Assembly: GCA_902596045.1 (NCBI GenBank) | Contig: CACJSJ010000001.1 | Span: 62,001-126,000 of the forward strand | Origin: an uncultured Pelagibacteraceae bacterium | GTDB taxonomy: Bacteria; Pseudomonadota; Alphaproteobacteria; Pelagibacterales; Pelagibacteraceae | Length of the DNA: 64,000 bases | Reading direction: 5' to 3' | Shown: in pieces, positions 1 through 64,000 of the stretch | Position numbering within the stretch: the stretch's first letter is position 1 | How the letters are laid out: each line of letters opens with the position of its first letter | Program-made: the position numbers and the translations under genes | Notes under the pieces: generated by a model | The model's input: only the letters and a program-made list of their open reading frames with translations | Told to the model about the DNA's origin: nothing | Database searches by the model: none

Positions 1-990
1 TTCGGATCAATAGAGGAGTCTTGTGATCATTTAAAAAAAAATGTTCAAATTTGGGATGTTGCAGCCGAGAGGCAAGTTGAAATTTCTGGACCAGACTCAG
101 CAAAACTTGTTCAGCTTATGACTTGTCGAGATTTGTCAAAATCAAAAATTGGAAGATGCTATTACTGTCCAATAATTGACGATAATGGTAATTTAGTTAA
201 TGATCCAGTTATATTAAAATTAGCTAAAGATAAATGGTGGATTTCAATTGCAGATTCAGATGTTATTTTTTTTGCTAAAGGTCTTGCTTCTGGAAATAAT
301 TTTAAAGTAAAAATTTTTGAACCAAGTGTTGATATTATTGCAATACAAGGTCCTAAATCATTTGGTCTGATGGAAAACGTTTTTGGAAAAAAAATTACTG
401 AGTTAAAATTTTTTGGATTTGACTATTTTGATTTCAAAGGCACAAAACATTTGATTGCTAGATCAGGTTGGTCAAAACAAGGTGGTTATGAAGTTTATGT
501 TGAAAATACATCGTCAGGCCAAGATTTATATGATCATCTTTTTGAAATAGGTGCAGAATTTAATGTAAAACCTGGTTGCCCAAATCTTATTGAAAGAATT
601 GAAAGTGGTCTTCTTTCTTATGGAAATGACTTTGATAATCAAGACAACCCTTTTGAATGTGGTTTTGAAAAATATGTTAATTTAGACTCAGAGGTAGTTT
701 TTTTGGGTAAAGATAAGTTAAAAAAGATTAAATCTGATGGAATTAAAAGAAAACTAATGGGAGTTCAAGTTGAAACAAATAAAATAAATTTAACAGGCTC
801 AGTCAATATTATGAATAATGATGGAAACTTAATAGGAGATCTTAGATCTGCATGCTACTCACCTCATTTTAAAAAAGTGATAGGAATTGCAATGATAAAT
901 GAGCCTTTTTGCAAAGAGTCAGAGACCGGTAAGCTTGAAATTGAAGGTAAAAATATAGCTCTTAAAGTTTGCGAATTACCTTTCATCTAG
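1..990 (+). CDS. dmdA: DMSP demethylase DmdA, 5' end cut off by window edge
   Basis: The frame is open from base 1 to the TAG at 988-990, giving 329 residues. About 40 N-terminal residues are probably outside the window, since DmdA proteins are near 370 residues. The product is a GcvT/aminomethyltransferase-fold enzyme. DmdA moves a methyl group from dimethylsulfoniopropionate to tetrahydrofolate, giving methylmercaptopropionate. The early segment [15 protein letters not shown] and the block around bases 567-635 ([12 protein letters not shown], then LLSYGND) resemble what I remember of SAR11 DmdA more than GcvT of the glycine cleavage system. No gcvH or gcvP lies beside it. asd follows 15 bases later on the same strand. 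The main alternative is another GcvT-like methyltransferase, so the substrate is inferred from family resemblance. Confidence 0.82.
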
Positions 991-1005
991 TATAAAACTT
1001 ACATC

Positions 1006-2013
1006 ATGGATATTGCAATAGTCGGCGCAACAGGAAATGTTGGAAGAAAAACATTAGAAGTTCTTGAGAAAAAAGATCTTCCTATTGATAAACTGTATTT
1101 GTTAGCATCATCTAAAAGTGTAGGAAAAAAAATTAATTTTAAAGGTTTGGACTATGAAATTCATGATTTAGAAAGCTTTGATTTTTCTAAAGTAAAAATA
1201 TGTTTTTTTGCTGCTGGTGGAAAAATTTCAGAAAAATTTGCTGAAAAAGCTGCAAAAAATTGTTTAGTAATAGACAACTCAAGTCATTTTAGAATGGATC
1301 CAGAGGTTCCTTTAATAGTTCCACAAGTTAATTCTCAGGATTTAAAGACTATAAAAAAAAATATTATAGCAAATCCAAACTGTTCAACTGCACAATTAGT
1401 AATCGCTCTTAAACCTTTACACGATTTGTTTTCAATTAAAAGAATAGTCGTATCAACATATCAATCTGTTTCAGGAGGTGGTAAAGCTCCTATGGATGAG
1501 TTAATTGAACAAACTAAATTAGCACTAGATGGAAAAAAAATTAATTCAAAAAACTTTACAAAACAAATAGCTTTTAATGCTATTCCGCATATAGATGTGT
1601 TTTCTGATGATGGTTATACTAAGGAAGAAATTAAAATGACTAATGAGACAAAAAAAATTTTAGACAATAAAATAGATTTAACAGCCACTTGTGTAAGATT
1701 ACCTATATCTGTTTCTCATTCTGAGTCAGTAAATATTCAATTTGAAAAACCTTTTTCAATTGAAAAAGTTAGAGAAGCTTTAGATAATTTTGAAGGTTGC
1801 AAAGTTATTGATGACAGATCAGATGGCGGATATTCAACTCCTCTTGAAGCAGAGGGTCGAGATGAAACTTTTATTTCAAGAATAAGAGAGGACAAGACTA
1901 TAAAAAATGGATTAAATTTATGGATTGTTTCAGATAATTTACTTAGAGGGGCAGCTTTGAACTCGGTAGAAATAGCCGAAACAATAATTAAAAATAATTT
2001 CTATGAAAAATAA
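1006..2013 (+). CDS. asd: aspartate-semialdehyde dehydrogenase
   Basis: This enzyme reduces aspartyl phosphate to aspartate semialdehyde with NADPH, on the route to lysine, threonine and methionine. The 335-residue length is normal. The N-terminus carries the Rossmann motif GATGNVGRKTLEVL. The active-site cysteine lies in ANPNCSTAQLV (bases about 1369-1401), and the substrate-binding arginine and catalytic histidine lie in RLPISVSHSES (about 1696-1728). The ATG at 1006 sits 15 bases after dmdA. The 3' end overlaps sdhC by 11 bases, so the gene is probably co-transcribed with the succinate dehydrogenase genes although the pathways are unrelated. Confidence 0.95.
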   Translation: MDIAIVGATGNVGRKTLEVLEKKDLPIDKLYLLASSKSVGKKINFKGLDYEIHDLESFDFSKVKICFFAAGGKISEKFAEKAAKNCLVIDNSSHFRMDPEVPLIVPQVNSQDLKTIKKNIIANPNCSTAQLVIALKPLHDLFSIKRIVVSTYQSVSGGGKAPMDELIEQTKLALDGKKINSKNFTKQIAFNAIPHIDVFSDDGYTKEEIKMTNETKKILDNKIDLTATCVRLPISVSHSESVNIQFEKPFSIEKVREALDNFEGCKVIDDRSDGGYSTPLEAEGRDETFISRIREDKTIKNGLNLWIVSDNLLRGAALNSVEIAETIIKNNFYEK

Positions 2014-2386
2014 AAGCCCTTTATCTCCTCACATCCAAATTTATAAATGGCATATTTCTTCCTTAGTATCCATCTCTCATAGAATTACAGGTATTATTAA
2101 TATTATAGTAATAACACTTATTTGTTTGTGGGCGTCGCTGCTTTTATTAGGTGAAAGTAGATATGAAACAATAAATTTATTATTAGATTCACCTATAGGA
2201 AAATTTATTATATTAGGAATTATTTGGTCTTTTTCTTTTCAGATCTTAAGTGAAATAAGACACTTGATTATGGATCTTGGTTATGGATTTGAATTAAAGA
2301 CAACAAAAATAACAGGTTTAATTGTAATATTTGGCTCTATAATTTTAACAGTTATTTTTTACTTAACCGGAAAAAGTATTTTATAA
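2003..2386 (+). CDS. sdhC: succinate dehydrogenase cytochrome b556 subunit SdhC
   Basis: This is one of two small membrane anchors of complex II, which passes electrons from succinate to ubiquinone. The 127 residues hold three hydrophobic segments. The N-terminal signature SPHIQIYKWHISSLVSISHR is typical of SdhC, and SxxHRxTG contributes to the quinone site. EIRHLIMDLG contains the conserved histidine that ligates haem b in this family. The start at 2003 overlaps the end of asd by 11 bases, and sdhD begins one base after the stop. Confidence 0.93.
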   Translation: MKNKSPLSPHIQIYKWHISSLVSISHRITGIINIIVITLICLWASLLLLGESRYETINLLLDSPIGKFIILGIIWSFSFQILSEIRHLIMDLGYGFELKTTKITGLIVIFGSIILTVIFYLTGKSIL

Positions 2387-2387
2387 A

Positions 2388-2711
2388 ATGATAAATGCTA
2401 CTAAAAAATGGATTTTTTTAAAAATTAGTGGAGCGATGTTAGTTCCATTAATGTTATGGTTTATTATTAATTTGAGCAGTATTTACGATCAAGAATACAC
2501 AAATGTTGTAATCTTTTTTACAAACACGACATCAAAATTTTTATTCAGTATTTTTATTATTAATGCCTATTTTTTTTCAGCATTAAGTATTAGTGAAGTT
2601 TTTGAAGATTATATAGCAAATGATAAAATCAAAAATGTCGCAAATATGCTTTTATATGTTTCTGCAGTAGCAATTCCAGTAATTACCATTATATTAATTT
2701 CTTGGTTATGA
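2388..2711 (+). CDS. sdhD: succinate dehydrogenase membrane anchor SdhD without the haem-ligand histidine
   Basis: The 107-residue protein has three membrane segments and sits between sdhC and sdhA, which identifies it as the second anchor of complex II. Its segment [10 protein letters not shown] matches the conserved end of the second helix (xxxEDY or xxxTDY), whose tyrosine contacts quinone. In most bacterial SdhD proteins a histidine eleven residues before this aspartate is the second axial ligand of haem b. Here that position is phenylalanine, and the whole protein contains neither histidine nor cysteine. Its TGA stop overlaps the sdhA start in an ATGA. Identity rests mainly on position and topology. 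Confidence 0.85.
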
Positions 2712-4486
2712 GCTCTTCTTATAAAATAATTGATCACGAATACGACGTAGTAGTTTTAGGGGCTGGCGGCTCAGGGTTAAGAGCAGCGGTAGGTTTAAGT
2801 GAAGCGGGATTAAAAACTGCATGCATCTCAAAAGTGTTTCCAACAAGAAGTCATACTTCAGCAGCTCAAGGAGGTATTTCAGCCTCGTTAGGTAATATGG
2901 GTGAAGATGATTGGCGTTGGCATATGTATGATACCGTCAAAGGAGCTGATTGGTTAGGAGACCAAGACAGCATTGAATATCTTTGTAAGGAAGCGCCAAA
3001 AGCAGTGATTGAGTTAGAAAAATATGGTGTTCCTTTTAGTAGAACAGAAGATGGAAAAATTTATCAAAGACCATTTGGTGGTATGACTAAAAATTATGGT
3101 AATGGAATTGTTCAAAGAACCTGTGCTGCTGCTGATAGAACAGGCCATGCAATTTTACATACTTTATATGGACAAGCTCTAAAACATAAAACAGAATTTT
3201 TTATAGAATATTTTGCGCTAGATTTATTAATGAAGGATGGAGAGTGTAAAGGTTTAATAGCATGGAATCTTAATGATGGAACTATTCATAGATTTAGAGC
3301 TCATGCAGTAATTATTGCAACAGGTGGGTATGGTAAAGTTTATTACTCAGCAACTTCTGCCCATACTTGCACAGGTGATGGTAATGCAATGGTTTTAAGA
3401 GCAGGCTTACCTTTACAGGATATGGAATTTGTACAGTTTCATCCTACCGGAATATATGGTCATGGTACTTTAATAACAGAAGGTGCGAGAGGAGAAGGAG
3501 GTTATCTTACAAATTCGAAGGGTGAGAGATTTATGGAAAGGTATGCACCTAAGGCAAAAGATCTAGCATCACGAGATGTTGTAAGTAGATCAATGTCAAT
3601 AGAGATTAATGAAGGAAGAGGTGTTGGAAAAGAACAAGATCATGTTCATTTAAACTTAAGTCATTTAGATAAGGAAATTATAGAAAGTAGATTACCAGGC
3701 ATAACAGATGCGGCAAGATTATTTGCTAATGTAGATGTTACTAAAGAACCAATTCCAGTTGTGCCGACAGTTCATTACAATATGGGTGGTATTCCAACAA
3801 ATTATAAAGGGGAAGTATTAACGGTAAATGGATCTGAAAAAACTGTTCCTGGATTGATGGCAATTGGAGAAGCTGCGTGTGTTTCAGTTCATGGTGCGAA
3901 TAGACTTGGCTCTAATTCTTTAATTGATTTAGTTGTTTTTGGAAGAGCTGCTGCAAAAAGAGCGGCAGAATTAATTAAACCAGGACAACCTCATGAAGAA
4001 ATTGGTGAGTCAGAGACACAAAAATGTCTAGACAGATTTGATAAAATTAGAAATTCTGAAGGAAATACAGGAACCGCTGAACTAAGATTATCTATGCAAA
4101 AAACAATGCAATCAAAATGTGCAGTTTTTAGAACAGAAAAAACCCTAAAAGAGGGAGTTAAAGAAATAAGAGATGCCTACGATGGATTGGATTCATTATC
4201 AGTTAAGGATAAATCATTGATATTTAATACAGATTTAGTTGAAACATTAGAATTTGATAATTTGATAAGACAAGCAGTAGTTACAGTAGATTCTGCTTAT
4301 CATCGAAAGGAAAGTAGAGGTGCTCATGCAAGAGAAGATTTTCCAAAGAGAGATGATGAAAAGTTCATGCAACATACTTTAGCCTGGTGTAATGGCAAAG
4401 AAACAAAAATTAGTTATAGAGAAGTTCATAAATCAACCTTAACCAATGAAGTTCAGTATTTTCCTCCTCAAGAGAGAGTTTACTAA
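2708..4486 (+). CDS. sdhA: succinate dehydrogenase flavoprotein subunit SdhA
   Basis: SdhA oxidises succinate to fumarate using covalently bound FAD. The FAD-binding motif [13 protein letters not shown] is at the N-terminus. The histidine that bears FAD is in [12 protein letters not shown] (bases about 2848-2883). The substrate-site blocks [19 protein letters not shown] and [11 protein letters not shown] are intact. I chose the ATG at 2708, in an ATGA overlap with sdhD, over the TTG two codons upstream; this gives 592 residues. sdhB begins on the last base of its stop codon. Confidence 0.97.
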
Positions 4487-5265
4487 TGGTTCAAATTAAT
4501 TTACCTGAAAACTCAAAAGTAAAAAAAGGTAAATATTTTAAAGATAAAACAGGCTCAAAAAATTTAAGAAAAGTAAACATATATAGGTGGGATCCTACTT
4601 CTGGAGAAAATCCTAGAATAGATACATATGAGGTGGACATGGATAACTGTCCCTCAAAAGTTTTAGATATTTTAAACAAAATTAAAAATGAAATTGACCC
4701 AACAATTGCATATAGAAGATCTTGTGCTCATGGTGTTTGTGGTTCTTGTGCTATGAATATGGGTGGGAAAAATGGTTTAGCTTGTACAAAACCTCATTCT
4801 GAAATTGATGGAGATATAGATATTTATCCTTTACCTCATTTAAAAGTTAAAAAAGATCTAATAGGTGATTTAGATGGATTATATAAACAATATCAATCTA
4901 TAGAACCATGGTTAAAATCTAATTCAAAATCTAAGACGACTGAAATTATTCAATCAAAAGAAGATAGAAAAAAATTAGATGGAGCATACGAATGTATAAT
5001 GTGTGCTTGCTGTTCAACTTCTTGCCCAAGTTATTGGTGGAATGGTGATAAATATTTAGGTCCTGCTGTTCTTTTACAAGCATACAGATGGATTGTGGAT
5101 AGTAGAGATGAAGAGAGAGAAGCGAGATTAAAAAAAGTAGCAGACGAATTAAAACTTTATAGATGCCACACAATATTAAATTGTACAAGCGCATGTCCTA
5201 AAGGATTGAATCCTGCAAAAGCAATTGCTGAAATAAAGAAAATGTTGGCTACAACTAGTCTTTAA
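4486..5265 (+). CDS. sdhB: succinate dehydrogenase iron-sulfur subunit SdhB
   Basis: SdhB carries electrons from SdhA to the quinone site through three iron-sulfur clusters. The 2Fe-2S cysteines are in [13 protein letters not shown] plus a downstream ACTK (about bases 4720-4790). The 4Fe-4S and 3Fe-4S cysteines are in [16 protein letters not shown] (about 4993-5040) and in CHTILNC with ACPKGLNP (about 5164-5214). The 259-residue length is normal. The ATG shares one base with the sdhA stop. The tail overlaps the oppositely oriented iclR-type gene by 11 bases, and I see no clear hairpin terminator there. Confidence 0.97.
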
Positions 5266-6016
5266 AGAGTACTTTTTTAAGATTATTGGCTGAAGATAAC
5301 ATAATTGGTAAAATTTTTTTTAAATCATTAATACCTTTTCTACTTTTTGCTGTATGGGTAGATAAACAAAAACATAATTCATTATTAGAATTAAATATTG
5401 GCACCGAAAGCCCAACCATTCCATTAAACCATTCTTCATCATCAAAAGCATATTTTTGATTTTTAATTTTTTTTAATTCTTTTTTAAACTGTGAAATATC
5501 TGTAATTGTATTTTTTGCATTTTTGGGTGTTTTAATATTTCTAAAAATTTGAATAACTTTTTCCTCATTTATGGATGAAAGATATAATTTTCCAGATGCT
5601 GAGGCGTGTAAGGGAAGATGGTCACCTGCCTCTAAATTTAATTGCATTGGCCAATGAAATTCAATTCTATCAAAATATACAAGTTTAGTTCCAATGGGTA
5701 TTGATAAACTAACTGTTTCTTCAATGTCATTAGTTAATTTTCTTAAGTAAGATCTTCTTAGAGTAAAATTTGGTTCATAGGGTAAACTTTTTAAAATTAA
5801 ATTTCTCATTTTTGGACCAGGTAGATAGCTCTTTGAATTATTAGAAACCAAATACTTTTCTTCACATAAAGTTTCAATATGTCGATAAATTGTAGGCAGG
5901 GGTATTTTTAATTTATGAGAAATCTTTTTTGCAGTAAAATTATCTGGATCAACTATTATCTCTTCTAGAATATTCAATATTCTTCTTGGAGAGGTTCTGC
6001 TATTTGTATCTTTCAT
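5255..6016 (-). CDS. IclR-family transcriptional regulator
   Basis: The 253-residue protein has an N-terminal winged helix-turn-helix (about residues 8-65, with the recognition region [20 protein letters not shown]). A C-terminal IclR effector-binding domain follows, recognisable by [13 protein letters not shown] and VGLSVPIFN. IclR proteins usually bind a small carboxylate or aromatic acid and control nearby catabolic genes. It lies 21 bases downstream of the semialdehyde dehydrogenase gene on the same strand, so the two are probably co-transcribed. The likely targets are that gene and the divergent alcohol dehydrogenase/TRAP genes. The effector cannot be read from the sequence. Confidence 0.9.
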
Positions 6017-6037
6017 CCAAAGCTAAATCTTAAAAAA

Positions 6038-7531
6038 TTAAGATAAAACTGGAATTGTAAACTCAGGACCAGCATTATCTTCAACCCAAGTCACAGTCGC
6101 AGTTTTAAGTTTAGTGTAAAATCTTATACCCTCAGGTCCATGCATTGAGTGGTCTCCGAATAAAGATCGTTTCCAACCACCAAAACTGTGATATGCAACA
6201 GGTACAGGAATAGGCACATTTACTCCTATCATTCCAATTTTTGCATTTTCAGTAAAATGTTTTGCAATATTACCACTTTTTGTAAAAACCGCAGCTCCAT
6301 TCCCAAGCTCATGGTCATTTACTAGGTTCAGAGCCTCTTCATAAGTTTCAGTAGTCATCATGCTTAATACAGGTCCAAAAATTTCTTCTTTGTAAATTTT
6401 CATTTCAGGTTTTACATCATCAAAAATTGTTGGTCCTACAAAATAACCATTTTCATATCCTTGTTTTTTAAAATTTCTTCCATCACTCAATAATTTTGCA
6501 CCTTCTTTCTCTCCAGTATCTATGTACCCTAAAACTTTTTCAAAATGTGCCTTGTTATTTAATGGACCAAAATCACTTTTTTCATCTGTATAAGGCCCAA
6601 CATTTAGTTTAGCAGTTTCCTCTAATAGTTTTGTTTTTATCTTTTCTTTTGTCTGTTTACCCACACAGACTGCTACTGAAATAGCCATACACCTTTCTCC
6701 TGCTGATCCAAAAGCAGATCCTATTATTGCGTCAGTAGTTTTATTTACGTCTGCATCAGGCATTATAACCATATGATTTTTTGCTCCACCTAGTGCTTGT
6801 ACTCTTTTATTATTTTTTGTACCAGTATGATAAACATATTCAGCAATTGGGGTAGAGCCAACAAAACTAATTGCTTGAACTGTTTTATTTTCTAGTAGTG
6901 TATCTACAGCCTCTTTATCACCATTTACAACATTTAAAACTCCTGCAGGTAAACCTGCTTCTATTGCTATTTCAGCTAATCTCATTGGACAGCTAGGATC
7001 TTTTTCTGATGGTTTTAAAACAAATGTATTTCCACAAGCTATAGAAACTGGATACATCCACATAGGAACCATAGCTGGAAAATTAAATGGTGTAATTCCT
7101 GCACAAACCCCAAGAGGTTGTCTTAGAGTATGAGAGTCTACATTAGTCCCAACACTAGTAGAATGATCACCCTTTAAGGAATCAGTAATACCAGTTGCAT
7201 ATTCAACTACTTCTATTCCTCTCTGGATAGAACCTTTTGCATCTGCAATAGTTTTTCCATGTTGTTCAGAAACCATTACAGCTAGTTCTTCCATATTTTT
7301 TATAAGAAGATCTTTATATTTTGATAAAATTCTAGCTCTATTTATTGGAGTGGTTTTTGACCAAGTTATAAATGCTTTAGATGAGCTTTCTATAGCTTTT
7401 TCTACAGTAGCTTTAGTTCCTAATTCAACTTCTGCGATTTGTTCACCAATTGCTGGATTAAATATTGGACCTTTTCTAGATTTACTATCACTATAAATCT
7501 TTCCGTCAATAAAATGGCTTATAGTTTTCAT
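6038..7531 (-). CDS. mmsA: CoA-acylating methylmalonate/malonate-semialdehyde dehydrogenase
   Basis: This is an aldehyde dehydrogenase superfamily member of 497 residues. The family oxidises methylmalonate semialdehyde to propionyl-CoA, or malonate semialdehyde to acetyl-CoA, with NAD and CoA and release of CO2. The catalytic cysteine is in AGERCMAISVAV. PLGVCAGITPFNFPAMVPMW and the C-terminal AYHSFGGWKRSLFGDHSMHG are typical of the MmsA/IolA/DddC branch. It heads a short operon with the IclR regulator and is divergent from the alcohol dehydrogenase across a 156-base gap. Roles in valine, thymine, inositol or acrylate/3-hydroxypropionate breakdown all fit the family; the neighbours favour a hydroxy-acid route. 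Confidence 0.92.
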   Translation of the reverse strand: MKTISHFIDGKIYSDSKSRKGPIFNPAIGEQIAEVELGTKATVEKAIESSSKAFITWSKTTPINRARILSKYKDLLIKNMEELAVMVSEQHGKTIADAKGSIQRGIEVVEYATGITDSLKGDHSTSVGTNVDSHTLRQPLGVCAGITPFNFPAMVPMWMYPVSIACGNTFVLKPSEKDPSCPMRLAEIAIEAGLPAGVLNVVNGDKEAVDTLLENKTVQAISFVGSTPIAEYVYHTGTKNNKRVQALGGAKNHMVIMPDADVNKTTDAIIGSAFGSAGERCMAISVAVCVGKQTKEKIKTKLLEETAKLNVGPYTDEKSDFGPLNNKAHFEKVLGYIDTGEKEGAKLLSDGRNFKKQGYENGYFVGPTIFDDVKPEMKIYKEEIFGPVLSMMTTETYEEALNLVNDHELGNGAAVFTKSGNIAKHFTENAKIGMIGVNVPIPVPVAYHSFGGWKRSLFGDHSMHGPEGIRFYTKLKTATVTWVEDNAGPEFTIPVLS

Positions 7532-7630
7532 TAAATTTTATTTTATAAATAAAAGTATAACAGGTTTTTTTCGATTGCAATATGTATTCCTTAAATGAGA
7601 AAAATATTATCAATTAAAGATTATATGCTG

Positions 7631-7659
7631 TTGACTCCTAAATTAACATAAGTTTAGAT
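7631..7659 (+). promoter_or_regulatory. candidate sigma-70 promoter of the alcohol dehydrogenase/TRAP genes
   Basis: TTGACT (7631-7636) is a near-consensus -35 box. A 17-base spacer leads to TTAGAT (7654-7659), which is only a weak -10 match. Transcription would begin near 7666, just ahead of the AAGGGG ribosome site and the TTG start at 7688. It lies in the divergent gap shared with mmsA, where the IclR regulator would be expected to bind. I did not find a clear matching operator. Confidence 0.4.
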
Positions 7660-7687
7660 TGTGCTATTAATAAAGAAGGGGAACAGC

Positions 7688-8875
7688 TTGATTAAAAGAG
7701 ATAACGTTCGAGTTTGTGTGCCAAGATATATGCAGATTGGCAAAGGTAGCCTTAATCAGCTTCCAGAAATTTTAAATATAATTGGTTCAGTAAAATCTCC
7801 CTTAATAGTAACTGACAAACAAATGGTAAAGTTCGGTTACGTAAAAAAGCTCCAAGAATTACTTACAAAGGCAGGTCTAACTTCGAGTGTTTTTGATGAT
7901 ACTATACCTGATCCTACCGACACAGTAGTTTTAAATGGTATTGATATTTTAAAAAAAAATAAAAATGATGCTGTAATTGGCTTTGGAGGAGGGAGTCCTA
8001 TTGATACTGCAAAAGCAATAGCAGTACTTTCTCAATACAGTAAAAATATTCAAGATTATAAACCTCCTTCTACTTTTGATAAAAAAGGACTACCAATTAT
8101 AGCTATTCCAACTACCGCTGGCACTGGTTCAGAAGTTACTCATCACTCAGTAATTATAGATACGAAAAGTAACAATTTTGAGAAAATTTCTTGTAGAGGA
8201 GAAGGATTTGTTCCTATTGTTGCAATTGTTGACTATGAACTGACGCTCTCAAAGCCAAGAAGATTAACTATTGATAGTGCAATCGATACATTAACCCATG
8301 GTATTGAAGCTTATGTGAGTAAAAAAGCGACTATGTTTTCTGATAGAATGGCACTAGACACTATAAGACTTGTTCAAGAGAATATTTATGCAGTTGATAA
8401 AGATCCAAAAGATTTAAAAGCTAGAGAAGGTCTTATGTTGGCAGCAACATTGGGAGGCTTAGCTTTTTCAAATGCTTCCATTTGTTTAGTTCATGGAATG
8501 AGCAGACCGTTAGGTAGTAATTTTAAAGTTCCTCATGGATTAAGTAATGCAATGCTATTACCGACGATAACTGAATTTTCAATAGATCATGCAAAAAGTA
8601 GATATGCAGACTGTAGTAAAGCTGGAAATTTTGCGTTATCAAATGATGACGATGACTTAGCTTGTGAAAAATTAATTAAAGGGCTTTATAAAATAAATAA
8701 CGATTTTGACGTTCCATCTATGAAAAACTTTGGAATTGATGAGAAAAATTTTGAGGAAGAGTTAGAAAACATGGCCACTGATGCTGAAGTTTCAGGTGCG
8801 CCTAACCTCAATCCAAGAGTGCCTACTGTAAATGAGATGGTTGATCTTTACGGAAAAGCATGGAGAGCATTCTAA
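7688..8875 (+). CDS. iron-containing (group III) alcohol dehydrogenase
   Basis: These NAD(P)-dependent enzymes interconvert alcohols or hydroxy acids with aldehydes. The nucleotide-binding motif GGGSPIDTAKA, the segment GTGSEVTHHSVI, and the metal ligands in SAIDTLTHGIEAY and LVHGMSRPLGSNFKVPHG are all present. I start the gene at TTG 7688 because AAGGGG lies just upstream with proper spacing; this gives 395 residues. The frame also opens at GTG 7661, but that codon has no ribosome site and lies upstream of the predicted transcript start. With the neighbouring semialdehyde dehydrogenase it could oxidise a hydroxy acid in two steps, for example 3-hydroxypropionate to malonate semialdehyde to acetyl-CoA. 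That pairing is inference; 4-hydroxybutyrate-type or simple alcohol substrates are alternatives. Confidence 0.9.
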   Translation: MIKRDNVRVCVPRYMQIGKGSLNQLPEILNIIGSVKSPLIVTDKQMVKFGYVKKLQELLTKAGLTSSVFDDTIPDPTDTVVLNGIDILKKNKNDAVIGFGGGSPIDTAKAIAVLSQYSKNIQDYKPPSTFDKKGLPIIAIPTTAGTGSEVTHHSVIIDTKSNNFEKISCRGEGFVPIVAIVDYELTLSKPRRLTIDSAIDTLTHGIEAYVSKKATMFSDRMALDTIRLVQENIYAVDKDPKDLKAREGLMLAATLGGLAFSNASICLVHGMSRPLGSNFKVPHGLSNAMLLPTITEFSIDHAKSRYADCSKAGNFALSNDDDDLACEKLIKGLYKINNDFDVPSMKNFGIDEKNFEEELENMATDAEVSGAPNLNPRVPTVNEMVDLYGKAWRAF

Positions 8876-8935
8876 ATGAGTTGGGAATACTCTTCTTTTT
8901 TTAAACAACTCAGCAAACAAAAGAGGGGAAAATGA
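8876..8935 (+). CDS. candidate 19-residue coupling or leader peptide before dctP
   Basis: An ATG directly after the alcohol dehydrogenase stop opens a 19-codon frame beginning MSWEYSSFF and ending in a basic stretch (KQKRGK). Its TGA overlaps the dctP start in an ATGA, and the dctP ribosome site (AGAGGGG, 8922-8928) lies inside it. An inverted repeat, TGAGTTG at 8877-8883 and CAACTCA at 8906-8912, lies within the frame and would be opened by translating ribosomes. This is consistent with translational coupling. I do not recognise the peptide, and a chance frame is possible. Confidence 0.33.
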   Translation: MSWEYSSFFKQLSKQKRGK

Positions 8936-9996
8936 AAAAACTAATAAAAACATCTGTTAGTTTTTTTGCTGTATTTGCTTTAATGGTAACTTTTTCATTA
9001 CAGCAAGTTACTGCAGCAGAAAAAATTAGATGGAAAGTACAATCTACTTTTAATACTGGTTGGCCTGCATTAGGAGATCCTGTTGCGCGTTTATCAGACA
9101 CATTAGACAGAGCGACTGATGGTAGAATTAAACTAAAGGTTTACGAGCCTGGAAAAATACTTCCACCATTAGAAATCTCACCTTCAATTAGTAAAGGTGA
9201 CTTACCAGCAGCTTATAACTACATGGCATATGACCAAGGAAGAATTCCAGCAGCAGTATTATTTGCAGCTGTACCATTTGGTATGGAGCCATGGGAATAT
9301 GCAGCTTGGTGGTTTGAGGGAGAAGGCGCTAAGTTAGCTAATGAAATATACAACAAACAAAATATTCAAGTTTTGTTGTGTAGTACAATTGGACCTGAAA
9401 CAGCTGGTTGGTATAGAAATCCTATAACTAGCCTAGGAGATCTTAAAGGTTTAAAAATTCGTTTCTCAGGTTTAGGAGGAATGGTTTTAAATGAAATAGG
9501 AGCTTCAGCTACTTTGATGGCTGGTGGAGAAATTTTTGCAGCTCTAGAAAAAGGAACTCTAGATGCAACTGAATATTCTATGCCTGCGATTGATGAAGTC
9601 TTAGGTTTTCATAAAATCACTAAGTTCAACCTATTTCCAGGTTGGCACCAAGTATCAACTTCAACTCATTTCATGATCAATTTAGATTTATGGAAAAAAA
9701 TGGGTGCAGCTGACCAAGCCTTATTTGAAATGGCTTGTACAGCAGCAGCTATGAGAGCAATTACAACTGGTGAATTTTTACAAGGTAAGCAAATTCAAAG
9801 CTTCCCAGGTAAAGGTGTAACAGCTGCTAGATTGCCTGATAGTGTATTGAGAGAACTACAAAAAGTAAGTGCTAGAGTAATGAAAGAAGAATCTGCTAAA
9901 GACGCTGACTTTGCTAAAGTGTGGGCTTCTCAACAAGCATTCATGAAAGAGTATGATGTTTGGCAAAAATGGGGATATTTACCTCGAAACTTTTAG
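8932..9996 (+). CDS. dctP: TRAP transporter periplasmic solute-binding protein (DctP, TakP-like)
   Basis: This is the extracytoplasmic receptor of a sodium-driven TRAP carboxylate transporter. The 354 residues start with a signal peptide (charged MKKLIK, a hydrophobic core, likely cleavage after VTAA near residue 29). AALEKGTLDATEY and the later LGFHKITKF plus FPGWHQ resemble the TakP/2-oxoacid subgroup of the family. The arginine in LKIRFSGLG is the usual carboxylate-binding arginine. A strong terminator hairpin separates it from dctQ, which would give more receptor than membrane subunits. The substrate is probably an organic acid; the exact one cannot be read. Confidence 0.92.
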   Translation: MKKLIKTSVSFFAVFALMVTFSLQQVTAAEKIRWKVQSTFNTGWPALGDPVARLSDTLDRATDGRIKLKVYEPGKILPPLEISPSISKGDLPAAYNYMAYDQGRIPAAVLFAAVPFGMEPWEYAAWWFEGEGAKLANEIYNKQNIQVLLCSTIGPETAGWYRNPITSLGDLKGLKIRFSGLGGMVLNEIGASATLMAGGEIFAALEKGTLDATEYSMPAIDEVLGFHKITKFNLFPGWHQVSTSTHFMINLDLWKKMGAADQALFEMACTAAAMRAITTGEFLQGKQIQSFPGKGVTAARLPDSVLRELQKVSARVMKEESAKDADFAKVWASQQAFMKEYDVWQKWGYLPRNF

Positions 9997-10028
9997 TATT
10001 TAATACTAGAAAAGTTGATTATAATAAT

Positions 10029-10063
10029 AAAAGCGGCCGGTTCCACCGGCTGCTTTTGTTTTT
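10029..10063 (+). terminator. strong intrinsic terminator between dctP and dctQ
   Basis: A 13-base left arm (10029-10041, AAAAGCGGCCGGT) pairs with 10045-10057 across a three-base loop, with a single G-U wobble, and leads into TTTTGTTTTT. It is G+C rich in an A+T rich genome. Lying inside the TRAP operon, it probably acts as a partial terminator that keeps dctQ and dctM below dctP. Confidence 0.85.
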
Positions 10064-10077
10064 AAAGAAAAGAATTT

Positions 10078-10647
10078 ATGTCTAAAGATTTTACATCTGT
10101 TGAAGGATCTCTTGATAAAAAGCTACAACTTAGACATACGCCTATAACAAAAAAAATTGATAATTTTGTTTTGCAGATAGGAGAAATTTTTAATTGGTTA
10201 TGGGTAATATTGATTGCAGTTATTATTTTAAATGTAGTCTTAAGATATGTATTTAAGAACGGAATGATTGAATTGGAGGAGCTACAATGGCATCTTTATT
10301 GTATCGGTTGGTTAGTCGGTTTATCCTCAACATATATAGTGGACTCTCATGTAAGAGTTGATGTTTTAAGCGAGAGGTTAAGTTATAGAAAAAAATTATG
10401 GTTTGAATTATTTGGTATTTTAATTTTATTTTTACCCTTTGTAATCCTTGTTCTTTATTATGCTGTTCCTTTCTTTGAATTATCATGGGCTTCAAGTGAA
10501 AGATCAACATCGGCCAACGGTTTACCAGCCAGATGGTTTGTAAAAGGTTTTTTAGTAATCAGTTTTTTCTTATTATTAATTTCTGGTTTCTCTAGAATTA
10601 CAAGAATAATACAAACGCTTAGGTTTGGATTAGAGGATAAAAGATGA
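10078..10647 (+). CDS. dctQ: TRAP transporter small permease subunit DctQ
   Basis: This 189-residue protein has four predicted membrane segments, with the family features of a conserved WxxELQWHLY-like segment (LEELQWHLYCIGWL) and VDSHVRVDVL. It is the small membrane partner of DctP and DctM. The start at 10078 follows the internal terminator by 15 bases. The end overlaps dctM in an ATGA, which indicates translational coupling. Confidence 0.9.
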   Translation: MSKDFTSVEGSLDKKLQLRHTPITKKIDNFVLQIGEIFNWLWVILIAVIILNVVLRYVFKNGMIELEELQWHLYCIGWLVGLSSTYIVDSHVRVDVLSERLSYRKKLWFELFGILILFLPFVILVLYYAVPFFELSWASSERSTSANGLPARWFVKGFLVISFFLLLISGFSRITRIIQTLRFGLEDKR

Positions 10648-12008
10648 TTTCATTAGTTACGGAATACTTTTTAGCAATCGCCCTATTTTTTAGTTTTATA
10701 ACATTAATATTTTATGGATTTCCTGTAGCTTGGACTATGGGTGGTTTAGGAGTGCTGTTTATATTTATTTCAATGCTTTCTGATAACTTGTTCGACACCT
10801 TTTATGGTGTTGATTTTGGATTTGCCTCCATGGTTGTTTATCGACTTTATGGAGTAATGGCCAACTGGGTTTTAGTTGCATTACCTATGTTTATTTTTAT
10901 GGGAATAATGATGGATAAATCTGGTATTGCAGAAGATCTTATGACCGATCTCTCTAAGTTATTTGGCAAAACAAGAGGCGGATTAGCGATCTCAATTGTA
11001 TTTATTGGAGTTTTGCTTGCTGCTTCTACAGGAATTATTGGTGCAGCCGTAGTATTGTTAACAATTTTAGGTGTACCTCTAATGTTAAAAAATAATTACA
11101 ATCCAAACTTAGCTTGTGGAGTTGTTTGTGCAACTGGGACTTTAGGAATTCTAATACCCCCAAGCATTATGCTGGTTATTATGGGAGACCAAGTGAGAAT
11201 ATCAGTTGGTGATTTATTTATGGGGGCTGTATTTCCAGGTCTATTACTTGGTTTGTTATATACAATTTTTATTGTTGTTTATGCTTATATGAACCCGAAA
11301 GCTGCACCACTCCCAAAAGACGCCGAACCGGTAGACTTAAAAATAGTTTTAAGAGTTTTAAAGTCTATCATACCACCAGCTTTATTAATTTTTGCTGTAT
11401 TAGGAAGTATATTCATGGGAATTGCTACTCCAACAGAAGCATCTGGAGTTGGAGCTTTAGGTGCATCTTTATTAGCTATAATTAGAGGAAGATTGTCATT
11501 TTCAGATTTGAAAATTGTAATTAGAAAAACAACCCATACCACAGCCTATATTTTTGCACTTTTTGTTGGTGCAACAATGTTTGCATTAATTTTAAGAGGT
11601 TTAGGTGGTGACGAATTAATAGAAGGAGCTCTTATGGCATTACCTTTTGGAACAAGTGGTGTTGTATTAGTTGTTTTGTTTGTAGCATTTTTATTAGGTT
11701 TCTTTTTAGATTGGATTGAAATTACATTAATAATTTTACCTTTTTTAGCGCCTGTAATGATGGATCTTGGAGTTGATATGGTTTGGTTTATTGTAATGTT
11801 TGCAGTGGTTTTACAAACTTCATTTATAACACCACCTGTTGGTTTTGCTCTATTTTATATGAAAGGTGTTGCCCCTCAAGGGATTACAATAACAAATATT
11901 TATAAGGGAATAATTCCATTTGTAATTCTTCAAGTGATAGCAGTTGCTATAGTATTTAATTTTCCAGAAATAGTTACATGGTTGCCTAAAGTAGCATACG
12001 GTCCATAA
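10644..12008 (+). CDS. dctM: TRAP transporter large permease subunit DctM
   Basis: The 454-residue protein is the sodium-coupled transport channel of the TRAP system, with about 12 hydrophobic segments. Typical DctM blocks are present: GILIPPSIMLVIMGDQ, TPTEASGVGALGA, and the C-terminal FITPPVGFALFYMKG. It begins inside the dctQ stop. A small gene for a secreted protein follows 17 bases later. Confidence 0.94.
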   Translation: MISLVTEYFLAIALFFSFITLIFYGFPVAWTMGGLGVLFIFISMLSDNLFDTFYGVDFGFASMVVYRLYGVMANWVLVALPMFIFMGIMMDKSGIAEDLMTDLSKLFGKTRGGLAISIVFIGVLLAASTGIIGAAVVLLTILGVPLMLKNNYNPNLACGVVCATGTLGILIPPSIMLVIMGDQVRISVGDLFMGAVFPGLLLGLLYTIFIVVYAYMNPKAAPLPKDAEPVDLKIVLRVLKSIIPPALLIFAVLGSIFMGIATPTEASGVGALGASLLAIIRGRLSFSDLKIVIRKTTHTTAYIFALFVGATMFALILRGLGGDELIEGALMALPFGTSGVVLVVLFVAFLLGFFLDWIEITLIILPFLAPVMMDLGVDMVWFIVMFAVVLQTSFITPPVGFALFYMKGVAPQGITITNIYKGIIPFVILQVIAVAIVFNFPEIVTWLPKVAYGP

Positions 12009-12025
12009 AATAAAAATTAATTAAG

Positions 12026-12469
12026 ATGAACAAAATGAAATTAGCGATTACAACTATATTAATATTAATCTTATCAAATTTTGCTAAAGCTGATCTAAAT
12101 ATCTCATTAAAAGATTATTTAGATGGAAAAGACCTAGAAAAAGGATCAACTCAGATATATCTTCTTAAAAGATGTAGTTCAGTTTACGCATATGCATCTG
12201 GGATTGTGCTCAAGTCTGATGCAGTATCTTCAAAAAATTTTATAGAGATTTCAAATAACTTATTATTTAAATCTGTAGAGTTAATGGTAATCGAAGAAAA
12301 TAAAAAGCTAGAGGAAGCTCAAGAAGAAGCTGAAAATAATAGAAAAGAGTTATTCAGTAATTACATAGCAGACGGTAAAAAAAATTGGGAAAAAAACAAA
12401 TCTCACTTTAAAGGCTCATATATATCAGATGATATGGCTATCTGCTCTAGGCTTATTAAAGAAGACTAA
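12026..12469 (+). CDS. secreted protein of unknown function
   Basis: The 147-residue protein starts with a clear signal peptide (MNKMKLAITTILILILSNFA, likely cleavage after AKA near residue 22). The mature part is about 125 residues, mostly polar and helical, with two cysteines (in LKRCSSVY and AICSRLI) and an E/K-rich stretch around residues 92-108. I do not recognise a family. Its place 17 bases behind dctM suggests co-expression with the TRAP genes. It could be an accessory periplasmic factor or simply an unrelated small protein. Confidence 0.75.
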   Translation: MNKMKLAITTILILILSNFAKADLNISLKDYLDGKDLEKGSTQIYLLKRCSSVYAYASGIVLKSDAVSSKNFIEISNNLLFKSVELMVIEENKKLEEAQEEAENNRKELFSNYIADGKKNWEKNKSHFKGSYISDDMAICSRLIKED

Positions 12470-12491
12470 AATAAAAATTTAAATTTTTATT
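12470..12491. terminator. perfect 22-base A/T palindrome after the TRAP region
   Basis: Bases 12470-12491 read AATAAAAATTT and its exact reverse complement. The palindrome begins on the last-but-one base after the TAA of the secreted-protein gene and contains no G or C. It could end TRAP transcription before mdh, but pure A/T hairpins are weak and such palindromes arise easily in this genome. Confidence 0.3.
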
Positions 12492-12529
12492 GAATAATTA
12501 TAAGTTATCAATAAAAGATAAGCTCAATT

Positions 12530-13495
12530 ATGAAAAAAAAAATTTCCTTAATTGGCGCAGGACAAATAGGTGGCACACTTGCTCACTTAATTGGAACAAA
12601 AGAAGTAGCAAACGAAGTAGTCCTTTTTGATGTAGCTAGTGGAATTGCTAAAGGAAAAGCTTTAGATATTGCCCAATCGTCATCTGTTGATGGTTTTAAT
12701 GTAAAATTTTCAGGAACAGATAATTATCAAGATATTAAAGACTCTGATGTGATTATAATTACCGCAGGTGTTCCAAGAAAACCTGGTATGAGCAGAGACG
12801 ATCTATTAGGTATTAATTTAAAAATTATTAAACAAGTTGCTGAAGGGGTGAAAAAAAATGCACCTAATGCTTTTGTAATTTGTATTACAAATCCTTTAGA
12901 TGTAATGGTTATGGCTTTTCAAAAATTTTCAGGATTACCAGCAAATAAAGTAGTTGGTATGGCTGGAATTTTAGATAGCTCTAGATTCAAATTATTTTTG
13001 TCTTTAGAACTTAATGTTCCTGTAAAAGAAATAGATGCAATGGTTATGGGTGGTCATGGAGACACCATGGTACCAATGCCTAGATTTACCAAAGTATCAG
13101 GAAAACCTTTACTTGATCTAGTAAAAGAGGGAAAAATTTCCCAAGAAAGATTGGAAGAAATAAATCAGAGAACTAGAGATGGCGGAGCTGAAATAGTTAA
13201 ATACCTTGAAAAAGGATCTGCATTTTATGCGCCAGCGGCATCAGGGGTTCAGATGGCAGAAGCATACTTAAATGATGAAAAAAAATTACTACCATGTGCT
13301 ATTCAATTAAATGGAGAGTATGGGGTAAACAATGTTTATGCAGGTGTTCCAGTGATTATAGGGAAAGATGGAGTGGAAAAAATTGAGCAAATTGATTTAG
13401 ATGATAAAGAAAAAAAAGAATTTATGCATTCTATCGATGCAGTTAAAACCCTTTGGGAAGCGGCATCTAAAATAGATCCTGATCTTTCTAAGTAA
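12530..13495 (+). CDS. mdh: malate dehydrogenase
   Basis: The enzyme oxidises malate to oxaloacetate with NAD in the TCA cycle. The 321-residue protein is of the LDH-like type found in alphaproteobacteria. It has the nucleotide-binding [12 protein letters not shown], the substrate arginines in [14 protein letters not shown], and the catalytic histidine in [13 protein letters not shown]. The gene leads a TCA operon: sucC follows after two bases. Confidence 0.96.
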
Positions 13496-13497
13496 TA

Positions 13498-14658
13498 ATG
13501 AATATTCACGAACATCAAGCTAAGCAAATTCTAAAAAAATATGGAGCAAGTGTTCCAGAAGGTGTTTTTGCTCTAACTGTAGATAAATTAGTGGAAAAAG
13601 CAAAATCATTAAATACAAAAAAATATGTTTTAAAAGCCCAAATACATGCTGGCGGAAGAGGAAAAGCAGGGGGAGTTAAAATATTAGATTCTATTGAAGA
13701 GTTAAATGAGGCTGCAAAAGAGATGATGGGAAAAACTTTAGTCACTCATCAAACAGGTCCTGAAGGAAGAGAAGTAAAGAGATTATATGTTGAAGAGTCA
13801 TCAAACATAGACAAAGAGTTTTATTTATCTTGTTTAGTAGATAGAGCTAGTTCTAAAATAGCTTTCATATCTAGCGACCAAGGTGGAATGGATATAGAAG
13901 AGGTGGCGAGTAGTTCCCCTGAAAAAATCATAACAACTAAAGTTGATATGAATAATGAAATTTCAGACAAAGATTGTGAGGAGATAATTAAAATCTTTAA
14001 CTTAAATGATAGTGTTAAAACACAAGCAATTTCAATAATAAAATCAATTTATCAAATGTTCGTAAGCATAGATGCAAATATGGTTGAGATCAATCCACTA
14101 ATCTTAACTAAGGAAAAGAAAATAATTTGTTTAGATGCAAAAGTAAACTTTGATTCTAACGCTTTATTCAGACACCCTGAAATTGTTGAGTTAAGAGATT
14201 TAAATGAAGAGGATCCAACAGAAATAGAAGCAAGCAAACATGATTTAGCTTACATAAAATTGGATGGAAGTATTGGTTGTATGGTTAATGGCGCAGGTTT
14301 AGCTATGGCAACTATGGACATAATTAAACTATATGGAAAAGAGCCAGCTAATTTCTTAGATGTTGGGGGTGGTGCTTCCAAAGAAAAAGTCTCTGCAGCT
14401 TTTAAAATAATTTTATCAGATAAAAATGTTAAAGGAATTTTAATTAATATTTTTGGAGGAATAATGAGATGTGATGTTCTTGCTCAAGGAGTTGTAGATG
14501 CAGCTAAAGAAATAAATATCAATGTTCCTTTAGTTGTAAGACTTGCAGGAACAAATTTTATAGAAGGAAAAGAGATATTAGATAACTCAGGATTAAAATT
14601 AATTTCTGCTGATAATTTAGATGACGCTGCTCAAAAAATTGTTGAGGCAATAAAATAG
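13498..14658 (+). CDS. sucC: succinyl-CoA synthetase (ADP-forming) beta subunit
   Basis: SucC is the ATP-grasp subunit that, with SucD, converts succinyl-CoA to succinate with formation of ATP. It begins with the family signature [30 protein letters not shown] forms part of the nucleotide site, and [14 protein letters not shown] lies at the C-terminal interface. The 386-residue length is standard. It is tightly packed between mdh and sucD. Confidence 0.97.
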
Positions 14659-14659
14659 A

Positions 14660-15535
14660 ATGTCTGTATTAATAAATAAAAATACAAAAGTAATTTGTCA
14701 GGGTTTTACAGGAGCACATGGAACTTTTCATTCAGAACAAGCAATTAAATATGGAACCAACTTAGTTGGCGGAGTAACACCCAAAAAAGGTGGTCAAAAA
14801 CATTTAGAGAGACCAGTTTTTAATAGTGTAATGGAAGCAAAAAATGAAGTTGGTGCGGATGCTTCAATGATTTATGTCCCAGCAAAATTTGCCGCTTCAG
14901 CTATTATAGAAGCGATAGATTCTTCTGTAGAATTAATTGTGTGTATTACAGAGGGAATACCAGTTCAGGATATGCTTAAAGTAAAACAAAAATTAAAAGG
15001 TTCAAAAAGCAGATTAATAGGACCTAATTGCCCAGGAATAATAACACCTGATGAATGTAAAATTGGAATTATGCCCGGAAATATTCATAAAAAAGGATCA
15101 GTTGGAATTGTATCTAGATCTGGAACTCTAACTTACGAGGCTGTTGCACAAACAACTGAGAATGGATTAGGTCAATCAACATGTATAGGTATTGGAGGTG
15201 ATCCAATTAATGGAACAAACTTTATTGATTGTTTGGATTTATTTTTGAGTGACGATGAGACAGAGTCAATTTTAATGATAGGTGAAATTGGAGGAACAGC
15301 AGAGGAAGAGGCTGCAGAATTTGTTAAAAATCATAAAATTAGTAAACCAATAGTTGGATTTATCGCTGGTATTACAGCCCCTCCAGGAAGAAGAATGGGT
15401 CATGCTGGAGCTATTATTTCAGGTGGAAAAGGTGGTGCCAAGGATAAGATTAATAAAATGGAGGAATCTGGAATTACTGTTGCTAAATCTCCATCAATTA
15501 TTGGAAAAACTTTATTTAATAAACTGTCTAATTGA
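14660..15535 (+). CDS. sucD: succinyl-CoA synthetase (ADP-forming) alpha subunit
   Basis: SucD binds CoA through its N-terminal Rossmann domain ([17 protein letters not shown]) and carries the phosphorylated histidine in [10 protein letters not shown] (bases about 15394-15420). [12 protein letters not shown] and IGGDPINGT are further family blocks. The 291 residues match the usual length. It starts one base after sucC; sucA follows after 34 bases. Confidence 0.97.
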
Positions 15536-15569
15536 AAAATATTATTAGAGGATTATATTAAATTAAAAG

Positions 15570-18476
15570 ATGTCTTCATCAAAAAATCTTGAATTCGAAA
15601 AAACTTCATTTTTGAATAAATCCAACAGTGCATTTATTGAGCAAATGTATCTTAAATTTATTAATGAGGACACAGATTTACCTGAAAGTTGGAGAGACTA
15701 TTTTGAGGGAATTGGAGATGAGTTAAATGTTATTGCAAAAGAAATCAACGGACCTTCATGGGGACCAAAAAAAAATAAAGTAAATATTGATGAACTTCAG
15801 AAAAAAATTGATAAAGAAGAAGATTCTAATAGTGAAACAGTTTACGCTAATAATACCAATATAAATTTATCTAGATCAAATGAAGACTCAATAAAAGCAG
15901 TTTCGATGATAAGATCTTATAGGCAAAGAGGACATCTTATTGCTAAATTAGATCCACTTGGATTATTAAAATCAGATTATTTAGATGAGCTTCATCCAGA
16001 GTCTTTTGGTTTCAAAAAAGAAGATTATAAAAAGAATATTTATTTAGGTGGAATTATTAATAAACAAAACTCCAATATTAAAGAAATATTAGGTTTTTTG
16101 AAAAGAACTTATTGTGGACCAATTGGCTATGAATATATGCATATTTCAAATCCAACTGAAAGAAAATGGTTTAGAGATAGAGTAGAAAAGTCAAAAGATA
16201 ATATGAATTTTACCACAAATGGTAAAGAAGCAATATTAAATAAATTAATTCAAGCAGAAGGTTTTGAAAAATTTCTTCATAAAAAATATGTTGGAACCAA
16301 AAGATTTGGGCTAGATGGTGGTGAGAGTTTAATACCTGCTTTAGAGCAAATAATTAAGATTGGTAGTCAATCTCAAGTTAAAGAGGTTAAAATTGGTATG
16401 TCGCATAGAGGAAGATTAAATGTTTTAGCTAATGTATTACAAAAATCTTATAAAAAAATATTTAATGAGTTTGCAGGAGAATTTGCTACATCTTCTGATG
16501 AAGAAGCGGGTGATGTTAAGTATCACCTGGGAGCTTCCTCAAATAGAGAATTTGATGGAAATTCAGTACATGTAAGTTTAACAGATAATCCATCTCATTT
16601 AGAAGCTGTTAATCCAGTTGTTCTTGGTCAAACTAGAGCAAAACAATTTTTTCATAAAGACAAAGAGAGAAAAAAAGTAATACCTATATTAATCCATGGT
16701 GATGCTGCTTTTGCAGGCCAAGGAGTAGTTGCGGAATGTTTTGCAATGTCTGGTTTACCAGGTCATAATACAGGAGGTACAATACATATTATTGTTAATA
16801 ATCAAATTGGTTTTACAACTAGCCCAAGATTTGCTCGTTCATCTCCATACCCTTCTGATATTGCGAAAATGGTTGATGCACCAATCATACATGCTAATGG
16901 TGACAATCCAGAAGCAGTTGTTTATGCAGCCAGAATAGCGACTGATTTTAGATTAAAATTTAATAGAGATGTAGTAGTAGACTTAATTTGTTATAGGAGA
17001 TTTGGACATAACGAAGGAGACGAACCATCATTTACACAACCTTTAATGTATGAAAAAATAAGATCTCATCCGTCAACAGTAAAAGTCTATGGAAAAAAAT
17101 TAGTAGATGAAAAAATAATGTCCAATGAAAACTTAGATGATTCAATTAAAAAATTCAAAGTTTTACTAGATGACCAGTTTAAAAATGCAAAAGATTATAA
17201 ACCTAAAATCGAATGGTTTGAAGGTACTTGGTCTGCATACAAGCCAGAAAAAGGTAAAGATAAACGTGGTGTAACAGGTGCTGATACAAAAAAATTAATA
17301 GCAATTTCTGAAAAAATTAATTCTTTATCTAATGACCTAAATATTCACAAAACAATTTTAAAAATATTTAATAATAGAAAAGAAGCTGTAAAAAAAGGGT
17401 CTAATATTGATTGGTCAACCGCAGAAGCACTAGCTTTTGGGTCTTTATTAGCAGAAGGATACCCAGTAAGGTTAGTAGGTCAAGACTCTGGAAGAGGAAC
17501 TTTTAGTCAAAGACACTCTGTATTAAGAAATCAAAAAGACAATAGTCGATATATTCCGTTAAATAATATTTCAAATAGTCAAAAACAATTCGAGGTAGTA
17601 GATAGTTTTTTATCTGAACTTGCTGTTCTAGGTTTTGAGTATGGCTATAGCCTAGTAGAGCCAAATACACTTACGCTTTGGGAGGCTCAATTTGGAGATT
17701 TTGCAAATGGTGCACAAGTTGTAATTGATCAATTTATTGCATCTGGAGAAAGAAAGTGGAGAAGAGCTTCTGGGCTAGTAATGTTATTACCACATGGATA
17801 TGAAGGTCAAGGACCAGAACATTCATCTGCTAGATTAGAAAGATTCTTACAATTATGTTCGAATGATAATATGCAAGTTATGAATTGCACAACACCTGCA
17901 AATTATTTTCATGCTTTAAGAAGACAAATGCATAGAGATTTTAGAAAACCGTTAATTATAATGACACCTAAATCATTATTGAGAAATAAATATTGTGTAT
18001 CTTATTTGGAGGATTTTAGTAAAGAAAACTCTTTTCATCGCGTTTTATGGGATCATGCAATAGATCCAAAATTAAAAGGTTTTATAAAACTTCAAAAAAG
18101 TTCAAAAATTAGAAAAGTAATTTTATGTTCAGGCAAAGTTTATTTTGATTTGCTTGAAGCTAGGGAAAAATTAAAAGTTGATGATATTATTTTATATAGA
18201 ATCGAACAGCTTTATCCATTTCCTGCAAAAGCACTTGTTAAAGAACTTAAACCTTATGCAAAATCTGCAACATTTCATTGGTGTCAAGAAGAACCAAAAA
18301 ATATGGGTGCTTGGTTTTCAGTGAGGGATTATATACAATGGACATTAGATAATATTAGAGCTAATAATAATAAAATTTCTTATATAGGAAGAAATCCAGA
18401 TGCATCCCCAGCAACAGGGTATGCAAAAAGACATATTTCTCAGCAACAAGAAATTATAAAAAAAGTATTTGAATAA
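15570..18476 (+). CDS. sucA: 2-oxoglutarate dehydrogenase E1 component
   Basis: This thiamine-diphosphate enzyme decarboxylates 2-oxoglutarate and passes the succinyl group to SucB. The 968-residue protein starts with the SucB-binding segment ([17 protein letters not shown]). It has the ThDP/Mg region [12 protein letters not shown] with [10 protein letters not shown], and the C-terminal half holds [17 protein letters not shown] and [16 protein letters not shown]. It is the main carbon-flux enzyme of this operon. The upstream GAGGA-type ribosome site at about 15548 is rather distant from the ATG. Confidence 0.97.
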
Positions 18477-18481
18477 GAATA

Positions 18482-19801
18482 ATGAGTGAAAAAATTGTAG
18501 TCCCAGTTCTTGGAGAAAGTATTACTGAAGCGACAGTTTCAAAGTGGTTAAAAAACGAAGGTGACACGGTAGATGTAGATGAACCTATTGTTGAATTAGA
18601 GACGGATAAAGTAAATTTAGAAGTTCCATCACCAATTAGTGGCATCTTATCAGAAATTAATTCTAAAGATGGAGCAACTGTAGAGGTGGGAGCCTTATTA
18701 GGAACAGTCACAACAAGCGGAAAAGAGGCTATAAAAAAAAATAAGATTAACAAAATTGAACCTACACCAAAAGAAGACAACATTGTAAACTTAGAAGTTT
18801 CACAACAAGAGCCTAATGTTTTTGACAAAGAACCTCGAGAAGATTTTAAAAATGAAGAACCATTAGTTTTAAAAGATGAAGAGGAACCTTTAATTTTAAC
18901 AAATGAAATTAAAAAAGAAATAGTTTCAAATAATAAGACTGAAAACCAAACTTTATCACCGGCTGTAAGAAAAATTATTGATGAAAATGAAATAGATATA
19001 CAAACTATTAAAGGTACTGGAAAAGATGGGAGAATCTTAAAAGGTGATCTTATTAGTTTAATGGGATCAAAACCCCAGCCATCTAAGAGAAAAATTAAAT
19101 ATGGTCTGGAAGAAAGAATTAAAATGACCAGATTAAGACAAACTATTGCAAAAAGATTAAAACAAGCACAAGAAAACGCTGCATTATTAACTACCTTTAA
19201 TGAAGTTGATATGTCTAGAATAATGGAAATGAGAAAAGAAAATCAAGATGATTTCCAGGGCAAGTATGGAATTAAGTTAGGTTTTATGTCTTTTTTCGTA
19301 AAGGCTTGTATAGTAGCTCTTAAATCTTTTCCAGCAGTTAATGCTGAAATAGATGGTGAAAATATAATCTATAAAAATTATTATAATATTAGTTTTGCAG
19401 TTGGAACAGAAAAAGGTTTGGTAGTTCCTGTTTTGAAAAATGCAGATGAGTTATCATTTGCTGAAATTGAAAAAAGTATTAAAGAAATTTCAGAAAAAGC
19501 TATAAATGGAAAACTTACAATTGAAGATCTTCAAGGTGGAACTTTTACTATAAGTAATGGCGGTGTATACGGTTCAATGCTATCAACACCAATTTTAAAT
19601 TTACCTCAATCAGGTGTTTTAGGTATGCATAATATTGTTGAAAGACCAGTTGTAGTTGATGGAGAAATCAAGGTTAGACCGATTATGTATTTAGCTTTAT
19701 CTTATGATCATAGAATCATTGATGGAAAAGAGTCAGTCTCTTTTTTAAAAATGATTAAAGAAAATTTAGAGGATCCAAGAAGGTTGTTTTTAAATATTTA
19801 G
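18482..19801 (+). CDS. sucB: dihydrolipoamide succinyltransferase (2-oxoglutarate dehydrogenase E2)
   Basis: SucB accepts the succinyl group on a lipoyl arm and hands it to CoA. One lipoyl domain is present, with the modified lysine in [12 protein letters not shown] (about residue 41). A charged linker of about 80 residues follows, then a peripheral subunit-binding domain ([20 protein letters not shown]). The catalytic domain ends with the active-site histidine in [10 protein letters not shown]. At 439 residues it is of normal size. The gene lies five bases after sucA and abuts lpd. Confidence 0.97.
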
Positions 19802-21202
19802 ATGTCAGAAAAATTTCAAGTAGTTGTTATAGGTGGAGGTCCTGGAGGTTATGTCTGTGCCATTAGACTTGCTCAACTTGGTTTTAAAACCGCATGTGTA
19901 GAGTCAAGAGGTTCGCTAGGAGGTACATGCTTAAATATAGGCTGTATTCCTTCAAAAAGTTTACTCAATCTTTCAGAAGAATTTCATAAAGTAAAAAATT
20001 TATCTAATAAAGGTATTGAAGTTGGTGAGGTTAAATTAAATCTGGAAAAAATGATGAAAAGTAAAGATAAAGCAGTAACAATTCTTACCAAAGGTGTAGA
20101 GTTTTTACTGAAAAAAAATAAAGTAACCTATTTTAAAGGAAAAGGCAGTTTTAAATCTAAAAATGAAATTATAATTAAAGACGATAAAAAAAAAGAAAAC
20201 ATTATTCAAACTGAAAAAATAGTTATTGCAACCGGTTCATCACCAGTTTCTCTGCCAGGAATTGAAATTGATGAGAAGTTTATTGTGTCCTCAACAGGTG
20301 CACTAAAGTTAGATAAAGTTCCAAAAAAAATGGTAGTTGTAGGTGGTGGATATATTGGGCTGGAGATGGGTTCTGTTTGGTCGAGATTAGGAGCAGAAGT
20401 TCAAGTAGTTGAATTTTTAGATCATATTACACCAGGAATGGATAAAGAGATATCATTAGAATTTATGAAGATTTTAAAAAAACAGGGCATAAAATTTAAT
20501 ATGCAAAATAAAGTCGAAACTATCAAAAAAGATAAATCAGGAGTAGTTGTTTCAACGATTGATAAAGATGGAAATAAAAATAGTTTTGATTGCGATGTTG
20601 CTCTTATCTCAGTTGGAAGAAAACCAAATACAAATGGTTTAAATCTAGATTCAATAGGGATTGAATTAGATAAACAAAAAAGAGTTAGAACAGATGAAAT
20701 GTTTAAAACTAATATTGAAAATATTTATGCAATAGGTGATGTTATCAGTGGACCAATGCTTGCACACAAAGCTGAAGATGAAGGTATTGCAGTTGCTGAA
20801 AATATTGCGGGTCAATCAGGTCATGTTAATTATGATACAATTCCTGGGGTTATTTATACATCACCCGAAGTTGCTTCAGTTGGAAAGACAGAAGAGCAAT
20901 TAAAAGAATTAAATATAAATTATAAAATTGGAAAGTTTTCATTTATGGCAAACTCAAGAGCGAAAGCAATAGATGATGCAGAAGGGTTTGTAAAAATTTT
21001 GTCAGATGAAACTACAGATAAAGTTTTAGGCGCGCATATAATTGGCCCACATGCAGGTGAATTAATAGCAGAAATATGTATTGCAATGGAATTTGGTGCA
21101 AGTTCAGAAGATATTGCAAGAACTTGTCATGCTCACCCAACGTTTTCTGAGGCTGTTAAAGAAGCAGCATTATCAGTAGATAAAAGAGCAATACACTCTT
21201 AA
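19802..21202 (+). CDS. lpd: dihydrolipoamide dehydrogenase (E3)
   Basis: This FAD enzyme re-oxidises the lipoyl arm of the complex and reduces NAD. It has the N-terminal GGGPGGYVCAIRLAQLG, the redox disulfide in GGTCLNIGCIPSKSLL, the NAD motif GGGYIGLEMGSVW, and the catalytic histidine-glutamate pair in CHAHPTFSEAV. The 466-residue length is standard. It starts directly after the sucB stop, so it most likely serves the 2-oxoglutarate complex. Confidence 0.97.
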   Translation: MSEKFQVVVIGGGPGGYVCAIRLAQLGFKTACVESRGSLGGTCLNIGCIPSKSLLNLSEEFHKVKNLSNKGIEVGEVKLNLEKMMKSKDKAVTILTKGVEFLLKKNKVTYFKGKGSFKSKNEIIIKDDKKKENIIQTEKIVIATGSSPVSLPGIEIDEKFIVSSTGALKLDKVPKKMVVVGGGYIGLEMGSVWSRLGAEVQVVEFLDHITPGMDKEISLEFMKILKKQGIKFNMQNKVETIKKDKSGVVVSTIDKDGNKNSFDCDVALISVGRKPNTNGLNLDSIGIELDKQKRVRTDEMFKTNIENIYAIGDVISGPMLAHKAEDEGIAVAENIAGQSGHVNYDTIPGVIYTSPEVASVGKTEEQLKELNINYKIGKFSFMANSRAKAIDDAEGFVKILSDETTDKVLGAHIIGPHAGELIAEICIAMEFGASSEDIARTCHAHPTFSEAVKEAALSVDKRAIHS

Positions 21203-21224
21203 TATATTTTCATATTATTAAAAC

Positions 21225-23180
21225 ATGAAAGTACCGATTCTATTACCAAATATATTTAATCATCCTTTTACATATGAAAGTGACTTAAATTTAGAAGTGG
21301 GTGATTATGTTATCGTTCCTTTTGGTAAATCAAAAATTACAGGAGTTGTTTGGAATGACTTTGAGAAAAAGAATAATAAAAATTTTAAAATAAAAAGCGT
21401 TATAAAAAAACTTAATATCTTACCTTTAAAGAAAACTACTATTAAATTTCTAAATTGGTTTTCTGAATATAATATTATCCCTAAAGGAATGGCATTAAAG
21501 TTAGTTTTATTAAGTGGTAATGCTATAGAAAAATTTTCAAAAGGTACTTATGAAAATTTTAAATTTGATACTAAAAAAAATTCAATAAAACTTTCTGAAG
21601 AACAAAAAAAATCTTTAAAAAACATGAATATATCTAATCAAAAGTTTAGAGTACATGTTCTTCAAGGGACAACAGGATCTGGAAAAACAATGGTGTACTT
21701 TGGGGCTTTAAAAGACATTATAAATAAAGATTTTCAGGGCCTGATATTATTACCTGAAATTGGTTTAACAGGTGAATTTGAAAAGAAATTTTTTGAATTT
21801 TTTGGTTTTACACCTGCAGTTTGGCATTCTGGAGTTTCAAAAAAGAAGAAAGAGATTATTTGGAGTGGAATAGCAAATGGAGATATCAGAGTTATCATAG
21901 GTGCTAGATCATCATTATTTTTACCTTTTAAAAAATTGGGTTTAATAATTGTTGATGAAGAACACGATCAATCTTATAAGCAAGATGAAGGCATTACATA
22001 TAATGCTAGAGATATGGCAATCTCAAGAGCTTCCTTTGAAAATATTCCTATTAACTTGATAACTGCAGTTCCATCAATTGAAACATACGAGAATATCAAG
22101 AAAGGTAAATATAGTATTTCAAGAATTCAACAACGATATCAAAATGCATCTTTACCAAATTATGAAATAATAAATTTAAATGAAACTAAATTAGAAAAAC
22201 AGTCTTGGCTTTCAAAAAAAATAGTTGATAAAGTAAATTTTCATCTAAAGAAAAATGATCAAGTTTTATTTTTTTTAAATAGACGAGGATTTTCTCCACA
22301 TGTTTTATGTAATAAATGTTTTAATAGTTACTCATGTCCAAATTGTTCAATTAATTTAGTTTATCATAAAAAAAAAAATAACTTATTATGCCATTATTGT
22401 GGTTTCAAATCTTCTTTAAAAAGAATTTGTATAAAAGATGGAGACTGTGAATTTATTTTTAGTGGCCCTGGAGTTGAAAGAATATCAGAAGAAGTTCAAA
22501 AAAAATTCCCCTTAAAAAAGGTAGAAATTTTTTCAAGCGATACAATGAATAAAAAAGATTCTAAAGAAAAATTAGAAAAAATAATCAATAATGAGGTACA
22601 AATTTTAGTGGGTACACAATTAATTTCTAAAGGATTTCATTTCCCGAATTTAAATTGTATCGTAGTAGTTGATATTGATTTATCTTCTCAAGGACATGAT
22701 TTAAGAGGAGCTGAAAAAAATTTACAGTTGTATCATCAGCTCTCTGGACGAGCAGGAAGAACAGGTAAACCAGCTACAGTATATTTTCAAACTTATAATA
22801 CAAATACAAAAATGATTTCTGATATGACCAATAGTAATCCAGATATTTTTTTAGATAGGGAACTAGATATTAGAAGACAAAATAAACTCCCACCATTTCA
22901 AAGATTTATTTCATTAATTTTAACAGGAGAAGATGAAACAAAATTAGAAAAAGAAGCTTTTTACTTTAAAAATTTTGTTGAAAAAAAAATAGAAGGTAGA
23001 ATTTTGGGACCAGTTAGTGCACCAATATTTAGATTAAAAAAGAAATATAGAATTCGATTATTGGTTAGGGGCTCTAAATCAATAAAATTGCAAAATTCTA
23101 TAGCAAAAATTATCCTAGATTATAAATTCTCTTCAGGAATAAAACTTTCAGTTGATGTTGATCCAATAAACTTTAATTAA
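21225..23180 (+). CDS. priA: primosomal helicase PriA
   Basis: PriA reloads the replisome at collapsed forks. The protein has an N-terminal DNA-binding domain, Walker A GTTGSGKTMVYFG, a DEEH box (VDEEHDQSYKQDEG), a cysteine-rich zinc region (bases about 22305-22450) and the C-terminal helicase motifs (VGTQLISKGFHFPN, QLSGRAGRTGKP). At 651 residues it is a little short, mainly in the N-terminal part. The last zinc cysteine pair looks like C-x5-C (CIKDGDC) instead of the usual C-x2-C. Placing priA just before the ATP synthase genes is known in alphaproteobacteria. Confidence 0.95.
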   Translation: MKVPILLPNIFNHPFTYESDLNLEVGDYVIVPFGKSKITGVVWNDFEKKNNKNFKIKSVIKKLNILPLKKTTIKFLNWFSEYNIIPKGMALKLVLLSGNAIEKFSKGTYENFKFDTKKNSIKLSEEQKKSLKNMNISNQKFRVHVLQGTTGSGKTMVYFGALKDIINKDFQGLILLPEIGLTGEFEKKFFEFFGFTPAVWHSGVSKKKKEIIWSGIANGDIRVIIGARSSLFLPFKKLGLIIVDEEHDQSYKQDEGITYNARDMAISRASFENIPINLITAVPSIETYENIKKGKYSISRIQQRYQNASLPNYEIINLNETKLEKQSWLSKKIVDKVNFHLKKNDQVLFFLNRRGFSPHVLCNKCFNSYSCPNCSINLVYHKKKNNLLCHYCGFKSSLKRICIKDGDCEFIFSGPGVERISEEVQKKFPLKKVEIFSSDTMNKKDSKEKLEKIINNEVQILVGTQLISKGFHFPNLNCIVVVDIDLSSQGHDLRGAEKNLQLYHQLSGRAGRTGKPATVYFQTYNTNTKMISDMTNSNPDIFLDRELDIRRQNKLPPFQRFISLILTGEDETKLEKEAFYFKNFVEKKIEGRILGPVSAPIFRLKKKYRIRLLVRGSKSIKLQNSIAKIILDYKFSSGIKLSVDVDPINFN

Positions 23181-23184
23181 AGCC

Positions 23185-23244
23185 AAAAAAAAGCGATTTT
23201 TTTTAAATGAGTTACTTGAAGACATTATAGGCATATGTTAATTA
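23185..23244 (+). promoter_or_regulatory. priA-atpH gap: A8/T8 palindrome and candidate atp promoter
   Basis: The 109-base gap before atpH contains eight A, GCGA, then eight T (23185-23204), a short hairpin with a U tract that may end the upstream operon. After it comes a possible promoter, TTGAAG (23216-23221), 17 bases, TAATTA (23239-23244). Both are modest matches. The region is where an ATP synthase promoter should lie. Confidence 0.35.
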
Positions 23245-23289
23245 AAGCGTGATTTAAAATTAATCTTCAACATTAATAGAGGTACTAAA

Positions 23290-23847
23290 TTGAGTAAAAG
23301 CAAGGATTTTTCAATTACTTCAGCTGAAAGATATTCATTAGCCTTGTATGAATTAGCAAGCGAAAATAATGTTCTTCCACAAGTTGAAGATCAATCATTG
23401 GCTATATTAAATTTAATTTCTTCAAGTAAAGATTTTTCAAATTTAATTAAAGATCCCACAAATAATCAAGAAGATCTTTTAAAGATTATAGAAAATATTT
23501 CTAATGATAATAAATTTGAGAATTTATTTAAAAGTTTTTTGAGTTTTTTAGTTTTAAAAAGACGTTTTTTTTATGTAGAGCAAATTTTAAATAGTTTTAT
23601 TGAAACATGCTCTCAAAAAAGAGGAGAATTAAAAGCTGAATTAAAATCTGCAAAAAAACTATCTAGTGATGAAATTTCTAAAATTACAGATGAGCTTACT
23701 AAAAACTTTAGTTCTAAAATAAAATTAAACTATAAACATGATGAAAGTTTAATAGGAGGCTTAGTAGTACAAGTTGGAAGTACTATGGTGGATACTTCAA
23801 TTAAAAATAAATTACAACAAATTGAAAACAGAATGATAGAGGCATAA
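23290..23847 (+). CDS. atpH: ATP synthase F1 delta subunit
   Basis: The delta subunit forms the peripheral stalk contact with the alpha subunits at the top of F1. The 185 residues match the family, with SAERYSLALYELASE at the N-terminus and the C-terminal DESLIGGLVVQVGSTMVDTSIKNKL. The start codon is TTG at 23290, supported by AGAGG at 23278-23282 with a seven-base spacing. A TTG start may hold back its translation relative to atpA, which starts right after the stop. It is first in atpHAGDC, the F1-only operon order of alphaproteobacteria; the Fo genes are elsewhere. Confidence 0.95.
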   Translation: MSKSKDFSITSAERYSLALYELASENNVLPQVEDQSLAILNLISSSKDFSNLIKDPTNNQEDLLKIIENISNDNKFENLFKSFLSFLVLKRRFFYVEQILNSFIETCSQKRGELKAELKSAKKLSSDEISKITDELTKNFSSKIKLNYKHDESLIGGLVVQVGSTMVDTSIKNKLQQIENRMIEA

Positions 23848-25383
23848 ATGGAAATAAATCCTTCAGAAGTAACAAAAATATTAAAAGAACAAATTAAAAA
23901 TTTTGGTGATAAAGCAGAAGTAACAGAAGTTGGGCAAGTATTATCAGTAGGAGATGGTATCGCTAGAATTTATGGTCTTGATAATGTTCAAGCTGGAGAG
24001 ATGGTTGAGTTTGCAGATGGTTCTAAAGGCATGGCACTAAACTTAGAAAGTGAAAATGTTGGGGTTGTTATTTTTGGAGATGATAAAAATATCAAAGAAG
24101 GTGATACTGTAAAAAGAACTGGAAACATTGTTGATACCCCAGTTGGAAAAGAATTATTAGGTAGAGTTGTTGATGGGTTAGGAAATCCAATTGACGGCAA
24201 AGGGCCTTTAGATAAAAGTGTTAAAAAAAGTAGGGTTGAAGTAAAAGCTCCTGGAATTATTCCAAGACAGTCAGTCAGTGAACCTATGCAGACAGGTTTA
24301 AAGTCTATTGATAGTTTGGTTCCAGTTGGAAGAGGTCAACGTGAATTAATTATTGGTGACAGACAAACAGGTAAAACTGCAGTTGCAATTGATGCAATTA
24401 TAAACCAAAAGAAAATTAATGAGTCTGGTGATGAGAAACAAAAACTATATTGTATCTATGTTGCTATTGGTCAAAAAAGATCAACAGTAAGGCAAATTCA
24501 AAAAACATTAGAGGAAGCTGGAGCAATGGAGTACACAACAATCGTTGCTGCAACAGCATCTGACTCCGCACCACTTCAGTTTTTAGCACCTTACACAGGT
24601 TGTACAATGGGTGAATATTTCAGAGATAATGGAATGCACGGATTAATTATTTATGACGATTTATCTAAGCAGGCTGTTGCTTATAGACAAATGTCTTTAT
24701 TGTTGAGAAGACCTCCAGGACGTGAAGCATATCCTGGAGATGTATTTTATCTGCATAGTAGATTATTAGAAAGAGCAGCTAAGTTAAGTGATGAGCATGG
24801 CGGAGGTTCTTTAACAGCACTTCCAATTATTGAAACACAAGGTGGTGACGTTTCAGCGTTTATCCCAACAAATGTGATTTCAATTACCGATGGTCAAATT
24901 TTCCTAGAAACTGAACTTTTTAACCAAGGTATCAGACCAGCAATTAACGTTGGTTTATCTGTTTCTAGGGTTGGTTCTTCCGCACAAACAAAAGCGATGA
25001 AAAAAGTTTCTGGATCAATGAAATTAGAATTAGCACAGTACAGAGAGATGGCTGCTTTTGCTCAATTTGGTTCAGATTTAGACGCATCAACACAACAACT
25101 TTTGAATAGAGGATCAAAATTAACTGAACTTCTTAAACAAAAACAATATTCACCAATGACAGTAGCCGAGCAAGTTATTTCTGTCTTCTGTGGAGTAAAG
25201 GGATATTTGGATAATATTGAATTAAAAGATATTGCTGGATTTGAAAACAAAATTATTGAAAAATGTAAGTCTGATAAACCTGAAATAATTGATTCAATTC
25301 AAAGTTCAGGTAAACTTGAAGATGATAAAGAGAAATTACTAATTGATGTAATTGCTAAGTTAAAGGAAAATCTTAAATCTTAA
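23848..25383 (+). CDS. atpA: ATP synthase F1 alpha subunit
   Basis: This is the non-catalytic nucleotide-binding subunit of the F1 head. It has Walker [16 protein letters not shown], the [15 protein letters not shown] block, and the family signature [17 protein letters not shown]. Its length of 511 residues is standard. It abuts atpH without a gap, and atpG follows six bases later. Confidence 0.98.
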
Positions 25384-25389
25384 TTTATT

Positions 25390-27685
<2,296 letters not shown>

Positions 27686-27686
<1 letters not shown>

Positions 27687-28078
27687 TGAGTGAAGATTTT
27701 AAAATAGAGATAGTTAATCCAGAAAAATCTTTTCTATCAAGAGAAGATGTTATTGAAGTTGTTTTGCCAGCTTTTGAAGGAGAAATGGGAATATTAAAAG
27801 ATCACATTTCAATAATTTCTTTTTTAAAACCAGGTATTATTACTGTTTATTCAAAATCAGGTGAAGAAAAGTTTTTTGTAGAGGATGGAATTGTTGAATT
27901 TAAAAATAATAATTTATCAGTGTTAACAAGTTCTATTTTTAACCTTAAAGATGTAAATAAAGATAAAATACAAAATCTTATTAAGATTACAGAAGATGAG
28001 ACAAACAAATCTTCAATAAGTGATCAAGCAAAATTTTTAGCTGATCAAAAAATTCAAGTACTAAGATCTATTAATTAA
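27686..28078 (+). CDS. atpC: ATP synthase F1 epsilon subunit
   Basis: Epsilon joins gamma to the c-ring and regulates ATP hydrolysis. The 130 residues form the N-terminal beta-sandwich (EIVNPEKSFLSREDVIEVVL and PAFEGEMGIL) and a short C-terminal helical part. It overlaps the atpD stop by one base. Its tail overlaps the convergent rppH by 18 bases, with no clear terminator between them. Confidence 0.94.
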
Positions 28079-28546
28079 CGTATTTTTAACTCTCTCTCTT
28101 ACTTCTTGGTAAACTTGAAGTTTAAAATCTACAACTAACTCTGTTATTTGATTTAAATCAACCCATTTCCACTCTAAGAATTCTGGTTTTTCAGTCTTAA
28201 TATTAATCTCATCATCTTCACCTAAATATTTCATTAAAAACCATTTTTGCTTCTGACCCTTATATTTGCCTCTCCATATGATACCCAATAAATGATCAGG
28301 TAAATTATATGAAGTAAAACCATCTAATTCATCAATTAATTCAACATTTTTTATACTAGTTTCTTCTTCAAGTTCTCGGTAAGCAGCTGTTAAAAGATCT
28401 TCTCCTTGATCTACTCCTCCTTGAGGCATTTGCCAAAAATTTTTTGGATTATCAATTCTTTTTGCAACGAAAACTTTGTTATCTTTATTTAATACAACTA
28501 TTCCAACACCACTTCTAAGTGGTAGATTTTTAAATTGGTTCTTCAT
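28061..28546 (-). CDS. rppH: RNA pyrophosphohydrolase (Nudix)
   Basis: RppH removes pyrophosphate from the 5' end of triphosphorylated RNA, which starts mRNA decay. The 161-residue protein has the Nudix box GGVDQGEDLLTAAYRELEEE, with the usual later glycine replaced by serine. RSGVGIVVLNKDNKVFVAKR and FWQMPQGGVD are typical of the RppH/NudH branch. It is last in a long minus-strand group and starts three bases after ctpA. Confidence 0.93.
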   Translation of the reverse strand: MKNQFKNLPLRSGVGIVVLNKDNKVFVAKRIDNPKNFWQMPQGGVDQGEDLLTAAYRELEEETSIKNVELIDELDGFTSYNLPDHLLGIIWRGKYKGQKQKWFLMKYLGEDDEINIKTEKPEFLEWKWVDLNQITELVVDFKLQVYQEVRERVKNTLINRS

Positions 28547-28549
28547 TTT

Positions 28550-29686
28550 TTATCCGTTTAGAAGTTTTATTGCGTAATTAAGTTGATTATCGGTCTCTGA
28601 CTTTATTCTAAATTCATCACCTTCTTCGTTTACTTCAATGTCAGGACTCACTCCTACTTCAGAGATAGATTTTCCTGATGGTAAATAGTATTTAGCCACA
28701 GTTAATCTAATTGCCCCTTCATTTTTTAATGGAATAATGGACTGCACTGAACCTTTTCCATAACTGTTTTCACCTAAAATAATTGCCCTTTTATGATCTT
28801 TTAAAGCTCCTGCGACTATCTCTGATGCAGAAGCTGATCCATAATTGATTAGCACTAATAGGGTTTTACCGTTTGTTAGATCACCTTTTTTCGCAAACCA
28901 TTTTCTATTTTCTGAGGCTTTTCTACTTTTTGTAGATACGATTTCACCATTATCTAAAAAAAAATCTGATATTCTTATTGCTTGAGATAGTAAACCACCA
29001 GGATTATTCCTCAAATCTAAAATATAAGCTTTGATATTTTGTTTTTTTTCTAAATCTTTTATTTTATCCTCTATTTGTTCACCACTATTTTCATTAAAAG
29101 AAGTAAGTCGTATATACCCAATGTTATCTTCTAATAGATCAGTCTTTACAGATTGAATTTCTATAACTTCTCTTATGATATTGAATGTAAGTGCTTTTTT
29201 AACACCTCTTCTTCTTATTGTAAGTTCAATACTAGAGCCAACTGGACCACGCATTAAATCAACAGCTTCACTTAGAGTTTTACCTTGCACTTGTGTATTT
29301 TTAATTTTAACTATGTAATCTCCTGCTTTAATACCTGCTCTTGATGCAGGAGTGTCATCTATTGGAGAAATAACTTTAACTACGCCTAACTCCATGCCTA
29401 CTTCAATCCCTAAACCTCCAAACTCTCCACTAGTTTCTGTTTGCATTTCATTAAAAATTTTAGGAGACATATATGCTGAATATGGATCAAGTGATTGAAG
29501 AAGACCATTAATAGCGGAGTCCATACTTTGTGATTGATCTATTTCATCAACATATTCTTTATTAATTTTTTCTAACACTTCTCCAAAAAGATCAATTTTT
29601 TTATAGATATCATTTTCGGTAGAAAAAGAATAATTTGAAAATAATAAACTTTTTAAAAAAAAAAATATTATAAAATAATTTTTCAT
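28550..29686 (-). CDS. ctpA: carboxyl-terminal processing protease (S41)
   Basis: CtpA is a periplasmic serine protease that trims proteins from the C-terminus. The 378 residues contain an N-terminal signal sequence (hydrophobic to about residue 22), a PDZ domain (FGGLGIEVGMELGVVKVISP onwards) and the S41 protease domain. The catalytic serine is in NYGSASASEIVAGAL and the lysine in ENSYGKGSVQSI. The start overlaps rsfS in an ATGA. Most S41 enzymes here are near 440 residues, so this is a compact version. Confidence 0.94.
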   Translation of the reverse strand: MKNYFIIFFFLKSLLFSNYSFSTENDIYKKIDLFGEVLEKINKEYVDEIDQSQSMDSAINGLLQSLDPYSAYMSPKIFNEMQTETSGEFGGLGIEVGMELGVVKVISPIDDTPASRAGIKAGDYIVKIKNTQVQGKTLSEAVDLMRGPVGSSIELTIRRRGVKKALTFNIIREVIEIQSVKTDLLEDNIGYIRLTSFNENSGEQIEDKIKDLEKKQNIKAYILDLRNNPGGLLSQAIRISDFFLDNGEIVSTKSRKASENRKWFAKKGDLTNGKTLLVLINYGSASASEIVAGALKDHKRAIILGENSYGKGSVQSIIPLKNEGAIRLTVAKYYLPSGKSISEVGVSPDIEVNEEGDEFRIKSETDNQLNYAIKLLNG

Positions 29687-30033
29687 ATTATTAATTTTTC
29701 TTTTGGTATTAATTCAGACCAAATTTTTTCTAATTCATAAAATTTTCTTTTTTCAGGGTGAAAAATATGAACAATAAGATCTATGCCATCTACTAATTTC
29801 CATTCACTACTTTCTTTACCTTCAATTTTAGAGTCTCTAAGACCGTTATCTTTAAATTTTTTCAAAACTTGTTCTGATAATGCCTGAATATGTCTTGAAG
29901 ATGTCCCACTAGCTATAATCATGTAATCAGCCATTGAACTTTTATGTTTTAGGTCAATACTTACAATGTCTAGAGCTTTGTTTAGATCAAGAGTTTTGAT
30001 TATAATATTTTTAAGATCTAAATTTTTTTCCAT
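29683..30033 (-). CDS. rsfS: ribosome silencing factor RsfS
   Basis: RsfS binds ribosomal protein uL14 and keeps the subunits apart when nutrients are scarce. The 116-residue protein carries SSMADYMIIASGTSSRHIQA and the signature EWKLVDGIDLIVHIFHPEKR with a following YELEKIW. It lies 17 bases downstream of nadD, the usual partner of this gene in many bacteria, and overlaps ctpA by four bases. Confidence 0.95.
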   Translation of the reverse strand: MEKNLDLKNIIIKTLDLNKALDIVSIDLKHKSSMADYMIIASGTSSRHIQALSEQVLKKFKDNGLRDSKIEGKESSEWKLVDGIDLIVHIFHPEKRKFYELEKIWSELIPKEKLII

Positions 30034-30050
30034 TAATTAATTTTAACCTA

Positions 30051-30593
30051 TCAAATTTTCTTTAATTGAGAAGATGAAATGTTGACCTTATTAAACTTAA
30101 TAAAGAATACTCTTTTTTCACCAAGTCTCTTATATATCTTTGAATTTAAGGATTTTTTTTTATAACCATGTCGATCAAAAACTATAAGTTTTGTTTTTGA
30201 TAAAATATTTCTCCATTTATACCATTTATGAAAACTAATTAAGTTATCTGCACCCATTAAAAAAAATAATTCATATTTTTTATTTTTATTTAGATGATCT
30301 ACTAAATCAGAGGTTTTATTTGAATTAATAATATCTTCAAAATATTTAACTTTTATTAATTTATTTTTACCAATAGTATTTTTACAATTAAGAATTCTTT
30401 TTTTCAAATTATTTGTAATTTTCTTTTTAAATGGATTTTGTTTTGTAATACTCCATATAATAGATTCTAAATTAAATTTTTTTAAAGCCTCTTTAGAAAT
30501 TGCTAGATGACCTTTATGCGCAGGATCAAAAGATCCTCCTAAAATTCCAATTTTAATTTTTTTTATTTTCAATTTATTTTCTAATTTTACCAT
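30051..30593 (-). CDS. nadD: nicotinate-nucleotide adenylyltransferase
   Basis: NadD adenylates nicotinate mononucleotide in NAD synthesis. The nucleotidyltransferase motif GILGGSFDPAHKGHLAIS is near the N-terminus. ISSSQLKKI at the end resembles the C-terminal (S/T)xxR element but lacks its arginine and is unusually short, so the protein ends early. I place the start at the ATG at 30593, giving 180 residues and a 20-base overlap with proA; the open frame extends ten codons further upstream. Confidence 0.9.
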   Translation of the reverse strand: MVKLENKLKIKKIKIGILGGSFDPAHKGHLAISKEALKKFNLESIIWSITKQNPFKKKITNNLKKRILNCKNTIGKNKLIKVKYFEDIINSNKTSDLVDHLNKNKKYELFFLMGADNLISFHKWYKWRNILSKTKLIVFDRHGYKKKSLNSKIYKRLGEKRVFFIKFNKVNISSSQLKKI

Positions 30594-31824
30594 TACTTGA
30601 AACTTGATATTTATAAGAAACAAGCTGATTTAAACCTACAGGTCCTCTTGGAGGAAGGGTATTAGTTGAGATACCAACTTCACCTCCAAAACCAAATTCT
30701 CCACCGTCTGCAAATTGAGTTGAAGTATTATGCATTGCTATTGAACTTTTTACTTCTTTCAAAAATATTTTGGCAGATTTTATATTTTTAGTAATGATTG
30801 CGTCGGTATGCATTGTTCCATATTTATTTATATGACTAATTGCTTCATTAATATTTTTAACTGATTTTACTGAGACAATTGAAGATAAATATTCTTTTGA
30901 CCAATCACTCTTTTTAGCAATCTTAATTTTTCCTTTGTAAACTTTTTTAATTTTATTATCTCCAACAATTTTACAACCATTTTTTTCTAGGTTAGATAAG
31001 ATTGGATTGCAAAATTTTTTTAATGATTTTTGATGAATTAAAATAGTTTCAGTTGCTCCACAAATAGCAGTATTTCTTAATTTTGCATTTAAAGTTATTT
31101 CTTTAGACATAGATAAGTCCGCGTTATTATCAATATATGTATGGCATATGCCTTCGAGATGACCAATAACTGGTATTTTTGACAAGTCTTGAATTTTTTT
31201 TACTAAGCTTTTGCCACCTCTTGGGATAATGACATCAATAAATTTAGTCATTTTAGTTAATAAAAAATCAACTACTTTTCTACTTTTGTAATCAATAAAT
31301 TGAACATAATTTTTATTAACTTTATTTTTTTTAAGAGCTTTTCTAAATAGACTTATAAAAAATTTATTTGAATAGTATGCCTCAGATCCACCTTTTAAGA
31401 TTACAGGATTACCTGATTTAAAACATAAAGATGCAACATCGGAAGTAACATTTGGTCGGCTTTCATAAATTACCGCAATTACACCTATTGAAGTTGTTAC
31501 TTTTTTGATTTTGAGACCACTAGGTCTTTTCCATTTATTTAATGTAATATTCACAGGGTCTTTTAATTTTATGATCATTTTTATTGAATTTATAATTTGT
31601 AAAAGTTTTTCCTTATTTATTGAAAGTCTTTTAATAAGGTTTTCTTTTAATTTTTGCTTTTTGGCTTTTTCTAGATCTTTCTTGTTTTCTGAAATAATTT
31701 TTAAGTGATTTTTTAAAATTAAATTACAATAATCTCTTAAAACCTTATCCTTTTTCTTGGATTTAACAATTTCAATAGATGCTTTTTTTGCTTTACCACC
31801 CAATTTAAATAAATATTTTTTCAT
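30574..31824 (-). CDS. proA: gamma-glutamyl phosphate reductase
   Basis: ProA makes glutamate semialdehyde from glutamyl phosphate in proline synthesis. The 416 residues belong to the aldehyde dehydrogenase superfamily. The catalytic cysteine is in KLRNTAICGATETILIH, and the signature SSIAMHNTSTQFADGGEFGF with EVGISTNTLPPRGPVGL is complete. It shares one base with the proB stop and overlaps nadD by 20 bases. Confidence 0.96.
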   Translation of the reverse strand: MKKYLFKLGGKAKKASIEIVKSKKKDKVLRDYCNLILKNHLKIISENKKDLEKAKKQKLKENLIKRLSINKEKLLQIINSIKMIIKLKDPVNITLNKWKRPSGLKIKKVTTSIGVIAVIYESRPNVTSDVASLCFKSGNPVILKGGSEAYYSNKFFISLFRKALKKNKVNKNYVQFIDYKSRKVVDFLLTKMTKFIDVIIPRGGKSLVKKIQDLSKIPVIGHLEGICHTYIDNNADLSMSKEITLNAKLRNTAICGATETILIHQKSLKKFCNPILSNLEKNGCKIVGDNKIKKVYKGKIKIAKKSDWSKEYLSSIVSVKSVKNINEAISHINKYGTMHTDAIITKNIKSAKIFLKEVKSSIAMHNTSTQFADGGEFGFGGEVGISTNTLPPRGPVGLNQLVSYKYQVSSNGKIRK

Positions 31825-32930
31825 TAAATTTTCACCAAATCATCTTTATGTACTACTTCTGATTTTGTAATATAGCCTAATAATTTTTCAATTTCTTTTG
31901 ATTGACTGCCCAATATTTTCTCTACTTCATTTGATGAAAATGAACATAGTCCTCTTGCACATTCGTTATTAAACTTATCTAATATTTTTATATGGTCGCC
32001 TTTTTTAAATTTACCATTAACTTTTTTTATACCAGCTGCTAACAAGCTCTTACCATTCATTAAAGCTTTTTTTGCACCATCATCAATAATTAATTCCCCT
32101 TTGGGAGACACCGAGCTAATAATCCATTTTTTTCTTGCATCTAATTTGGAAACTTTTGAAACAAATAGCGTACATCTATTCTGGGTTATAATTCTATTTA
32201 TTGGATTAAGATATAATCCATTAGCCATAATCATGTTACATCCTGATAACTGACAAATTTTTGCAGCCTCTATCTTTGTATTCATTCCTCCACTTCCAAA
32301 TTCATTAATACCTTTAAAATTAATATTTATTAAATCTTTGTTTAAATTTTCAACTTTTTTAATCAATTTTGCATCTTTAAATATTTTTGGATTTTTTGTA
32401 AACAAGCCATCAACATCAGATAAAAGAATTAAAGTATCAGCATTAGTTATCTGTGCAACACGAGATGCAAGTCTATCGTTATCGCCATATTTGATCTCTG
32501 AAGTAGCAATAGTATCATTTTCGTTGACAATAGGAATGAAATCTAAATTAAACAAATTTTCAAATGTTCTTTTTGCATTTAAAGATCTTCTTCTTTCTTC
32601 GGTATCCTCAAGAGTAAGTAGAATTTGTGATATGTTCAAATTATATTTAGAAAAGGTATTTAAAAATAAATTCATTAATTCTATCTGACCAATAGAGGCT
32701 ATAGCCTGACTTTTATCTAATTTAAGACTTCTTTTGTTATAATTCATTTTGATACAGCCTAAAGCAATAGCTCCCGAACTTACGATTATAACTTTTTTAT
32801 TTTTATCTTTTAATTTTTGAACATCTTTAGCGAAACTTAATAGCCATTTTTTTCTTATCTTTTTATTTTTATCTACTAATAGGGAAGAGCCTATTTTGAT
32901 AACAACAGTTTTTGAATTTTTAAGTAACAT
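31824..32930 (-). CDS. proB: glutamate 5-kinase
   Basis: ProB phosphorylates glutamate in the first step of proline synthesis and is usually inhibited by proline. The amino acid kinase domain has VIKIGSSLLVD, FIPIVNENDTIA and the glycine-rich FGSGGMNTKIEAAKI. A C-terminal PUA domain follows (about residues 275-365), as in full-length proteobacterial ProB. The start overlaps obgE by 11 bases. Confidence 0.96.
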   Translation of the reverse strand: MLLKNSKTVVIKIGSSLLVDKNKKIRKKWLLSFAKDVQKLKDKNKKVIIVSSGAIALGCIKMNYNKRSLKLDKSQAIASIGQIELMNLFLNTFSKYNLNISQILLTLEDTEERRRSLNAKRTFENLFNLDFIPIVNENDTIATSEIKYGDNDRLASRVAQITNADTLILLSDVDGLFTKNPKIFKDAKLIKKVENLNKDLININFKGINEFGSGGMNTKIEAAKICQLSGCNMIMANGLYLNPINRIITQNRCTLFVSKVSKLDARKKWIISSVSPKGELIIDDGAKKALMNGKSLLAAGIKKVNGKFKKGDHIKILDKFNNECARGLCSFSSNEVEKILGSQSKEIEKLLGYITKSEVVHKDDLVKI

Positions 32931-33903
32931 AAGAAATTAATTTTGATTTAATTTTTGAAACTGATTTTTTTTCTAGAGTTGAAAGGGTTATAATTTCTCC
33001 ATGAATTTTTTTAGAAAATTCTTTAATTAATTCTTGAGCAAGTGCCTCATCAATTAGATCAACTTTATTTAGAACAATTAATTCTTTTTTTTTTAAAAGA
33101 TCTTGACTGTAATTTTTAAGTTCATTTTTCACTTGATTGTAAGCTGCTACAAGATCATGATTAGTTATATCTATTAAATGTAAAAGAGTTTTACATCTTT
33201 CAATATGTTTTAAAAATTGAATTCCCAATCCAGTCCCTTCATGTGCACCTTCAATTAAACCAGGAATATCTGCAAGGGTGATTTCTTTGTCATCGTATGA
33301 AGCTACTCCTAAGTTTGGATTTAAAGTTGTAAATTGATAGTTTGCAATTTTAGGGTTGGCATTAGTAATTGAAGCCAGCAAACTTGATTTACCAGCGTTT
33401 GGTAATCCTATTATTCCAATATCTGCTATCGTTTTTAATTGTAGCCAGATCGTAAACTCCTCTCCTAAACTACCTTTGGTAAATTTTTTTGGAGCTCTAT
33501 TTGTAGAACTTTTAAATCTAGTATTTCCGAGCCCTCCTTTACCCCCAGCTGCAGCAACAAATTCTTCTCCTGCTTTTATAAAATCATAAATTAAAGTTTT
33601 ATTATCCTCTTCAAAAACTTGTGTACCCAAAGGAACTTTGAGAATTAAATCCTCTCCACTTTTCCCAGTACGATTTTGACCCATTCCATTCTCACCTCTT
33701 TCAGATTTATGATGTTGTTGATAACGATAATCAATTAAAGTGTTTAAGCCTTGTTCAGATTTAAGAATTACCGAACCTCCTTTTCCACCATCTCCACCAT
33801 CCGGTCCACCATATTCAATAAATTTTTCTCTTCTAAAACTTGGTGAGCCATCACCACCATTACCAGCTTTAACGTAAATTTTTACTTGATCTAGAAATTT
33901 CAT
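32920..33903 (-). CDS. obgE: Obg-family GTPase
   Basis: Obg is an essential GTPase linked to late 50S assembly. The glycine-rich N-terminal OBG domain starts MKFLDQVKIYVKAGNGGDGS. The G domain has GLPNAGKSSLLASIT (G1), the DIPGLIEGAHEG switch (G3) and LNKVDLID (G4). At 327 residues it lacks the variable C-terminal extension of some homologues. It follows rplU and rpmA, the classic L21-L27-Obg order. Confidence 0.97.
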   Translation of the reverse strand: MKFLDQVKIYVKAGNGGDGSPSFRREKFIEYGGPDGGDGGKGGSVILKSEQGLNTLIDYRYQQHHKSERGENGMGQNRTGKSGEDLILKVPLGTQVFEEDNKTLIYDFIKAGEEFVAAAGGKGGLGNTRFKSSTNRAPKKFTKGSLGEEFTIWLQLKTIADIGIIGLPNAGKSSLLASITNANPKIANYQFTTLNPNLGVASYDDKEITLADIPGLIEGAHEGTGLGIQFLKHIERCKTLLHLIDITNHDLVAAYNQVKNELKNYSQDLLKKKELIVLNKVDLIDEALAQELIKEFSKKIHGEIITLSTLEKKSVSKIKSKLISYVT

Positions 33904-33930
33904 AATACAACATTAATTTTAGTTGTACTG

Positions 33931-34185
33931 TTAATTGGGTTTTACTGAAACGAGAGTTCTATCTGCCTTAGTTTTTTTAAAAACTACTTTCCCTTTAATT
34001 ACTGAGAAAATTGAATGATCTTTGCCCATTCCAACATTTTCACCAGGGAATATTTTTGTACCTCTTTGACGAACAATTATATTTCCAGGGATAACAGTTT
34101 CACCACCGTATTTCTTTACTCCAAGCCTTCTACCCGCACTATCTCGCCCGTTTCTCGATGATCCACCTGCCTTTTTTGTTGCCAT
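33931..34185 (-). CDS. rpmA: 50S ribosomal protein L27 (bL27)
   Basis: This 84-residue ribosomal protein has the family N-terminus [20 protein letters not shown] and the conserved [18 protein letters not shown]. The N-terminal tail reaches the peptidyl transferase centre. It lies 14 bases after rplU and 27 bases before obgE. Confidence 0.98.
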
Positions 34186-34199
34186 AAATATTTACCTAA

Positions 34200-34601
34200 T
34201 TATTTTTTTTTCTGTTTTGCACTCTCATCTGTCTTTTTTGTAGACGCTATTTTTTTTTCAGCTTCTGACAAAATCTTACCATCTTTTGAAAAAATTTTGT
34301 TTATTTTAATCATGGAATATTCTTGTCTATGTCCATTTTTTCTTCTTGAATTATGTCTTCTTCTTTTTTTAAAAATCAGTACCGTTCTATTTTTTCCATT
34401 CTTAACTAAGTTAGCTTCAACTTTTGCACCTGCGACTGTAGGAGATCCGATTTCAATCATTTTATCATCCCCGTAGGCTAAAATCTCTTTAAATTCTATT
34501 TTTGTGTCAGGTTTTGAATCAGATAATTTTTCAATTTTTAAAATTTCACCCGATTTTACTTTATATTGTTTTCCACCTGTTTGTATTACTGCGTATGACA
34601 T
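34200..34601 (-). CDS. rplU: 50S ribosomal protein L21 (bL21)
   Basis: The N-terminus SYAVIQTGGKQYKVKSGEIL and KKRRRHNSRRKNGHRQEYS are diagnostic of L21. At 133 residues it is longer than the usual 103 because of a lysine/serine-rich C-terminal extension of about 30 residues, which is common in alphaproteobacteria. It is the first gene of the minus-strand group and has a good promoter just upstream. Confidence 0.97.
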   Translation of the reverse strand: MSYAVIQTGGKQYKVKSGEILKIEKLSDSKPDTKIEFKEILAYGDDKMIEIGSPTVAGAKVEANLVKNGKNRTVLIFKKRRRHNSRRKNGHRQEYSMIKINKIFSKDGKILSEAEKKIASTKKTDESAKQKKK

Positions 34602-34628
34602 AGTTTAAATGTTAAAATTTGTAATGGC

Positions 34629-34656
34629 AATATAGTCTGAGCTTACATATAGTCAA
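34629..34656 (-). promoter_or_regulatory. sigma-70 promoter of rplU-rpmA-obgE
   Basis: On the minus strand TTGACT (34656-34651) is followed by a 16-base spacer and TATATT (34634-34629), each a five-of-six match to consensus. Transcription would start near 34622, about 20 bases before the rplU ATG. It is the best-looking promoter in the window and fits a ribosomal protein operon. Confidence 0.7.
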
Positions 34657-34666
34657 GTCGAATAAC

Positions 34667-35386
34667 CTAGAAATTATCCTTTAAATCTCTTAGTTTTGAG
34701 AAACTCTCTAAGTCATTTGCTCTAAGAAATATATTACATTCGAGTTCATCCTTTATAGTTGAAGGGATAGTCGGTAAACCATTGTCAATTTTTTTTTTTA
34801 TATTTTCCGCTTTTTTTTTTAAATTTTGATTTTCAGGATTATATTTAATACAAAATTTTAAGTTACTTAGTGTGTATTCATGACCACAATAGACTTTTGT
34901 TTCTTCTGGCAAAGATTTGATTTTATTTAATGATTCAAACATTTCTTTATAAGTACCTTCAAATATTCTTCCACAACCAAGAGAGAAAAGTGTATCTCCA
35001 GTAAAAACTAATTTTTCTTGAAAAAAATGAAAACAAATGTGCCCTGTTGTGTGACCTGGTATATGAATTATTTTTGCCACAAAGTTTTCACCTTTCCATA
35101 TCTGATTATCTTCTAACAAAATATCTATTTCAGGAATTCTATTTATATCTTTTTTAAAACCCACAACAATTGAACCAAATTTTTTTTTTAAATATTCATT
35201 TCCCCCAATGTGGTCGAAATGATGATGAGTATTTAGAATATATTTTAATTTAATATTTTTATTTTTTAAATAATCAACTATTGGTTTGGCTTCACCTGGA
35301 TCTACAACACAGGCTGAATTGTTATTATCATCAATTATTAAATAGCTATAATTGTCCTGGAGGCAAGGTATGATTTCAATTCGCAT
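34667..35386 (-). CDS. gloB: hydroxyacylglutathione hydrolase (glyoxalase II)
   Basis: GloB hydrolyses S-lactoylglutathione, the second step of methylglyoxal detoxification. This metallo-beta-lactamase-fold protein has the metal-binding THHHFDHIGG, further ligands in HIPGHTTGHI and FTGDTLFSLGCGRIFEGT, and YCGHEYTLSNLKF. The 239-residue length is close to the family norm. It is the third gene of the SAM-riboswitch-controlled metX-metW operon, one base after metW, a place with no obvious functional link. Confidence 0.93.
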   Translation of the reverse strand: MRIEIIPCLQDNYSYLIIDDNNNSACVVDPGEAKPIVDYLKNKNIKLKYILNTHHHFDHIGGNEYLKKKFGSIVVGFKKDINRIPEIDILLEDNQIWKGENFVAKIIHIPGHTTGHICFHFFQEKLVFTGDTLFSLGCGRIFEGTYKEMFESLNKIKSLPEETKVYCGHEYTLSNLKFCIKYNPENQNLKKKAENIKKKIDNGLPTIPSTIKDELECNIFLRANDLESFSKLRDLKDNF

Positions 35387-35387
35387 A

Positions 35388-35984
35388 TTATTTTTCTATT
35401 AAGAATATACCTAAATCAGAAAACAAATTTTTAATTCCTAAATTATTTTCATTTATTAATGAAGAATTTAAATTATTTAACGCTAATGATTTAAAAATTT
35501 TGATATCTCTAGATTTAACAAAATAAACAAAATCCTTAATAGTGCACATATGTAAATTAGGTGTGCTGTACCATTCATCTGGTAACGCTTTGGTAATTGG
35601 CATTGTTCCTTTAAATAACAAGTGAAATCTTACTTTCCAGAAACCAAAATTGGGGATGGTAACAATTGCTTTTTTTCCAACTCTTAAAAGTTCGTTCAAG
35701 ACTAATTCGGGATTTAAAAAAGCTTGTAGAGTTTGACTTAAAACAACATAATCAAATGATTTATCAGGAAATTGTTTTAGGTCTTTTTCAGCATTTCCTT
35801 CAATCACAGTTAAACCTTTAGCAATACATTCTTGAACTTTATTTTTTGAAATTTCTAATCCTCTAATGTTAATATTTTTATTATCTTTTAAATATTTCAT
35901 TAAAGTTCCATCTGCACAACCTACATCTAAAACTTTTTTATCTTTTTCAATTAAATCTGCTATTATTTTAAATTCATTTTTCAT
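35388..35984 (-). CDS. metW: methionine biosynthesis protein MetW
   Basis: MetW is a SAM-dependent methyltransferase-fold protein that works with MetX in homoserine acetylation or succinylation. The glycine-rich SAM motif is VLDVGCADGTLMKYL (about residues 18-32), and SFDYVVLSQTLQAFLNPE and TIPNFGFWKVRFHLLFKGTM are family hallmarks. The 198-residue length is normal. It follows metX by one base. Confidence 0.94.
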   Translation of the reverse strand: MKNEFKIIADLIEKDKKVLDVGCADGTLMKYLKDNKNINIRGLEISKNKVQECIAKGLTVIEGNAEKDLKQFPDKSFDYVVLSQTLQAFLNPELVLNELLRVGKKAIVTIPNFGFWKVRFHLLFKGTMPITKALPDEWYSTPNLHMCTIKDFVYFVKSRDIKIFKSLALNNLNSSLINENNLGIKNLFSDLGIFLIEK

Positions 35985-35985
35985 A

Positions 35986-37104
35986 CTAATTTTCTATATA
36001 AGATTTATCTAAAAAGTTTTTAAGAGCATTTAAAAAGTCAGGGACATCCAATAAGAAAGAATCATGACCTTTATCTGATTTAATTTCAACAAACCCTACA
36101 TCTGCTCCAATTGAATTTAATGCTATAACGATATCTTTATTTTCTTGAGTTGGATAAAGCCAATCTGAAGTAAAAGAAATTATGAAAAATTTAGCTTTTG
36201 TATTTTTAAATGCATCTGACAAATTACCTTTGAATTGTTTAGTTAAATCAAAATAATCCATAGCTCTTGTGATATAAAGATAACTATTAGCATCAAATCT
36301 ATCTACAAAAACTGAACCTTGATATCTTAAGTAGCTTTCAATTTGGAAATCTGCATCAAAACCAAATTTAAGATCTTCTCTTTCTTGTAATTTTCTTCCA
36401 AATTTTTCCTGTAAACCTTTTTTTGACAAATAGGTTATATGAGCAGCCATTCTAGCTACCGCTAATCCTTTCCCTGGACTCGTATTGCTTAAACTATAAT
36501 TTCCATCTTTCCAGTTACTATCGGCTGTAATTGCTTGTCTTCCTAATTCATTCAAAGCAATGTTTTGCGCTGAATGATTTGAGGTTGTAGCAATTGGTAT
36601 CACCGTTTTAGATTTTTCAGGAAAGTTGCTTATAAATTGAAGAACTTGCATTCCACCCATAGACCCACCTGCTATAGAAAAAAGTTTATCAATACCAAAA
36701 TATTCTAGTAGATTATATTGTGCATTAACTATGTCATTAATAGTAATAACAGGAAAATTTATTCCGAACACTTTGTTATTGTCAGGATCTTTATGGCTTG
36801 GTCCGTAAGAACCCATACATCCTCCGATTACATTAGAACAAATAACAAAATACTTATTTGTATCTATAGCTTTGCCTGGGCCTACAGCATAGCTCCACCA
36901 ACCATCTTTCTTAGTTATAGGATTTAATCCAGTTACAAACTGATCGCCTGTTAGTGCATGAAAAACTAATATTGCGTTATCTTTTTTTGAATTAAGTGAA
37001 CCATAAGTTTCATAAGCGATAGGAAAATCTTTGATAGTTTTACCACAGTCTAGCTTAAGTGGTTTTTTTACAATTAATGTTTTTATATTTTTATCAATAT
37101 TCAT
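35986..37104 (-). CDS. metX: homoserine O-acetyltransferase
   Basis: MetX acylates homoserine to start methionine synthesis. This alpha/beta-hydrolase has the nucleophile serine in IAGGSMGGMQVLQF, the aspartate in ISFTSDWLYPT and the histidine in SDKGHDSFLLD. The 372 residues are typical. A SAM-II riboswitch and its promoter lie directly upstream, so high S-adenosylmethionine should lower expression of metX, metW and gloB. Whether it uses acetyl- or succinyl-CoA cannot be decided by eye. Confidence 0.95.
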   Translation of the reverse strand: MNIDKNIKTLIVKKPLKLDCGKTIKDFPIAYETYGSLNSKKDNAILVFHALTGDQFVTGLNPITKKDGWWSYAVGPGKAIDTNKYFVICSNVIGGCMGSYGPSHKDPDNNKVFGINFPVITINDIVNAQYNLLEYFGIDKLFSIAGGSMGGMQVLQFISNFPEKSKTVIPIATTSNHSAQNIALNELGRQAITADSNWKDGNYSLSNTSPGKGLAVARMAAHITYLSKKGLQEKFGRKLQEREDLKFGFDADFQIESYLRYQGSVFVDRFDANSYLYITRAMDYFDLTKQFKGNLSDAFKNTKAKFFIISFTSDWLYPTQENKDIVIALNSIGADVGFVEIKSDKGHDSFLLDVPDFLNALKNFLDKSYIEN

Positions 37105-37136
37105 AATAAGCTCTATTTGAATTGTGAGAAAAAAAA

Positions 37137-37187
37137 CTATTTTAGCGGTTTTTTTTAAGCGCTCGCAATTCAGTTAAATCAGCGCAT
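37137..37187 (-). ncRNA. SAM-II riboswitch
   Basis: On the minus strand the core runs GCGCTGATTTAACTGAATTG (37185-37166), then CGAGCGC, a run of eight A, and CCGCTAAAATAG ending at 37137. The five-base P1 stem pairs GCGCT (37185-37181) with AGCGC (37163-37159). The conserved GCTGATTTAAC loop and 3' GCTAAAA element match the metX SAM-II class as I remember it from the Sargasso Sea crystal structure. There a CC-GG pair of the pseudoknot corresponds to CT-AG here, which looks like a compensatory change. Binding of SAM should stabilise the pseudoknot and lower metX translation. Confidence 0.93.
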
Positions 37188-37191
37188 ATTT

Positions 37192-37220
37192 TTTTTACTA
37201 GAACTTATTTATTATGTCAA
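37192..37220 (-). promoter_or_regulatory. promoter of the metX riboswitch transcript
   Basis: On the minus strand a perfect TTGACA (37220-37215) is followed by 17 bases and TAAAAA (37197-37192). The start of transcription would fall near 37185, at the first base of the riboswitch P1 stem, so the aptamer would be at the very 5' end of the mRNA. Confidence 0.6.
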
Positions 37221-37294
37221 TTTTTTAAAATTCTACCTTATTCTCTATAAAAAATTGTAATTTTATCTATAAAGAGCTCATAAATTTAAAAAAA

Positions 37295-38377
37295 ATGATT
37301 ACTCTAAAATTCAAAAAATTCAATATCGAGGCCTATAAACCCGGTAAATCTAAAATAAAAAAATTCAGAAAAGTTATAAAATTATCAGCAAATGAATCTG
37401 CTTTGGGTATGAGTCCAAAAGCTAAAAAAGTGATTTTAAAAAAAAATTTAATTTTAGATAAATATCCTGATGGAAAGTCTAAAAATTTAAGAAAATCAAT
37501 ATCCAAAATATATAATTGCAATTCAGAAAAAATTATTTGTGGAGCAGGTTCTGATGAAATTATTCAGATGATTTGTCAATTATTTCTACACCCAGGAGAT
37601 GAAGTAGTTTTACCAGAATATAGTTTTTTAATGTATAGAATTTATTCAAAAATTGTTGGAGCCAGAGTAATATTTTCAAAAGAAATAAATTTTAAAATTT
37701 CAATTAATGAGATTCTAAAAAAAGTTTCGAAAAAGACAAAAATTGTTTTTATAGCAAATCCAAATAATCCAACAGGAACTTATTTGACAAAAAAAGAAGT
37801 ATTAGAGCTTAGAAAAAAATTAAATAAAAAAATTTTATTAGTAATTGATGATGCATATGCAGAATATATGCAAAATCCAGACTATACCCCAGGTTTAGAT
37901 CTTTTTAAAAATAAGGAGAATGTTTTTATTCTTCGAACATTTTCAAAAATTTTTGGTTTAGCATCTTTAAGAGTGGGATGGGGATATGGAGCAAAAAAAA
38001 TAATTGATGCACTGAATGTAATTAAGCCACCTTTTAATGTAAATGGTATAGCTCAATTAGCTGCAGTTGAGTCCCTCAAAGATAAAAAATTTATTAAGAA
38101 ATCAATTAAACATAATTTGTTTTATGCAAAAAAACTAAAAAATTTTCTTGAAAATTATAGAATTTTTTCAAATGTCATAACTGCAAATTTTTTGTTACTT
38201 GATTTTGAAAAAAGTAAATATTCAGCAAATTTTTTTTATCAAAGGTTAAAAAGTAAAGGAATAATTTTGCGATCAACTAAAGATGGTTATCATATTAAAA
38301 ATAAATTAAGATTAACTATTGGATCTTCTAAAGAAAATTTAAAATTTATGAGTATAGTAAAGGGAATATTAAATTAA
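37295..38377 (+). CDS. hisC: histidinol-phosphate aminotransferase family enzyme
   Basis: This PLP-dependent class I/II aminotransferase has 360 residues. The PLP lysine is in RTFSKIFGLASLRVGWG. KLSANESALGMSPKA, CGAGSDEIIQMICQ and FIANPNNPTGTYL are typical of HisC. The family makes histidinol phosphate and often also aminates prephenate or phenylpyruvate. Lying immediately before tyrA, with no gap, it may serve aromatic amino acid synthesis as well, but that is inference from position. Confidence 0.92.
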   Translation: MITLKFKKFNIEAYKPGKSKIKKFRKVIKLSANESALGMSPKAKKVILKKNLILDKYPDGKSKNLRKSISKIYNCNSEKIICGAGSDEIIQMICQLFLHPGDEVVLPEYSFLMYRIYSKIVGARVIFSKEINFKISINEILKKVSKKTKIVFIANPNNPTGTYLTKKEVLELRKKLNKKILLVIDDAYAEYMQNPDYTPGLDLFKNKENVFILRTFSKIFGLASLRVGWGYGAKKIIDALNVIKPPFNVNGIAQLAAVESLKDKKFIKKSIKHNLFYAKKLKNFLENYRIFSNVITANFLLLDFEKSKYSANFFYQRLKSKGIILRSTKDGYHIKNKLRLTIGSSKENLKFMSIVKGILN

Positions 38378-39275
38378 ATGAAAAATATATTTATAATTGG
38401 TTGTGGACTACTTGGCTCTTCTTTGTTGAGATCAATACAAAAGAAAAAGATGGCAAAAAAAATATTTATTTATGAAAAATCAAAAAAAAATATATTAAAA
38501 ATAAAAAAACTTAACTTGCCAGGAAGAATTGTTAAATCGTTGAAAGAAGGAGCGACAAATTCTGATTTAATAATTTTTTGTACACCAATGAGTGAATATA
38601 AAAAATATTATTCTTAAAATAAATAATTTTGTTTCCCCCAATTGCTTAATTACAGATATTGGTTCTTCAAAGATTGAGTCATCAAAAATTATTAGAAAAT
38701 TTCTTAAAAAAAAAATTTCTTGGGTCTCTAGCCATCCTATAGCAGGGTCAGAGGTTAGCGGACCTGAACATGGAAAAATTAATATGTTTAATGATAGATG
38801 GTGTATTTTAATCAAAGAAAAAAATACAAAAAAAAAACATTTAAATATTTTAAATAAATTTTGGAAAAAAATTGGTTCAAAAACAGTTCTTATGTCACCC
38901 GAAAAACATGATAAAATTTTTTCTATGACAAGTCATTTGCCACATTTAGTTGCATATAATTTAGTAAAGTCAGCACAAGAGTTTGAAAAAAAACAAAATT
39001 ATAACTTAATTAAATATAGCGCAGGAGGATTAAGAGATTTTTCAAGAATAGCTGCTTCAAATGAGATTATGTGGAGAGATATTTTTTTTGATAACAAAAA
39101 TAACATTACAAAAGCAATAAATTTATTTATTAAAAATTTAAATGCATTTAAAAAAGATATTTATTCAAAAAACAATAAGTCTATCCTAAAAAAACTTGTA
39201 CAAACTAAAAAAGTAAGATCAAAAATAATTAAGTTAAAGCAAGATATTGACAAACCTGATTTTGGTAGAAATTAA
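38378..39275 (+). pseudogene. tyrA: prephenate/arogenate dehydrogenase, frameshifted at a run of six A
   Basis: The first frame (38378-38617, 79 residues) holds the NAD motif IIGCGLLGSSLL and IIFCTPMSEYK, then stops. The second frame (to 39275) continues with NIILKINNF, LITDIGSSKIESS, SSHPIAGSEVSGPEHG and SMTSHLPHLVAYNLV, all conserved TyrA blocks. Removing one A from the run at 38600-38605 joins EYK to NIILKIN and gives a normal 298-residue enzyme. The rest looks intact, so a sequencing or assembly error, a recent mutation, or slippage on the A run are all possible. It abuts hisC. Confidence 0.85.
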
Positions 39276-40024
39276 TGTTTTTTAATATTACTTATTTTTT
39301 TAATCTCTAGTTTTGCTGTTTTTAAAATTAAATTTATTGTTTGTTTGATAGGCATAATTAGTACCTTTTTTCTTGGCCCATAAGCATGAATAAATTTTTT
39401 TTTATCTAAACAAAGACCAACATGACCTTTCCAAAAAATGATATCTCCATTAGTAAATTTTTTAGTAATTTTTTTTTTACAATATTTAATTTGATCTTTT
39501 GTATCTCTAGGAAAAAATTTTCTATTGTATTTAAAAAATAATTGGATAAGAGCAGAACAGTCTATACCATCTATACTTTTTCCACCCCATAAATATTTTG
39601 TATTTAAAAAAAGTTTTAAAACCTTTTTATAGTTTTTTTCTATATGATCTAAACTCTTCAAATCTTTTTTTTTAATCCACTTATTTTTATCAAATTTAAT
39701 ATAATCTTTTTTAACTTCTAAATTTTGAATATTAGTTGAAAAATATAAATATTTTTTAGTTTTTATAAATTTAGATTTAACTTTTTTATAAATCCGACTT
39801 TTTGTAGAGGAAATTTTATGGGAAGGCTTAAATGAAGATATAAAAATATCATTTTTAATAAAACCTGAATAGTTATCAAAATTAGTTTTAATTTTAAGCC
39901 AATCTTTGTTTTTAAAAATTATTTTAAATTTTTCACCATATAGAATTTGAGTAGAAACTTCAGAATTTATATATGGTTTTGAATATACGTTTTCAATTGG
40001 TTTATTATAAAAATTATTTTTCAC
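39272..40024 (-). CDS. NlpC/P60 peptidase with N-terminal SH3-like domain
   Basis: The 250-residue protein has an N-terminal SH3-like part (about residues 10-65, with ILYGEKFKIIFKNKDWLKIKT) and a C-terminal NlpC/P60 domain. The catalytic cysteine is in DGIDCSALIQLFF and the histidine in FWKGHVGLCLD. Enzymes of this architecture cleave D-glutamyl-diamino acid bonds in peptidoglycan peptides. No signal peptide is visible, so it probably acts in the cytoplasm on recycled muropeptides, matching its neighbour ampG. The start is a GTG overlapping the ampG end by 11 bases. Its tail overlaps tyrA by four bases. Confidence 0.9.
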   Translation of the reverse strand: MKNNFYNKPIENVYSKPYINSEVSTQILYGEKFKIIFKNKDWLKIKTNFDNYSGFIKNDIFISSFKPSHKISSTKSRIYKKVKSKFIKTKKYLYFSTNIQNLEVKKDYIKFDKNKWIKKKDLKSLDHIEKNYKKVLKLFLNTKYLWGGKSIDGIDCSALIQLFFKYNRKFFPRDTKDQIKYCKKKITKKFTNGDIIFWKGHVGLCLDKKKFIHAYGPRKKVLIMPIKQTINLILKTAKLEIKKISNIKKH

Positions 40025-41387
40025 TTAGTTTTAATTTATTTTTCATTGACCATAAAATTATTAAAGATGGAATTACCATTAAAGCAGTTAAGATAAAAAA
40101 TAATCCCCAGTCACCATTCAACCAATCAACAAGTGCTCCAGAGGAAGAGGCAAGTGTCGTTCTGCCTGCAGTTCCAATTGATGCTAAAAGTGCATATTGT
40201 GTAGCCGTATAAGCTCTGTCAACTAATAATGATATAAATGCAACAAAGGCCACTGTTGCAAATGCAGCCGCAATATCATCAAATATAACAGCTATTGCGA
40301 ATAATAATTCTGATTTATCACTCCATGCTAAAACACTAAATAATAAATTAGTACTTGCCATAATGATTCCTGCAAGGAACATTGCTTTTAGAACACCTGA
40401 TCTAATGACAAACAGTCCACCAAGAAGAGTAAAAATGACTGTAGTGATCCAACCTAAAGTTTTAGAGTAAATTGCAATATCAGATTTACTAAATCCGATT
40501 TCTTTGTAAAAAATTATAGACATTCTTCCTAAGAAGGCTTCTCCAACTTTAAATAAAAAAACAAAACTTAAAATACCAAGGGCTATAGAGAACCCATTTT
40601 TTTTGAAAAAACTTATTATTGGTCCACCTAAAGTACCACCAATCCATGTAATCAGATTAGAAAAAAAATTATTTCCTAATTTTTCAGAAATGATCTTATC
40701 ATTTAAAGCTTGTTTGTCCCTTCTTTCATTTGAATTTTGTTCACTAACAAACATAAGTCCAATATTCATCAAAATGATTAAAATACCGAGAATCAAAAAA
40801 GTAATTTGCCAATAATTTTCAAAACCTAACATCTGAAAGTGTTCAGCAGAAAACAAAGCTAGCACTCCACCTAATTTATATCCACTCCACCAACCAACTA
40901 CAGCCATAGCAGCACCAGCAGCCATGGATTTACCCTCATTTTCCCCAATTTGCTCAATTCTAAGCGCATCTACTGTAATATCTTGTGTTGCAGAAGCTAT
41001 AGCAATTAAAAGTCCAACTGTAATAACTAATGCTAAATTTTCGGTGGGATTAATTAAACTCCACAAAACAAGAGAAGCTAATATTATTAATTGCATCAAT
41101 ACAATCCATCCACGTCTGTGACCAATTTTTTTTGTTAGAAAGGGTATTTGAATTCGATCAACTAATGGCGCCCATAAATAATTAAATGCATATACACTAA
41201 ATATCAAACCAGCCCAACCAACGGTGGTTCTACTAAGACCATCCTCTTTAAGCCACAAACTAAGGCTACTTCCAATAAGTACCCAAGGAAAACCCGATAT
41301 TGATCCTAACAATAGAATTTTCAACATTCTTTTATCAAAATATATTGAGAAGGTTTCAGACAAAGATTGTTTTTTAATTTCGATCAT
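40014..41387 (-). CDS. ampG: AmpG-type muropeptide permease (MFS)
   Basis: AmpG imports anhydro-muropeptides released from the cell wall. The 457-residue protein has about 12-14 membrane segments and the family blocks GSISGFPWVLIGSSLSLWL, YAFNYLWAPLVDRI and GHRRGWIVLMQ. I start at the ATG at 41387, which has GGAGA eight bases upstream; the TTG 15 bases earlier overlaps that site. It lies two bases after trkH and overlaps the NlpC/P60 gene, suggesting uptake and cleavage of cell-wall peptides in one operon. Confidence 0.92.
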   Translation of the reverse strand: MIEIKKQSLSETFSIYFDKRMLKILLLGSISGFPWVLIGSSLSLWLKEDGLSRTTVGWAGLIFSVYAFNYLWAPLVDRIQIPFLTKKIGHRRGWIVLMQLIILASLVLWSLINPTENLALVITVGLLIAIASATQDITVDALRIEQIGENEGKSMAAGAAMAVVGWWSGYKLGGVLALFSAEHFQMLGFENYWQITFLILGILIILMNIGLMFVSEQNSNERRDKQALNDKIISEKLGNNFFSNLITWIGGTLGGPIISFFKKNGFSIALGILSFVFLFKVGEAFLGRMSIIFYKEIGFSKSDIAIYSKTLGWITTVIFTLLGGLFVIRSGVLKAMFLAGIIMASTNLLFSVLAWSDKSELLFAIAVIFDDIAAAFATVAFVAFISLLVDRAYTATQYALLASIGTAGRTTLASSSGALVDWLNGDWGLFFILTALMVIPSLIILWSMKNKLKLSEK

Positions 41388-41389
41388 AT

Positions 41390-42829
41390 TTAATTTCTCC
41401 AAAAAGAAGGTAAGAATAATACAAGTATTGCGAATAATTCAAGTCTTCCTAATATCATTCCTAAAGTTAGAATCCATTTTGAAATATTAGGAAGAGATGA
41501 AAAATCTCCATTAGGACCAATAATTGAGCCTAGTCCAGGGCCCACATTAGAAATTGAAGTAGCTGCACCTGAAATAGATGTTACAAAATCGAGGCCAGTT
41601 AAAGATAATAAAGCAGTTAAAACAAAAAAAATAACTAAATACATATAAATGAATGAAATAACTGAAGATATAAATTTATTATCAATCGGATTTTGATCGT
41701 ATTTTAAAACAAAAACACCCTTTGGATAAATAATTTTTTTAAGTTGATTTGAAATAAACAAATATAATATTTGAATTCTAAATATTTTAACTCCACAAGT
41801 CGTTGATCCAGCACAACCACCAATAAACATTAATCCTAAAAATAAAATTAATGTAAAACTTCCCCAAGTATCAAATTCAGCATTTACATAGCCTGTACCT
41901 GTTAATATCGAAATTATGTTGAAGAATATTGATCTCAAATTTAATTCTGCTGAATTACTTATTGCTAAATAAATTGTTAAAATAGCGACACTAAAGATAA
42001 TTATTTTAAAGAAAGATCTTATTTGAGCATCATCAAACAGTATTTTTTTATTTCCACTAATAAATTTGATGTATGCGATAAATGGCAAGCTTCCCAAAAT
42101 AATAAAAATCATTGCTGATATTTCAATCGAAACGCTATTAAAAAAACCAATTGACTCGTTATAATTCGAAAATCCCCCTGTTGCTATCGTTGTCATGGAG
42201 TGAGTTAAACTATCAAAATAGCTCATACCAAAAATTTTATAAGTCAGTCCACAAAGTAAAGTTAAGGATGTGTAAATATAAATTAAACGAAGTGCTATTT
42301 CTTTTGATTTGGGTAATATTTTTTCTGACGAGTCACTGTTTGAAATCTTAAATAATTGCATTCCGCCGACATTCATTATTGGCATTAATGTTATTGCCAT
42401 AATAATTATTCCGATACCCCCTAACCATTGAAGAATCGCTCGCCATAGCAAAATACTTTTTGGCATTTCATTTAAATTTGAAATAATTGTAGATCCTGTG
42501 GTTGTAATTCCAGACATACTCTCAAAAAATGCATTCGTGAAAGAGAAATTTAAATCAGAAAAAATGAACGGCAAAGACCCAAATATCGCAATACTTAACC
42601 ACGATAAGGCAGTAAGAAGAAATGCTTGCTGCAGTGTTAGCTGTTTATCGTGATCTAGATTAGATAAAAAAAATAAAGTACCAAAAATAATTGTTACAAT
42701 TGAAGCACCAAAAAAAGATGAGTCTATTTCAGAATAGACAAATTGAAGAATTATTGGAATAAACATAAATACCCCAAGTATCATTTGTAAAATTCCAAGT
42801 GTAAAAAAAACAGTTTTATAATTTGACAT
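41390..42829 (-). CDS. trkH: TrkH-family potassium uptake protein
   Basis: This is the membrane pore of the Trk potassium system. The 479 residues contain the four half-pore repeats, with selectivity-filter-like segments around SMSGITTTGSTII, TTIATGGFSNYN and GGCAGSTTCGVK. No trkA lies nearby, so the regulatory subunit must be elsewhere. It is the first gene of a minus-strand group with ampG and the NlpC/P60 gene and is divergent from lysK. Confidence 0.93.
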   Translation of the reverse strand: MSNYKTVFFTLGILQMILGVFMFIPIILQFVYSEIDSSFFGASIVTIIFGTLFFLSNLDHDKQLTLQQAFLLTALSWLSIAIFGSLPFIFSDLNFSFTNAFFESMSGITTTGSTIISNLNEMPKSILLWRAILQWLGGIGIIIMAITLMPIMNVGGMQLFKISNSDSSEKILPKSKEIALRLIYIYTSLTLLCGLTYKIFGMSYFDSLTHSMTTIATGGFSNYNESIGFFNSVSIEISAMIFIILGSLPFIAYIKFISGNKKILFDDAQIRSFFKIIIFSVAILTIYLAISNSAELNLRSIFFNIISILTGTGYVNAEFDTWGSFTLILFLGLMFIGGCAGSTTCGVKIFRIQILYLFISNQLKKIIYPKGVFVLKYDQNPIDNKFISSVISFIYMYLVIFFVLTALLSLTGLDFVTSISGAATSISNVGPGLGSIIGPNGDFSSLPNISKWILTLGMILGRLELFAILVLFLPSFWRN

Positions 42830-42917
42830 TTTGAAAGAACATTATTTTATGGTAAATAAATTTCAACTCTATAAGAATTAGTTAATTCACTATAATAATA
42901 ATTTTAAAGTGTAATTC

Positions 42918-44480
42918 ATGATAAAAAAAGAGAATTTAGATAAAACCAATGCTTGGCCATTTGTTGAAGCAAAAAAAATGCTCCGTGAAAGAAAAACTTT
43001 TATTGAAAAAAAAGGTAAAATAACACTTCAAACTGGATATGGCCCTAGTGGTTTACCTCATATAGGAACTTTTGGAGAAGTTGCTAGAACTTCCATGATA
43101 GTAAATGCTTTGAAGCAATTCACAGATCTTCCTACAGAAATTATTACTTTTTCTGATGACATGGATGGACTTAGAAAAGTTCCTGATAATGTACCAAATC
43201 AAAAATTACTAGAAGAAAATTTACATAAACCTTTAACAGAAGTTCCAGACCCATTTGGAAAATTTAAGAGCTTTGGAGAACACAATAATGAAATGCTCAA
43301 AAATTTTTTGGATAATTTTAACTTTAATTATGCATTTAAAAGCTCAACCTCATTGTATAAATCAGGATTTTTTAACACAACACTTCAGCTTATTTTAGAA
43401 AATTATGATGGAATAATGAATATAATTTTACCAACACTTGGTAAAGATAGACAAAAAACTTACAGCCCATTTTTACCTGTCTGCCCAGAAAGTGGACATG
43501 TATTAGAGATACCAGTAATTGAAATTGATAAAAATAATTCAAAGATAATTTTTGATAATAAAGGAAAAAATTTAGAAAAAAGTATTTTGAATGGAAATTG
43601 TAAGCTTCAATGGAAAGTTGATTGGGCAATGAGATGGTATGCACTAGATATTGATTTTGAAATGTATGGAAAAGATCTTATTGAAAGTGCAATTTTATCG
43701 ACAAAAATTATAAAATTAATTGGCAAGAATAATCCTTCAGGATTTGCTTATGAATTGTTTTTAGATGAAAAGGGAGAAAAAATTTCAAAATCCAAAGGAA
43801 ATGGAATTACAATTGATCAATGGCTCGAGTATGCTTCTCCTGAAAGTCTATCCCTATACATGTATCAAAATCCAAAAAGAGCAAAAAAACTTTATAAAGA
43901 AATAGTTCCAAAAGCAGTCGATGAGTATTTAGACCTTATAGAAAAAGCAAAAAAACAAGATGAGTTACAAATCTTAATGAATCCAGTATGGCATGTCCAT
44001 AATGGACAGATTCCTGCAGAAAATTCTATTATGTCATTTTCTATGTTGTTAAACCTTGTAGAAACTAGCAATGCAGACTCAAAAGATCTTTTGTGGAAGT
44101 TTGTTAAAAAGTATAAACCAAATATTCATGAAAAAGATTATCCAATATTTGATGGGCTTGTAGGATTCGCGATTAAATATTTTAATGATGTAATAAAATC
44201 ACAAAAAAATTATAAATCACCAGATAAAGATGAAAAGTTAGCTTTAGAGGCTCTAATAAAAACACTTGAAAAATGTAATGACCAAATGTCTCCAGAGGAT
44301 ATTCAAACATTGATATATTCTACTGGTAAAGAAAATGGTTATTCAGAAAATTTAAGAGATTGGTTTAAATTGATTTATCAAGTTATTTTTGGTGATGAGA
44401 ATGGACCTCGTATGGGATTTTTTATAAGTTTTTTTGGTGTTAATGAAACTAAAGAGCTTATAATGAAAAAGATTAAATAA
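42918..44480 (+). CDS. lysK: lysyl-tRNA synthetase, class I
   Basis: This is the archaeal-type class I enzyme, also standard in many alphaproteobacteria in place of class II LysS. The HIGH-type motif is in YGPSGLPHIGTFGEV and the KMSKS-type motif in EKISKSKGNG. WALDIDFEMYGKDL and WAMRWYALD are further family blocks. The 520 residues fit. A TATAAT lies at 42891-42896 without a convincing -35 box. It overlaps pyrD in a TAATG. Confidence 0.96.
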   Translation: MIKKENLDKTNAWPFVEAKKMLRERKTFIEKKGKITLQTGYGPSGLPHIGTFGEVARTSMIVNALKQFTDLPTEIITFSDDMDGLRKVPDNVPNQKLLEENLHKPLTEVPDPFGKFKSFGEHNNEMLKNFLDNFNFNYAFKSSTSLYKSGFFNTTLQLILENYDGIMNIILPTLGKDRQKTYSPFLPVCPESGHVLEIPVIEIDKNNSKIIFDNKGKNLEKSILNGNCKLQWKVDWAMRWYALDIDFEMYGKDLIESAILSTKIIKLIGKNNPSGFAYELFLDEKGEKISKSKGNGITIDQWLEYASPESLSLYMYQNPKRAKKLYKEIVPKAVDEYLDLIEKAKKQDELQILMNPVWHVHNGQIPAENSIMSFSMLLNLVETSNADSKDLLWKFVKKYKPNIHEKDYPIFDGLVGFAIKYFNDVIKSQKNYKSPDKDEKLALEALIKTLEKCNDQMSPEDIQTLIYSTGKENGYSENLRDWFKLIYQVIFGDENGPRMGFFISFFGVNETKELIMKKIK

Positions 44481-45529
44481 TGTTTTCAAACTTAAGATCA
44501 TTAATTTTTAAATTAGATCCAGAAAAAGCACATACTTTAGCTATTAAATCTCTAAAATTTAATTTTGTACCTAATCTTTTTAAAGACGAAGAAAATGACA
44601 ATTTATTAAAAACAAAAATATTTAATAAAAATTTAAAAAACCCAATTGGGATGGCAGCAGGTTTTGACAAAAATGCAGAGGTTTATAATCAGCTTTTTAA
44701 ATTAGGTTTTGGATTTGTAGAAGTTGGCACCATCACTCCCCTAAGTCAATATGGTAACTCTAAACCTAGAGTATTTAGATTAGTGGATGATGAAGCATTA
44801 ATAAATCGATTAGGATTTAATAATCATGGAGCACAAAATATTTTAGATAGAATTAAAAGAAATTCAAAAAATGGAATTCTAGGTATTAATATTGGCCCTA
44901 ATAAAGATACTGAAAATAGATTAGAGGATTACTTATCAGGACTGAGAGTCTTTCATGAATTTGCTGATTATATCACAATTAATATTTCTTCACCAAATAC
45001 TGAAAATTTAAGAAACTTTCATGACCAAACGCGGTTGGATGAATTGTTGAAAGAAATAAATAAAGAAAAAATAGATCTTAATTCAAAAATACCTATTGTT
45101 GTAAAGATTGCTCCAGATATAAATGATAATGAAATAAAAAAAATTTCAGAAGTATTAATTAATAATGAGGTAGAAGCTGTCATAATTTCAAATACTTCTA
45201 ATGTGACAAGAGAAAATTTAAAGGATATTCAAAAACATCAAAAAGGTGGATTATCTGGCAAACCTATAGAAGTTAAGTCAAATTTATTAATTAATAAATT
45301 TTATAAAAATTTAAAAAATAAAATCAAAATTATAGGAGTTGGTGGTGTAGATTCTGGTTTTAGTGCTTATAATAAATTTTTAGCTGGAGCAGATTATATT
45401 CAGCTTTACACTGGAATGGTTTATAAAGGGCCTAATATTGTTAACATCATTAAAAATGATCTACGTAAAATATTGACACAAGAAGGGGTCAAAAATTTTA
45501 CTGAAATTGTTGGAAATAAATCTAAATAA
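44480..45529 (+). CDS. pyrD: dihydroorotate dehydrogenase (quinone), class 2
   Basis: PyrD oxidises dihydroorotate to orotate in pyrimidine synthesis and passes electrons to quinone. The 349-residue protein has the class 2 N-terminal membrane-associating region, then NPIGMAAGFDKNAEVYNQL, the catalytic serine in NISSPNTENLRNF, and the FMN-binding IGVGGVDSGFSAY with YTGMVYKGP. It shares one base with lysK. Confidence 0.97.
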   Translation: MFSNLRSLIFKLDPEKAHTLAIKSLKFNFVPNLFKDEENDNLLKTKIFNKNLKNPIGMAAGFDKNAEVYNQLFKLGFGFVEVGTITPLSQYGNSKPRVFRLVDDEALINRLGFNNHGAQNILDRIKRNSKNGILGINIGPNKDTENRLEDYLSGLRVFHEFADYITINISSPNTENLRNFHDQTRLDELLKEINKEKIDLNSKIPIVVKIAPDINDNEIKKISEVLINNEVEAVIISNTSNVTRENLKDIQKHQKGGLSGKPIEVKSNLLINKFYKNLKNKIKIIGVGGVDSGFSAYNKFLAGADYIQLYTGMVYKGPNIVNIIKNDLRKILTQEGVKNFTEIVGNKSK

Positions 45530-45541
45530 TAATTCTATCAC

Positions 45542-45570
45542 TTGACGCGAACCTTATCACCCCTTATATA
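45542..45570 (+). promoter_or_regulatory. promoter of rpmB, with a very short leader
   Basis: TTGACG (45542-45547), a 17-base spacer and TATATA (45565-45570) lie in the 52-base gap after pyrD. The predicted start of transcription (near 45577) is only about five bases before the rpmB ATG at 45582. The mRNA would then be almost leaderless, and no ribosome site is visible there. Confidence 0.55.
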
Positions 45571-45581
45571 GTCGAGCTACG

Positions 45582-45893
45582 ATGTCAAAAAAATGTGAAC
45601 TCACTGGTAAAATTCCTATGAAAGGTCATAATGTTAGTCATGCTAACAATAAGACTAAAAGAAGATTTTTACCTAATCTTAAAAAAGTAAAGTTCACAAG
45701 CGAGTTAATGAAAAGAAGTCTAAAGTTAACCGTAAGTAATGCGGGATTAAGGTCTGTAGATAAAAAAGGTAGTTTCGATGAGTATTTAAAAGTAGTAAAA
45801 AACCAAAACCTTTCACCAAGACTTAAAAAATTAAAAAAGGGAATTTTAATTAAATCTCCATTTAAGAAAAAATCTGTAGCAAAATCAGCATAA
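45582..45893 (+). CDS. rpmB: 50S ribosomal protein L28 (bL28)
   Basis: The N-terminus [20 protein letters not shown] and [14 protein letters not shown] identify L28. The 103-residue length is usual for alphaproteobacteria. The C-terminal tail is lysine-rich. It overlaps the next gene in a TAATG. Confidence 0.97.
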
Positions 45894-46447
45894 TGAATAA
45901 ATTATTTTTACTTCTCTCACTTTTGATGGGAGTAGTTGTTTTATTTTCAAATTATTTAGTTCAATTTCCAATAAAATATTATGGGCTTGACAAAATACTT
46001 ACTTATGGTGCTTTAAGTTATCCGATTGCATTTCTAATTACTGATCTAGCAAACAGGTCTTACGGAAAGATTATCGCAAGAAAAATTGTCTATATTGGAT
46101 TTATAATAGGTATTAGCTTTACTCTTTTATTTTCAACTAATTTTGCTGATTTAATTTCAGTGAGAATTGCAATTGGATCTGGAACTGCTTTCTTAGTCGC
46201 TCAATTATTAGATGTACAAATTTTTGATAAATTGAGACAAAAAAAATGGTTTGTAGCACCTTTAACTTCATCATTTTTTGGCTCTACCGTTGATACTTTT
46301 TTATTCTTTTCAATATCTTTTTATGCTACAGGGATACCTTGGTTTACGCTGTCTCTAGGTGATTTAGCAGTTAAAATATTTGTAGCTTTAATAATGCTAA
46401 TTCCCTTTAGATTACTCCTTGGGACCATTAAACCAGTCAAAGTTTAA
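45893..46447 (+). CDS. queuosine precursor transporter (YhhQ/VUT family)
   Basis: The 184-residue membrane protein has about six hydrophobic segments. TYGALSYPIAFLITDLANRSYG, SGTAFLVAQLLDVQIFDKLR and TSSFFGSTVDTFLFF are hallmarks of the family that takes up preQ0 or preQ1 for the modified tRNA base queuosine. It is translationally coupled to rpmB. The exact precursor cannot be read. Confidence 0.9.
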   Translation: MNKLFLLLSLLMGVVVLFSNYLVQFPIKYYGLDKILTYGALSYPIAFLITDLANRSYGKIIARKIVYIGFIIGISFTLLFSTNFADLISVRIAIGSGTAFLVAQLLDVQIFDKLRQKKWFVAPLTSSFFGSTVDTFLFFSISFYATGIPWFTLSLGDLAVKIFVALIMLIPFRLLLGTIKPVKV

Positions 46448-47319
46448 TATAAAAATTTATAGGATAAAATTTTATAAGCTAATTTAGCAACTAGAAAGTT
46501 ATATGAATTAAAGCCTTTTATAGGTGCTAGTTCATTTATATCAGCACCAACAATTTTAGAATTTTTTGCTGCAATTTTTAGAATATCTAAAGTTTCATCC
46601 CATAACAATCCACCAGGTTCAGGAGTTCCAGTTGCTGGCATAATACTTGAGTCTAGTCCATCAACATCAAAAGTTAAATAAACTATCTTATTTCTTATTA
46701 ATTTTTTAAAATTATTTAAATTCCATCTACTTTTATCTTTTGCCCAGAATATATGAATTCTATCTGAATTTTTCTTGAGAAAAGAAATTTCACTTTTTGA
46801 AATATTTCTTATTCCAAATGAAATCACAGAAACATTAGGATAATCCAAGCATCTTTTTATTGCTGATGCATGTGAAAATTTTTCTCCATTATAACTTTCA
46901 CGTAAGTCAGCGTGAGCATCAAAATGTAAAAGACAAATATTTTTGAATTTTTTAGTAAATGGAACGATACACCCAGGAGTAATTGAATGTTCTCCACCAA
47001 AAGTCATTGGAAAAAGTTTTTTGTCTAAAATTTCTTGGTTAATTTTAGACATTTTGTTTAATGCTTTGTTAATTTTTTTATCGATTTTAAATGGTTTTAA
47101 AGTTTTAATTCCTATCTTCTTATAAGGTTCACAATTTAATTCTTCATCATAGAGTTCCACTTGGTGTGAAGCTTTGATTATTTCTTTTGGCCCATCTTTT
47201 GTTCCACCACCATAACTAACAGTTTTTTCTAAACCAAACGGAACCACTACAACTTTCTCTTTGAAATTGAACTTATTGTCAATTCCTAGAAAACCGTTTT
47301 TATTAGAAAGATATTTCAA
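46444..47319 (-). CDS. speB: agmatinase-like ureohydrolase
   Basis: This arginase-superfamily enzyme uses two manganese ions to split urea from a guanidino substrate. The metal ligands are in GGEHSITPG, LHFDAHADLRES and FDVDGLDSSIMPATGTPEP. Agmatinase (agmatine to putrescine) is the likely activity given the two polyamine genes upstream. No arginine decarboxylase is in the window, so another guanidino compound is possible. The 291-residue length fits SpeB. It follows the deoxyhypusine-synthase-like gene by two bases. Confidence 0.88.
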   Translation of the reverse strand: MKYLSNKNGFLGIDNKFNFKEKVVVVPFGLEKTVSYGGGTKDGPKEIIKASHQVELYDEELNCEPYKKIGIKTLKPFKIDKKINKALNKMSKINQEILDKKLFPMTFGGEHSITPGCIVPFTKKFKNICLLHFDAHADLRESYNGEKFSHASAIKRCLDYPNVSVISFGIRNISKSEISFLKKNSDRIHIFWAKDKSRWNLNNFKKLIRNKIVYLTFDVDGLDSSIMPATGTPEPGGLLWDETLDILKIAAKNSKIVGADINELAPIKGFNSYNFLVAKLAYKILSYKFLY

Positions 47320-47321
47320 TT

Positions 47322-48365
47322 TTATTTAAAAATTTTTGTAAAGTTTTTTCTATCTCTATTTTTCCATTCACCTTTATGATAAGCGTCACTTGCTATTAAT
47401 GGAAGAACACTTGTTGCCTCTGCAAAAACCATTTGTTCTTTGGTAATATCAACCTTACCCCATGAGCTTGCTTCTTTTAAAGTTGAACTGCTACAAGCTC
47501 CATCCCTACTATCTGCAACAGTGATTTGTATGGCATATTTATGCATATCAACTTCTTTACCTAAAAGTTCAGCACAGATTACTGTATCTTGAATAAAATT
47601 CTTTGGAACTCCTCCACCTATCATAAAAAGCCCTGATCCTTTAGATTGAATTTTAATTTCTGTAAGTTCTCTAAATTCTCTTACAGAGTCTATAGTAATA
47701 TGTTTTTTTGGATTTTTTTCTTGGTGCATAACAAGACCAAATCCTGCACTTGAATCTGTAAAAGCAGGACAAAAAATAGGAACATTATTGTGATATGCAG
47801 TTTCAATTAATGACTCTTTCTTTTTTGAATTTTGTTTTAAGTATTCACCCATTTGATAAATAAATTCTCGAGAAGTATAACTTTTTGGCTCTAGCGTATC
47901 TGCTATATCACAAATGATTTTATCACACATTTGCAACTCTTCCTCGTCAATGTAAGTATCATATATTCTATCAATATAATTGTTTCTTAATTCTGTATCA
48001 TTTTGAAATTGAGATCCTTGATAATGTTTAAATCCAAGAGCTTCAAAAAAATCCATATCAACTATTGAAGCACCAGTTGCTATAATTGCATCTACCATAT
48101 TGTATTTAACTAAATCTTTGTAAATATTCATACATCCTGCTGCAGACGTAGAACCAGCTAATGTTAAAAATATTGTACAATTTTTATCTTTTAACATTTC
48201 ATTGTAAATTTTGGATGCATTTGCAGTTTCTCTTGAAACAAAAGACATTTTCTCCATTGAAGAAATTATTTTTCTAGAATCAAACGATGTGATGTCGATA
48301 TGCTCTACAGGATTTTTAAGAAAATCTTTTTTACTATTATGACCAAGATTTTTATTGTCTGACAT
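47322..48365 (-). CDS. deoxyhypusine synthase-like protein (possible homospermidine synthase)
   Basis: The 347-residue protein has the deoxyhypusine synthase fold. FLTLAGSTSAAGCMN, IIATGASIVDMD and FMIGGGVPKNF form the NAD-binding parts, and ASSWGKVD contains the lysine (about residue 304) that carries the aminobutyl group in the eukaryotic enzyme. Bacteria lack eIF5A, so bacterial members are thought to make homospermidine or a related polyamine. I start at the ATG at 48365, inside the decarboxylase stop (TGATG), not the TTG three bases upstream. Confidence 0.9.
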   Translation of the reverse strand: MSDNKNLGHNSKKDFLKNPVEHIDITSFDSRKIISSMEKMSFVSRETANASKIYNEMLKDKNCTIFLTLAGSTSAAGCMNIYKDLVKYNMVDAIIATGASIVDMDFFEALGFKHYQGSQFQNDTELRNNYIDRIYDTYIDEEELQMCDKIICDIADTLEPKSYTSREFIYQMGEYLKQNSKKKESLIETAYHNNVPIFCPAFTDSSAGFGLVMHQEKNPKKHITIDSVREFRELTEIKIQSKGSGLFMIGGGVPKNFIQDTVICAELLGKEVDMHKYAIQITVADSRDGACSSSTLKEASSWGKVDITKEQMVFAEATSVLPLIASDAYHKGEWKNRDRKNFTKIFK

Positions 48366-49549
48366 CAAGCAACAAGAGAAGCTTTATTAATATCTTTATT
48401 ATATAAACTTAATATTGGATCATCTTCAACTTCATAAATCTCATCAGAATAAAATCCATTAAATTTAGTTCTAAAAGTTAACCCATAGGCACCAAGTTGA
48501 CCAAGCTCAATATAATCATTTTCTTTTATATTGTTTGGAAGTAAAAATGGACCCTTCATGTAATCCATACTGTCACACGTTGGACCAAAAAAATCAAATG
48601 CTGTTAATTTTTTTGATATTATTTTATTTGAAGCTTCTTTAATCATTTTAGCAGGAAAAACAATGTTCGGAGTCCCCGCATCAAACAGAGTTCCATAGGT
48701 TCCATCATTTATATATAATTTTTGTTTTTTTCTTAAATTTACTCTAACAATTGTAGAACCACTTTCAGCCACCAATGCTCTTCCTGGTTCACAAATAATT
48801 TTTGGCATTTTTTGAAATTTTAAATTTTTTAAACTTTTTTTAATTTCATTAAAATATTCAATTAAATTTTGAGGTATTAAATCTGGATAAATAGTTGGAA
48901 AACCACCACCAACATTTATATAGTCTGGAACTATTTTTGTTTTTTTTACAATATTTCCTATTTCTACAATTCCTTTAGAATATGAAATGGGATGCATGCA
49001 CTGGGATCCTACATGAAAACTTAAGCCAATTTTTTTTGCATACTGTTTTGTTAATCTTAGTAAGCCTGAAGATTCCACAATCAATGCTCCAAATTTTTTT
49101 GATAAATCTATTTCTGCATGTTCATTTGAAACGGCAATTCTTAAAAATAATTCCAAATCTTTTGCATTATTTGTATTTTTTATAATTTTTATCAACTCTT
49201 CCTTAGTATCTAATGAAAAAGTTTTAATACCATATTTGAAATATGCTTCTTTTATATTTTCCGGACTTTTAACTGTATGCATATATGAGCATTTTGCAGT
49301 AGTTGAAAATTTTCTTATTTGTTCAATTTCTTCAATTGAAGCCACATCAAATTGTTCAATACCACTTTCAATTAATGTTTTTATTATTTGTGGGTGAGGG
49401 TTTGTTTTAACTGCATACAAAACATCTCCAGGAAAGTTTTTCTGAAAAAATTTTGATGCCTTTGTAACAGAATGTTTTCTGATACAATAAACAGGTTTTT
49501 CTGGTTTCAGTTGATTTATTAAATCTTCAACTGACTTAAATTTTTGCAT
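48365..49549 (-). CDS. ornithine (lysine) decarboxylase, fold type III
   Basis: This PLP enzyme decarboxylates ornithine to putrescine and may also act on lysine. The PLP lysine is in DVLYAVKTNPHPQII. FHVGSQC, NVGGGFP, EPGRALVAESG and the catalytic cysteine in FFGPTCDSMDYM are typical of the eukaryote-like ODC family. I start at the ATG at 49549, which has GGAGG eight bases upstream; this gives 394 residues. The TTG at 49564 lies within that ribosome site. It is first of three polyamine genes and has a hairpin in its leader. Confidence 0.93.
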   Translation of the reverse strand: MQKFKSVEDLINQLKPEKPVYCIRKHSVTKASKFFQKNFPGDVLYAVKTNPHPQIIKTLIESGIEQFDVASIEEIEQIRKFSTTAKCSYMHTVKSPENIKEAYFKYGIKTFSLDTKEELIKIIKNTNNAKDLELFLRIAVSNEHAEIDLSKKFGALIVESSGLLRLTKQYAKKIGLSFHVGSQCMHPISYSKGIVEIGNIVKKTKIVPDYINVGGGFPTIYPDLIPQNLIEYFNEIKKSLKNLKFQKMPKIICEPGRALVAESGSTIVRVNLRKKQKLYINDGTYGTLFDAGTPNIVFPAKMIKEASNKIISKKLTAFDFFGPTCDSMDYMKGPFLLPNNIKENDYIELGQLGAYGLTFRTKFNGFYSDEIYEVEDDPILSLYNKDINKASLVA

Positions 49550-49576
49550 TATTAATGCCTCCAAAAAAAATTTAAC

Positions 49577-49605
49577 AAAAAAAAAGTTTTAAAAAGCTTT
49601 AAAAC
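49577..49605 (-). terminator. terminator-like hairpin in the leader of the polyamine operon
   Basis: On the minus strand GTTTTAAA (49605-49598), a four-base GCTT loop and TTTAAAAC (49593-49586) form a perfect eight-base stem followed by nine T (49585-49577). It lies 27 bases upstream of the decarboxylase start, between the divergent regA promoter region and the gene. It could be a transcriptional attenuator. No gene upstream on this strand needs a terminator here. Confidence 0.5.
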
Positions 49606-49698
49606 CTTTAATAAAACGTGGAGTTACGCGAATAATAAATAGATGTAAAGCAAATAATTGCCTATTGAATTTTTAAAATTTATCTCCATATATGTATC

Positions 49699-50262
49699 AT
49701 GAAAAATGAGGCGACCCTTCAAAACTTAAGTGATTTTGACAATAAATCCTTGCTTATAGTGGATGATGATGATCCTTTTCGAGAACGTTTGTCTAGAGCA
49801 ATGGAAAAAAAGGGTTTTGAAGTTTTACAAGCTGAAAGTGTAAAAAAAGGAATTGATACTGTAAAGCTTAAAAAACCAGGATTTGCAGTAGTTGACCTAA
49901 GATTAAATGATGGAAATGGTTTAGAGGTTGTAAAAGAAATTCAAATGTCAAATTCTTCAAGTAGGATAATTATGCTAACAGGTTATGGAAATATTCCTAC
50001 AGCTGTTGCAGCAATTAAAGAAGGAGCGATTGATTATTTAGCTAAACCCGCTGATGCTGAGGATGTTGAAAAAGCGTTATTAGCTGACCCAAATAAAAAA
50101 GCTGTCCCACCAGAAAATCCAATGTCTGCTGATAGAGTAAAGTGGGAGCATATACATAGAGTTTTTGAATTATGTAATAGAAATGTATCAGAAACTGCTA
50201 GAAGACTTAAAATGCACAGAAGAACTCTTCAAAGAATTTTATCCAAAAGGTCTCCTAGATAA
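49699..50262 (+). CDS. regA: RegA/ActR/PrrA-type response regulator
   Basis: The 187-residue regulator has a receiver domain with acidic residues in LLIVDDDDPF, the phosphorylated aspartate in AVVDLRLNDG, and the lysine in YLAKPADAEDV. A short proline-rich linker leads to a Fis-type helix-turn-helix (NVSETARRLKMHRRTLQRIL). In other alphaproteobacteria this DNA-binding end is nearly invariant and controls redox-responsive genes. No RegB sensor kinase lies next to it. It is divergent from the polyamine operon and overlaps bioY tail to tail by eight bases. Confidence 0.93.
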   Translation: MKNEATLQNLSDFDNKSLLIVDDDDPFRERLSRAMEKKGFEVLQAESVKKGIDTVKLKKPGFAVVDLRLNDGNGLEVVKEIQMSNSSSRIIMLTGYGNIPTAVAAIKEGAIDYLAKPADAEDVEKALLADPNKKAVPPENPMSADRVKWEHIHRVFELCNRNVSETARRLKMHRRTLQRILSKRSPR

Positions 50263-50806
50263 AACTTCTAATTTTTATAATTTTTTTTGATAATAAAGCT
50301 AAAATAAATATTTTAAATATTTCAGCTAATAAAAAAGGTTTTGCACCTAACTCGAAAATCGGTTTATCCCATCCAATAAGTGTTCCAAGCCAAAATAATC
50401 CCAAAATATAAATTGTAGAAGTTGCAAGAATTAACTTCAATAAAATAAATAAAAAATTATCTTTACTATTTATTTTTGAAGCTAAAAAAGCAGCAGTTAA
50501 AAAACCAATTAAGTATCCCATTGTTGGACCAGTAAAGTAAATTAATCCAACACCTTTTTCAGGAGAATTTGAGAAAACAGGTAGGCCCATTATTCCCTCA
50601 AGCAAATACAAGCTTACACTAGCTAGTCCAATTTTATAACCTAAACTTAATCCTAAAAATAAGACCACAAAAGTTTGCATGGTCATTGGCACTGGGTAAA
50701 AGGGAATTTTAATTTTTGCTGATATTGTTAAAGCTATTGAGCCAAGTATTATGGCAAATAAAGATTTTATTATTACTGTTTGGGAAATATTTTTTGATAG
50801 TTCCAT
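50255..50806 (-). CDS. bioY: biotin transporter BioY
   Basis: BioY is the substrate-binding membrane subunit of a biotin importer. The 183 residues form about six membrane segments with the signature IPFYPVPMTMQTFVVLFLG and GPTMGYLIGFLTAAFLAS. No ECF ATPase or T-component genes are adjacent, so it may work alone or with a shared module. This suits an organism that takes up biotin. Confidence 0.93.
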   Translation of the reverse strand: MELSKNISQTVIIKSLFAIILGSIALTISAKIKIPFYPVPMTMQTFVVLFLGLSLGYKIGLASVSLYLLEGIMGLPVFSNSPEKGVGLIYFTGPTMGYLIGFLTAAFLASKINSKDNFLFILLKLILATSTIYILGLFWLGTLIGWDKPIFELGAKPFLLAEIFKIFILALLSKKIIKIRSFI

Positions 50807-50919
50807 ATTCTTATATTACTCTTATTTTTATTAATTATCTAGTTATAAATAATTTTCATTAAGTAACTTGTATTTTTTTATATACAGATTTTATTACCAT
50901 TGTAATATTTAATATTATA

Positions 50920-53694
50920 ATGGATAAAATTAAAAAAACTGATCATTTTTATTTAATTGATGGATCTGGGTATATCTTTAGAGCTTATTATGCCTTACCA
51001 CCATTAACTAGAAAGAGTGATGGACTTCCAACAGGTGCTGTTAGTGGATTTTGTAGTATGCTTTTCAAACTTTTGGAAGATTCAAAATCAAATCAAAATT
51101 TACAAAAACCGACTCATTTTGCAGTAATTTTTGATTCAGCCAGAAAGACATTTAGAAATGAAATATATAGTGATTATAAAGCTAATAGGTCAGAAGCTCC
51201 TGATGATTTAGCTCCTCAATTTGAATATATTAGAAAATCTGTAACTGCTTTTAATTTACCTTCAGTTGATCTTCCAAACTATGAGGCAGATGACTTAATA
51301 GCAACTTATGTTGAAAGAATACTTAAAATAGGTGCAAAAGTTACTATAGTTTCATCAGACAAAGATTTAATGCAACTATATAAAAAAGGAGTTCGTATTT
51401 TTGATCCAATGAAAAATAAATTTATTTCAGAGGATGATATAAAGAACAAATTTGGTGTTGATGCCTCAAAAGTAATTGATGTTCAGTCTCTTGCTGGTGA
51501 TAGTAGTGATAATATTCCAGGTGTCCCTGGTATTGGAGTAAAAACTGCAGCTGAATTAATTAATCAATATGGAACTTTGGAAAAACTTTTAAAATCTGCG
51601 CATGAAATAAAACAAAACAAAAGAAGAGAAACACTTATAGAAAATAAAGATAAGGCCCTAATTAGCAAACAACTTGTTACTTTAAAAAAAGACTCTCCGA
51701 TTAAAATAGAATTAAGTGATTTGATCCTTAAAGAGATTAACAAAGATAAGTTATATAAATTTCTGAGAGAGATGGAGTTTAATAGATTATTAAGTTCAGC
51801 CATTTCTACATATGGTGAACCTAAATTATCAAGTGTTACAGATGGAACAAAAGTATTAGAAAAACAGAAACCAATTAATAATAAAAATTATCATTTAATT
51901 ACAGATGTTGATAAAATAGATGAATGGATTAAAGAGGCTGAAGAAACAGGAGAAGTCGCTGTGGATACAGAGACAAACTCCCTGGATCCTCATCAGGCTA
52001 ATTTAGTTGGTATTTCACTTTGTTCAAAAATTGGGAAAGCTTGTTATATACCGATTGGTCATAAATCTGCAAAATGTATTAATAAAGATGCTGTTATAAA
52101 AAAAATAAAACCTTTATTGGAAGATCCAAGTATAAAAAAAATTGGTCAGAATATAAAATTTGATTTTATAGTATTGTTTAAACAAGGAATAACTATTTCA
52201 TCTATGGAAGATACAATGTTGATGTCATATGTGTTGGATGCAGGAAAAAATAGACACAACATGGATACACTGTCTGAAATTCACTTAGGACATAAAACAA
52301 TTTCTTTCAAAGAGATAGTGGGCACTGGAAAAAAAGAGATTAATTTTAGTGAAGTAGAAATTTCTAAAGCAAAAGATTATGCAGCTGAGGATGCAGACAT
52401 AACCTTCAGGTTATATAAAAAATTTATAAAAAGTCTAAAGTTAGAAAAAATGATTAATATTTATGAAATATTTGAAAAACCATTAATCGAAATTTTAGCT
52501 TTTATGGAAATGGAAGGAATTGAAGTAGATAGTAAATTTTTAAAAACACTTTCTTTAAAATTTGAAAAAAAAATTAAAAATTTAGAAAAGGAAGTTTTTA
52601 AAATTTCTAAAAAAGAGTTTAATATTGCATCACCCAAACAACTGGGTGAGATAATTTATAATGATCTTAAAATTGCAGGACTTAAAAAAACAAAAAAAGG
52701 AAGTTTTGCTACTAGTGCAAGTGTTTTAGAGGATTTAGCGTTTAAGGGGCATAGATTTCCAAAACTGGTTTTAGATTGGAGGCAAGTTTCAAAATTAAAA
52801 AATACTTATTCAGACTCATTACCTGAGCACATAAATCAAAAAACTAAAAGAGTTCATACTTCTTTTTTATTAGCTGCAACAACTACTGGTAGACTGGCAT
52901 CAAGTGATCCTAATTTACAAAACATTCCAATAAAATCAGAGGATGGAAAGGATATTAGGAAAGCATTTACTGCAAAAAAGGATCATTTATTAATTTCTGC
53001 GGATTATAACCAAATAGAAATGCGAATTTTAGCAGACCTTGCCGATGTTAAAGAACTCAAAAGAGCTTTTAAAAATAATGAGGATATTCACTCCTTAACA
53101 GCTAGTCAAATATTTAATATTGATATTAATAAAGTTGATCAAGAACATAGAAGAAAAGCTAAAGCTATTAATTTTGGAATTATTTATGGTATCTCTCAAT
53201 ATGGACTAGCAAAACAGATTAATGTTTCTAATTATGAGGCAGAAGAATTTTTAAATGCATATTTTGCTAAATTCCCTGAAATAAAATTTTATATGGATAA
53301 TACAATCAAATTTTGTAGAAAAAGTGGATATGTAAATAATATTTTTGGAAGAAGATCACATTTTAACGGTATTAATGATAAAAATTTTAATATTAGAAAT
53401 TTTCAAGAGCGAGCTGCAATAAATGCACCAATACAAGGATCTGCAGCTGAAATTATGCGTTTAGCCATGATTAGATTAAACAAAAAATTGATAGATAAAA
53501 AAAACATAAAATCCAAAATTTTGTTACAGATTCATGATGAATTAATATTTGAAGTTCCTAAGAATGATGAAAAAGTAATGGTTAAGCTCATAAAACAAGA
53601 AATGAGTAGTGTAACCAAAAGTGACTACCATTCTTTTTCTACCCCACTAACAGTTGATATCAATAGTGGAGAAAATTGGGGTTCACTTCATTAA
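50920..53694 (+). CDS. polA: DNA polymerase I
   Basis: The 924-residue protein has all three domains. The 5' nuclease occupies about residues 1-300 (DGSGYIFRAYYALPPL, SLAGDSSDNIPGVPGIG). The 3'-5' exonuclease has the acidic residues DTETNSLDP and later YAAEDADIT, so proofreading looks active. The polymerase has SADYNQIEMRILADL, RRKAKAINFGIIYGIS and QIHDELIFEVP. It fills gaps during repair and Okazaki-fragment maturation. The 113-base gap before it contains no clear promoter. Confidence 0.97.
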   Translation: MDKIKKTDHFYLIDGSGYIFRAYYALPPLTRKSDGLPTGAVSGFCSMLFKLLEDSKSNQNLQKPTHFAVIFDSARKTFRNEIYSDYKANRSEAPDDLAPQFEYIRKSVTAFNLPSVDLPNYEADDLIATYVERILKIGAKVTIVSSDKDLMQLYKKGVRIFDPMKNKFISEDDIKNKFGVDASKVIDVQSLAGDSSDNIPGVPGIGVKTAAELINQYGTLEKLLKSAHEIKQNKRRETLIENKDKALISKQLVTLKKDSPIKIELSDLILKEINKDKLYKFLREMEFNRLLSSAISTYGEPKLSSVTDGTKVLEKQKPINNKNYHLITDVDKIDEWIKEAEETGEVAVDTETNSLDPHQANLVGISLCSKIGKACYIPIGHKSAKCINKDAVIKKIKPLLEDPSIKKIGQNIKFDFIVLFKQGITISSMEDTMLMSYVLDAGKNRHNMDTLSEIHLGHKTISFKEIVGTGKKEINFSEVEISKAKDYAAEDADITFRLYKKFIKSLKLEKMINIYEIFEKPLIEILAFMEMEGIEVDSKFLKTLSLKFEKKIKNLEKEVFKISKKEFNIASPKQLGEIIYNDLKIAGLKKTKKGSFATSASVLEDLAFKGHRFPKLVLDWRQVSKLKNTYSDSLPEHINQKTKRVHTSFLLAATTTGRLASSDPNLQNIPIKSEDGKDIRKAFTAKKDHLLISADYNQIEMRILADLADVKELKRAFKNNEDIHSLTASQIFNIDINKVDQEHRRKAKAINFGIIYGISQYGLAKQINVSNYEAEEFLNAYFAKFPEIKFYMDNTIKFCRKSGYVNNIFGRRSHFNGINDKNFNIRNFQERAAINAPIQGSAAEIMRLAMIRLNKKLIDKKNIKSKILLQIHDELIFEVPKNDEKVMVKLIKQEMSSVTKSDYHSFSTPLTVDINSGENWGSLH

Positions 53695-53743
53695 TTAAAT
53701 TAATTGCCCAAATTAGAACAATTTAGTACTTTTAAACTAACTC

Positions 53744-54451
53744 ATGCATAAACAAACTATTGCTCTAGTAGACGATGATAGAAATATTCTTACAAGTTTA
53801 AGTATAGCCTTAGAAAAAGAAGGTTTCAAAGTTCAAACGTATATTGATGGAGAAAGTGCATTAATAGGATTAAGTAGAACACCACCTGATCTTGCAGTGA
53901 TAGATATTAAAATGCCAAAAATGGATGGTGAAGAATTATTAAAAAAATTGAGGAAAAAAACCTCTATGCCTGTAATATTCCTTACCTCAAAAGATGATGA
54001 AGTAGATGAATTACTAGGACTTAAACTTGGTGCAGATGATTTTATTAAAAAATCAGGAGGGTTTTCAATTAAAGTATTAGTTGAAAGAATTAGAGTTCAA
54101 TTAAGAAAAAAGGATGTAGATAATAGTATTGAGGAAAACAAAAGTATTATTTCACATGGTAAATTAAAACTAGATCCATCTCAATTAGAATGTGAATGGA
54201 ATAATAAACAATTACCAGACAAGCTTACAACTACTGAGTTTTTAATAGTTAAAGAGTTAGCTAAAAGACCAGGTATTATCAAAGAAAGAGCTCAGCTAAT
54301 GGATATTGCTTATAGGGAAGATACTGATATTGAAGATAGAACGATTGATAGTCACGTTAAAAGAATAAGAAAAAAATTTAAAAAAGTTGATCCTGATTTT
54401 TCAGCTATAGAAACTAGGTATGGAAGTGGATATAGGTGGAATGTTAGTTAA
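53744..54451 (+). CDS. chvI: ChvI-type response regulator (OmpR/PhoB family)
   Basis: The receiver domain has IALVDDDRNILTSL, the phosphorylated aspartate in LAVIDIKMPKMDGEEL and FLTSKDDEVDELLGL. The switch lysine is in GADDFIKKSGG; the second Lys replaces the usual Pro of KP. A winged-helix DNA-binding domain fills the C-terminal half (IDSHVKRIRKKF, YGSGYRW). At 235 residues it matches ChvI, which controls envelope and acid-stress genes. It overlaps the chvG kinase by one base. Confidence 0.92.
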   Translation: MHKQTIALVDDDRNILTSLSIALEKEGFKVQTYIDGESALIGLSRTPPDLAVIDIKMPKMDGEELLKKLRKKTSMPVIFLTSKDDEVDELLGLKLGADDFIKKSGGFSIKVLVERIRVQLRKKDVDNSIEENKSIISHGKLKLDPSQLECEWNNKQLPDKLTTTEFLIVKELAKRPGIIKERAQLMDIAYREDTDIEDRTIDSHVKRIRKKFKKVDPDFSAIETRYGSGYRWNVS

Positions 54452-56007
54452 TGTTTAGTTATCTCTTAAAAAATTTATCCATTTTAAAAAAATTCTTATT
54501 CATTAATTTAATTTTTTTTACAATTATTAGTTTATTTACTTTTTTATATCTTAAAAACATTCAACCAAATTTAATTAAAAAAAAATCATCTAATCATATT
54601 AATATAATTGATAATACAATTGAAAATTTAAATAGATTGGAAATTAAATTTAATGAAGAGGATATTAGAAGATTTTTGTTTTCTACAAGATTTATTTTTC
54701 AAAGCCTGGATAGAGTAATTTTTTTTAATAATAACTTAGATTTAATTGGCGATACAGATACACTTGACCTTGATCCAAGATCATTTTCATCAAGATTAGA
54801 TATAATTGAGTTAGAAATTTTGAGTGAAAAAAAAACAAAAGAGATCACAGAGGAAAAAAATATCAATATAGGTAACAAAAATCTTGTATCTCTTAAAGAT
54901 ATTCTTTTCAATTATGTAGCCTCAAACAAAAATGGAATTCCATTCACATTTACTCAAGAAGAGTTTAACAATTTTAAATTAACTACTATCAGAAATGTTT
55001 TTAGAGAGGATAAAAATATTGGCTATATTGCAATTATTGAAAATGCAAATGATGTAAGAGCAGCGATTGATGAAAGAAAAACTTTCATTATTAGAACTGC
55101 TTTTGCTGTTGGAATTGTAATATTAATATTTTCTTTTGTACTTAATCGATATTTTTTAAAACCTATTCAAAATTTAGTAAATTATACCAATATGATTAAA
55201 AACAAAGACCATAAAAAAATTAATATTGATAATCTTAAAGTAAGAAACGATGAATTAGGATTATTATCAAAATCCCTTGATGATATGACTTTGGATCTAC
55301 AAAAAAGAATTTCACATGCTGAAAATTTTTCTACTGACCTTGTTCATGAAATTAGAAATCCTTTGGCATCTCTTAAAAGTGCATCAGAAATTCTAAATGA
55401 TACAAAAGAGGCAGATGAAAGAATTAAACTAATAAATATTTTAAGCCATGATGTTCAAAGAATTGAAAGATTGATTACTGATTATTCACAAATATTAAAA
55501 GATGAGGTAGCTCTTAGTAAGGAGAAATTTAGAAAGATAGATTTAATTCCAATAATTCAGTCTGTTGTCGATGATTATAATAGTATTTATCAGGCCAAAA
55601 GCGGTATCAAGATCTCATATAATAATGATGGTAAAAAAAGTTATATTATTAATGGAATTGAGAATAGAATAGAACAAATAGTTGCTAACTTATTAGATAA
55701 CGCAATTTCATTTAGTATTAATAATCATAATATCGAGGTTAAAGTAACAAAAAATTCTAATAATCAAGTTGTTGTTAATATTATTGATGAAGGTCCAGGA
55801 TTTAAGGAAAGAGATACAGCAAAAATTTTTAAAAGATTTTATAGCAATAGGCCTGATAAATTTGGACAGCATTCAGGTCTAGGGTTGAATATTGTTAAAA
55901 ATCTAGTTGAACTTCACAAAGCAACTATAACTGCATCAAATAGGATAGACAAAAGTGGTGCAAATTTAGAAATAATTTTTCCTAAACCACAAAGACTTAT
56001 TGATTAA
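54451..56007 (+). CDS. chvG: ChvG-type sensor histidine kinase
   Basis: The 518-residue kinase has two membrane segments (about residues 15-37 and 210-230) around a periplasmic sensor domain, then a HAMP region. The phosphorylated histidine is in STDLVHEIRNPLASLKSA. The ATPase motifs are the N box ENRIEQIVANLLDNAISFS, DEGPGFKERD and HSGLGLNIVKNLVELH. FSxDLxHEIxNPL is the ChvG/ExoS form. The usual downstream hprK and PTS genes of this locus are missing; ahcY follows after 28 bases. Confidence 0.92.
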   Translation: MFSYLLKNLSILKKFLFINLIFFTIISLFTFLYLKNIQPNLIKKKSSNHINIIDNTIENLNRLEIKFNEEDIRRFLFSTRFIFQSLDRVIFFNNNLDLIGDTDTLDLDPRSFSSRLDIIELEILSEKKTKEITEEKNINIGNKNLVSLKDILFNYVASNKNGIPFTFTQEEFNNFKLTTIRNVFREDKNIGYIAIIENANDVRAAIDERKTFIIRTAFAVGIVILIFSFVLNRYFLKPIQNLVNYTNMIKNKDHKKINIDNLKVRNDELGLLSKSLDDMTLDLQKRISHAENFSTDLVHEIRNPLASLKSASEILNDTKEADERIKLINILSHDVQRIERLITDYSQILKDEVALSKEKFRKIDLIPIIQSVVDDYNSIYQAKSGIKISYNNDGKKSYIINGIENRIEQIVANLLDNAISFSINNHNIEVKVTKNSNNQVVVNIIDEGPGFKERDTAKIFKRFYSNRPDKFGQHSGLGLNIVKNLVELHKATITASNRIDKSGANLEIIFPKPQRLID

Positions 56008-56035
56008 ATAAAATATAATTGCTAGAAAACTCGCC

Positions 56036-57322
56036 ATGGATGATTTCAAAGTAAAAGATATTTCTCAAGCAGAATTTGGAAGAAAAGAAATTTCAATTGC
56101 TGAAAGTGAAATGCCTGGATTGATGGCATTAAGAGATGAGTATGGAGCAAAAAAACCTCTAAAGGGAGCAAAAATTATTGGTTGTCTTCACATGACAATT
56201 CAAACAGCTGTATTAATAGAAACATTAGTTTATCTTGGAGCAGACGTTAGATGGTCTTCTTGTAATATTTTTTCTACTCAAGACCATGCAGCCGCAGCAA
56301 TTGCAAAGGCAGGAGTACCAGTTTATGCCTGGAAAGGTGAGTCAGAAGAGGAGTATGTTTGGTGTATTAAACAAACAATTGAAGGAAAAAAAGATTGGAA
56401 ACCAAACATGTTATTGGATGATGGTGGTGATTTAACCGCAATGATGCATACTGATTATAAAGAATTACTTAAAGATGTTAAAGGAGTTTCAGAGGAAACA
56501 ACAACAGGAATAAAGGCATTAAATAAAATGGAACAAAATAATACATTAATGGTTCCAGCAATTAATGTAAATGACTCAGTTACAAAATCAAAATTTGATA
56601 ATTTATATGGATGTAGAGAAAGTTTAGTTGATGGAATAAGAAGAGCGACAGATGTAATGATGTCAGGAAAAGTTGCAATTGTTGCAGGTTTTGGAGATGT
56701 AGGTAAGGGAAGTGCCGCATCATTAAGACAAAGTGGAGCAAGGGTATTAGTTACAGAAGCTGACCCAATTTGCGCGTTACAAGCTTCTATGGAGGGTTAT
56801 GAAGTTGTATTGATGGACGAGGCTATTGATAAGGCAGATATTGTAGTTACTGCCACTGGTAATAAAGATATTGTAACGGCCGATCATATGAGAAACATGA
56901 AAGATAGAGCAATTCTTTGCAATATTGGTCATTTTGATAATGAAATTCAAGTTGAGGCATTAAGAAATTATAAATGGTCAGAAGTAAAACCCCAAGTTCA
57001 TGAAATTGAATTACCTGATGGTAAAAGAATTATATTATTAGCAGAAGGTAGATTAGTTAACTTAGGGTGTGCTACTGGGCATCCGAGTTTTGTAATGAGT
57101 GCTTCATTTACAAATCAAGTGATTGCTCAAATAGAATTATGGAAAAATCATAAAAATTATGAAAATAAGGTTTATGTACTACCAAAACATTTAGATGAAA
57201 AAGTTGCAATGCTACATTTGAAAAAAGTAGGTGCGAAATTAACTAAATTATCAAAAGAACAAGCGGACTACATAAGTGTTGGAGTTGAAGGTCCTTTTAA
57301 ACCGAATGCATACCGCTACTAA
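56036..57322 (+). CDS. ahcY: adenosylhomocysteinase
   Basis: AhcY splits S-adenosylhomocysteine into adenosine and homocysteine, clearing the product of methyl transfer reactions. The 428 residues contain [29 protein letters not shown], the NAD motif [14 protein letters not shown] and the C-terminal [17 protein letters not shown] (56014-56019) just upstream may give it its own promoter, but no good -35 box is visible. Its end overlaps tsaE by 17 bases. Confidence 0.97.
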
Positions 57323-57752
57323 AGGTAGTAAAATCAATATATCTTCCGAAAAAAAATTAGGAGAATTTGCAAATAATTTGAGTTCTAAATTAAAGCAAGG
57401 AGATATTTTTTTTTTATATGGAGAAATGGGAGTTGGAAAAACAACTTTTGTTAAATTTTTAATAAATAATATACAGCTTAGATTTAAAAAAAAACTAACC
57501 GAGATAACAAGCCCAACATTTAATATAATGAATGAGTATTATATAAATGGCTTATCAATTAAACATTATGATCTATATAGACTTAAATCAGAAGATGAAT
57601 TAGAGGATTTGAATATATTTGACGAAAATGATAAAGCAATTTTATTAATTGAATGGCCACAAATAATAAGAAAAGAACCTAATCTAGTAACTAAGTTATA
57701 TTTTGAATATGAAAATGAGTATCAAAATAGATTTATAAAAATTTCTAATTAA
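57306..57752 (+). CDS. tsaE: tRNA t6A synthesis ATPase TsaE
   Basis: TsaE is the ATPase that resets the TsaBD complex making N6-threonylcarbamoyladenosine in tRNA. It has the P-loop [27 protein letters not shown], and [18 protein letters not shown] with LIEWP. I start at the ATG at 57306 (148 residues), which places the conserved [10 protein letters not shown] at the usual distance; the frame is open to a GTG ten codons upstream. It overlaps ahcY and abuts the next gene. Confidence 0.93.
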
Positions 57753-58694
57753 ATGAAACTTAGTAAATCTTTAAAGAAACTTAAGGGCGATGCATCACTA
57801 AGAACTTTTTTTAGGAATAAAAAAAAAGAGTCAACATCAATCATAGTTTATGCAAACAAAAATAAGAGATCTAACCTTTTGATTTATGATTGTATAAATC
57901 AAATTTTATTGAAAAATAATATTTTAGCACCAAAATTGTTAAGTGAAAATTATTCAAAAAATTATATTGAGATAGAAGATTTTGGAGATCAGACTATATT
58001 TAACCTATTAAGAAAAAGTAGAACAAACAAGTTGATAATTTTTAAACGAATAATTAGACTATTGAATAAACTCCAATTAATTCGACAAAGAAAAATAAAA
58101 GATTTTAAAAAAAAAAATTATAAGATTCCTAATTATCATCCAAAAATTCTACTTGAAGAGGCAAAACTTTTTTCAGATTGGTATGTTGATCAATATTCAG
58201 TCAAATCTAAAAAATTGATATTTAAAAAAAAGTTTATCAAAGTTGTAAAAAATTTGATTAAAAAACTTCATTACAAAAATGTTACTTTTGTTCATAGAGA
58301 TTTTCATGTCTCTAATTTAATGATGGTTAAAAATAAGATTGCTTTGATAGATACTCAGGATGCATTAATAGGAAATAAGGCTTATGATTTAGCCTCTTTA
58401 ATTGATGATGTAAGATTTAAAACCTCTAATGATATAAAAAAAAAATTATTTAATTATTACCTTAAATCTCAAAAAAAAATTAACAAACTACATATTAAAA
58501 ATGATTTTGAAATAATTTCTGTATTGAGAAATTTGAAAATTATTGGAATATTTAAAAGATTAGCAGTAAGAGATAAGAAGAAAAAATACCTTAAATTAAT
58601 TCCCAATGCATGGAATTTAATTAAACTAAGGTCTAAAAATAATGATAAATTTAAAAATCTAAATGATTTACTTGGCACTATTAAAAAAAATTAA
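57753..58694 (+). CDS. amgK: AmgK-like sugar kinase (aminoglycoside phosphotransferase fold)
   Basis: The 313-residue protein has the phosphotransferase catalytic loop FVHRDFHVSNLMM and the metal-binding aspartate in IALIDTQDALIGNKAYDLAS. In the order tsaE-kinase-nucleotidyltransferase, alphaproteobacterial homologues are AmgK, which phosphorylates N-acetylmuramic acid for peptidoglycan recycling. The sequence is very lysine-rich and diverged, so the assignment depends on its neighbours. It starts right at the tsaE stop. Confidence 0.85.
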   Translation: MKLSKSLKKLKGDASLRTFFRNKKKESTSIIVYANKNKRSNLLIYDCINQILLKNNILAPKLLSENYSKNYIEIEDFGDQTIFNLLRKSRTNKLIIFKRIIRLLNKLQLIRQRKIKDFKKKNYKIPNYHPKILLEEAKLFSDWYVDQYSVKSKKLIFKKKFIKVVKNLIKKLHYKNVTFVHRDFHVSNLMMVKNKIALIDTQDALIGNKAYDLASLIDDVRFKTSNDIKKKLFNYYLKSQKKINKLHIKNDFEIISVLRNLKIIGIFKRLAVRDKKKKYLKLIPNAWNLIKLRSKNNDKFKNLNDLLGTIKKN

Positions 58695-58701
58695 ATAAAA
58701 A

Positions 58702-59388
58702 ATGAAAATACATACTGCTTTAATATTGTGTGCTGGATTTGGTAAAAGATTAAATCCAATAACAATAAAAACTCCAAAACCTCTTTTAATAATTAAGAAT
58801 TTAACTCTTTTAGATCATTGTATAAATCTTATTGTTAGGCTTAATATAAAAAAAGTTTTAATTAATTCTTTTTACCTTAAGGAACAAATTAATGAATTTG
58901 TTAGAAACCATAATTATAATATTGAAATTAAAGTTGTAGAAGATGGAGAAAATATTTTAGATACAGGAGGGGGCATTTTAAATTTAATTGATAAATCTGA
59001 CGATGATAATTTTTTGATATTTAATCCTGATACAATTTGGAATAACAATTATGCCAATGAAATTACTCACATGATCAATTTATATTTTAACCAAAATTTA
59101 AGAAATATACTTTTACTAGTTAAAAAGGATTTAAGTTTTGATAAAAGTTTGCTTGGTGATTTCAACCTAGAAAATAACTTGATTAATAAAAATGATAAAA
59201 GATATATCTTTACTGGATGTCAAATATTAAATAAATCGATCTTTGAAAATAAAAAAATAACTAATTTTTCTATAACCAAAATTTGGTCTGATCTAATAAA
59301 ACAAAAATGTCTAATAGGGTTTGAGAGTAAACTCAAATTTTATCATGCTACTAATCTTGATATTTTCAAAAAACTAAAAGATCTTTAG
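58702..59388 (+). CDS. murU: MurU-like nucleotidyltransferase
   Basis: This sugar-phosphate nucleotidyltransferase of 228 residues has the motif ALILCAGFGKRLNPIT followed by KTPKPLL. It also has DTGGGILNL and the metal-site aspartate in FLIFNPDTIW. Paired with AmgK it would make UDP-N-acetylmuramic acid directly and bypass de novo synthesis. Without context it could be any NTP_transferase family member. Its tail overlaps gpmA by 23 bases. Confidence 0.86.
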   Translation: MKIHTALILCAGFGKRLNPITIKTPKPLLIIKNLTLLDHCINLIVRLNIKKVLINSFYLKEQINEFVRNHNYNIEIKVVEDGENILDTGGGILNLIDKSDDDNFLIFNPDTIWNNNYANEITHMINLYFNQNLRNILLLVKKDLSFDKSLLGDFNLENNLINKNDKRYIFTGCQILNKSIFENKKITNFSITKIWSDLIKQKCLIGFESKLKFYHATNLDIFKKLKDL

Positions 59389-60079
59389 CCCTATCCTGAT
59401 CTAAATAATTGCAATTATTAATTTTCTTATTTTCATCAATTTCTATGAGTAATGGATTACCAGTTGGTATTTCGAGTTTAGAAATCTGTTTTTCATCAAG
59501 CTTGAATAAATATTTGCATAAGGCTCTTATAGAATTACCATGTGCAGAAATTAATATGTTACCACTTTTAATTTTGTTTTTAACATCTGAATTATAGAAA
59601 TTTATAACTCTTTCATAAGTATCTTTTAAAGACTCGGTATCTGGAATTTCTTTTATAGACATACTTTTATAAGTATTAATATTTAGTGGATGGAATTCAC
59701 TATTTTTATCCAATGGATCTGGTCTTAAATCCCAAGACCTTCTAAATTGATGAACTTTTTCTTCACCAAGTTTTTTACTCATTTCAATTTTATTGAGTCC
59801 TGTAAGCCCCCCATAATGTCTTTCGTTAAGCTTCCAAGATTTAACAAAATTTTTTTCATCATTTAGTGTTTTTTGTATAATTTTAAGAGTATGATTAGCC
59901 CTTAATTGAAGTGAAGAGTAATAATAATCAATTTGAATATTTGATGTTTTAATTAATTCACCGGCCTTTTTTGCCTCTAATTTTCCATTTTCTGTCAAAT
60001 CCACATCAACCCAACCTGTAAATCTGTTTTCGAGATTCCAAGTACTTTGACCATGCCTAATTAAAATTAAATAACTCAT
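59366..60079 (-). CDS. gpmA: 2,3-bisphosphoglycerate-dependent phosphoglycerate mutase
   Basis: GpmA interconverts 3- and 2-phosphoglycerate in glycolysis and gluconeogenesis. The catalytic histidine lies in LIRHGQSTWNLENRFTGW, with KLNERHYGGLTGLNK and the second histidine in ISAHGNSIRALCKYL. At 237 residues it fits the dPGM type. It stands alone on the minus strand between murU and the VanZ-like gene. Confidence 0.95.
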   Translation of the reverse strand: MSYLILIRHGQSTWNLENRFTGWVDVDLTENGKLEAKKAGELIKTSNIQIDYYYSSLQLRANHTLKIIQKTLNDEKNFVKSWKLNERHYGGLTGLNKIEMSKKLGEEKVHQFRRSWDLRPDPLDKNSEFHPLNINTYKSMSIKEIPDTESLKDTYERVINFYNSDVKNKIKSGNILISAHGNSIRALCKYLFKLDEKQISKLEIPTGNPLLIEIDENKKINNCNYLDQDRAKDLLVF

Positions 60080-60121
60080 TTTTATTAATCTTAATTTAAT
60101 ATAAAAAAAATTGTTAGTTAA

Positions 60122-60514
60122 ATGAAAAAAATATTTTTATTCACAAAAACTACCTTTCATATATTTAATATCGGACTGATTTTAATATACCTTTATCCAG
60201 GAAGTATTTTTGGCTGGATAGTATATGGGGACAAACAAAAACAGCCCCAAATAACTTCAGATTTTTCAATATTTTCATCAAATCATGTTTATGCTTTTTT
60301 GGTCTTATCTTTTTTAGGACTAATATCTTATTATAAAAATGATGTAAAAATTTTATTTCTCTATTTATTTTTTATTTCTATTTTTTTAGAGTTATGTCAC
60401 ATCTTAATTCCACAAAGAAGCTTTGAATTTAAAGATTTGACAGGAAATTTTTTAGGAGTTTTTATTATCTTTATAATTTTTTATCTTTACAATTTTATAA
60501 AACGCAATAGATGA
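60122..60514 (+). CDS. VanZ-like membrane protein
   Basis: The 130-residue protein has four hydrophobic segments. The spaced polar residues SSNHVYAFLVLSFLG, FLELCHILIPQRSFEFKDL and NFLGVFIIF follow the VanZ-like pattern (H in helix 2, ExxH/Q before PxR, D..xNxxG). VanZ homologues have no settled biochemical function; some are linked to glycopeptide tolerance. It overlaps the following lipoprotein gene in an ATGA. Confidence 0.78.
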   Translation: MKKIFLFTKTTFHIFNIGLILIYLYPGSIFGWIVYGDKQKQPQITSDFSIFSSNHVYAFLVLSFLGLISYYKNDVKILFLYLFFISIFLELCHILIPQRSFEFKDLTGNFLGVFIIFIIFYLYNFIKRNR

Positions 60515-61113
60515 GCATCATGGGTAATAAAATTTTTTTAATTATTTTTTTATTTTTGATTTCTGCATGCTCCTCAGTTCCTCAAAATACTTCAAACAGC
60601 TGCAAAATTTTTGATGAACGATATCTTTGGTACAAGCATTCTAAAAAAGTCGAGCAAAAATGGGGTACTCCAATACATATTCAATTAGCAATAATAAAAA
60701 TGGAGTCAGATTTTGATTGGCTAGCAAAACCACCTAGACAAAAATTATTTAAAGTAATTCCTTTTAAACGTCCTTCCAGTTCATTTGGATATTCTCAAGC
60801 TGTAAAAGGAACATGGGAGCAATATAAAAATGAAACAGGCAATAAACTTGCAACAAGGGCTAGATTTAAAGATAGTGTAGATTTTATTGGCTGGTACACA
60901 AATAAAACAAATTCTATTTTAAAGATATCTCTTCAAGATGCTTTTAAACAATATATTGCCTATCACGAAGGGTGGGGAAATTATAAACATTACAAAAAAA
61001 ATAAAAAAGTTATTAATTTAGCAAAAAAGGTTGAAAAACAATCTAAAATTTATAAAAAACAATTCTCTAAGTGCAGTAATTCTTTTAATAAAAATAGATA
61101 TATTATTTTTTAG
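60511..61113 (+). CDS. lysozyme-like (lytic transglycosylase-like) lipoprotein
   Basis: A lipoprotein signal is clear: a hydrophobic stretch ending LISACSS, with the lipid-bearing cysteine near residue 20. The mature part resembles a small SLT-type lysozyme fold: the probable catalytic glutamate is in IIKMESDFDW, followed by SSSFGYSQAVKGTWEQYK and YHEGWGNYK. It would cut glycan strands at the outer membrane. It is coupled to the VanZ-like gene, and its tail overlaps the RND gene by 11 bases. Confidence 0.8.
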   Translation: MSIMGNKIFLIIFLFLISACSSVPQNTSNSCKIFDERYLWYKHSKKVEQKWGTPIHIQLAIIKMESDFDWLAKPPRQKLFKVIPFKRPSSSFGYSQAVKGTWEQYKNETGNKLATRARFKDSVDFIGWYTNKTNSILKISLQDAFKQYIAYHEGWGNYKHYKKNKKVINLAKKVEKQSKIYKKQFSKCSNSFNKNRYIIF

Positions 61114-64000
61114 TCAGTTGCTTATTGAGCTCAATATCTACAGCATCTATCCTATTAGTATTTTTTGCTAAAGCTAAATACATTGAAGGAGTAACGTACA
61201 ATGTGAAGAATGTTGAAATTATCATTCCTCCTAAGATTGTTGTACCTACAGCTAATCTTGAACCTTCACCTGCCCCTGGACCAATATTTCCAATTACAAG
61301 TGGTAACATCGCTATCATAGTGCTTAAGGATGTCATCATGATTGGTCTAAATCTTATATTACATGCTTCCTTGACAGCGGACTCAATATTTTTCCCAGTT
61401 GTTCTGATTTGATTTGCATAGTCGACAATCAAAATACTGTTTTTGGTTGATATACCTATTAAAATTATTAAAGCAATTTGTGAAAAAATATTAATTGAAC
61501 TATTTAAGAAAAGAATAAACACCAAACCACCAAATATAGCTAACGGAACAGTTAAAATAATTATGAATGGATGAATGAATGAATTAAATGTTGCAGCCAT
61601 TACCAAGTAAGCTGTTAATATAGCTAAAATAAAAATAATAAATAATTCACTACTAGTCTCTTTTATTTCCTCAGATTTTCCCTTCCAGGTTATTTGATTG
61701 TTAGGTGCTATTTCTGCCATGAGATTTTCTAAATATGAAATAGCTTCTGTAAGTGTATAGTTTTCGCTAATATTAGCAGAAATAGTTACAGCACTTTGCC
61801 TGTTATATCTTGCAAGTTCTTTTGCTGAACCTTCTTCTTTAAACTTAACTAAATTTGCAAGAGAAATAAGTTTTCCTGAGGTTTCTGATCTAACAAAAAT
61901 TTTTGATATTCCATCTTTATTTCTTCTGTCAGACAAATATTGTTGAACAATTATTGGATACTCTCTTCCTTGGCGATTAAAAGTAGTTATCTTTTTTCCT
62001 CCGTATAAAGTTTCAAGTGTTTTTCCTATTGATTGAGCAGATACACCAAGATCTTTTGCTTTATTTTTATTTATAACTAATTTCACCTCTGGTTTATTTC
62101 TATTATAGTCAGATTCTACTCTAGATAAATTTCTATTTGATCTTATTTTTTTAATTACTTTGTTTTGAATATCTTCTAACTCTTCGTATGTATTTCCATA
62201 GATAACCATTTGAACTGGTTTGTTATAATTAGAAACCCTTATTGATTGAGGTGAAATTGGAAACGCTACAGCTTCAGGTAAGGTTACAATTTTACCAATT
62301 GCTTCTCTCATAACAGTTTGAGAATCTTTTTCTCTGTTTTTCCAATTATCTAATAAAGCAATTATTATAAAACTATTATAAGAGTTTGCTGAACTTCCAA
62401 ATCCTGGCACTCTCATTATAAATCTAGAATAAGGACTATCTTCGGCTTGCAATAAAGGAATTAATCTTTTTTCAACCTCTTGAGCTTTTTCTTGTGTATA
62501 CTCAAAGGATCTTCCTTCATCAGTAAAACCAATTACAAGATAAACACCCCTATCTTCCATAGGTAACAATTCTTTTTTGGAAAAATTAAATAAAAATACT
62601 GAGACAAAAACAATAAAGATTATAAAAATTCCTACAATCTTGGTTTTGTTAATTAAAATATTAAGAGTTTCTTTATAAAAAGAGGATAAGCTTAAAAATA
62701 ATTTTTCAAACTTTTTGACTATATTATTTTTTGTAGTTTTTTTAGTTAAGAACTTACTTGCTAGCATTGGGGAAAGAGTAAGAGCAACAAAGGAAGAAAC
62801 TAGAATTGAAAATGATAACGTAATTGCTGTTTCTTTAAATAAAGTTCCTGAAATTCCTTCTATAAAAATTAAAGGGAGAAATACTGCAATTAGAATTAGA
62901 GTAGTAGCAATAATGGCGAATGAGATTTGCTTAGATCCTTTATAAGCTGCCACTAAAGGAGTTTCTCCATTTTCTATTCTTCTATAAATTGCATCAGTCA
63001 TGATTACCGAGTCATCAGTAATTATTCCAATTGCAAGTATAAAACTTAAAAGCACAAATATGTTAATTGATAAACCAAATAAATATAATCCTAAAAAAGA
63101 TGCTATCAAACTCACAGGAAGCGCTATGGCGGGTACAATTACTGCTTTAAGATTTCCTAAAAATAAATAAATAATTATTACTACTAAGATGAAAGCAATT
63201 ACTAATGTTTTATAAACTTCATTGATAGCAGCTTGTACATAAGTTGCTCTATTAAAAGAAACTCTAAGATCTAATCCATCGGGTAAAGATTTTTTAACTT
63301 GAACTATCCTTTTTTTTATATCATTTGAGAGCTCAACAGTAGATGCTCCACTTTTTGCATAAATACCAATTCCAACTGTCTTTAGGTTAATTTGATCTTT
63401 AGTTTGAGCCTTGAATAAAGTTTTTTCAGAAACTGGCCCAAATTCTATATTAGCAACATCTGAAAGTAGTATTATTTTGTTAGCAGATTTTTTTATAGGC
63501 AATTGTTTTATTGTTTCAATATTATTATAGGATTTATCAAGGTTTAAAGTTAAGTCTATGTTATTAGCCTCTAAAGTACCCGCTGGAAGTCTTATATTTT
63601 CTCCTCTTAAAGCATTCTCAACTTCTTGAATTGTCAAATCATTTGCAGCTAATTTAATTGGATCTATCCAAACTCTAATACTCAGTTCCCTAAGTCCACC
63701 TACTAAAATCCTACCAACGTTTTTTACACTTGAGAATTGATCAATTAAAAATCTTTCTGCATAGTCTCCAAGTTCTAAATCACTCCATGTTTTAGAGGAA
63801 AGTGATAACCACATTGTTGTGGTAAATCCGGCTGCTCTTTTTAAAATTTGCGGAGGATCAGATTCTGATGGTAAATTATCTACTACTCTAGAAACTCTTT
63901 CTCTAATATCATTTGCTGCATTATCAAGATCAATACTGGTATCAAACTCAATATTTATAGTACTTCTTCCATTTTCTGATTTTGAGTCGATATTTTTTAT
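61103..64000 (-). CDS. RND efflux permease (AcrB/MexB-like), N-terminus beyond window
   Basis: The frame is open from base 64000 down to the stop at 61103, giving 965 residues; about 60-100 N-terminal residues lie outside. It is the inner-membrane proton antiporter of a tripartite efflux pump. The proton-relay residues are present: two aspartates in IGIITDDSVIMTD and the lysine in IGISTKNSILIVDYA. GGMIISTFFTLYVTPSMY ends the membrane part. The upstream periplasmic adaptor, if present, is outside the window. The substrate is unknown. Confidence 0.94.
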   Translation of the reverse strand: MKNIDSKSENGRSTINIEFDTSIDLDNAANDIRERVSRVVDNLPSESDPPQILKRAAGFTTTMWLSLSSKTWSDLELGDYAERFLIDQFSSVKNVGRILVGGLRELSIRVWIDPIKLAANDLTIQEVENALRGENIRLPAGTLEANNIDLTLNLDKSYNNIETIKQLPIKKSANKIILLSDVANIEFGPVSEKTLFKAQTKDQINLKTVGIGIYAKSGASTVELSNDIKKRIVQVKKSLPDGLDLRVSFNRATYVQAAINEVYKTLVIAFILVVIIIYLFLGNLKAVIVPAIALPVSLIASFLGLYLFGLSINIFVLLSFILAIGIITDDSVIMTDAIYRRIENGETPLVAAYKGSKQISFAIIATTLILIAVFLPLIFIEGISGTLFKETAITLSFSILVSSFVALTLSPMLASKFLTKKTTKNNIVKKFEKLFLSLSSFYKETLNILINKTKIVGIFIIFIVFVSVFLFNFSKKELLPMEDRGVYLVIGFTDEGRSFEYTQEKAQEVEKRLIPLLQAEDSPYSRFIMRVPGFGSSANSYNSFIIIALLDNWKNREKDSQTVMREAIGKIVTLPEAVAFPISPQSIRVSNYNKPVQMVIYGNTYEELEDIQNKVIKKIRSNRNLSRVESDYNRNKPEVKLVINKNKAKDLGVSAQSIGKTLETLYGGKKITTFNRQGREYPIIVQQYLSDRRNKDGISKIFVRSETSGKLISLANLVKFKEEGSAKELARYNRQSAVTISANISENYTLTEAISYLENLMAEIAPNNQITWKGKSEEIKETSSELFIIFILAILTAYLVMAATFNSFIHPFIIILTVPLAIFGGLVFILFLNSSINIFSQIALIILIGISTKNSILIVDYANQIRTTGKNIESAVKEACNIRFRPIMMTSLSTMIAMLPLVIGNIGPGAGEGSRLAVGTTILGGMIISTFFTLYVTPSMYLALAKNTNRIDAVDIELNKQLTKK

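Follow-up and report, generated by a model that had tools for sequence, protein, structure and literature searches.

The window analysed here (64,000 nucleotides from an uncultured Pelagibacteraceae bacterium) carries on its minus strand metX, encoding homoserine O-acetyltransferase (35986-37104, start codon ATG at 37104), followed by metW (35388-35984). Both were identified as open reading frames with profile matches (MetX, NF001209, 506 bits against a cut-off of 331; MetW, TIGR02081, 234.7 bits against 189.5), and hisC, divergent to metX, starts at 37295. The nearest named metX is 94% identical and lies in an uncultured Pelagibacteraceae genome (among the best 80 of 585 loci). Upstream of metX, on the same strand, a promoter -35 element TTGACA is read directly (37215-37220) and is accompanied at 17-nt spacing by a candidate -10 element TAAAAA (37192-37197). 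From the spacing of these elements transcription is predicted to start near 37186-37184; a consensus promoter scan of the window did not report the metX promoter. The distance from TTGACA to the GCGC of aptamer stem P1 is 29 nt in 93 of the 95 distinct leaders compared below (28 and 30 nt in the remaining two), which with a -10 element at 17-nt spacing leaves 6 nt after the -10. This constancy backs the suggestion, made in a preliminary description of the locus, that the promoter places the aptamer at the first transcribed bases.

The leader contains the parts of a SAM-II aptamer, all on the minus strand. The P1 5′ strand GCGCU (37181-37185) pairs with the 3′ strand AGCGC (37159-37163); both strands are invariant and all P1 pairs standard in 95/95 leaders, and P1 encloses a GAUUU..AUUGC loop. 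The core UGAAUUGCGAG (37162-37172), which combines the P2 5′ strand with the first two bases of the P1 3′ strand, is present in 94 of the 95 leaders (L209 has CGAATTGCGAG). It is followed by an A8 tract (37156-37149), the A-rich loop before GCTAAA, then by CCGCTAAAATAG (37148-37137) and a T8 tract (37136-37129), three stretches that lie exactly where they had been placed before. The conserved GCUAAA (37141-37146), aligned to the GCUAAA of RF01726, is the P2 3′ strand. A candidate P2 can be drawn with GCG (37166-37164) facing CGC (37147-37145) and AACUG (37175-37171) facing UAGUU (37135-37139), the latter being the P2b 3′ strand, placed by hand by analogy with RF01726, which runs into the U8 tract (37129-37136) directly 3′ of P2b. 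The second P2b pair is lost in leaders with ACC or ATC cores (35/113 loci). Across the 113 loci described below the A-run is always 5-8 and the T-run always 5-9 bases long (8 in 69 of them).

Searched at gathering thresholds, Rfam returned no SAM-II match in the window. In E-value mode over 36900-37400, RF01726 (SAM-II long loop) matched end to end (37132-37191, minus strand; all 60 model positions aligned, with 33.7 bits against a gathering score of 44 and E 1.1e-4), and RF00521 (SAM_alpha), which was run on the window and the window's own genome, scored 24.9 bits (gathering 36, E 0.0015). The covariance-model check that had been proposed for this element yields a match to each model, both of them below gathering. 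The RF01726 gathering cut-off, passed in 0/61 genomes (the window's own and 60 relatives), misses the metX riboswitch here; the low score is therefore not peculiar to the window copy, and a calibration limit of the model for this clade is the likely reason. At E<=0.5 some RF01726 match was found in 55 of the 61 genomes and in 6 of 14 control genomes, where one lay over the cut-off, so many of the weak matches are due to chance; 14 regions of weak matches in genomes of the window's genus (g1) resembled coding sequence. Since the formal cut-off test fails, filing the element as SAM-II rests on the aptamer features, the target gene and the published call for SAR11_0217. The assignment to SAM-II before metX, as previously suggested, agrees with the end-to-end match, P1, GCUAAA and the MetX-MetW genes downstream, and by homology the metX leader would be expected to bind SAM. 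Class and place were already known, as PMC2704228 listed a SAM-II element before metX SAR11_0217 of Ca. P. ubique in 2009.

Leaders of relatives were collected in three sets. The 113 loci consist of the window, 32 g1 metX leaders and 80 named Pelagibacteraceae loci; the window's own genome is counted twice, and duplicates between public records and the genome set are possible. A metX gene was found at E<=1e-40 in 54 of the 61 genomes, including 32 of the 37 in g1. The named loci are the best 80 of 585 and so favour close relatives; they carry no genus labels and were grouped with g1 by metX identity (77-94%). With duplicates of the same leader taken out and further g1 leaders found by pattern search put in, the second set came to 95 distinct leaders, all from g1 or from the named loci closest to it. 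The pattern searches, from which 20 of the 32 hits listed were used and then 60 from among the matches listed, assume a 7- or 8-base spacer, which places leaders of other geometry outside the sample. The third set holds 64 other entries (one locus, L165, was entered twice), namely metX leaders of other genera together with SAM-II leaders that precede genes other than metX, in some cases in g1 (e.g. L204, L206, L207 and L208; metY leaders L256, L257, L260 and L274). Coding-like candidates (L246, L253, L254, L261-L263, L266 and L270-L272) were dropped by a GCTAAA filter.

Directly 3′ of the T8 tract lies CTCACAATTCA, the reverse complement of the core TGAATTGCGAG with 10 of 11 Watson-Crick pairs; in the transcript this anti-strand, CUCACAAUUCA (37118-37128, minus strand), complements the core with one C.A mismatch. 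A T5-9 run followed by a CTC.CAATTC-like strand was found in 113/113 loci, and every one of the 95 distinct leaders can be parsed as aptamer, T5-9 directly after P2b, 0-3 bases and anti-strand. The base after the anti-strand, which faces U, is A in 87 leaders and G in 8, both able to pair with U; at the mismatch the base is A, T or C, seldom G, or is missing, and each column beyond the A/G position holds three or four different bases. This column conservation is the main evidence for the anti-strand. By Watson-Crick count, the complementarity of the window leader to its core was reached by 2 of 50000 shuffles, a value to be weighed in the knowledge that this was the third statistic tried, and such complementarity was significant (p<=0.01) in 89/95 clade leaders versus 3/64 other SAM-II entries. 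Complementarity to NNGCUAAA showed the opposite trend (0/95 versus 7/64). With G.U pairs allowed the observed complementarity was reached by 1343 of 20000 shuffles, and a duplex-energy shuffle test gave p<=0.01 in only 12/92 leaders; both tests are too permissive because the sequence is A+T-rich. RNAalifold on the 95-leader alignment returned the P1 hairpin and not the anti-hairpin; true covariation is absent from these leaders because the core hardly varies. The aptamer does not by itself bring the anti-strand along, since one g12 leader (L218) shares the g1 core, has a terminator and lacks the anti-strand.

The main result is that a known riboswitch here carries a conserved anti-aptamer platform, which the preliminary description had missed. 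The metX leader of another genome, G090, has the same platform (L275; T7GTCTCACAATTCA). The position of its metY leader matches that tabulated for strain HTCC1062 in PMC2704228; if the identification holds, the published metX riboswitch of that strain would also be of the anti-strand kind. No description of the platform was found in the literature searched, which covered few subscription journals and does not establish absence from print. Poiata et al. 2009 is the primary paper on SAR11 SAM-II and SAM-V.

In leader-only folds the anti-helix had a probability above 0.5 in 95/95 leaders (minimum 0.81), and with 40 nt of coding sequence added it remained above 0.5 in 65/95. Folding of the leader in alternative states put the forced anti-state below the forced P1-state in 95/95 leaders (median -5.9 kcal/mol, pseudoknot and SAM terms being left out of both), and in a growing chain the minimum free energy fold switches to the anti-fold once 37119 is transcribed. 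The anti-hairpin energies are closely grouped (median -11.2 kcal/mol, sd 1.2, range -16.1 to -9.7, n=94). Against shuffles the whole leader was not unusually stable (z -1.21, 19 of 200 as good), nor did it become so when the coding part was lengthened (z -0.74, 47 of 200 as good). Changing the mismatch to G altered the predicted hairpin energy by a median of -5.4 kcal/mol (87 leaders). Rare anti-strands of the form CTCGCA(TA/AA)ATTC, with a natural G at the mismatch, occur in L047, L112, L264 and L107; these four leaders have a 2-nt insertion and T5-6, and their stability (-10.0 kcal/mol as the mean of three, and -10.7) is near that of the remaining leaders. The mismatch may therefore be a form of tuning that lets SAM still compete. 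Pairing between the anti-strand and codons around +36, noticed by eye in the window, was set aside because the coding sequence varies in relatives.

The preliminary description had envisaged that A8 and U8 pair around the 12-base stretch, compete with the pseudoknot and leave a U tract at the end. A competing fold does exist, but it is a longer hairpin that includes the pairing between CTCACAATTCA and the core; A8 and U8 can pair, but at -2.5 kcal/mol on their own they form only the tip of it. The third element of the proposal fails, as U8 is itself a paired strand, and for want of a U tail the anti-hairpin as drawn is not a terminator. The linker strand and the aptamer are mutually exclusive, as strand exchange demands, on sequence and thermodynamic evidence, and the predicted two-state switch is well supported by sequence.

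Terminators distinguish the window clade from its relatives. A scripted search found terminator-like hairpins in 51/64 other entries versus 0/95 clade metX leaders, and a terminator scan of the window found 0 between the aptamer and the metX start. By eye, a G-C hairpin followed by T7-9 is present in all metX leaders inspected from genera g8 (6/6), g9 (12/12, one with a mismatch in the terminator stem), g11 (5/5) and g12 (4/4) and from the sister family f2 (18/18, the sample covering 18 of 22 metX-bearing genomes). The sister terminators carry, again by eye, a near-complement of the GCUAAA strand in or beside the loop, which is the usual antiterminator logic; this near-complementarity was significant by shuffle in only 7/64 of the other entries. 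The 13 other entries without a terminator are eight g7/g13 leaders, four metY tandem leaders and L233. Within g1, other SAM-II leaders retain a terminator by eye (L204, L206, L207 and L208), indicating that the metX leader is what changed. In g11 and g12, T runs stand on both sides of the terminator, and our guess would be that loss of a hairpin between such runs put P2b beside a T run, as in g1.

The account that we favour, and regard as probable, is that the metX-metW leader unites a SAM-II aptamer with a clade-specific strand-exchange platform through which SAM turns expression OFF. Without SAM, the 19-nt U8-CUCACAAUUCA would pair with the core and the A8 loop, giving the fold UGAAUUGCGAG-[CGCUU]-A8-loop-U8-CUCACAAUUCA; P1 and P2 would be dismantled and the message read (ON). 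If SAM binds early enough, the pseudoknot would persist, the P2b 3′ strand would abut a free U tract and the message would be shortened (OFF). The direction SAM = OFF follows from the feedback expected on methionine synthesis and from the terminator-type sisters. SAM would presumably have to bind before the anti-strand emerges. In the bhmT full-length RNA, as described in PMC11508383, the linker blocks the response of SAM-II to SAM, a precedent for kinetic control in which the decision is made before the linker exists.

Which step gives the output (termination, Rho or RNase E, or translation) we can only infer. An RNA-level output is favoured, with termination first and Rho or RNase E second, because translational masking is unsupported, and a transcriptional output is plausible because the sister genera have terminators. 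Tentatively, and with rather less confidence than in the switch as a whole, we propose that transcription ends prematurely at the U tract or immediately behind it, the SAM-stabilised pseudoknot replacing a lost terminator hairpin. The earlier suggestion of a transcriptional component beyond the usual translational control is to that extent plausible, but its premise is the wrong way round: according to PMC2258182 and PMC6061858, most SAM-II elements act on transcription and a minor subset on translation. The introduction of PMC5069961 likewise calls SAM-II transcriptional, and for S. meliloti PMC9373788 reports one SAM-II element predicted to terminate and another that controls translation. 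Table 1 of PMC5069961, which gives 23 genes changed at least sixfold in sulfur-limited or stationary HTCC1062 cultures, does not include metX (SAR11_0217), which counts against the proposed output; the paper also has a 134-gene figure.

A stricter form of this proposal, which we hold to be doubtful, is that the SAM-bound pseudoknot is itself the terminator, with P2b abutting U5-9 and no separate hairpin, that the anti-strand then locks read-through transcripts away from SAM, and that the arrangement arose by hairpin loss between T runs. A terminator stem would be expected to be longer and less rich in A-U pairs than P2b, which counts against termination. The review PMC10907184 considers a ligand-stabilised intrinsic terminator unlikely, the time window being short, and allows that guanidine-IV may act directly. 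If the pseudoknot does terminate, the ligand itself would create the terminator, and such a mechanism is held to be improbable; if it does not, another hairpin-free output is indicated.

One such output, which we think unlikely, keeps the same two-state switch and has SAM expose the G-free U8-CUCACAAUUCA as a Rho loading or RNase E site, which the anti-hairpin hides without SAM. The hidden stretch consists of precisely the U tract and the anti-strand and, in the window, is rich in pyrimidines and free of G; the polarity is that of an OFF switch, and the lack of a terminator-like hairpin in all 95 leaders fits as well. Set against this, Rho loading on a single-stranded stretch of some 30 nt would be tight, and the mRNAs of S. 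meliloti SAM-II leaders were reported to be stabilised at high SAM (PMC9373788).

Translational control, in which the exchange between anti-hairpin and pseudoknot would alter how easily ribosomes reach the metX start, for instance by way of a near-constant spacing between hairpin and AUG, is in our estimation improbable. That spacing is indeed narrow, the anti-strand ending 13-17 nt before the ATG in 72/95 leaders and 15-16 nt in 54, a minor translational SAM-II subset is known (PMC6061858), and eight g7/g13 metX leaders have a Shine-Dalgarno-like P2b. In the window clade, however, the P2b 3′ strand is UAGUU or AAGUU-like and holds no Shine-Dalgarno sequence, and anti-Shine-Dalgarno pairing at -3 kcal/mol or better was found in 4/95 leaders versus 13/56 open reading frames of the window. 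Mean openness from -15 to +12 was 0.530 with the aptamer and 0.549 without it, and was lower without it in 48/95 leaders, showing no direction. Moreover, of the two folds it is the SAM-free one whose hairpin comes closest to the AUG, which is the wrong polarity for feedback repression. The aptamer end, formerly put at about 32 bases before the ATG, lies 27 to 32 bases from it, depending on which end is chosen, and the earlier impression that this is far for direct masking of a ribosome site agrees with a P2b without Shine-Dalgarno sequence and with the nearly unchanged openness.

Two further explanations differ from the strand-exchange switch in what they make of the tracts and the linker. It is very unlikely that CTCACAATTCA serves as an operator in the DNA, or as some other site, and complements the aptamer by chance. 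It is similar to a LacI-type half site, AATTGTGAG, but CTCACAATTC occurs in a single copy in the 1.07-Mb assembly (87% complete), in the metX leader, for which reason a LacI-like operator was rejected; the variable bases are mainly the mismatch and the A/G opposite U, as RNA pairing predicts, and CTCACAATTCA is missing from the SAM-II leaders of other genera, among them L218, whose core is the same. The version of the preliminary description, in which the A8/U8 hairpin alone is a transcription terminator, is the least credible: the tracts are complementary, both are conserved, and A-run and T-run lengths correlate (rho 0.40, uncorrected for relatedness), but the hairpin is weak, has neither G-C pairs nor a U tail and was not picked up by the terminator scan.

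Several other SAM-II arrangements were observed in the wider set. In the eight g7/g13 metX leaders (L235, L236, L237, L239, L240, L241, L242 and L244; 8/8) the Shine-Dalgarno-like P2b (AAGGA or GAGGA) is followed by a hairpin-like stretch and then the ATG, as if the hairpin brought a distant Shine-Dalgarno sequence to the start codon. A second SAM-II/V-like pseudoknot, GCCGATTTG..CCTATTGCGGGC..CTGCTAAAAAGGA, lies upstream of the metY SAM-V in L179 (window genome G000:C12, ~5083-5214), L256, L257, L260, L274 and L276, and between the two aptamers stands AATCGGTAGGC, complementary to the GCCGATT of the pseudoknot; the table of PMC2704228 gives only SAM-V before metY. In L196, L204, L206, L207, L238 and L252, from several genera of the family, SAM-II plus terminator is followed by a SAM-V-like stretch (by eye), which is the known bhmT-type tandem arrangement. 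SAM-II plus terminator also precedes a metF-looking open reading frame, its start placed by eye, in L198, L199, L200, L201 and L243.

Compared with the SAM-II elements of RF00521 and RF01726, SAR11_0217 included, the window leader is alike in P1, the GAUUU loop, the AUUGC core, the A-rich loop, GCUAAA and the gene; it differs in scoring below both gathering thresholds, in having neither a terminator hairpin nor a Shine-Dalgarno sequence in P2b, and in what comes after the aptamer, namely U8 and then a complement of the P2 5′ strand. The terminator-type sisters (g8, g9, g11, g12 and f2; e.g. L215-L234, L247-L251, L151-L168) share the aptamer type, the gene and a linker able to pair with the aptamer, whereas the window clade lacks the hairpin and its anti-strand targets the other P2 strand. 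The translational metX SAM-II from a Sargasso Sea metagenome (PDB 2QWY) is likewise a SAM-II aptamer before a marine metX, but its Shine-Dalgarno sequence is described as lying within P2 (PMC10907184, PMC9373788), whereas the window P2b has none. The SAM-II/SAM-V tandem of bhmT, also from SAR11, has a downstream linker reported to hinder SAM-II folding (PMC11508383, PMC9481103); that linker is described as a hairpin before a poly(U), and a second aptamer, SAM-V, accompanies it; neither is present in the window leader. The HMP-PP (thiS) riboswitch (PMC6478431) is comparable solely in how it works, with aptamer and terminator fused and the decision made at a U tract; its ligand and fold are different, and there the ligand is described as causing read-through, whereas here SAM is proposed to stop transcription. 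Of the two types described, that with a terminator hairpin and that with a masked Shine-Dalgarno sequence, the platform of this SAR11 clade fits neither, and related organisms appear to hold three answers to one control problem: a terminator, a Shine-Dalgarno type and an anti-strand.
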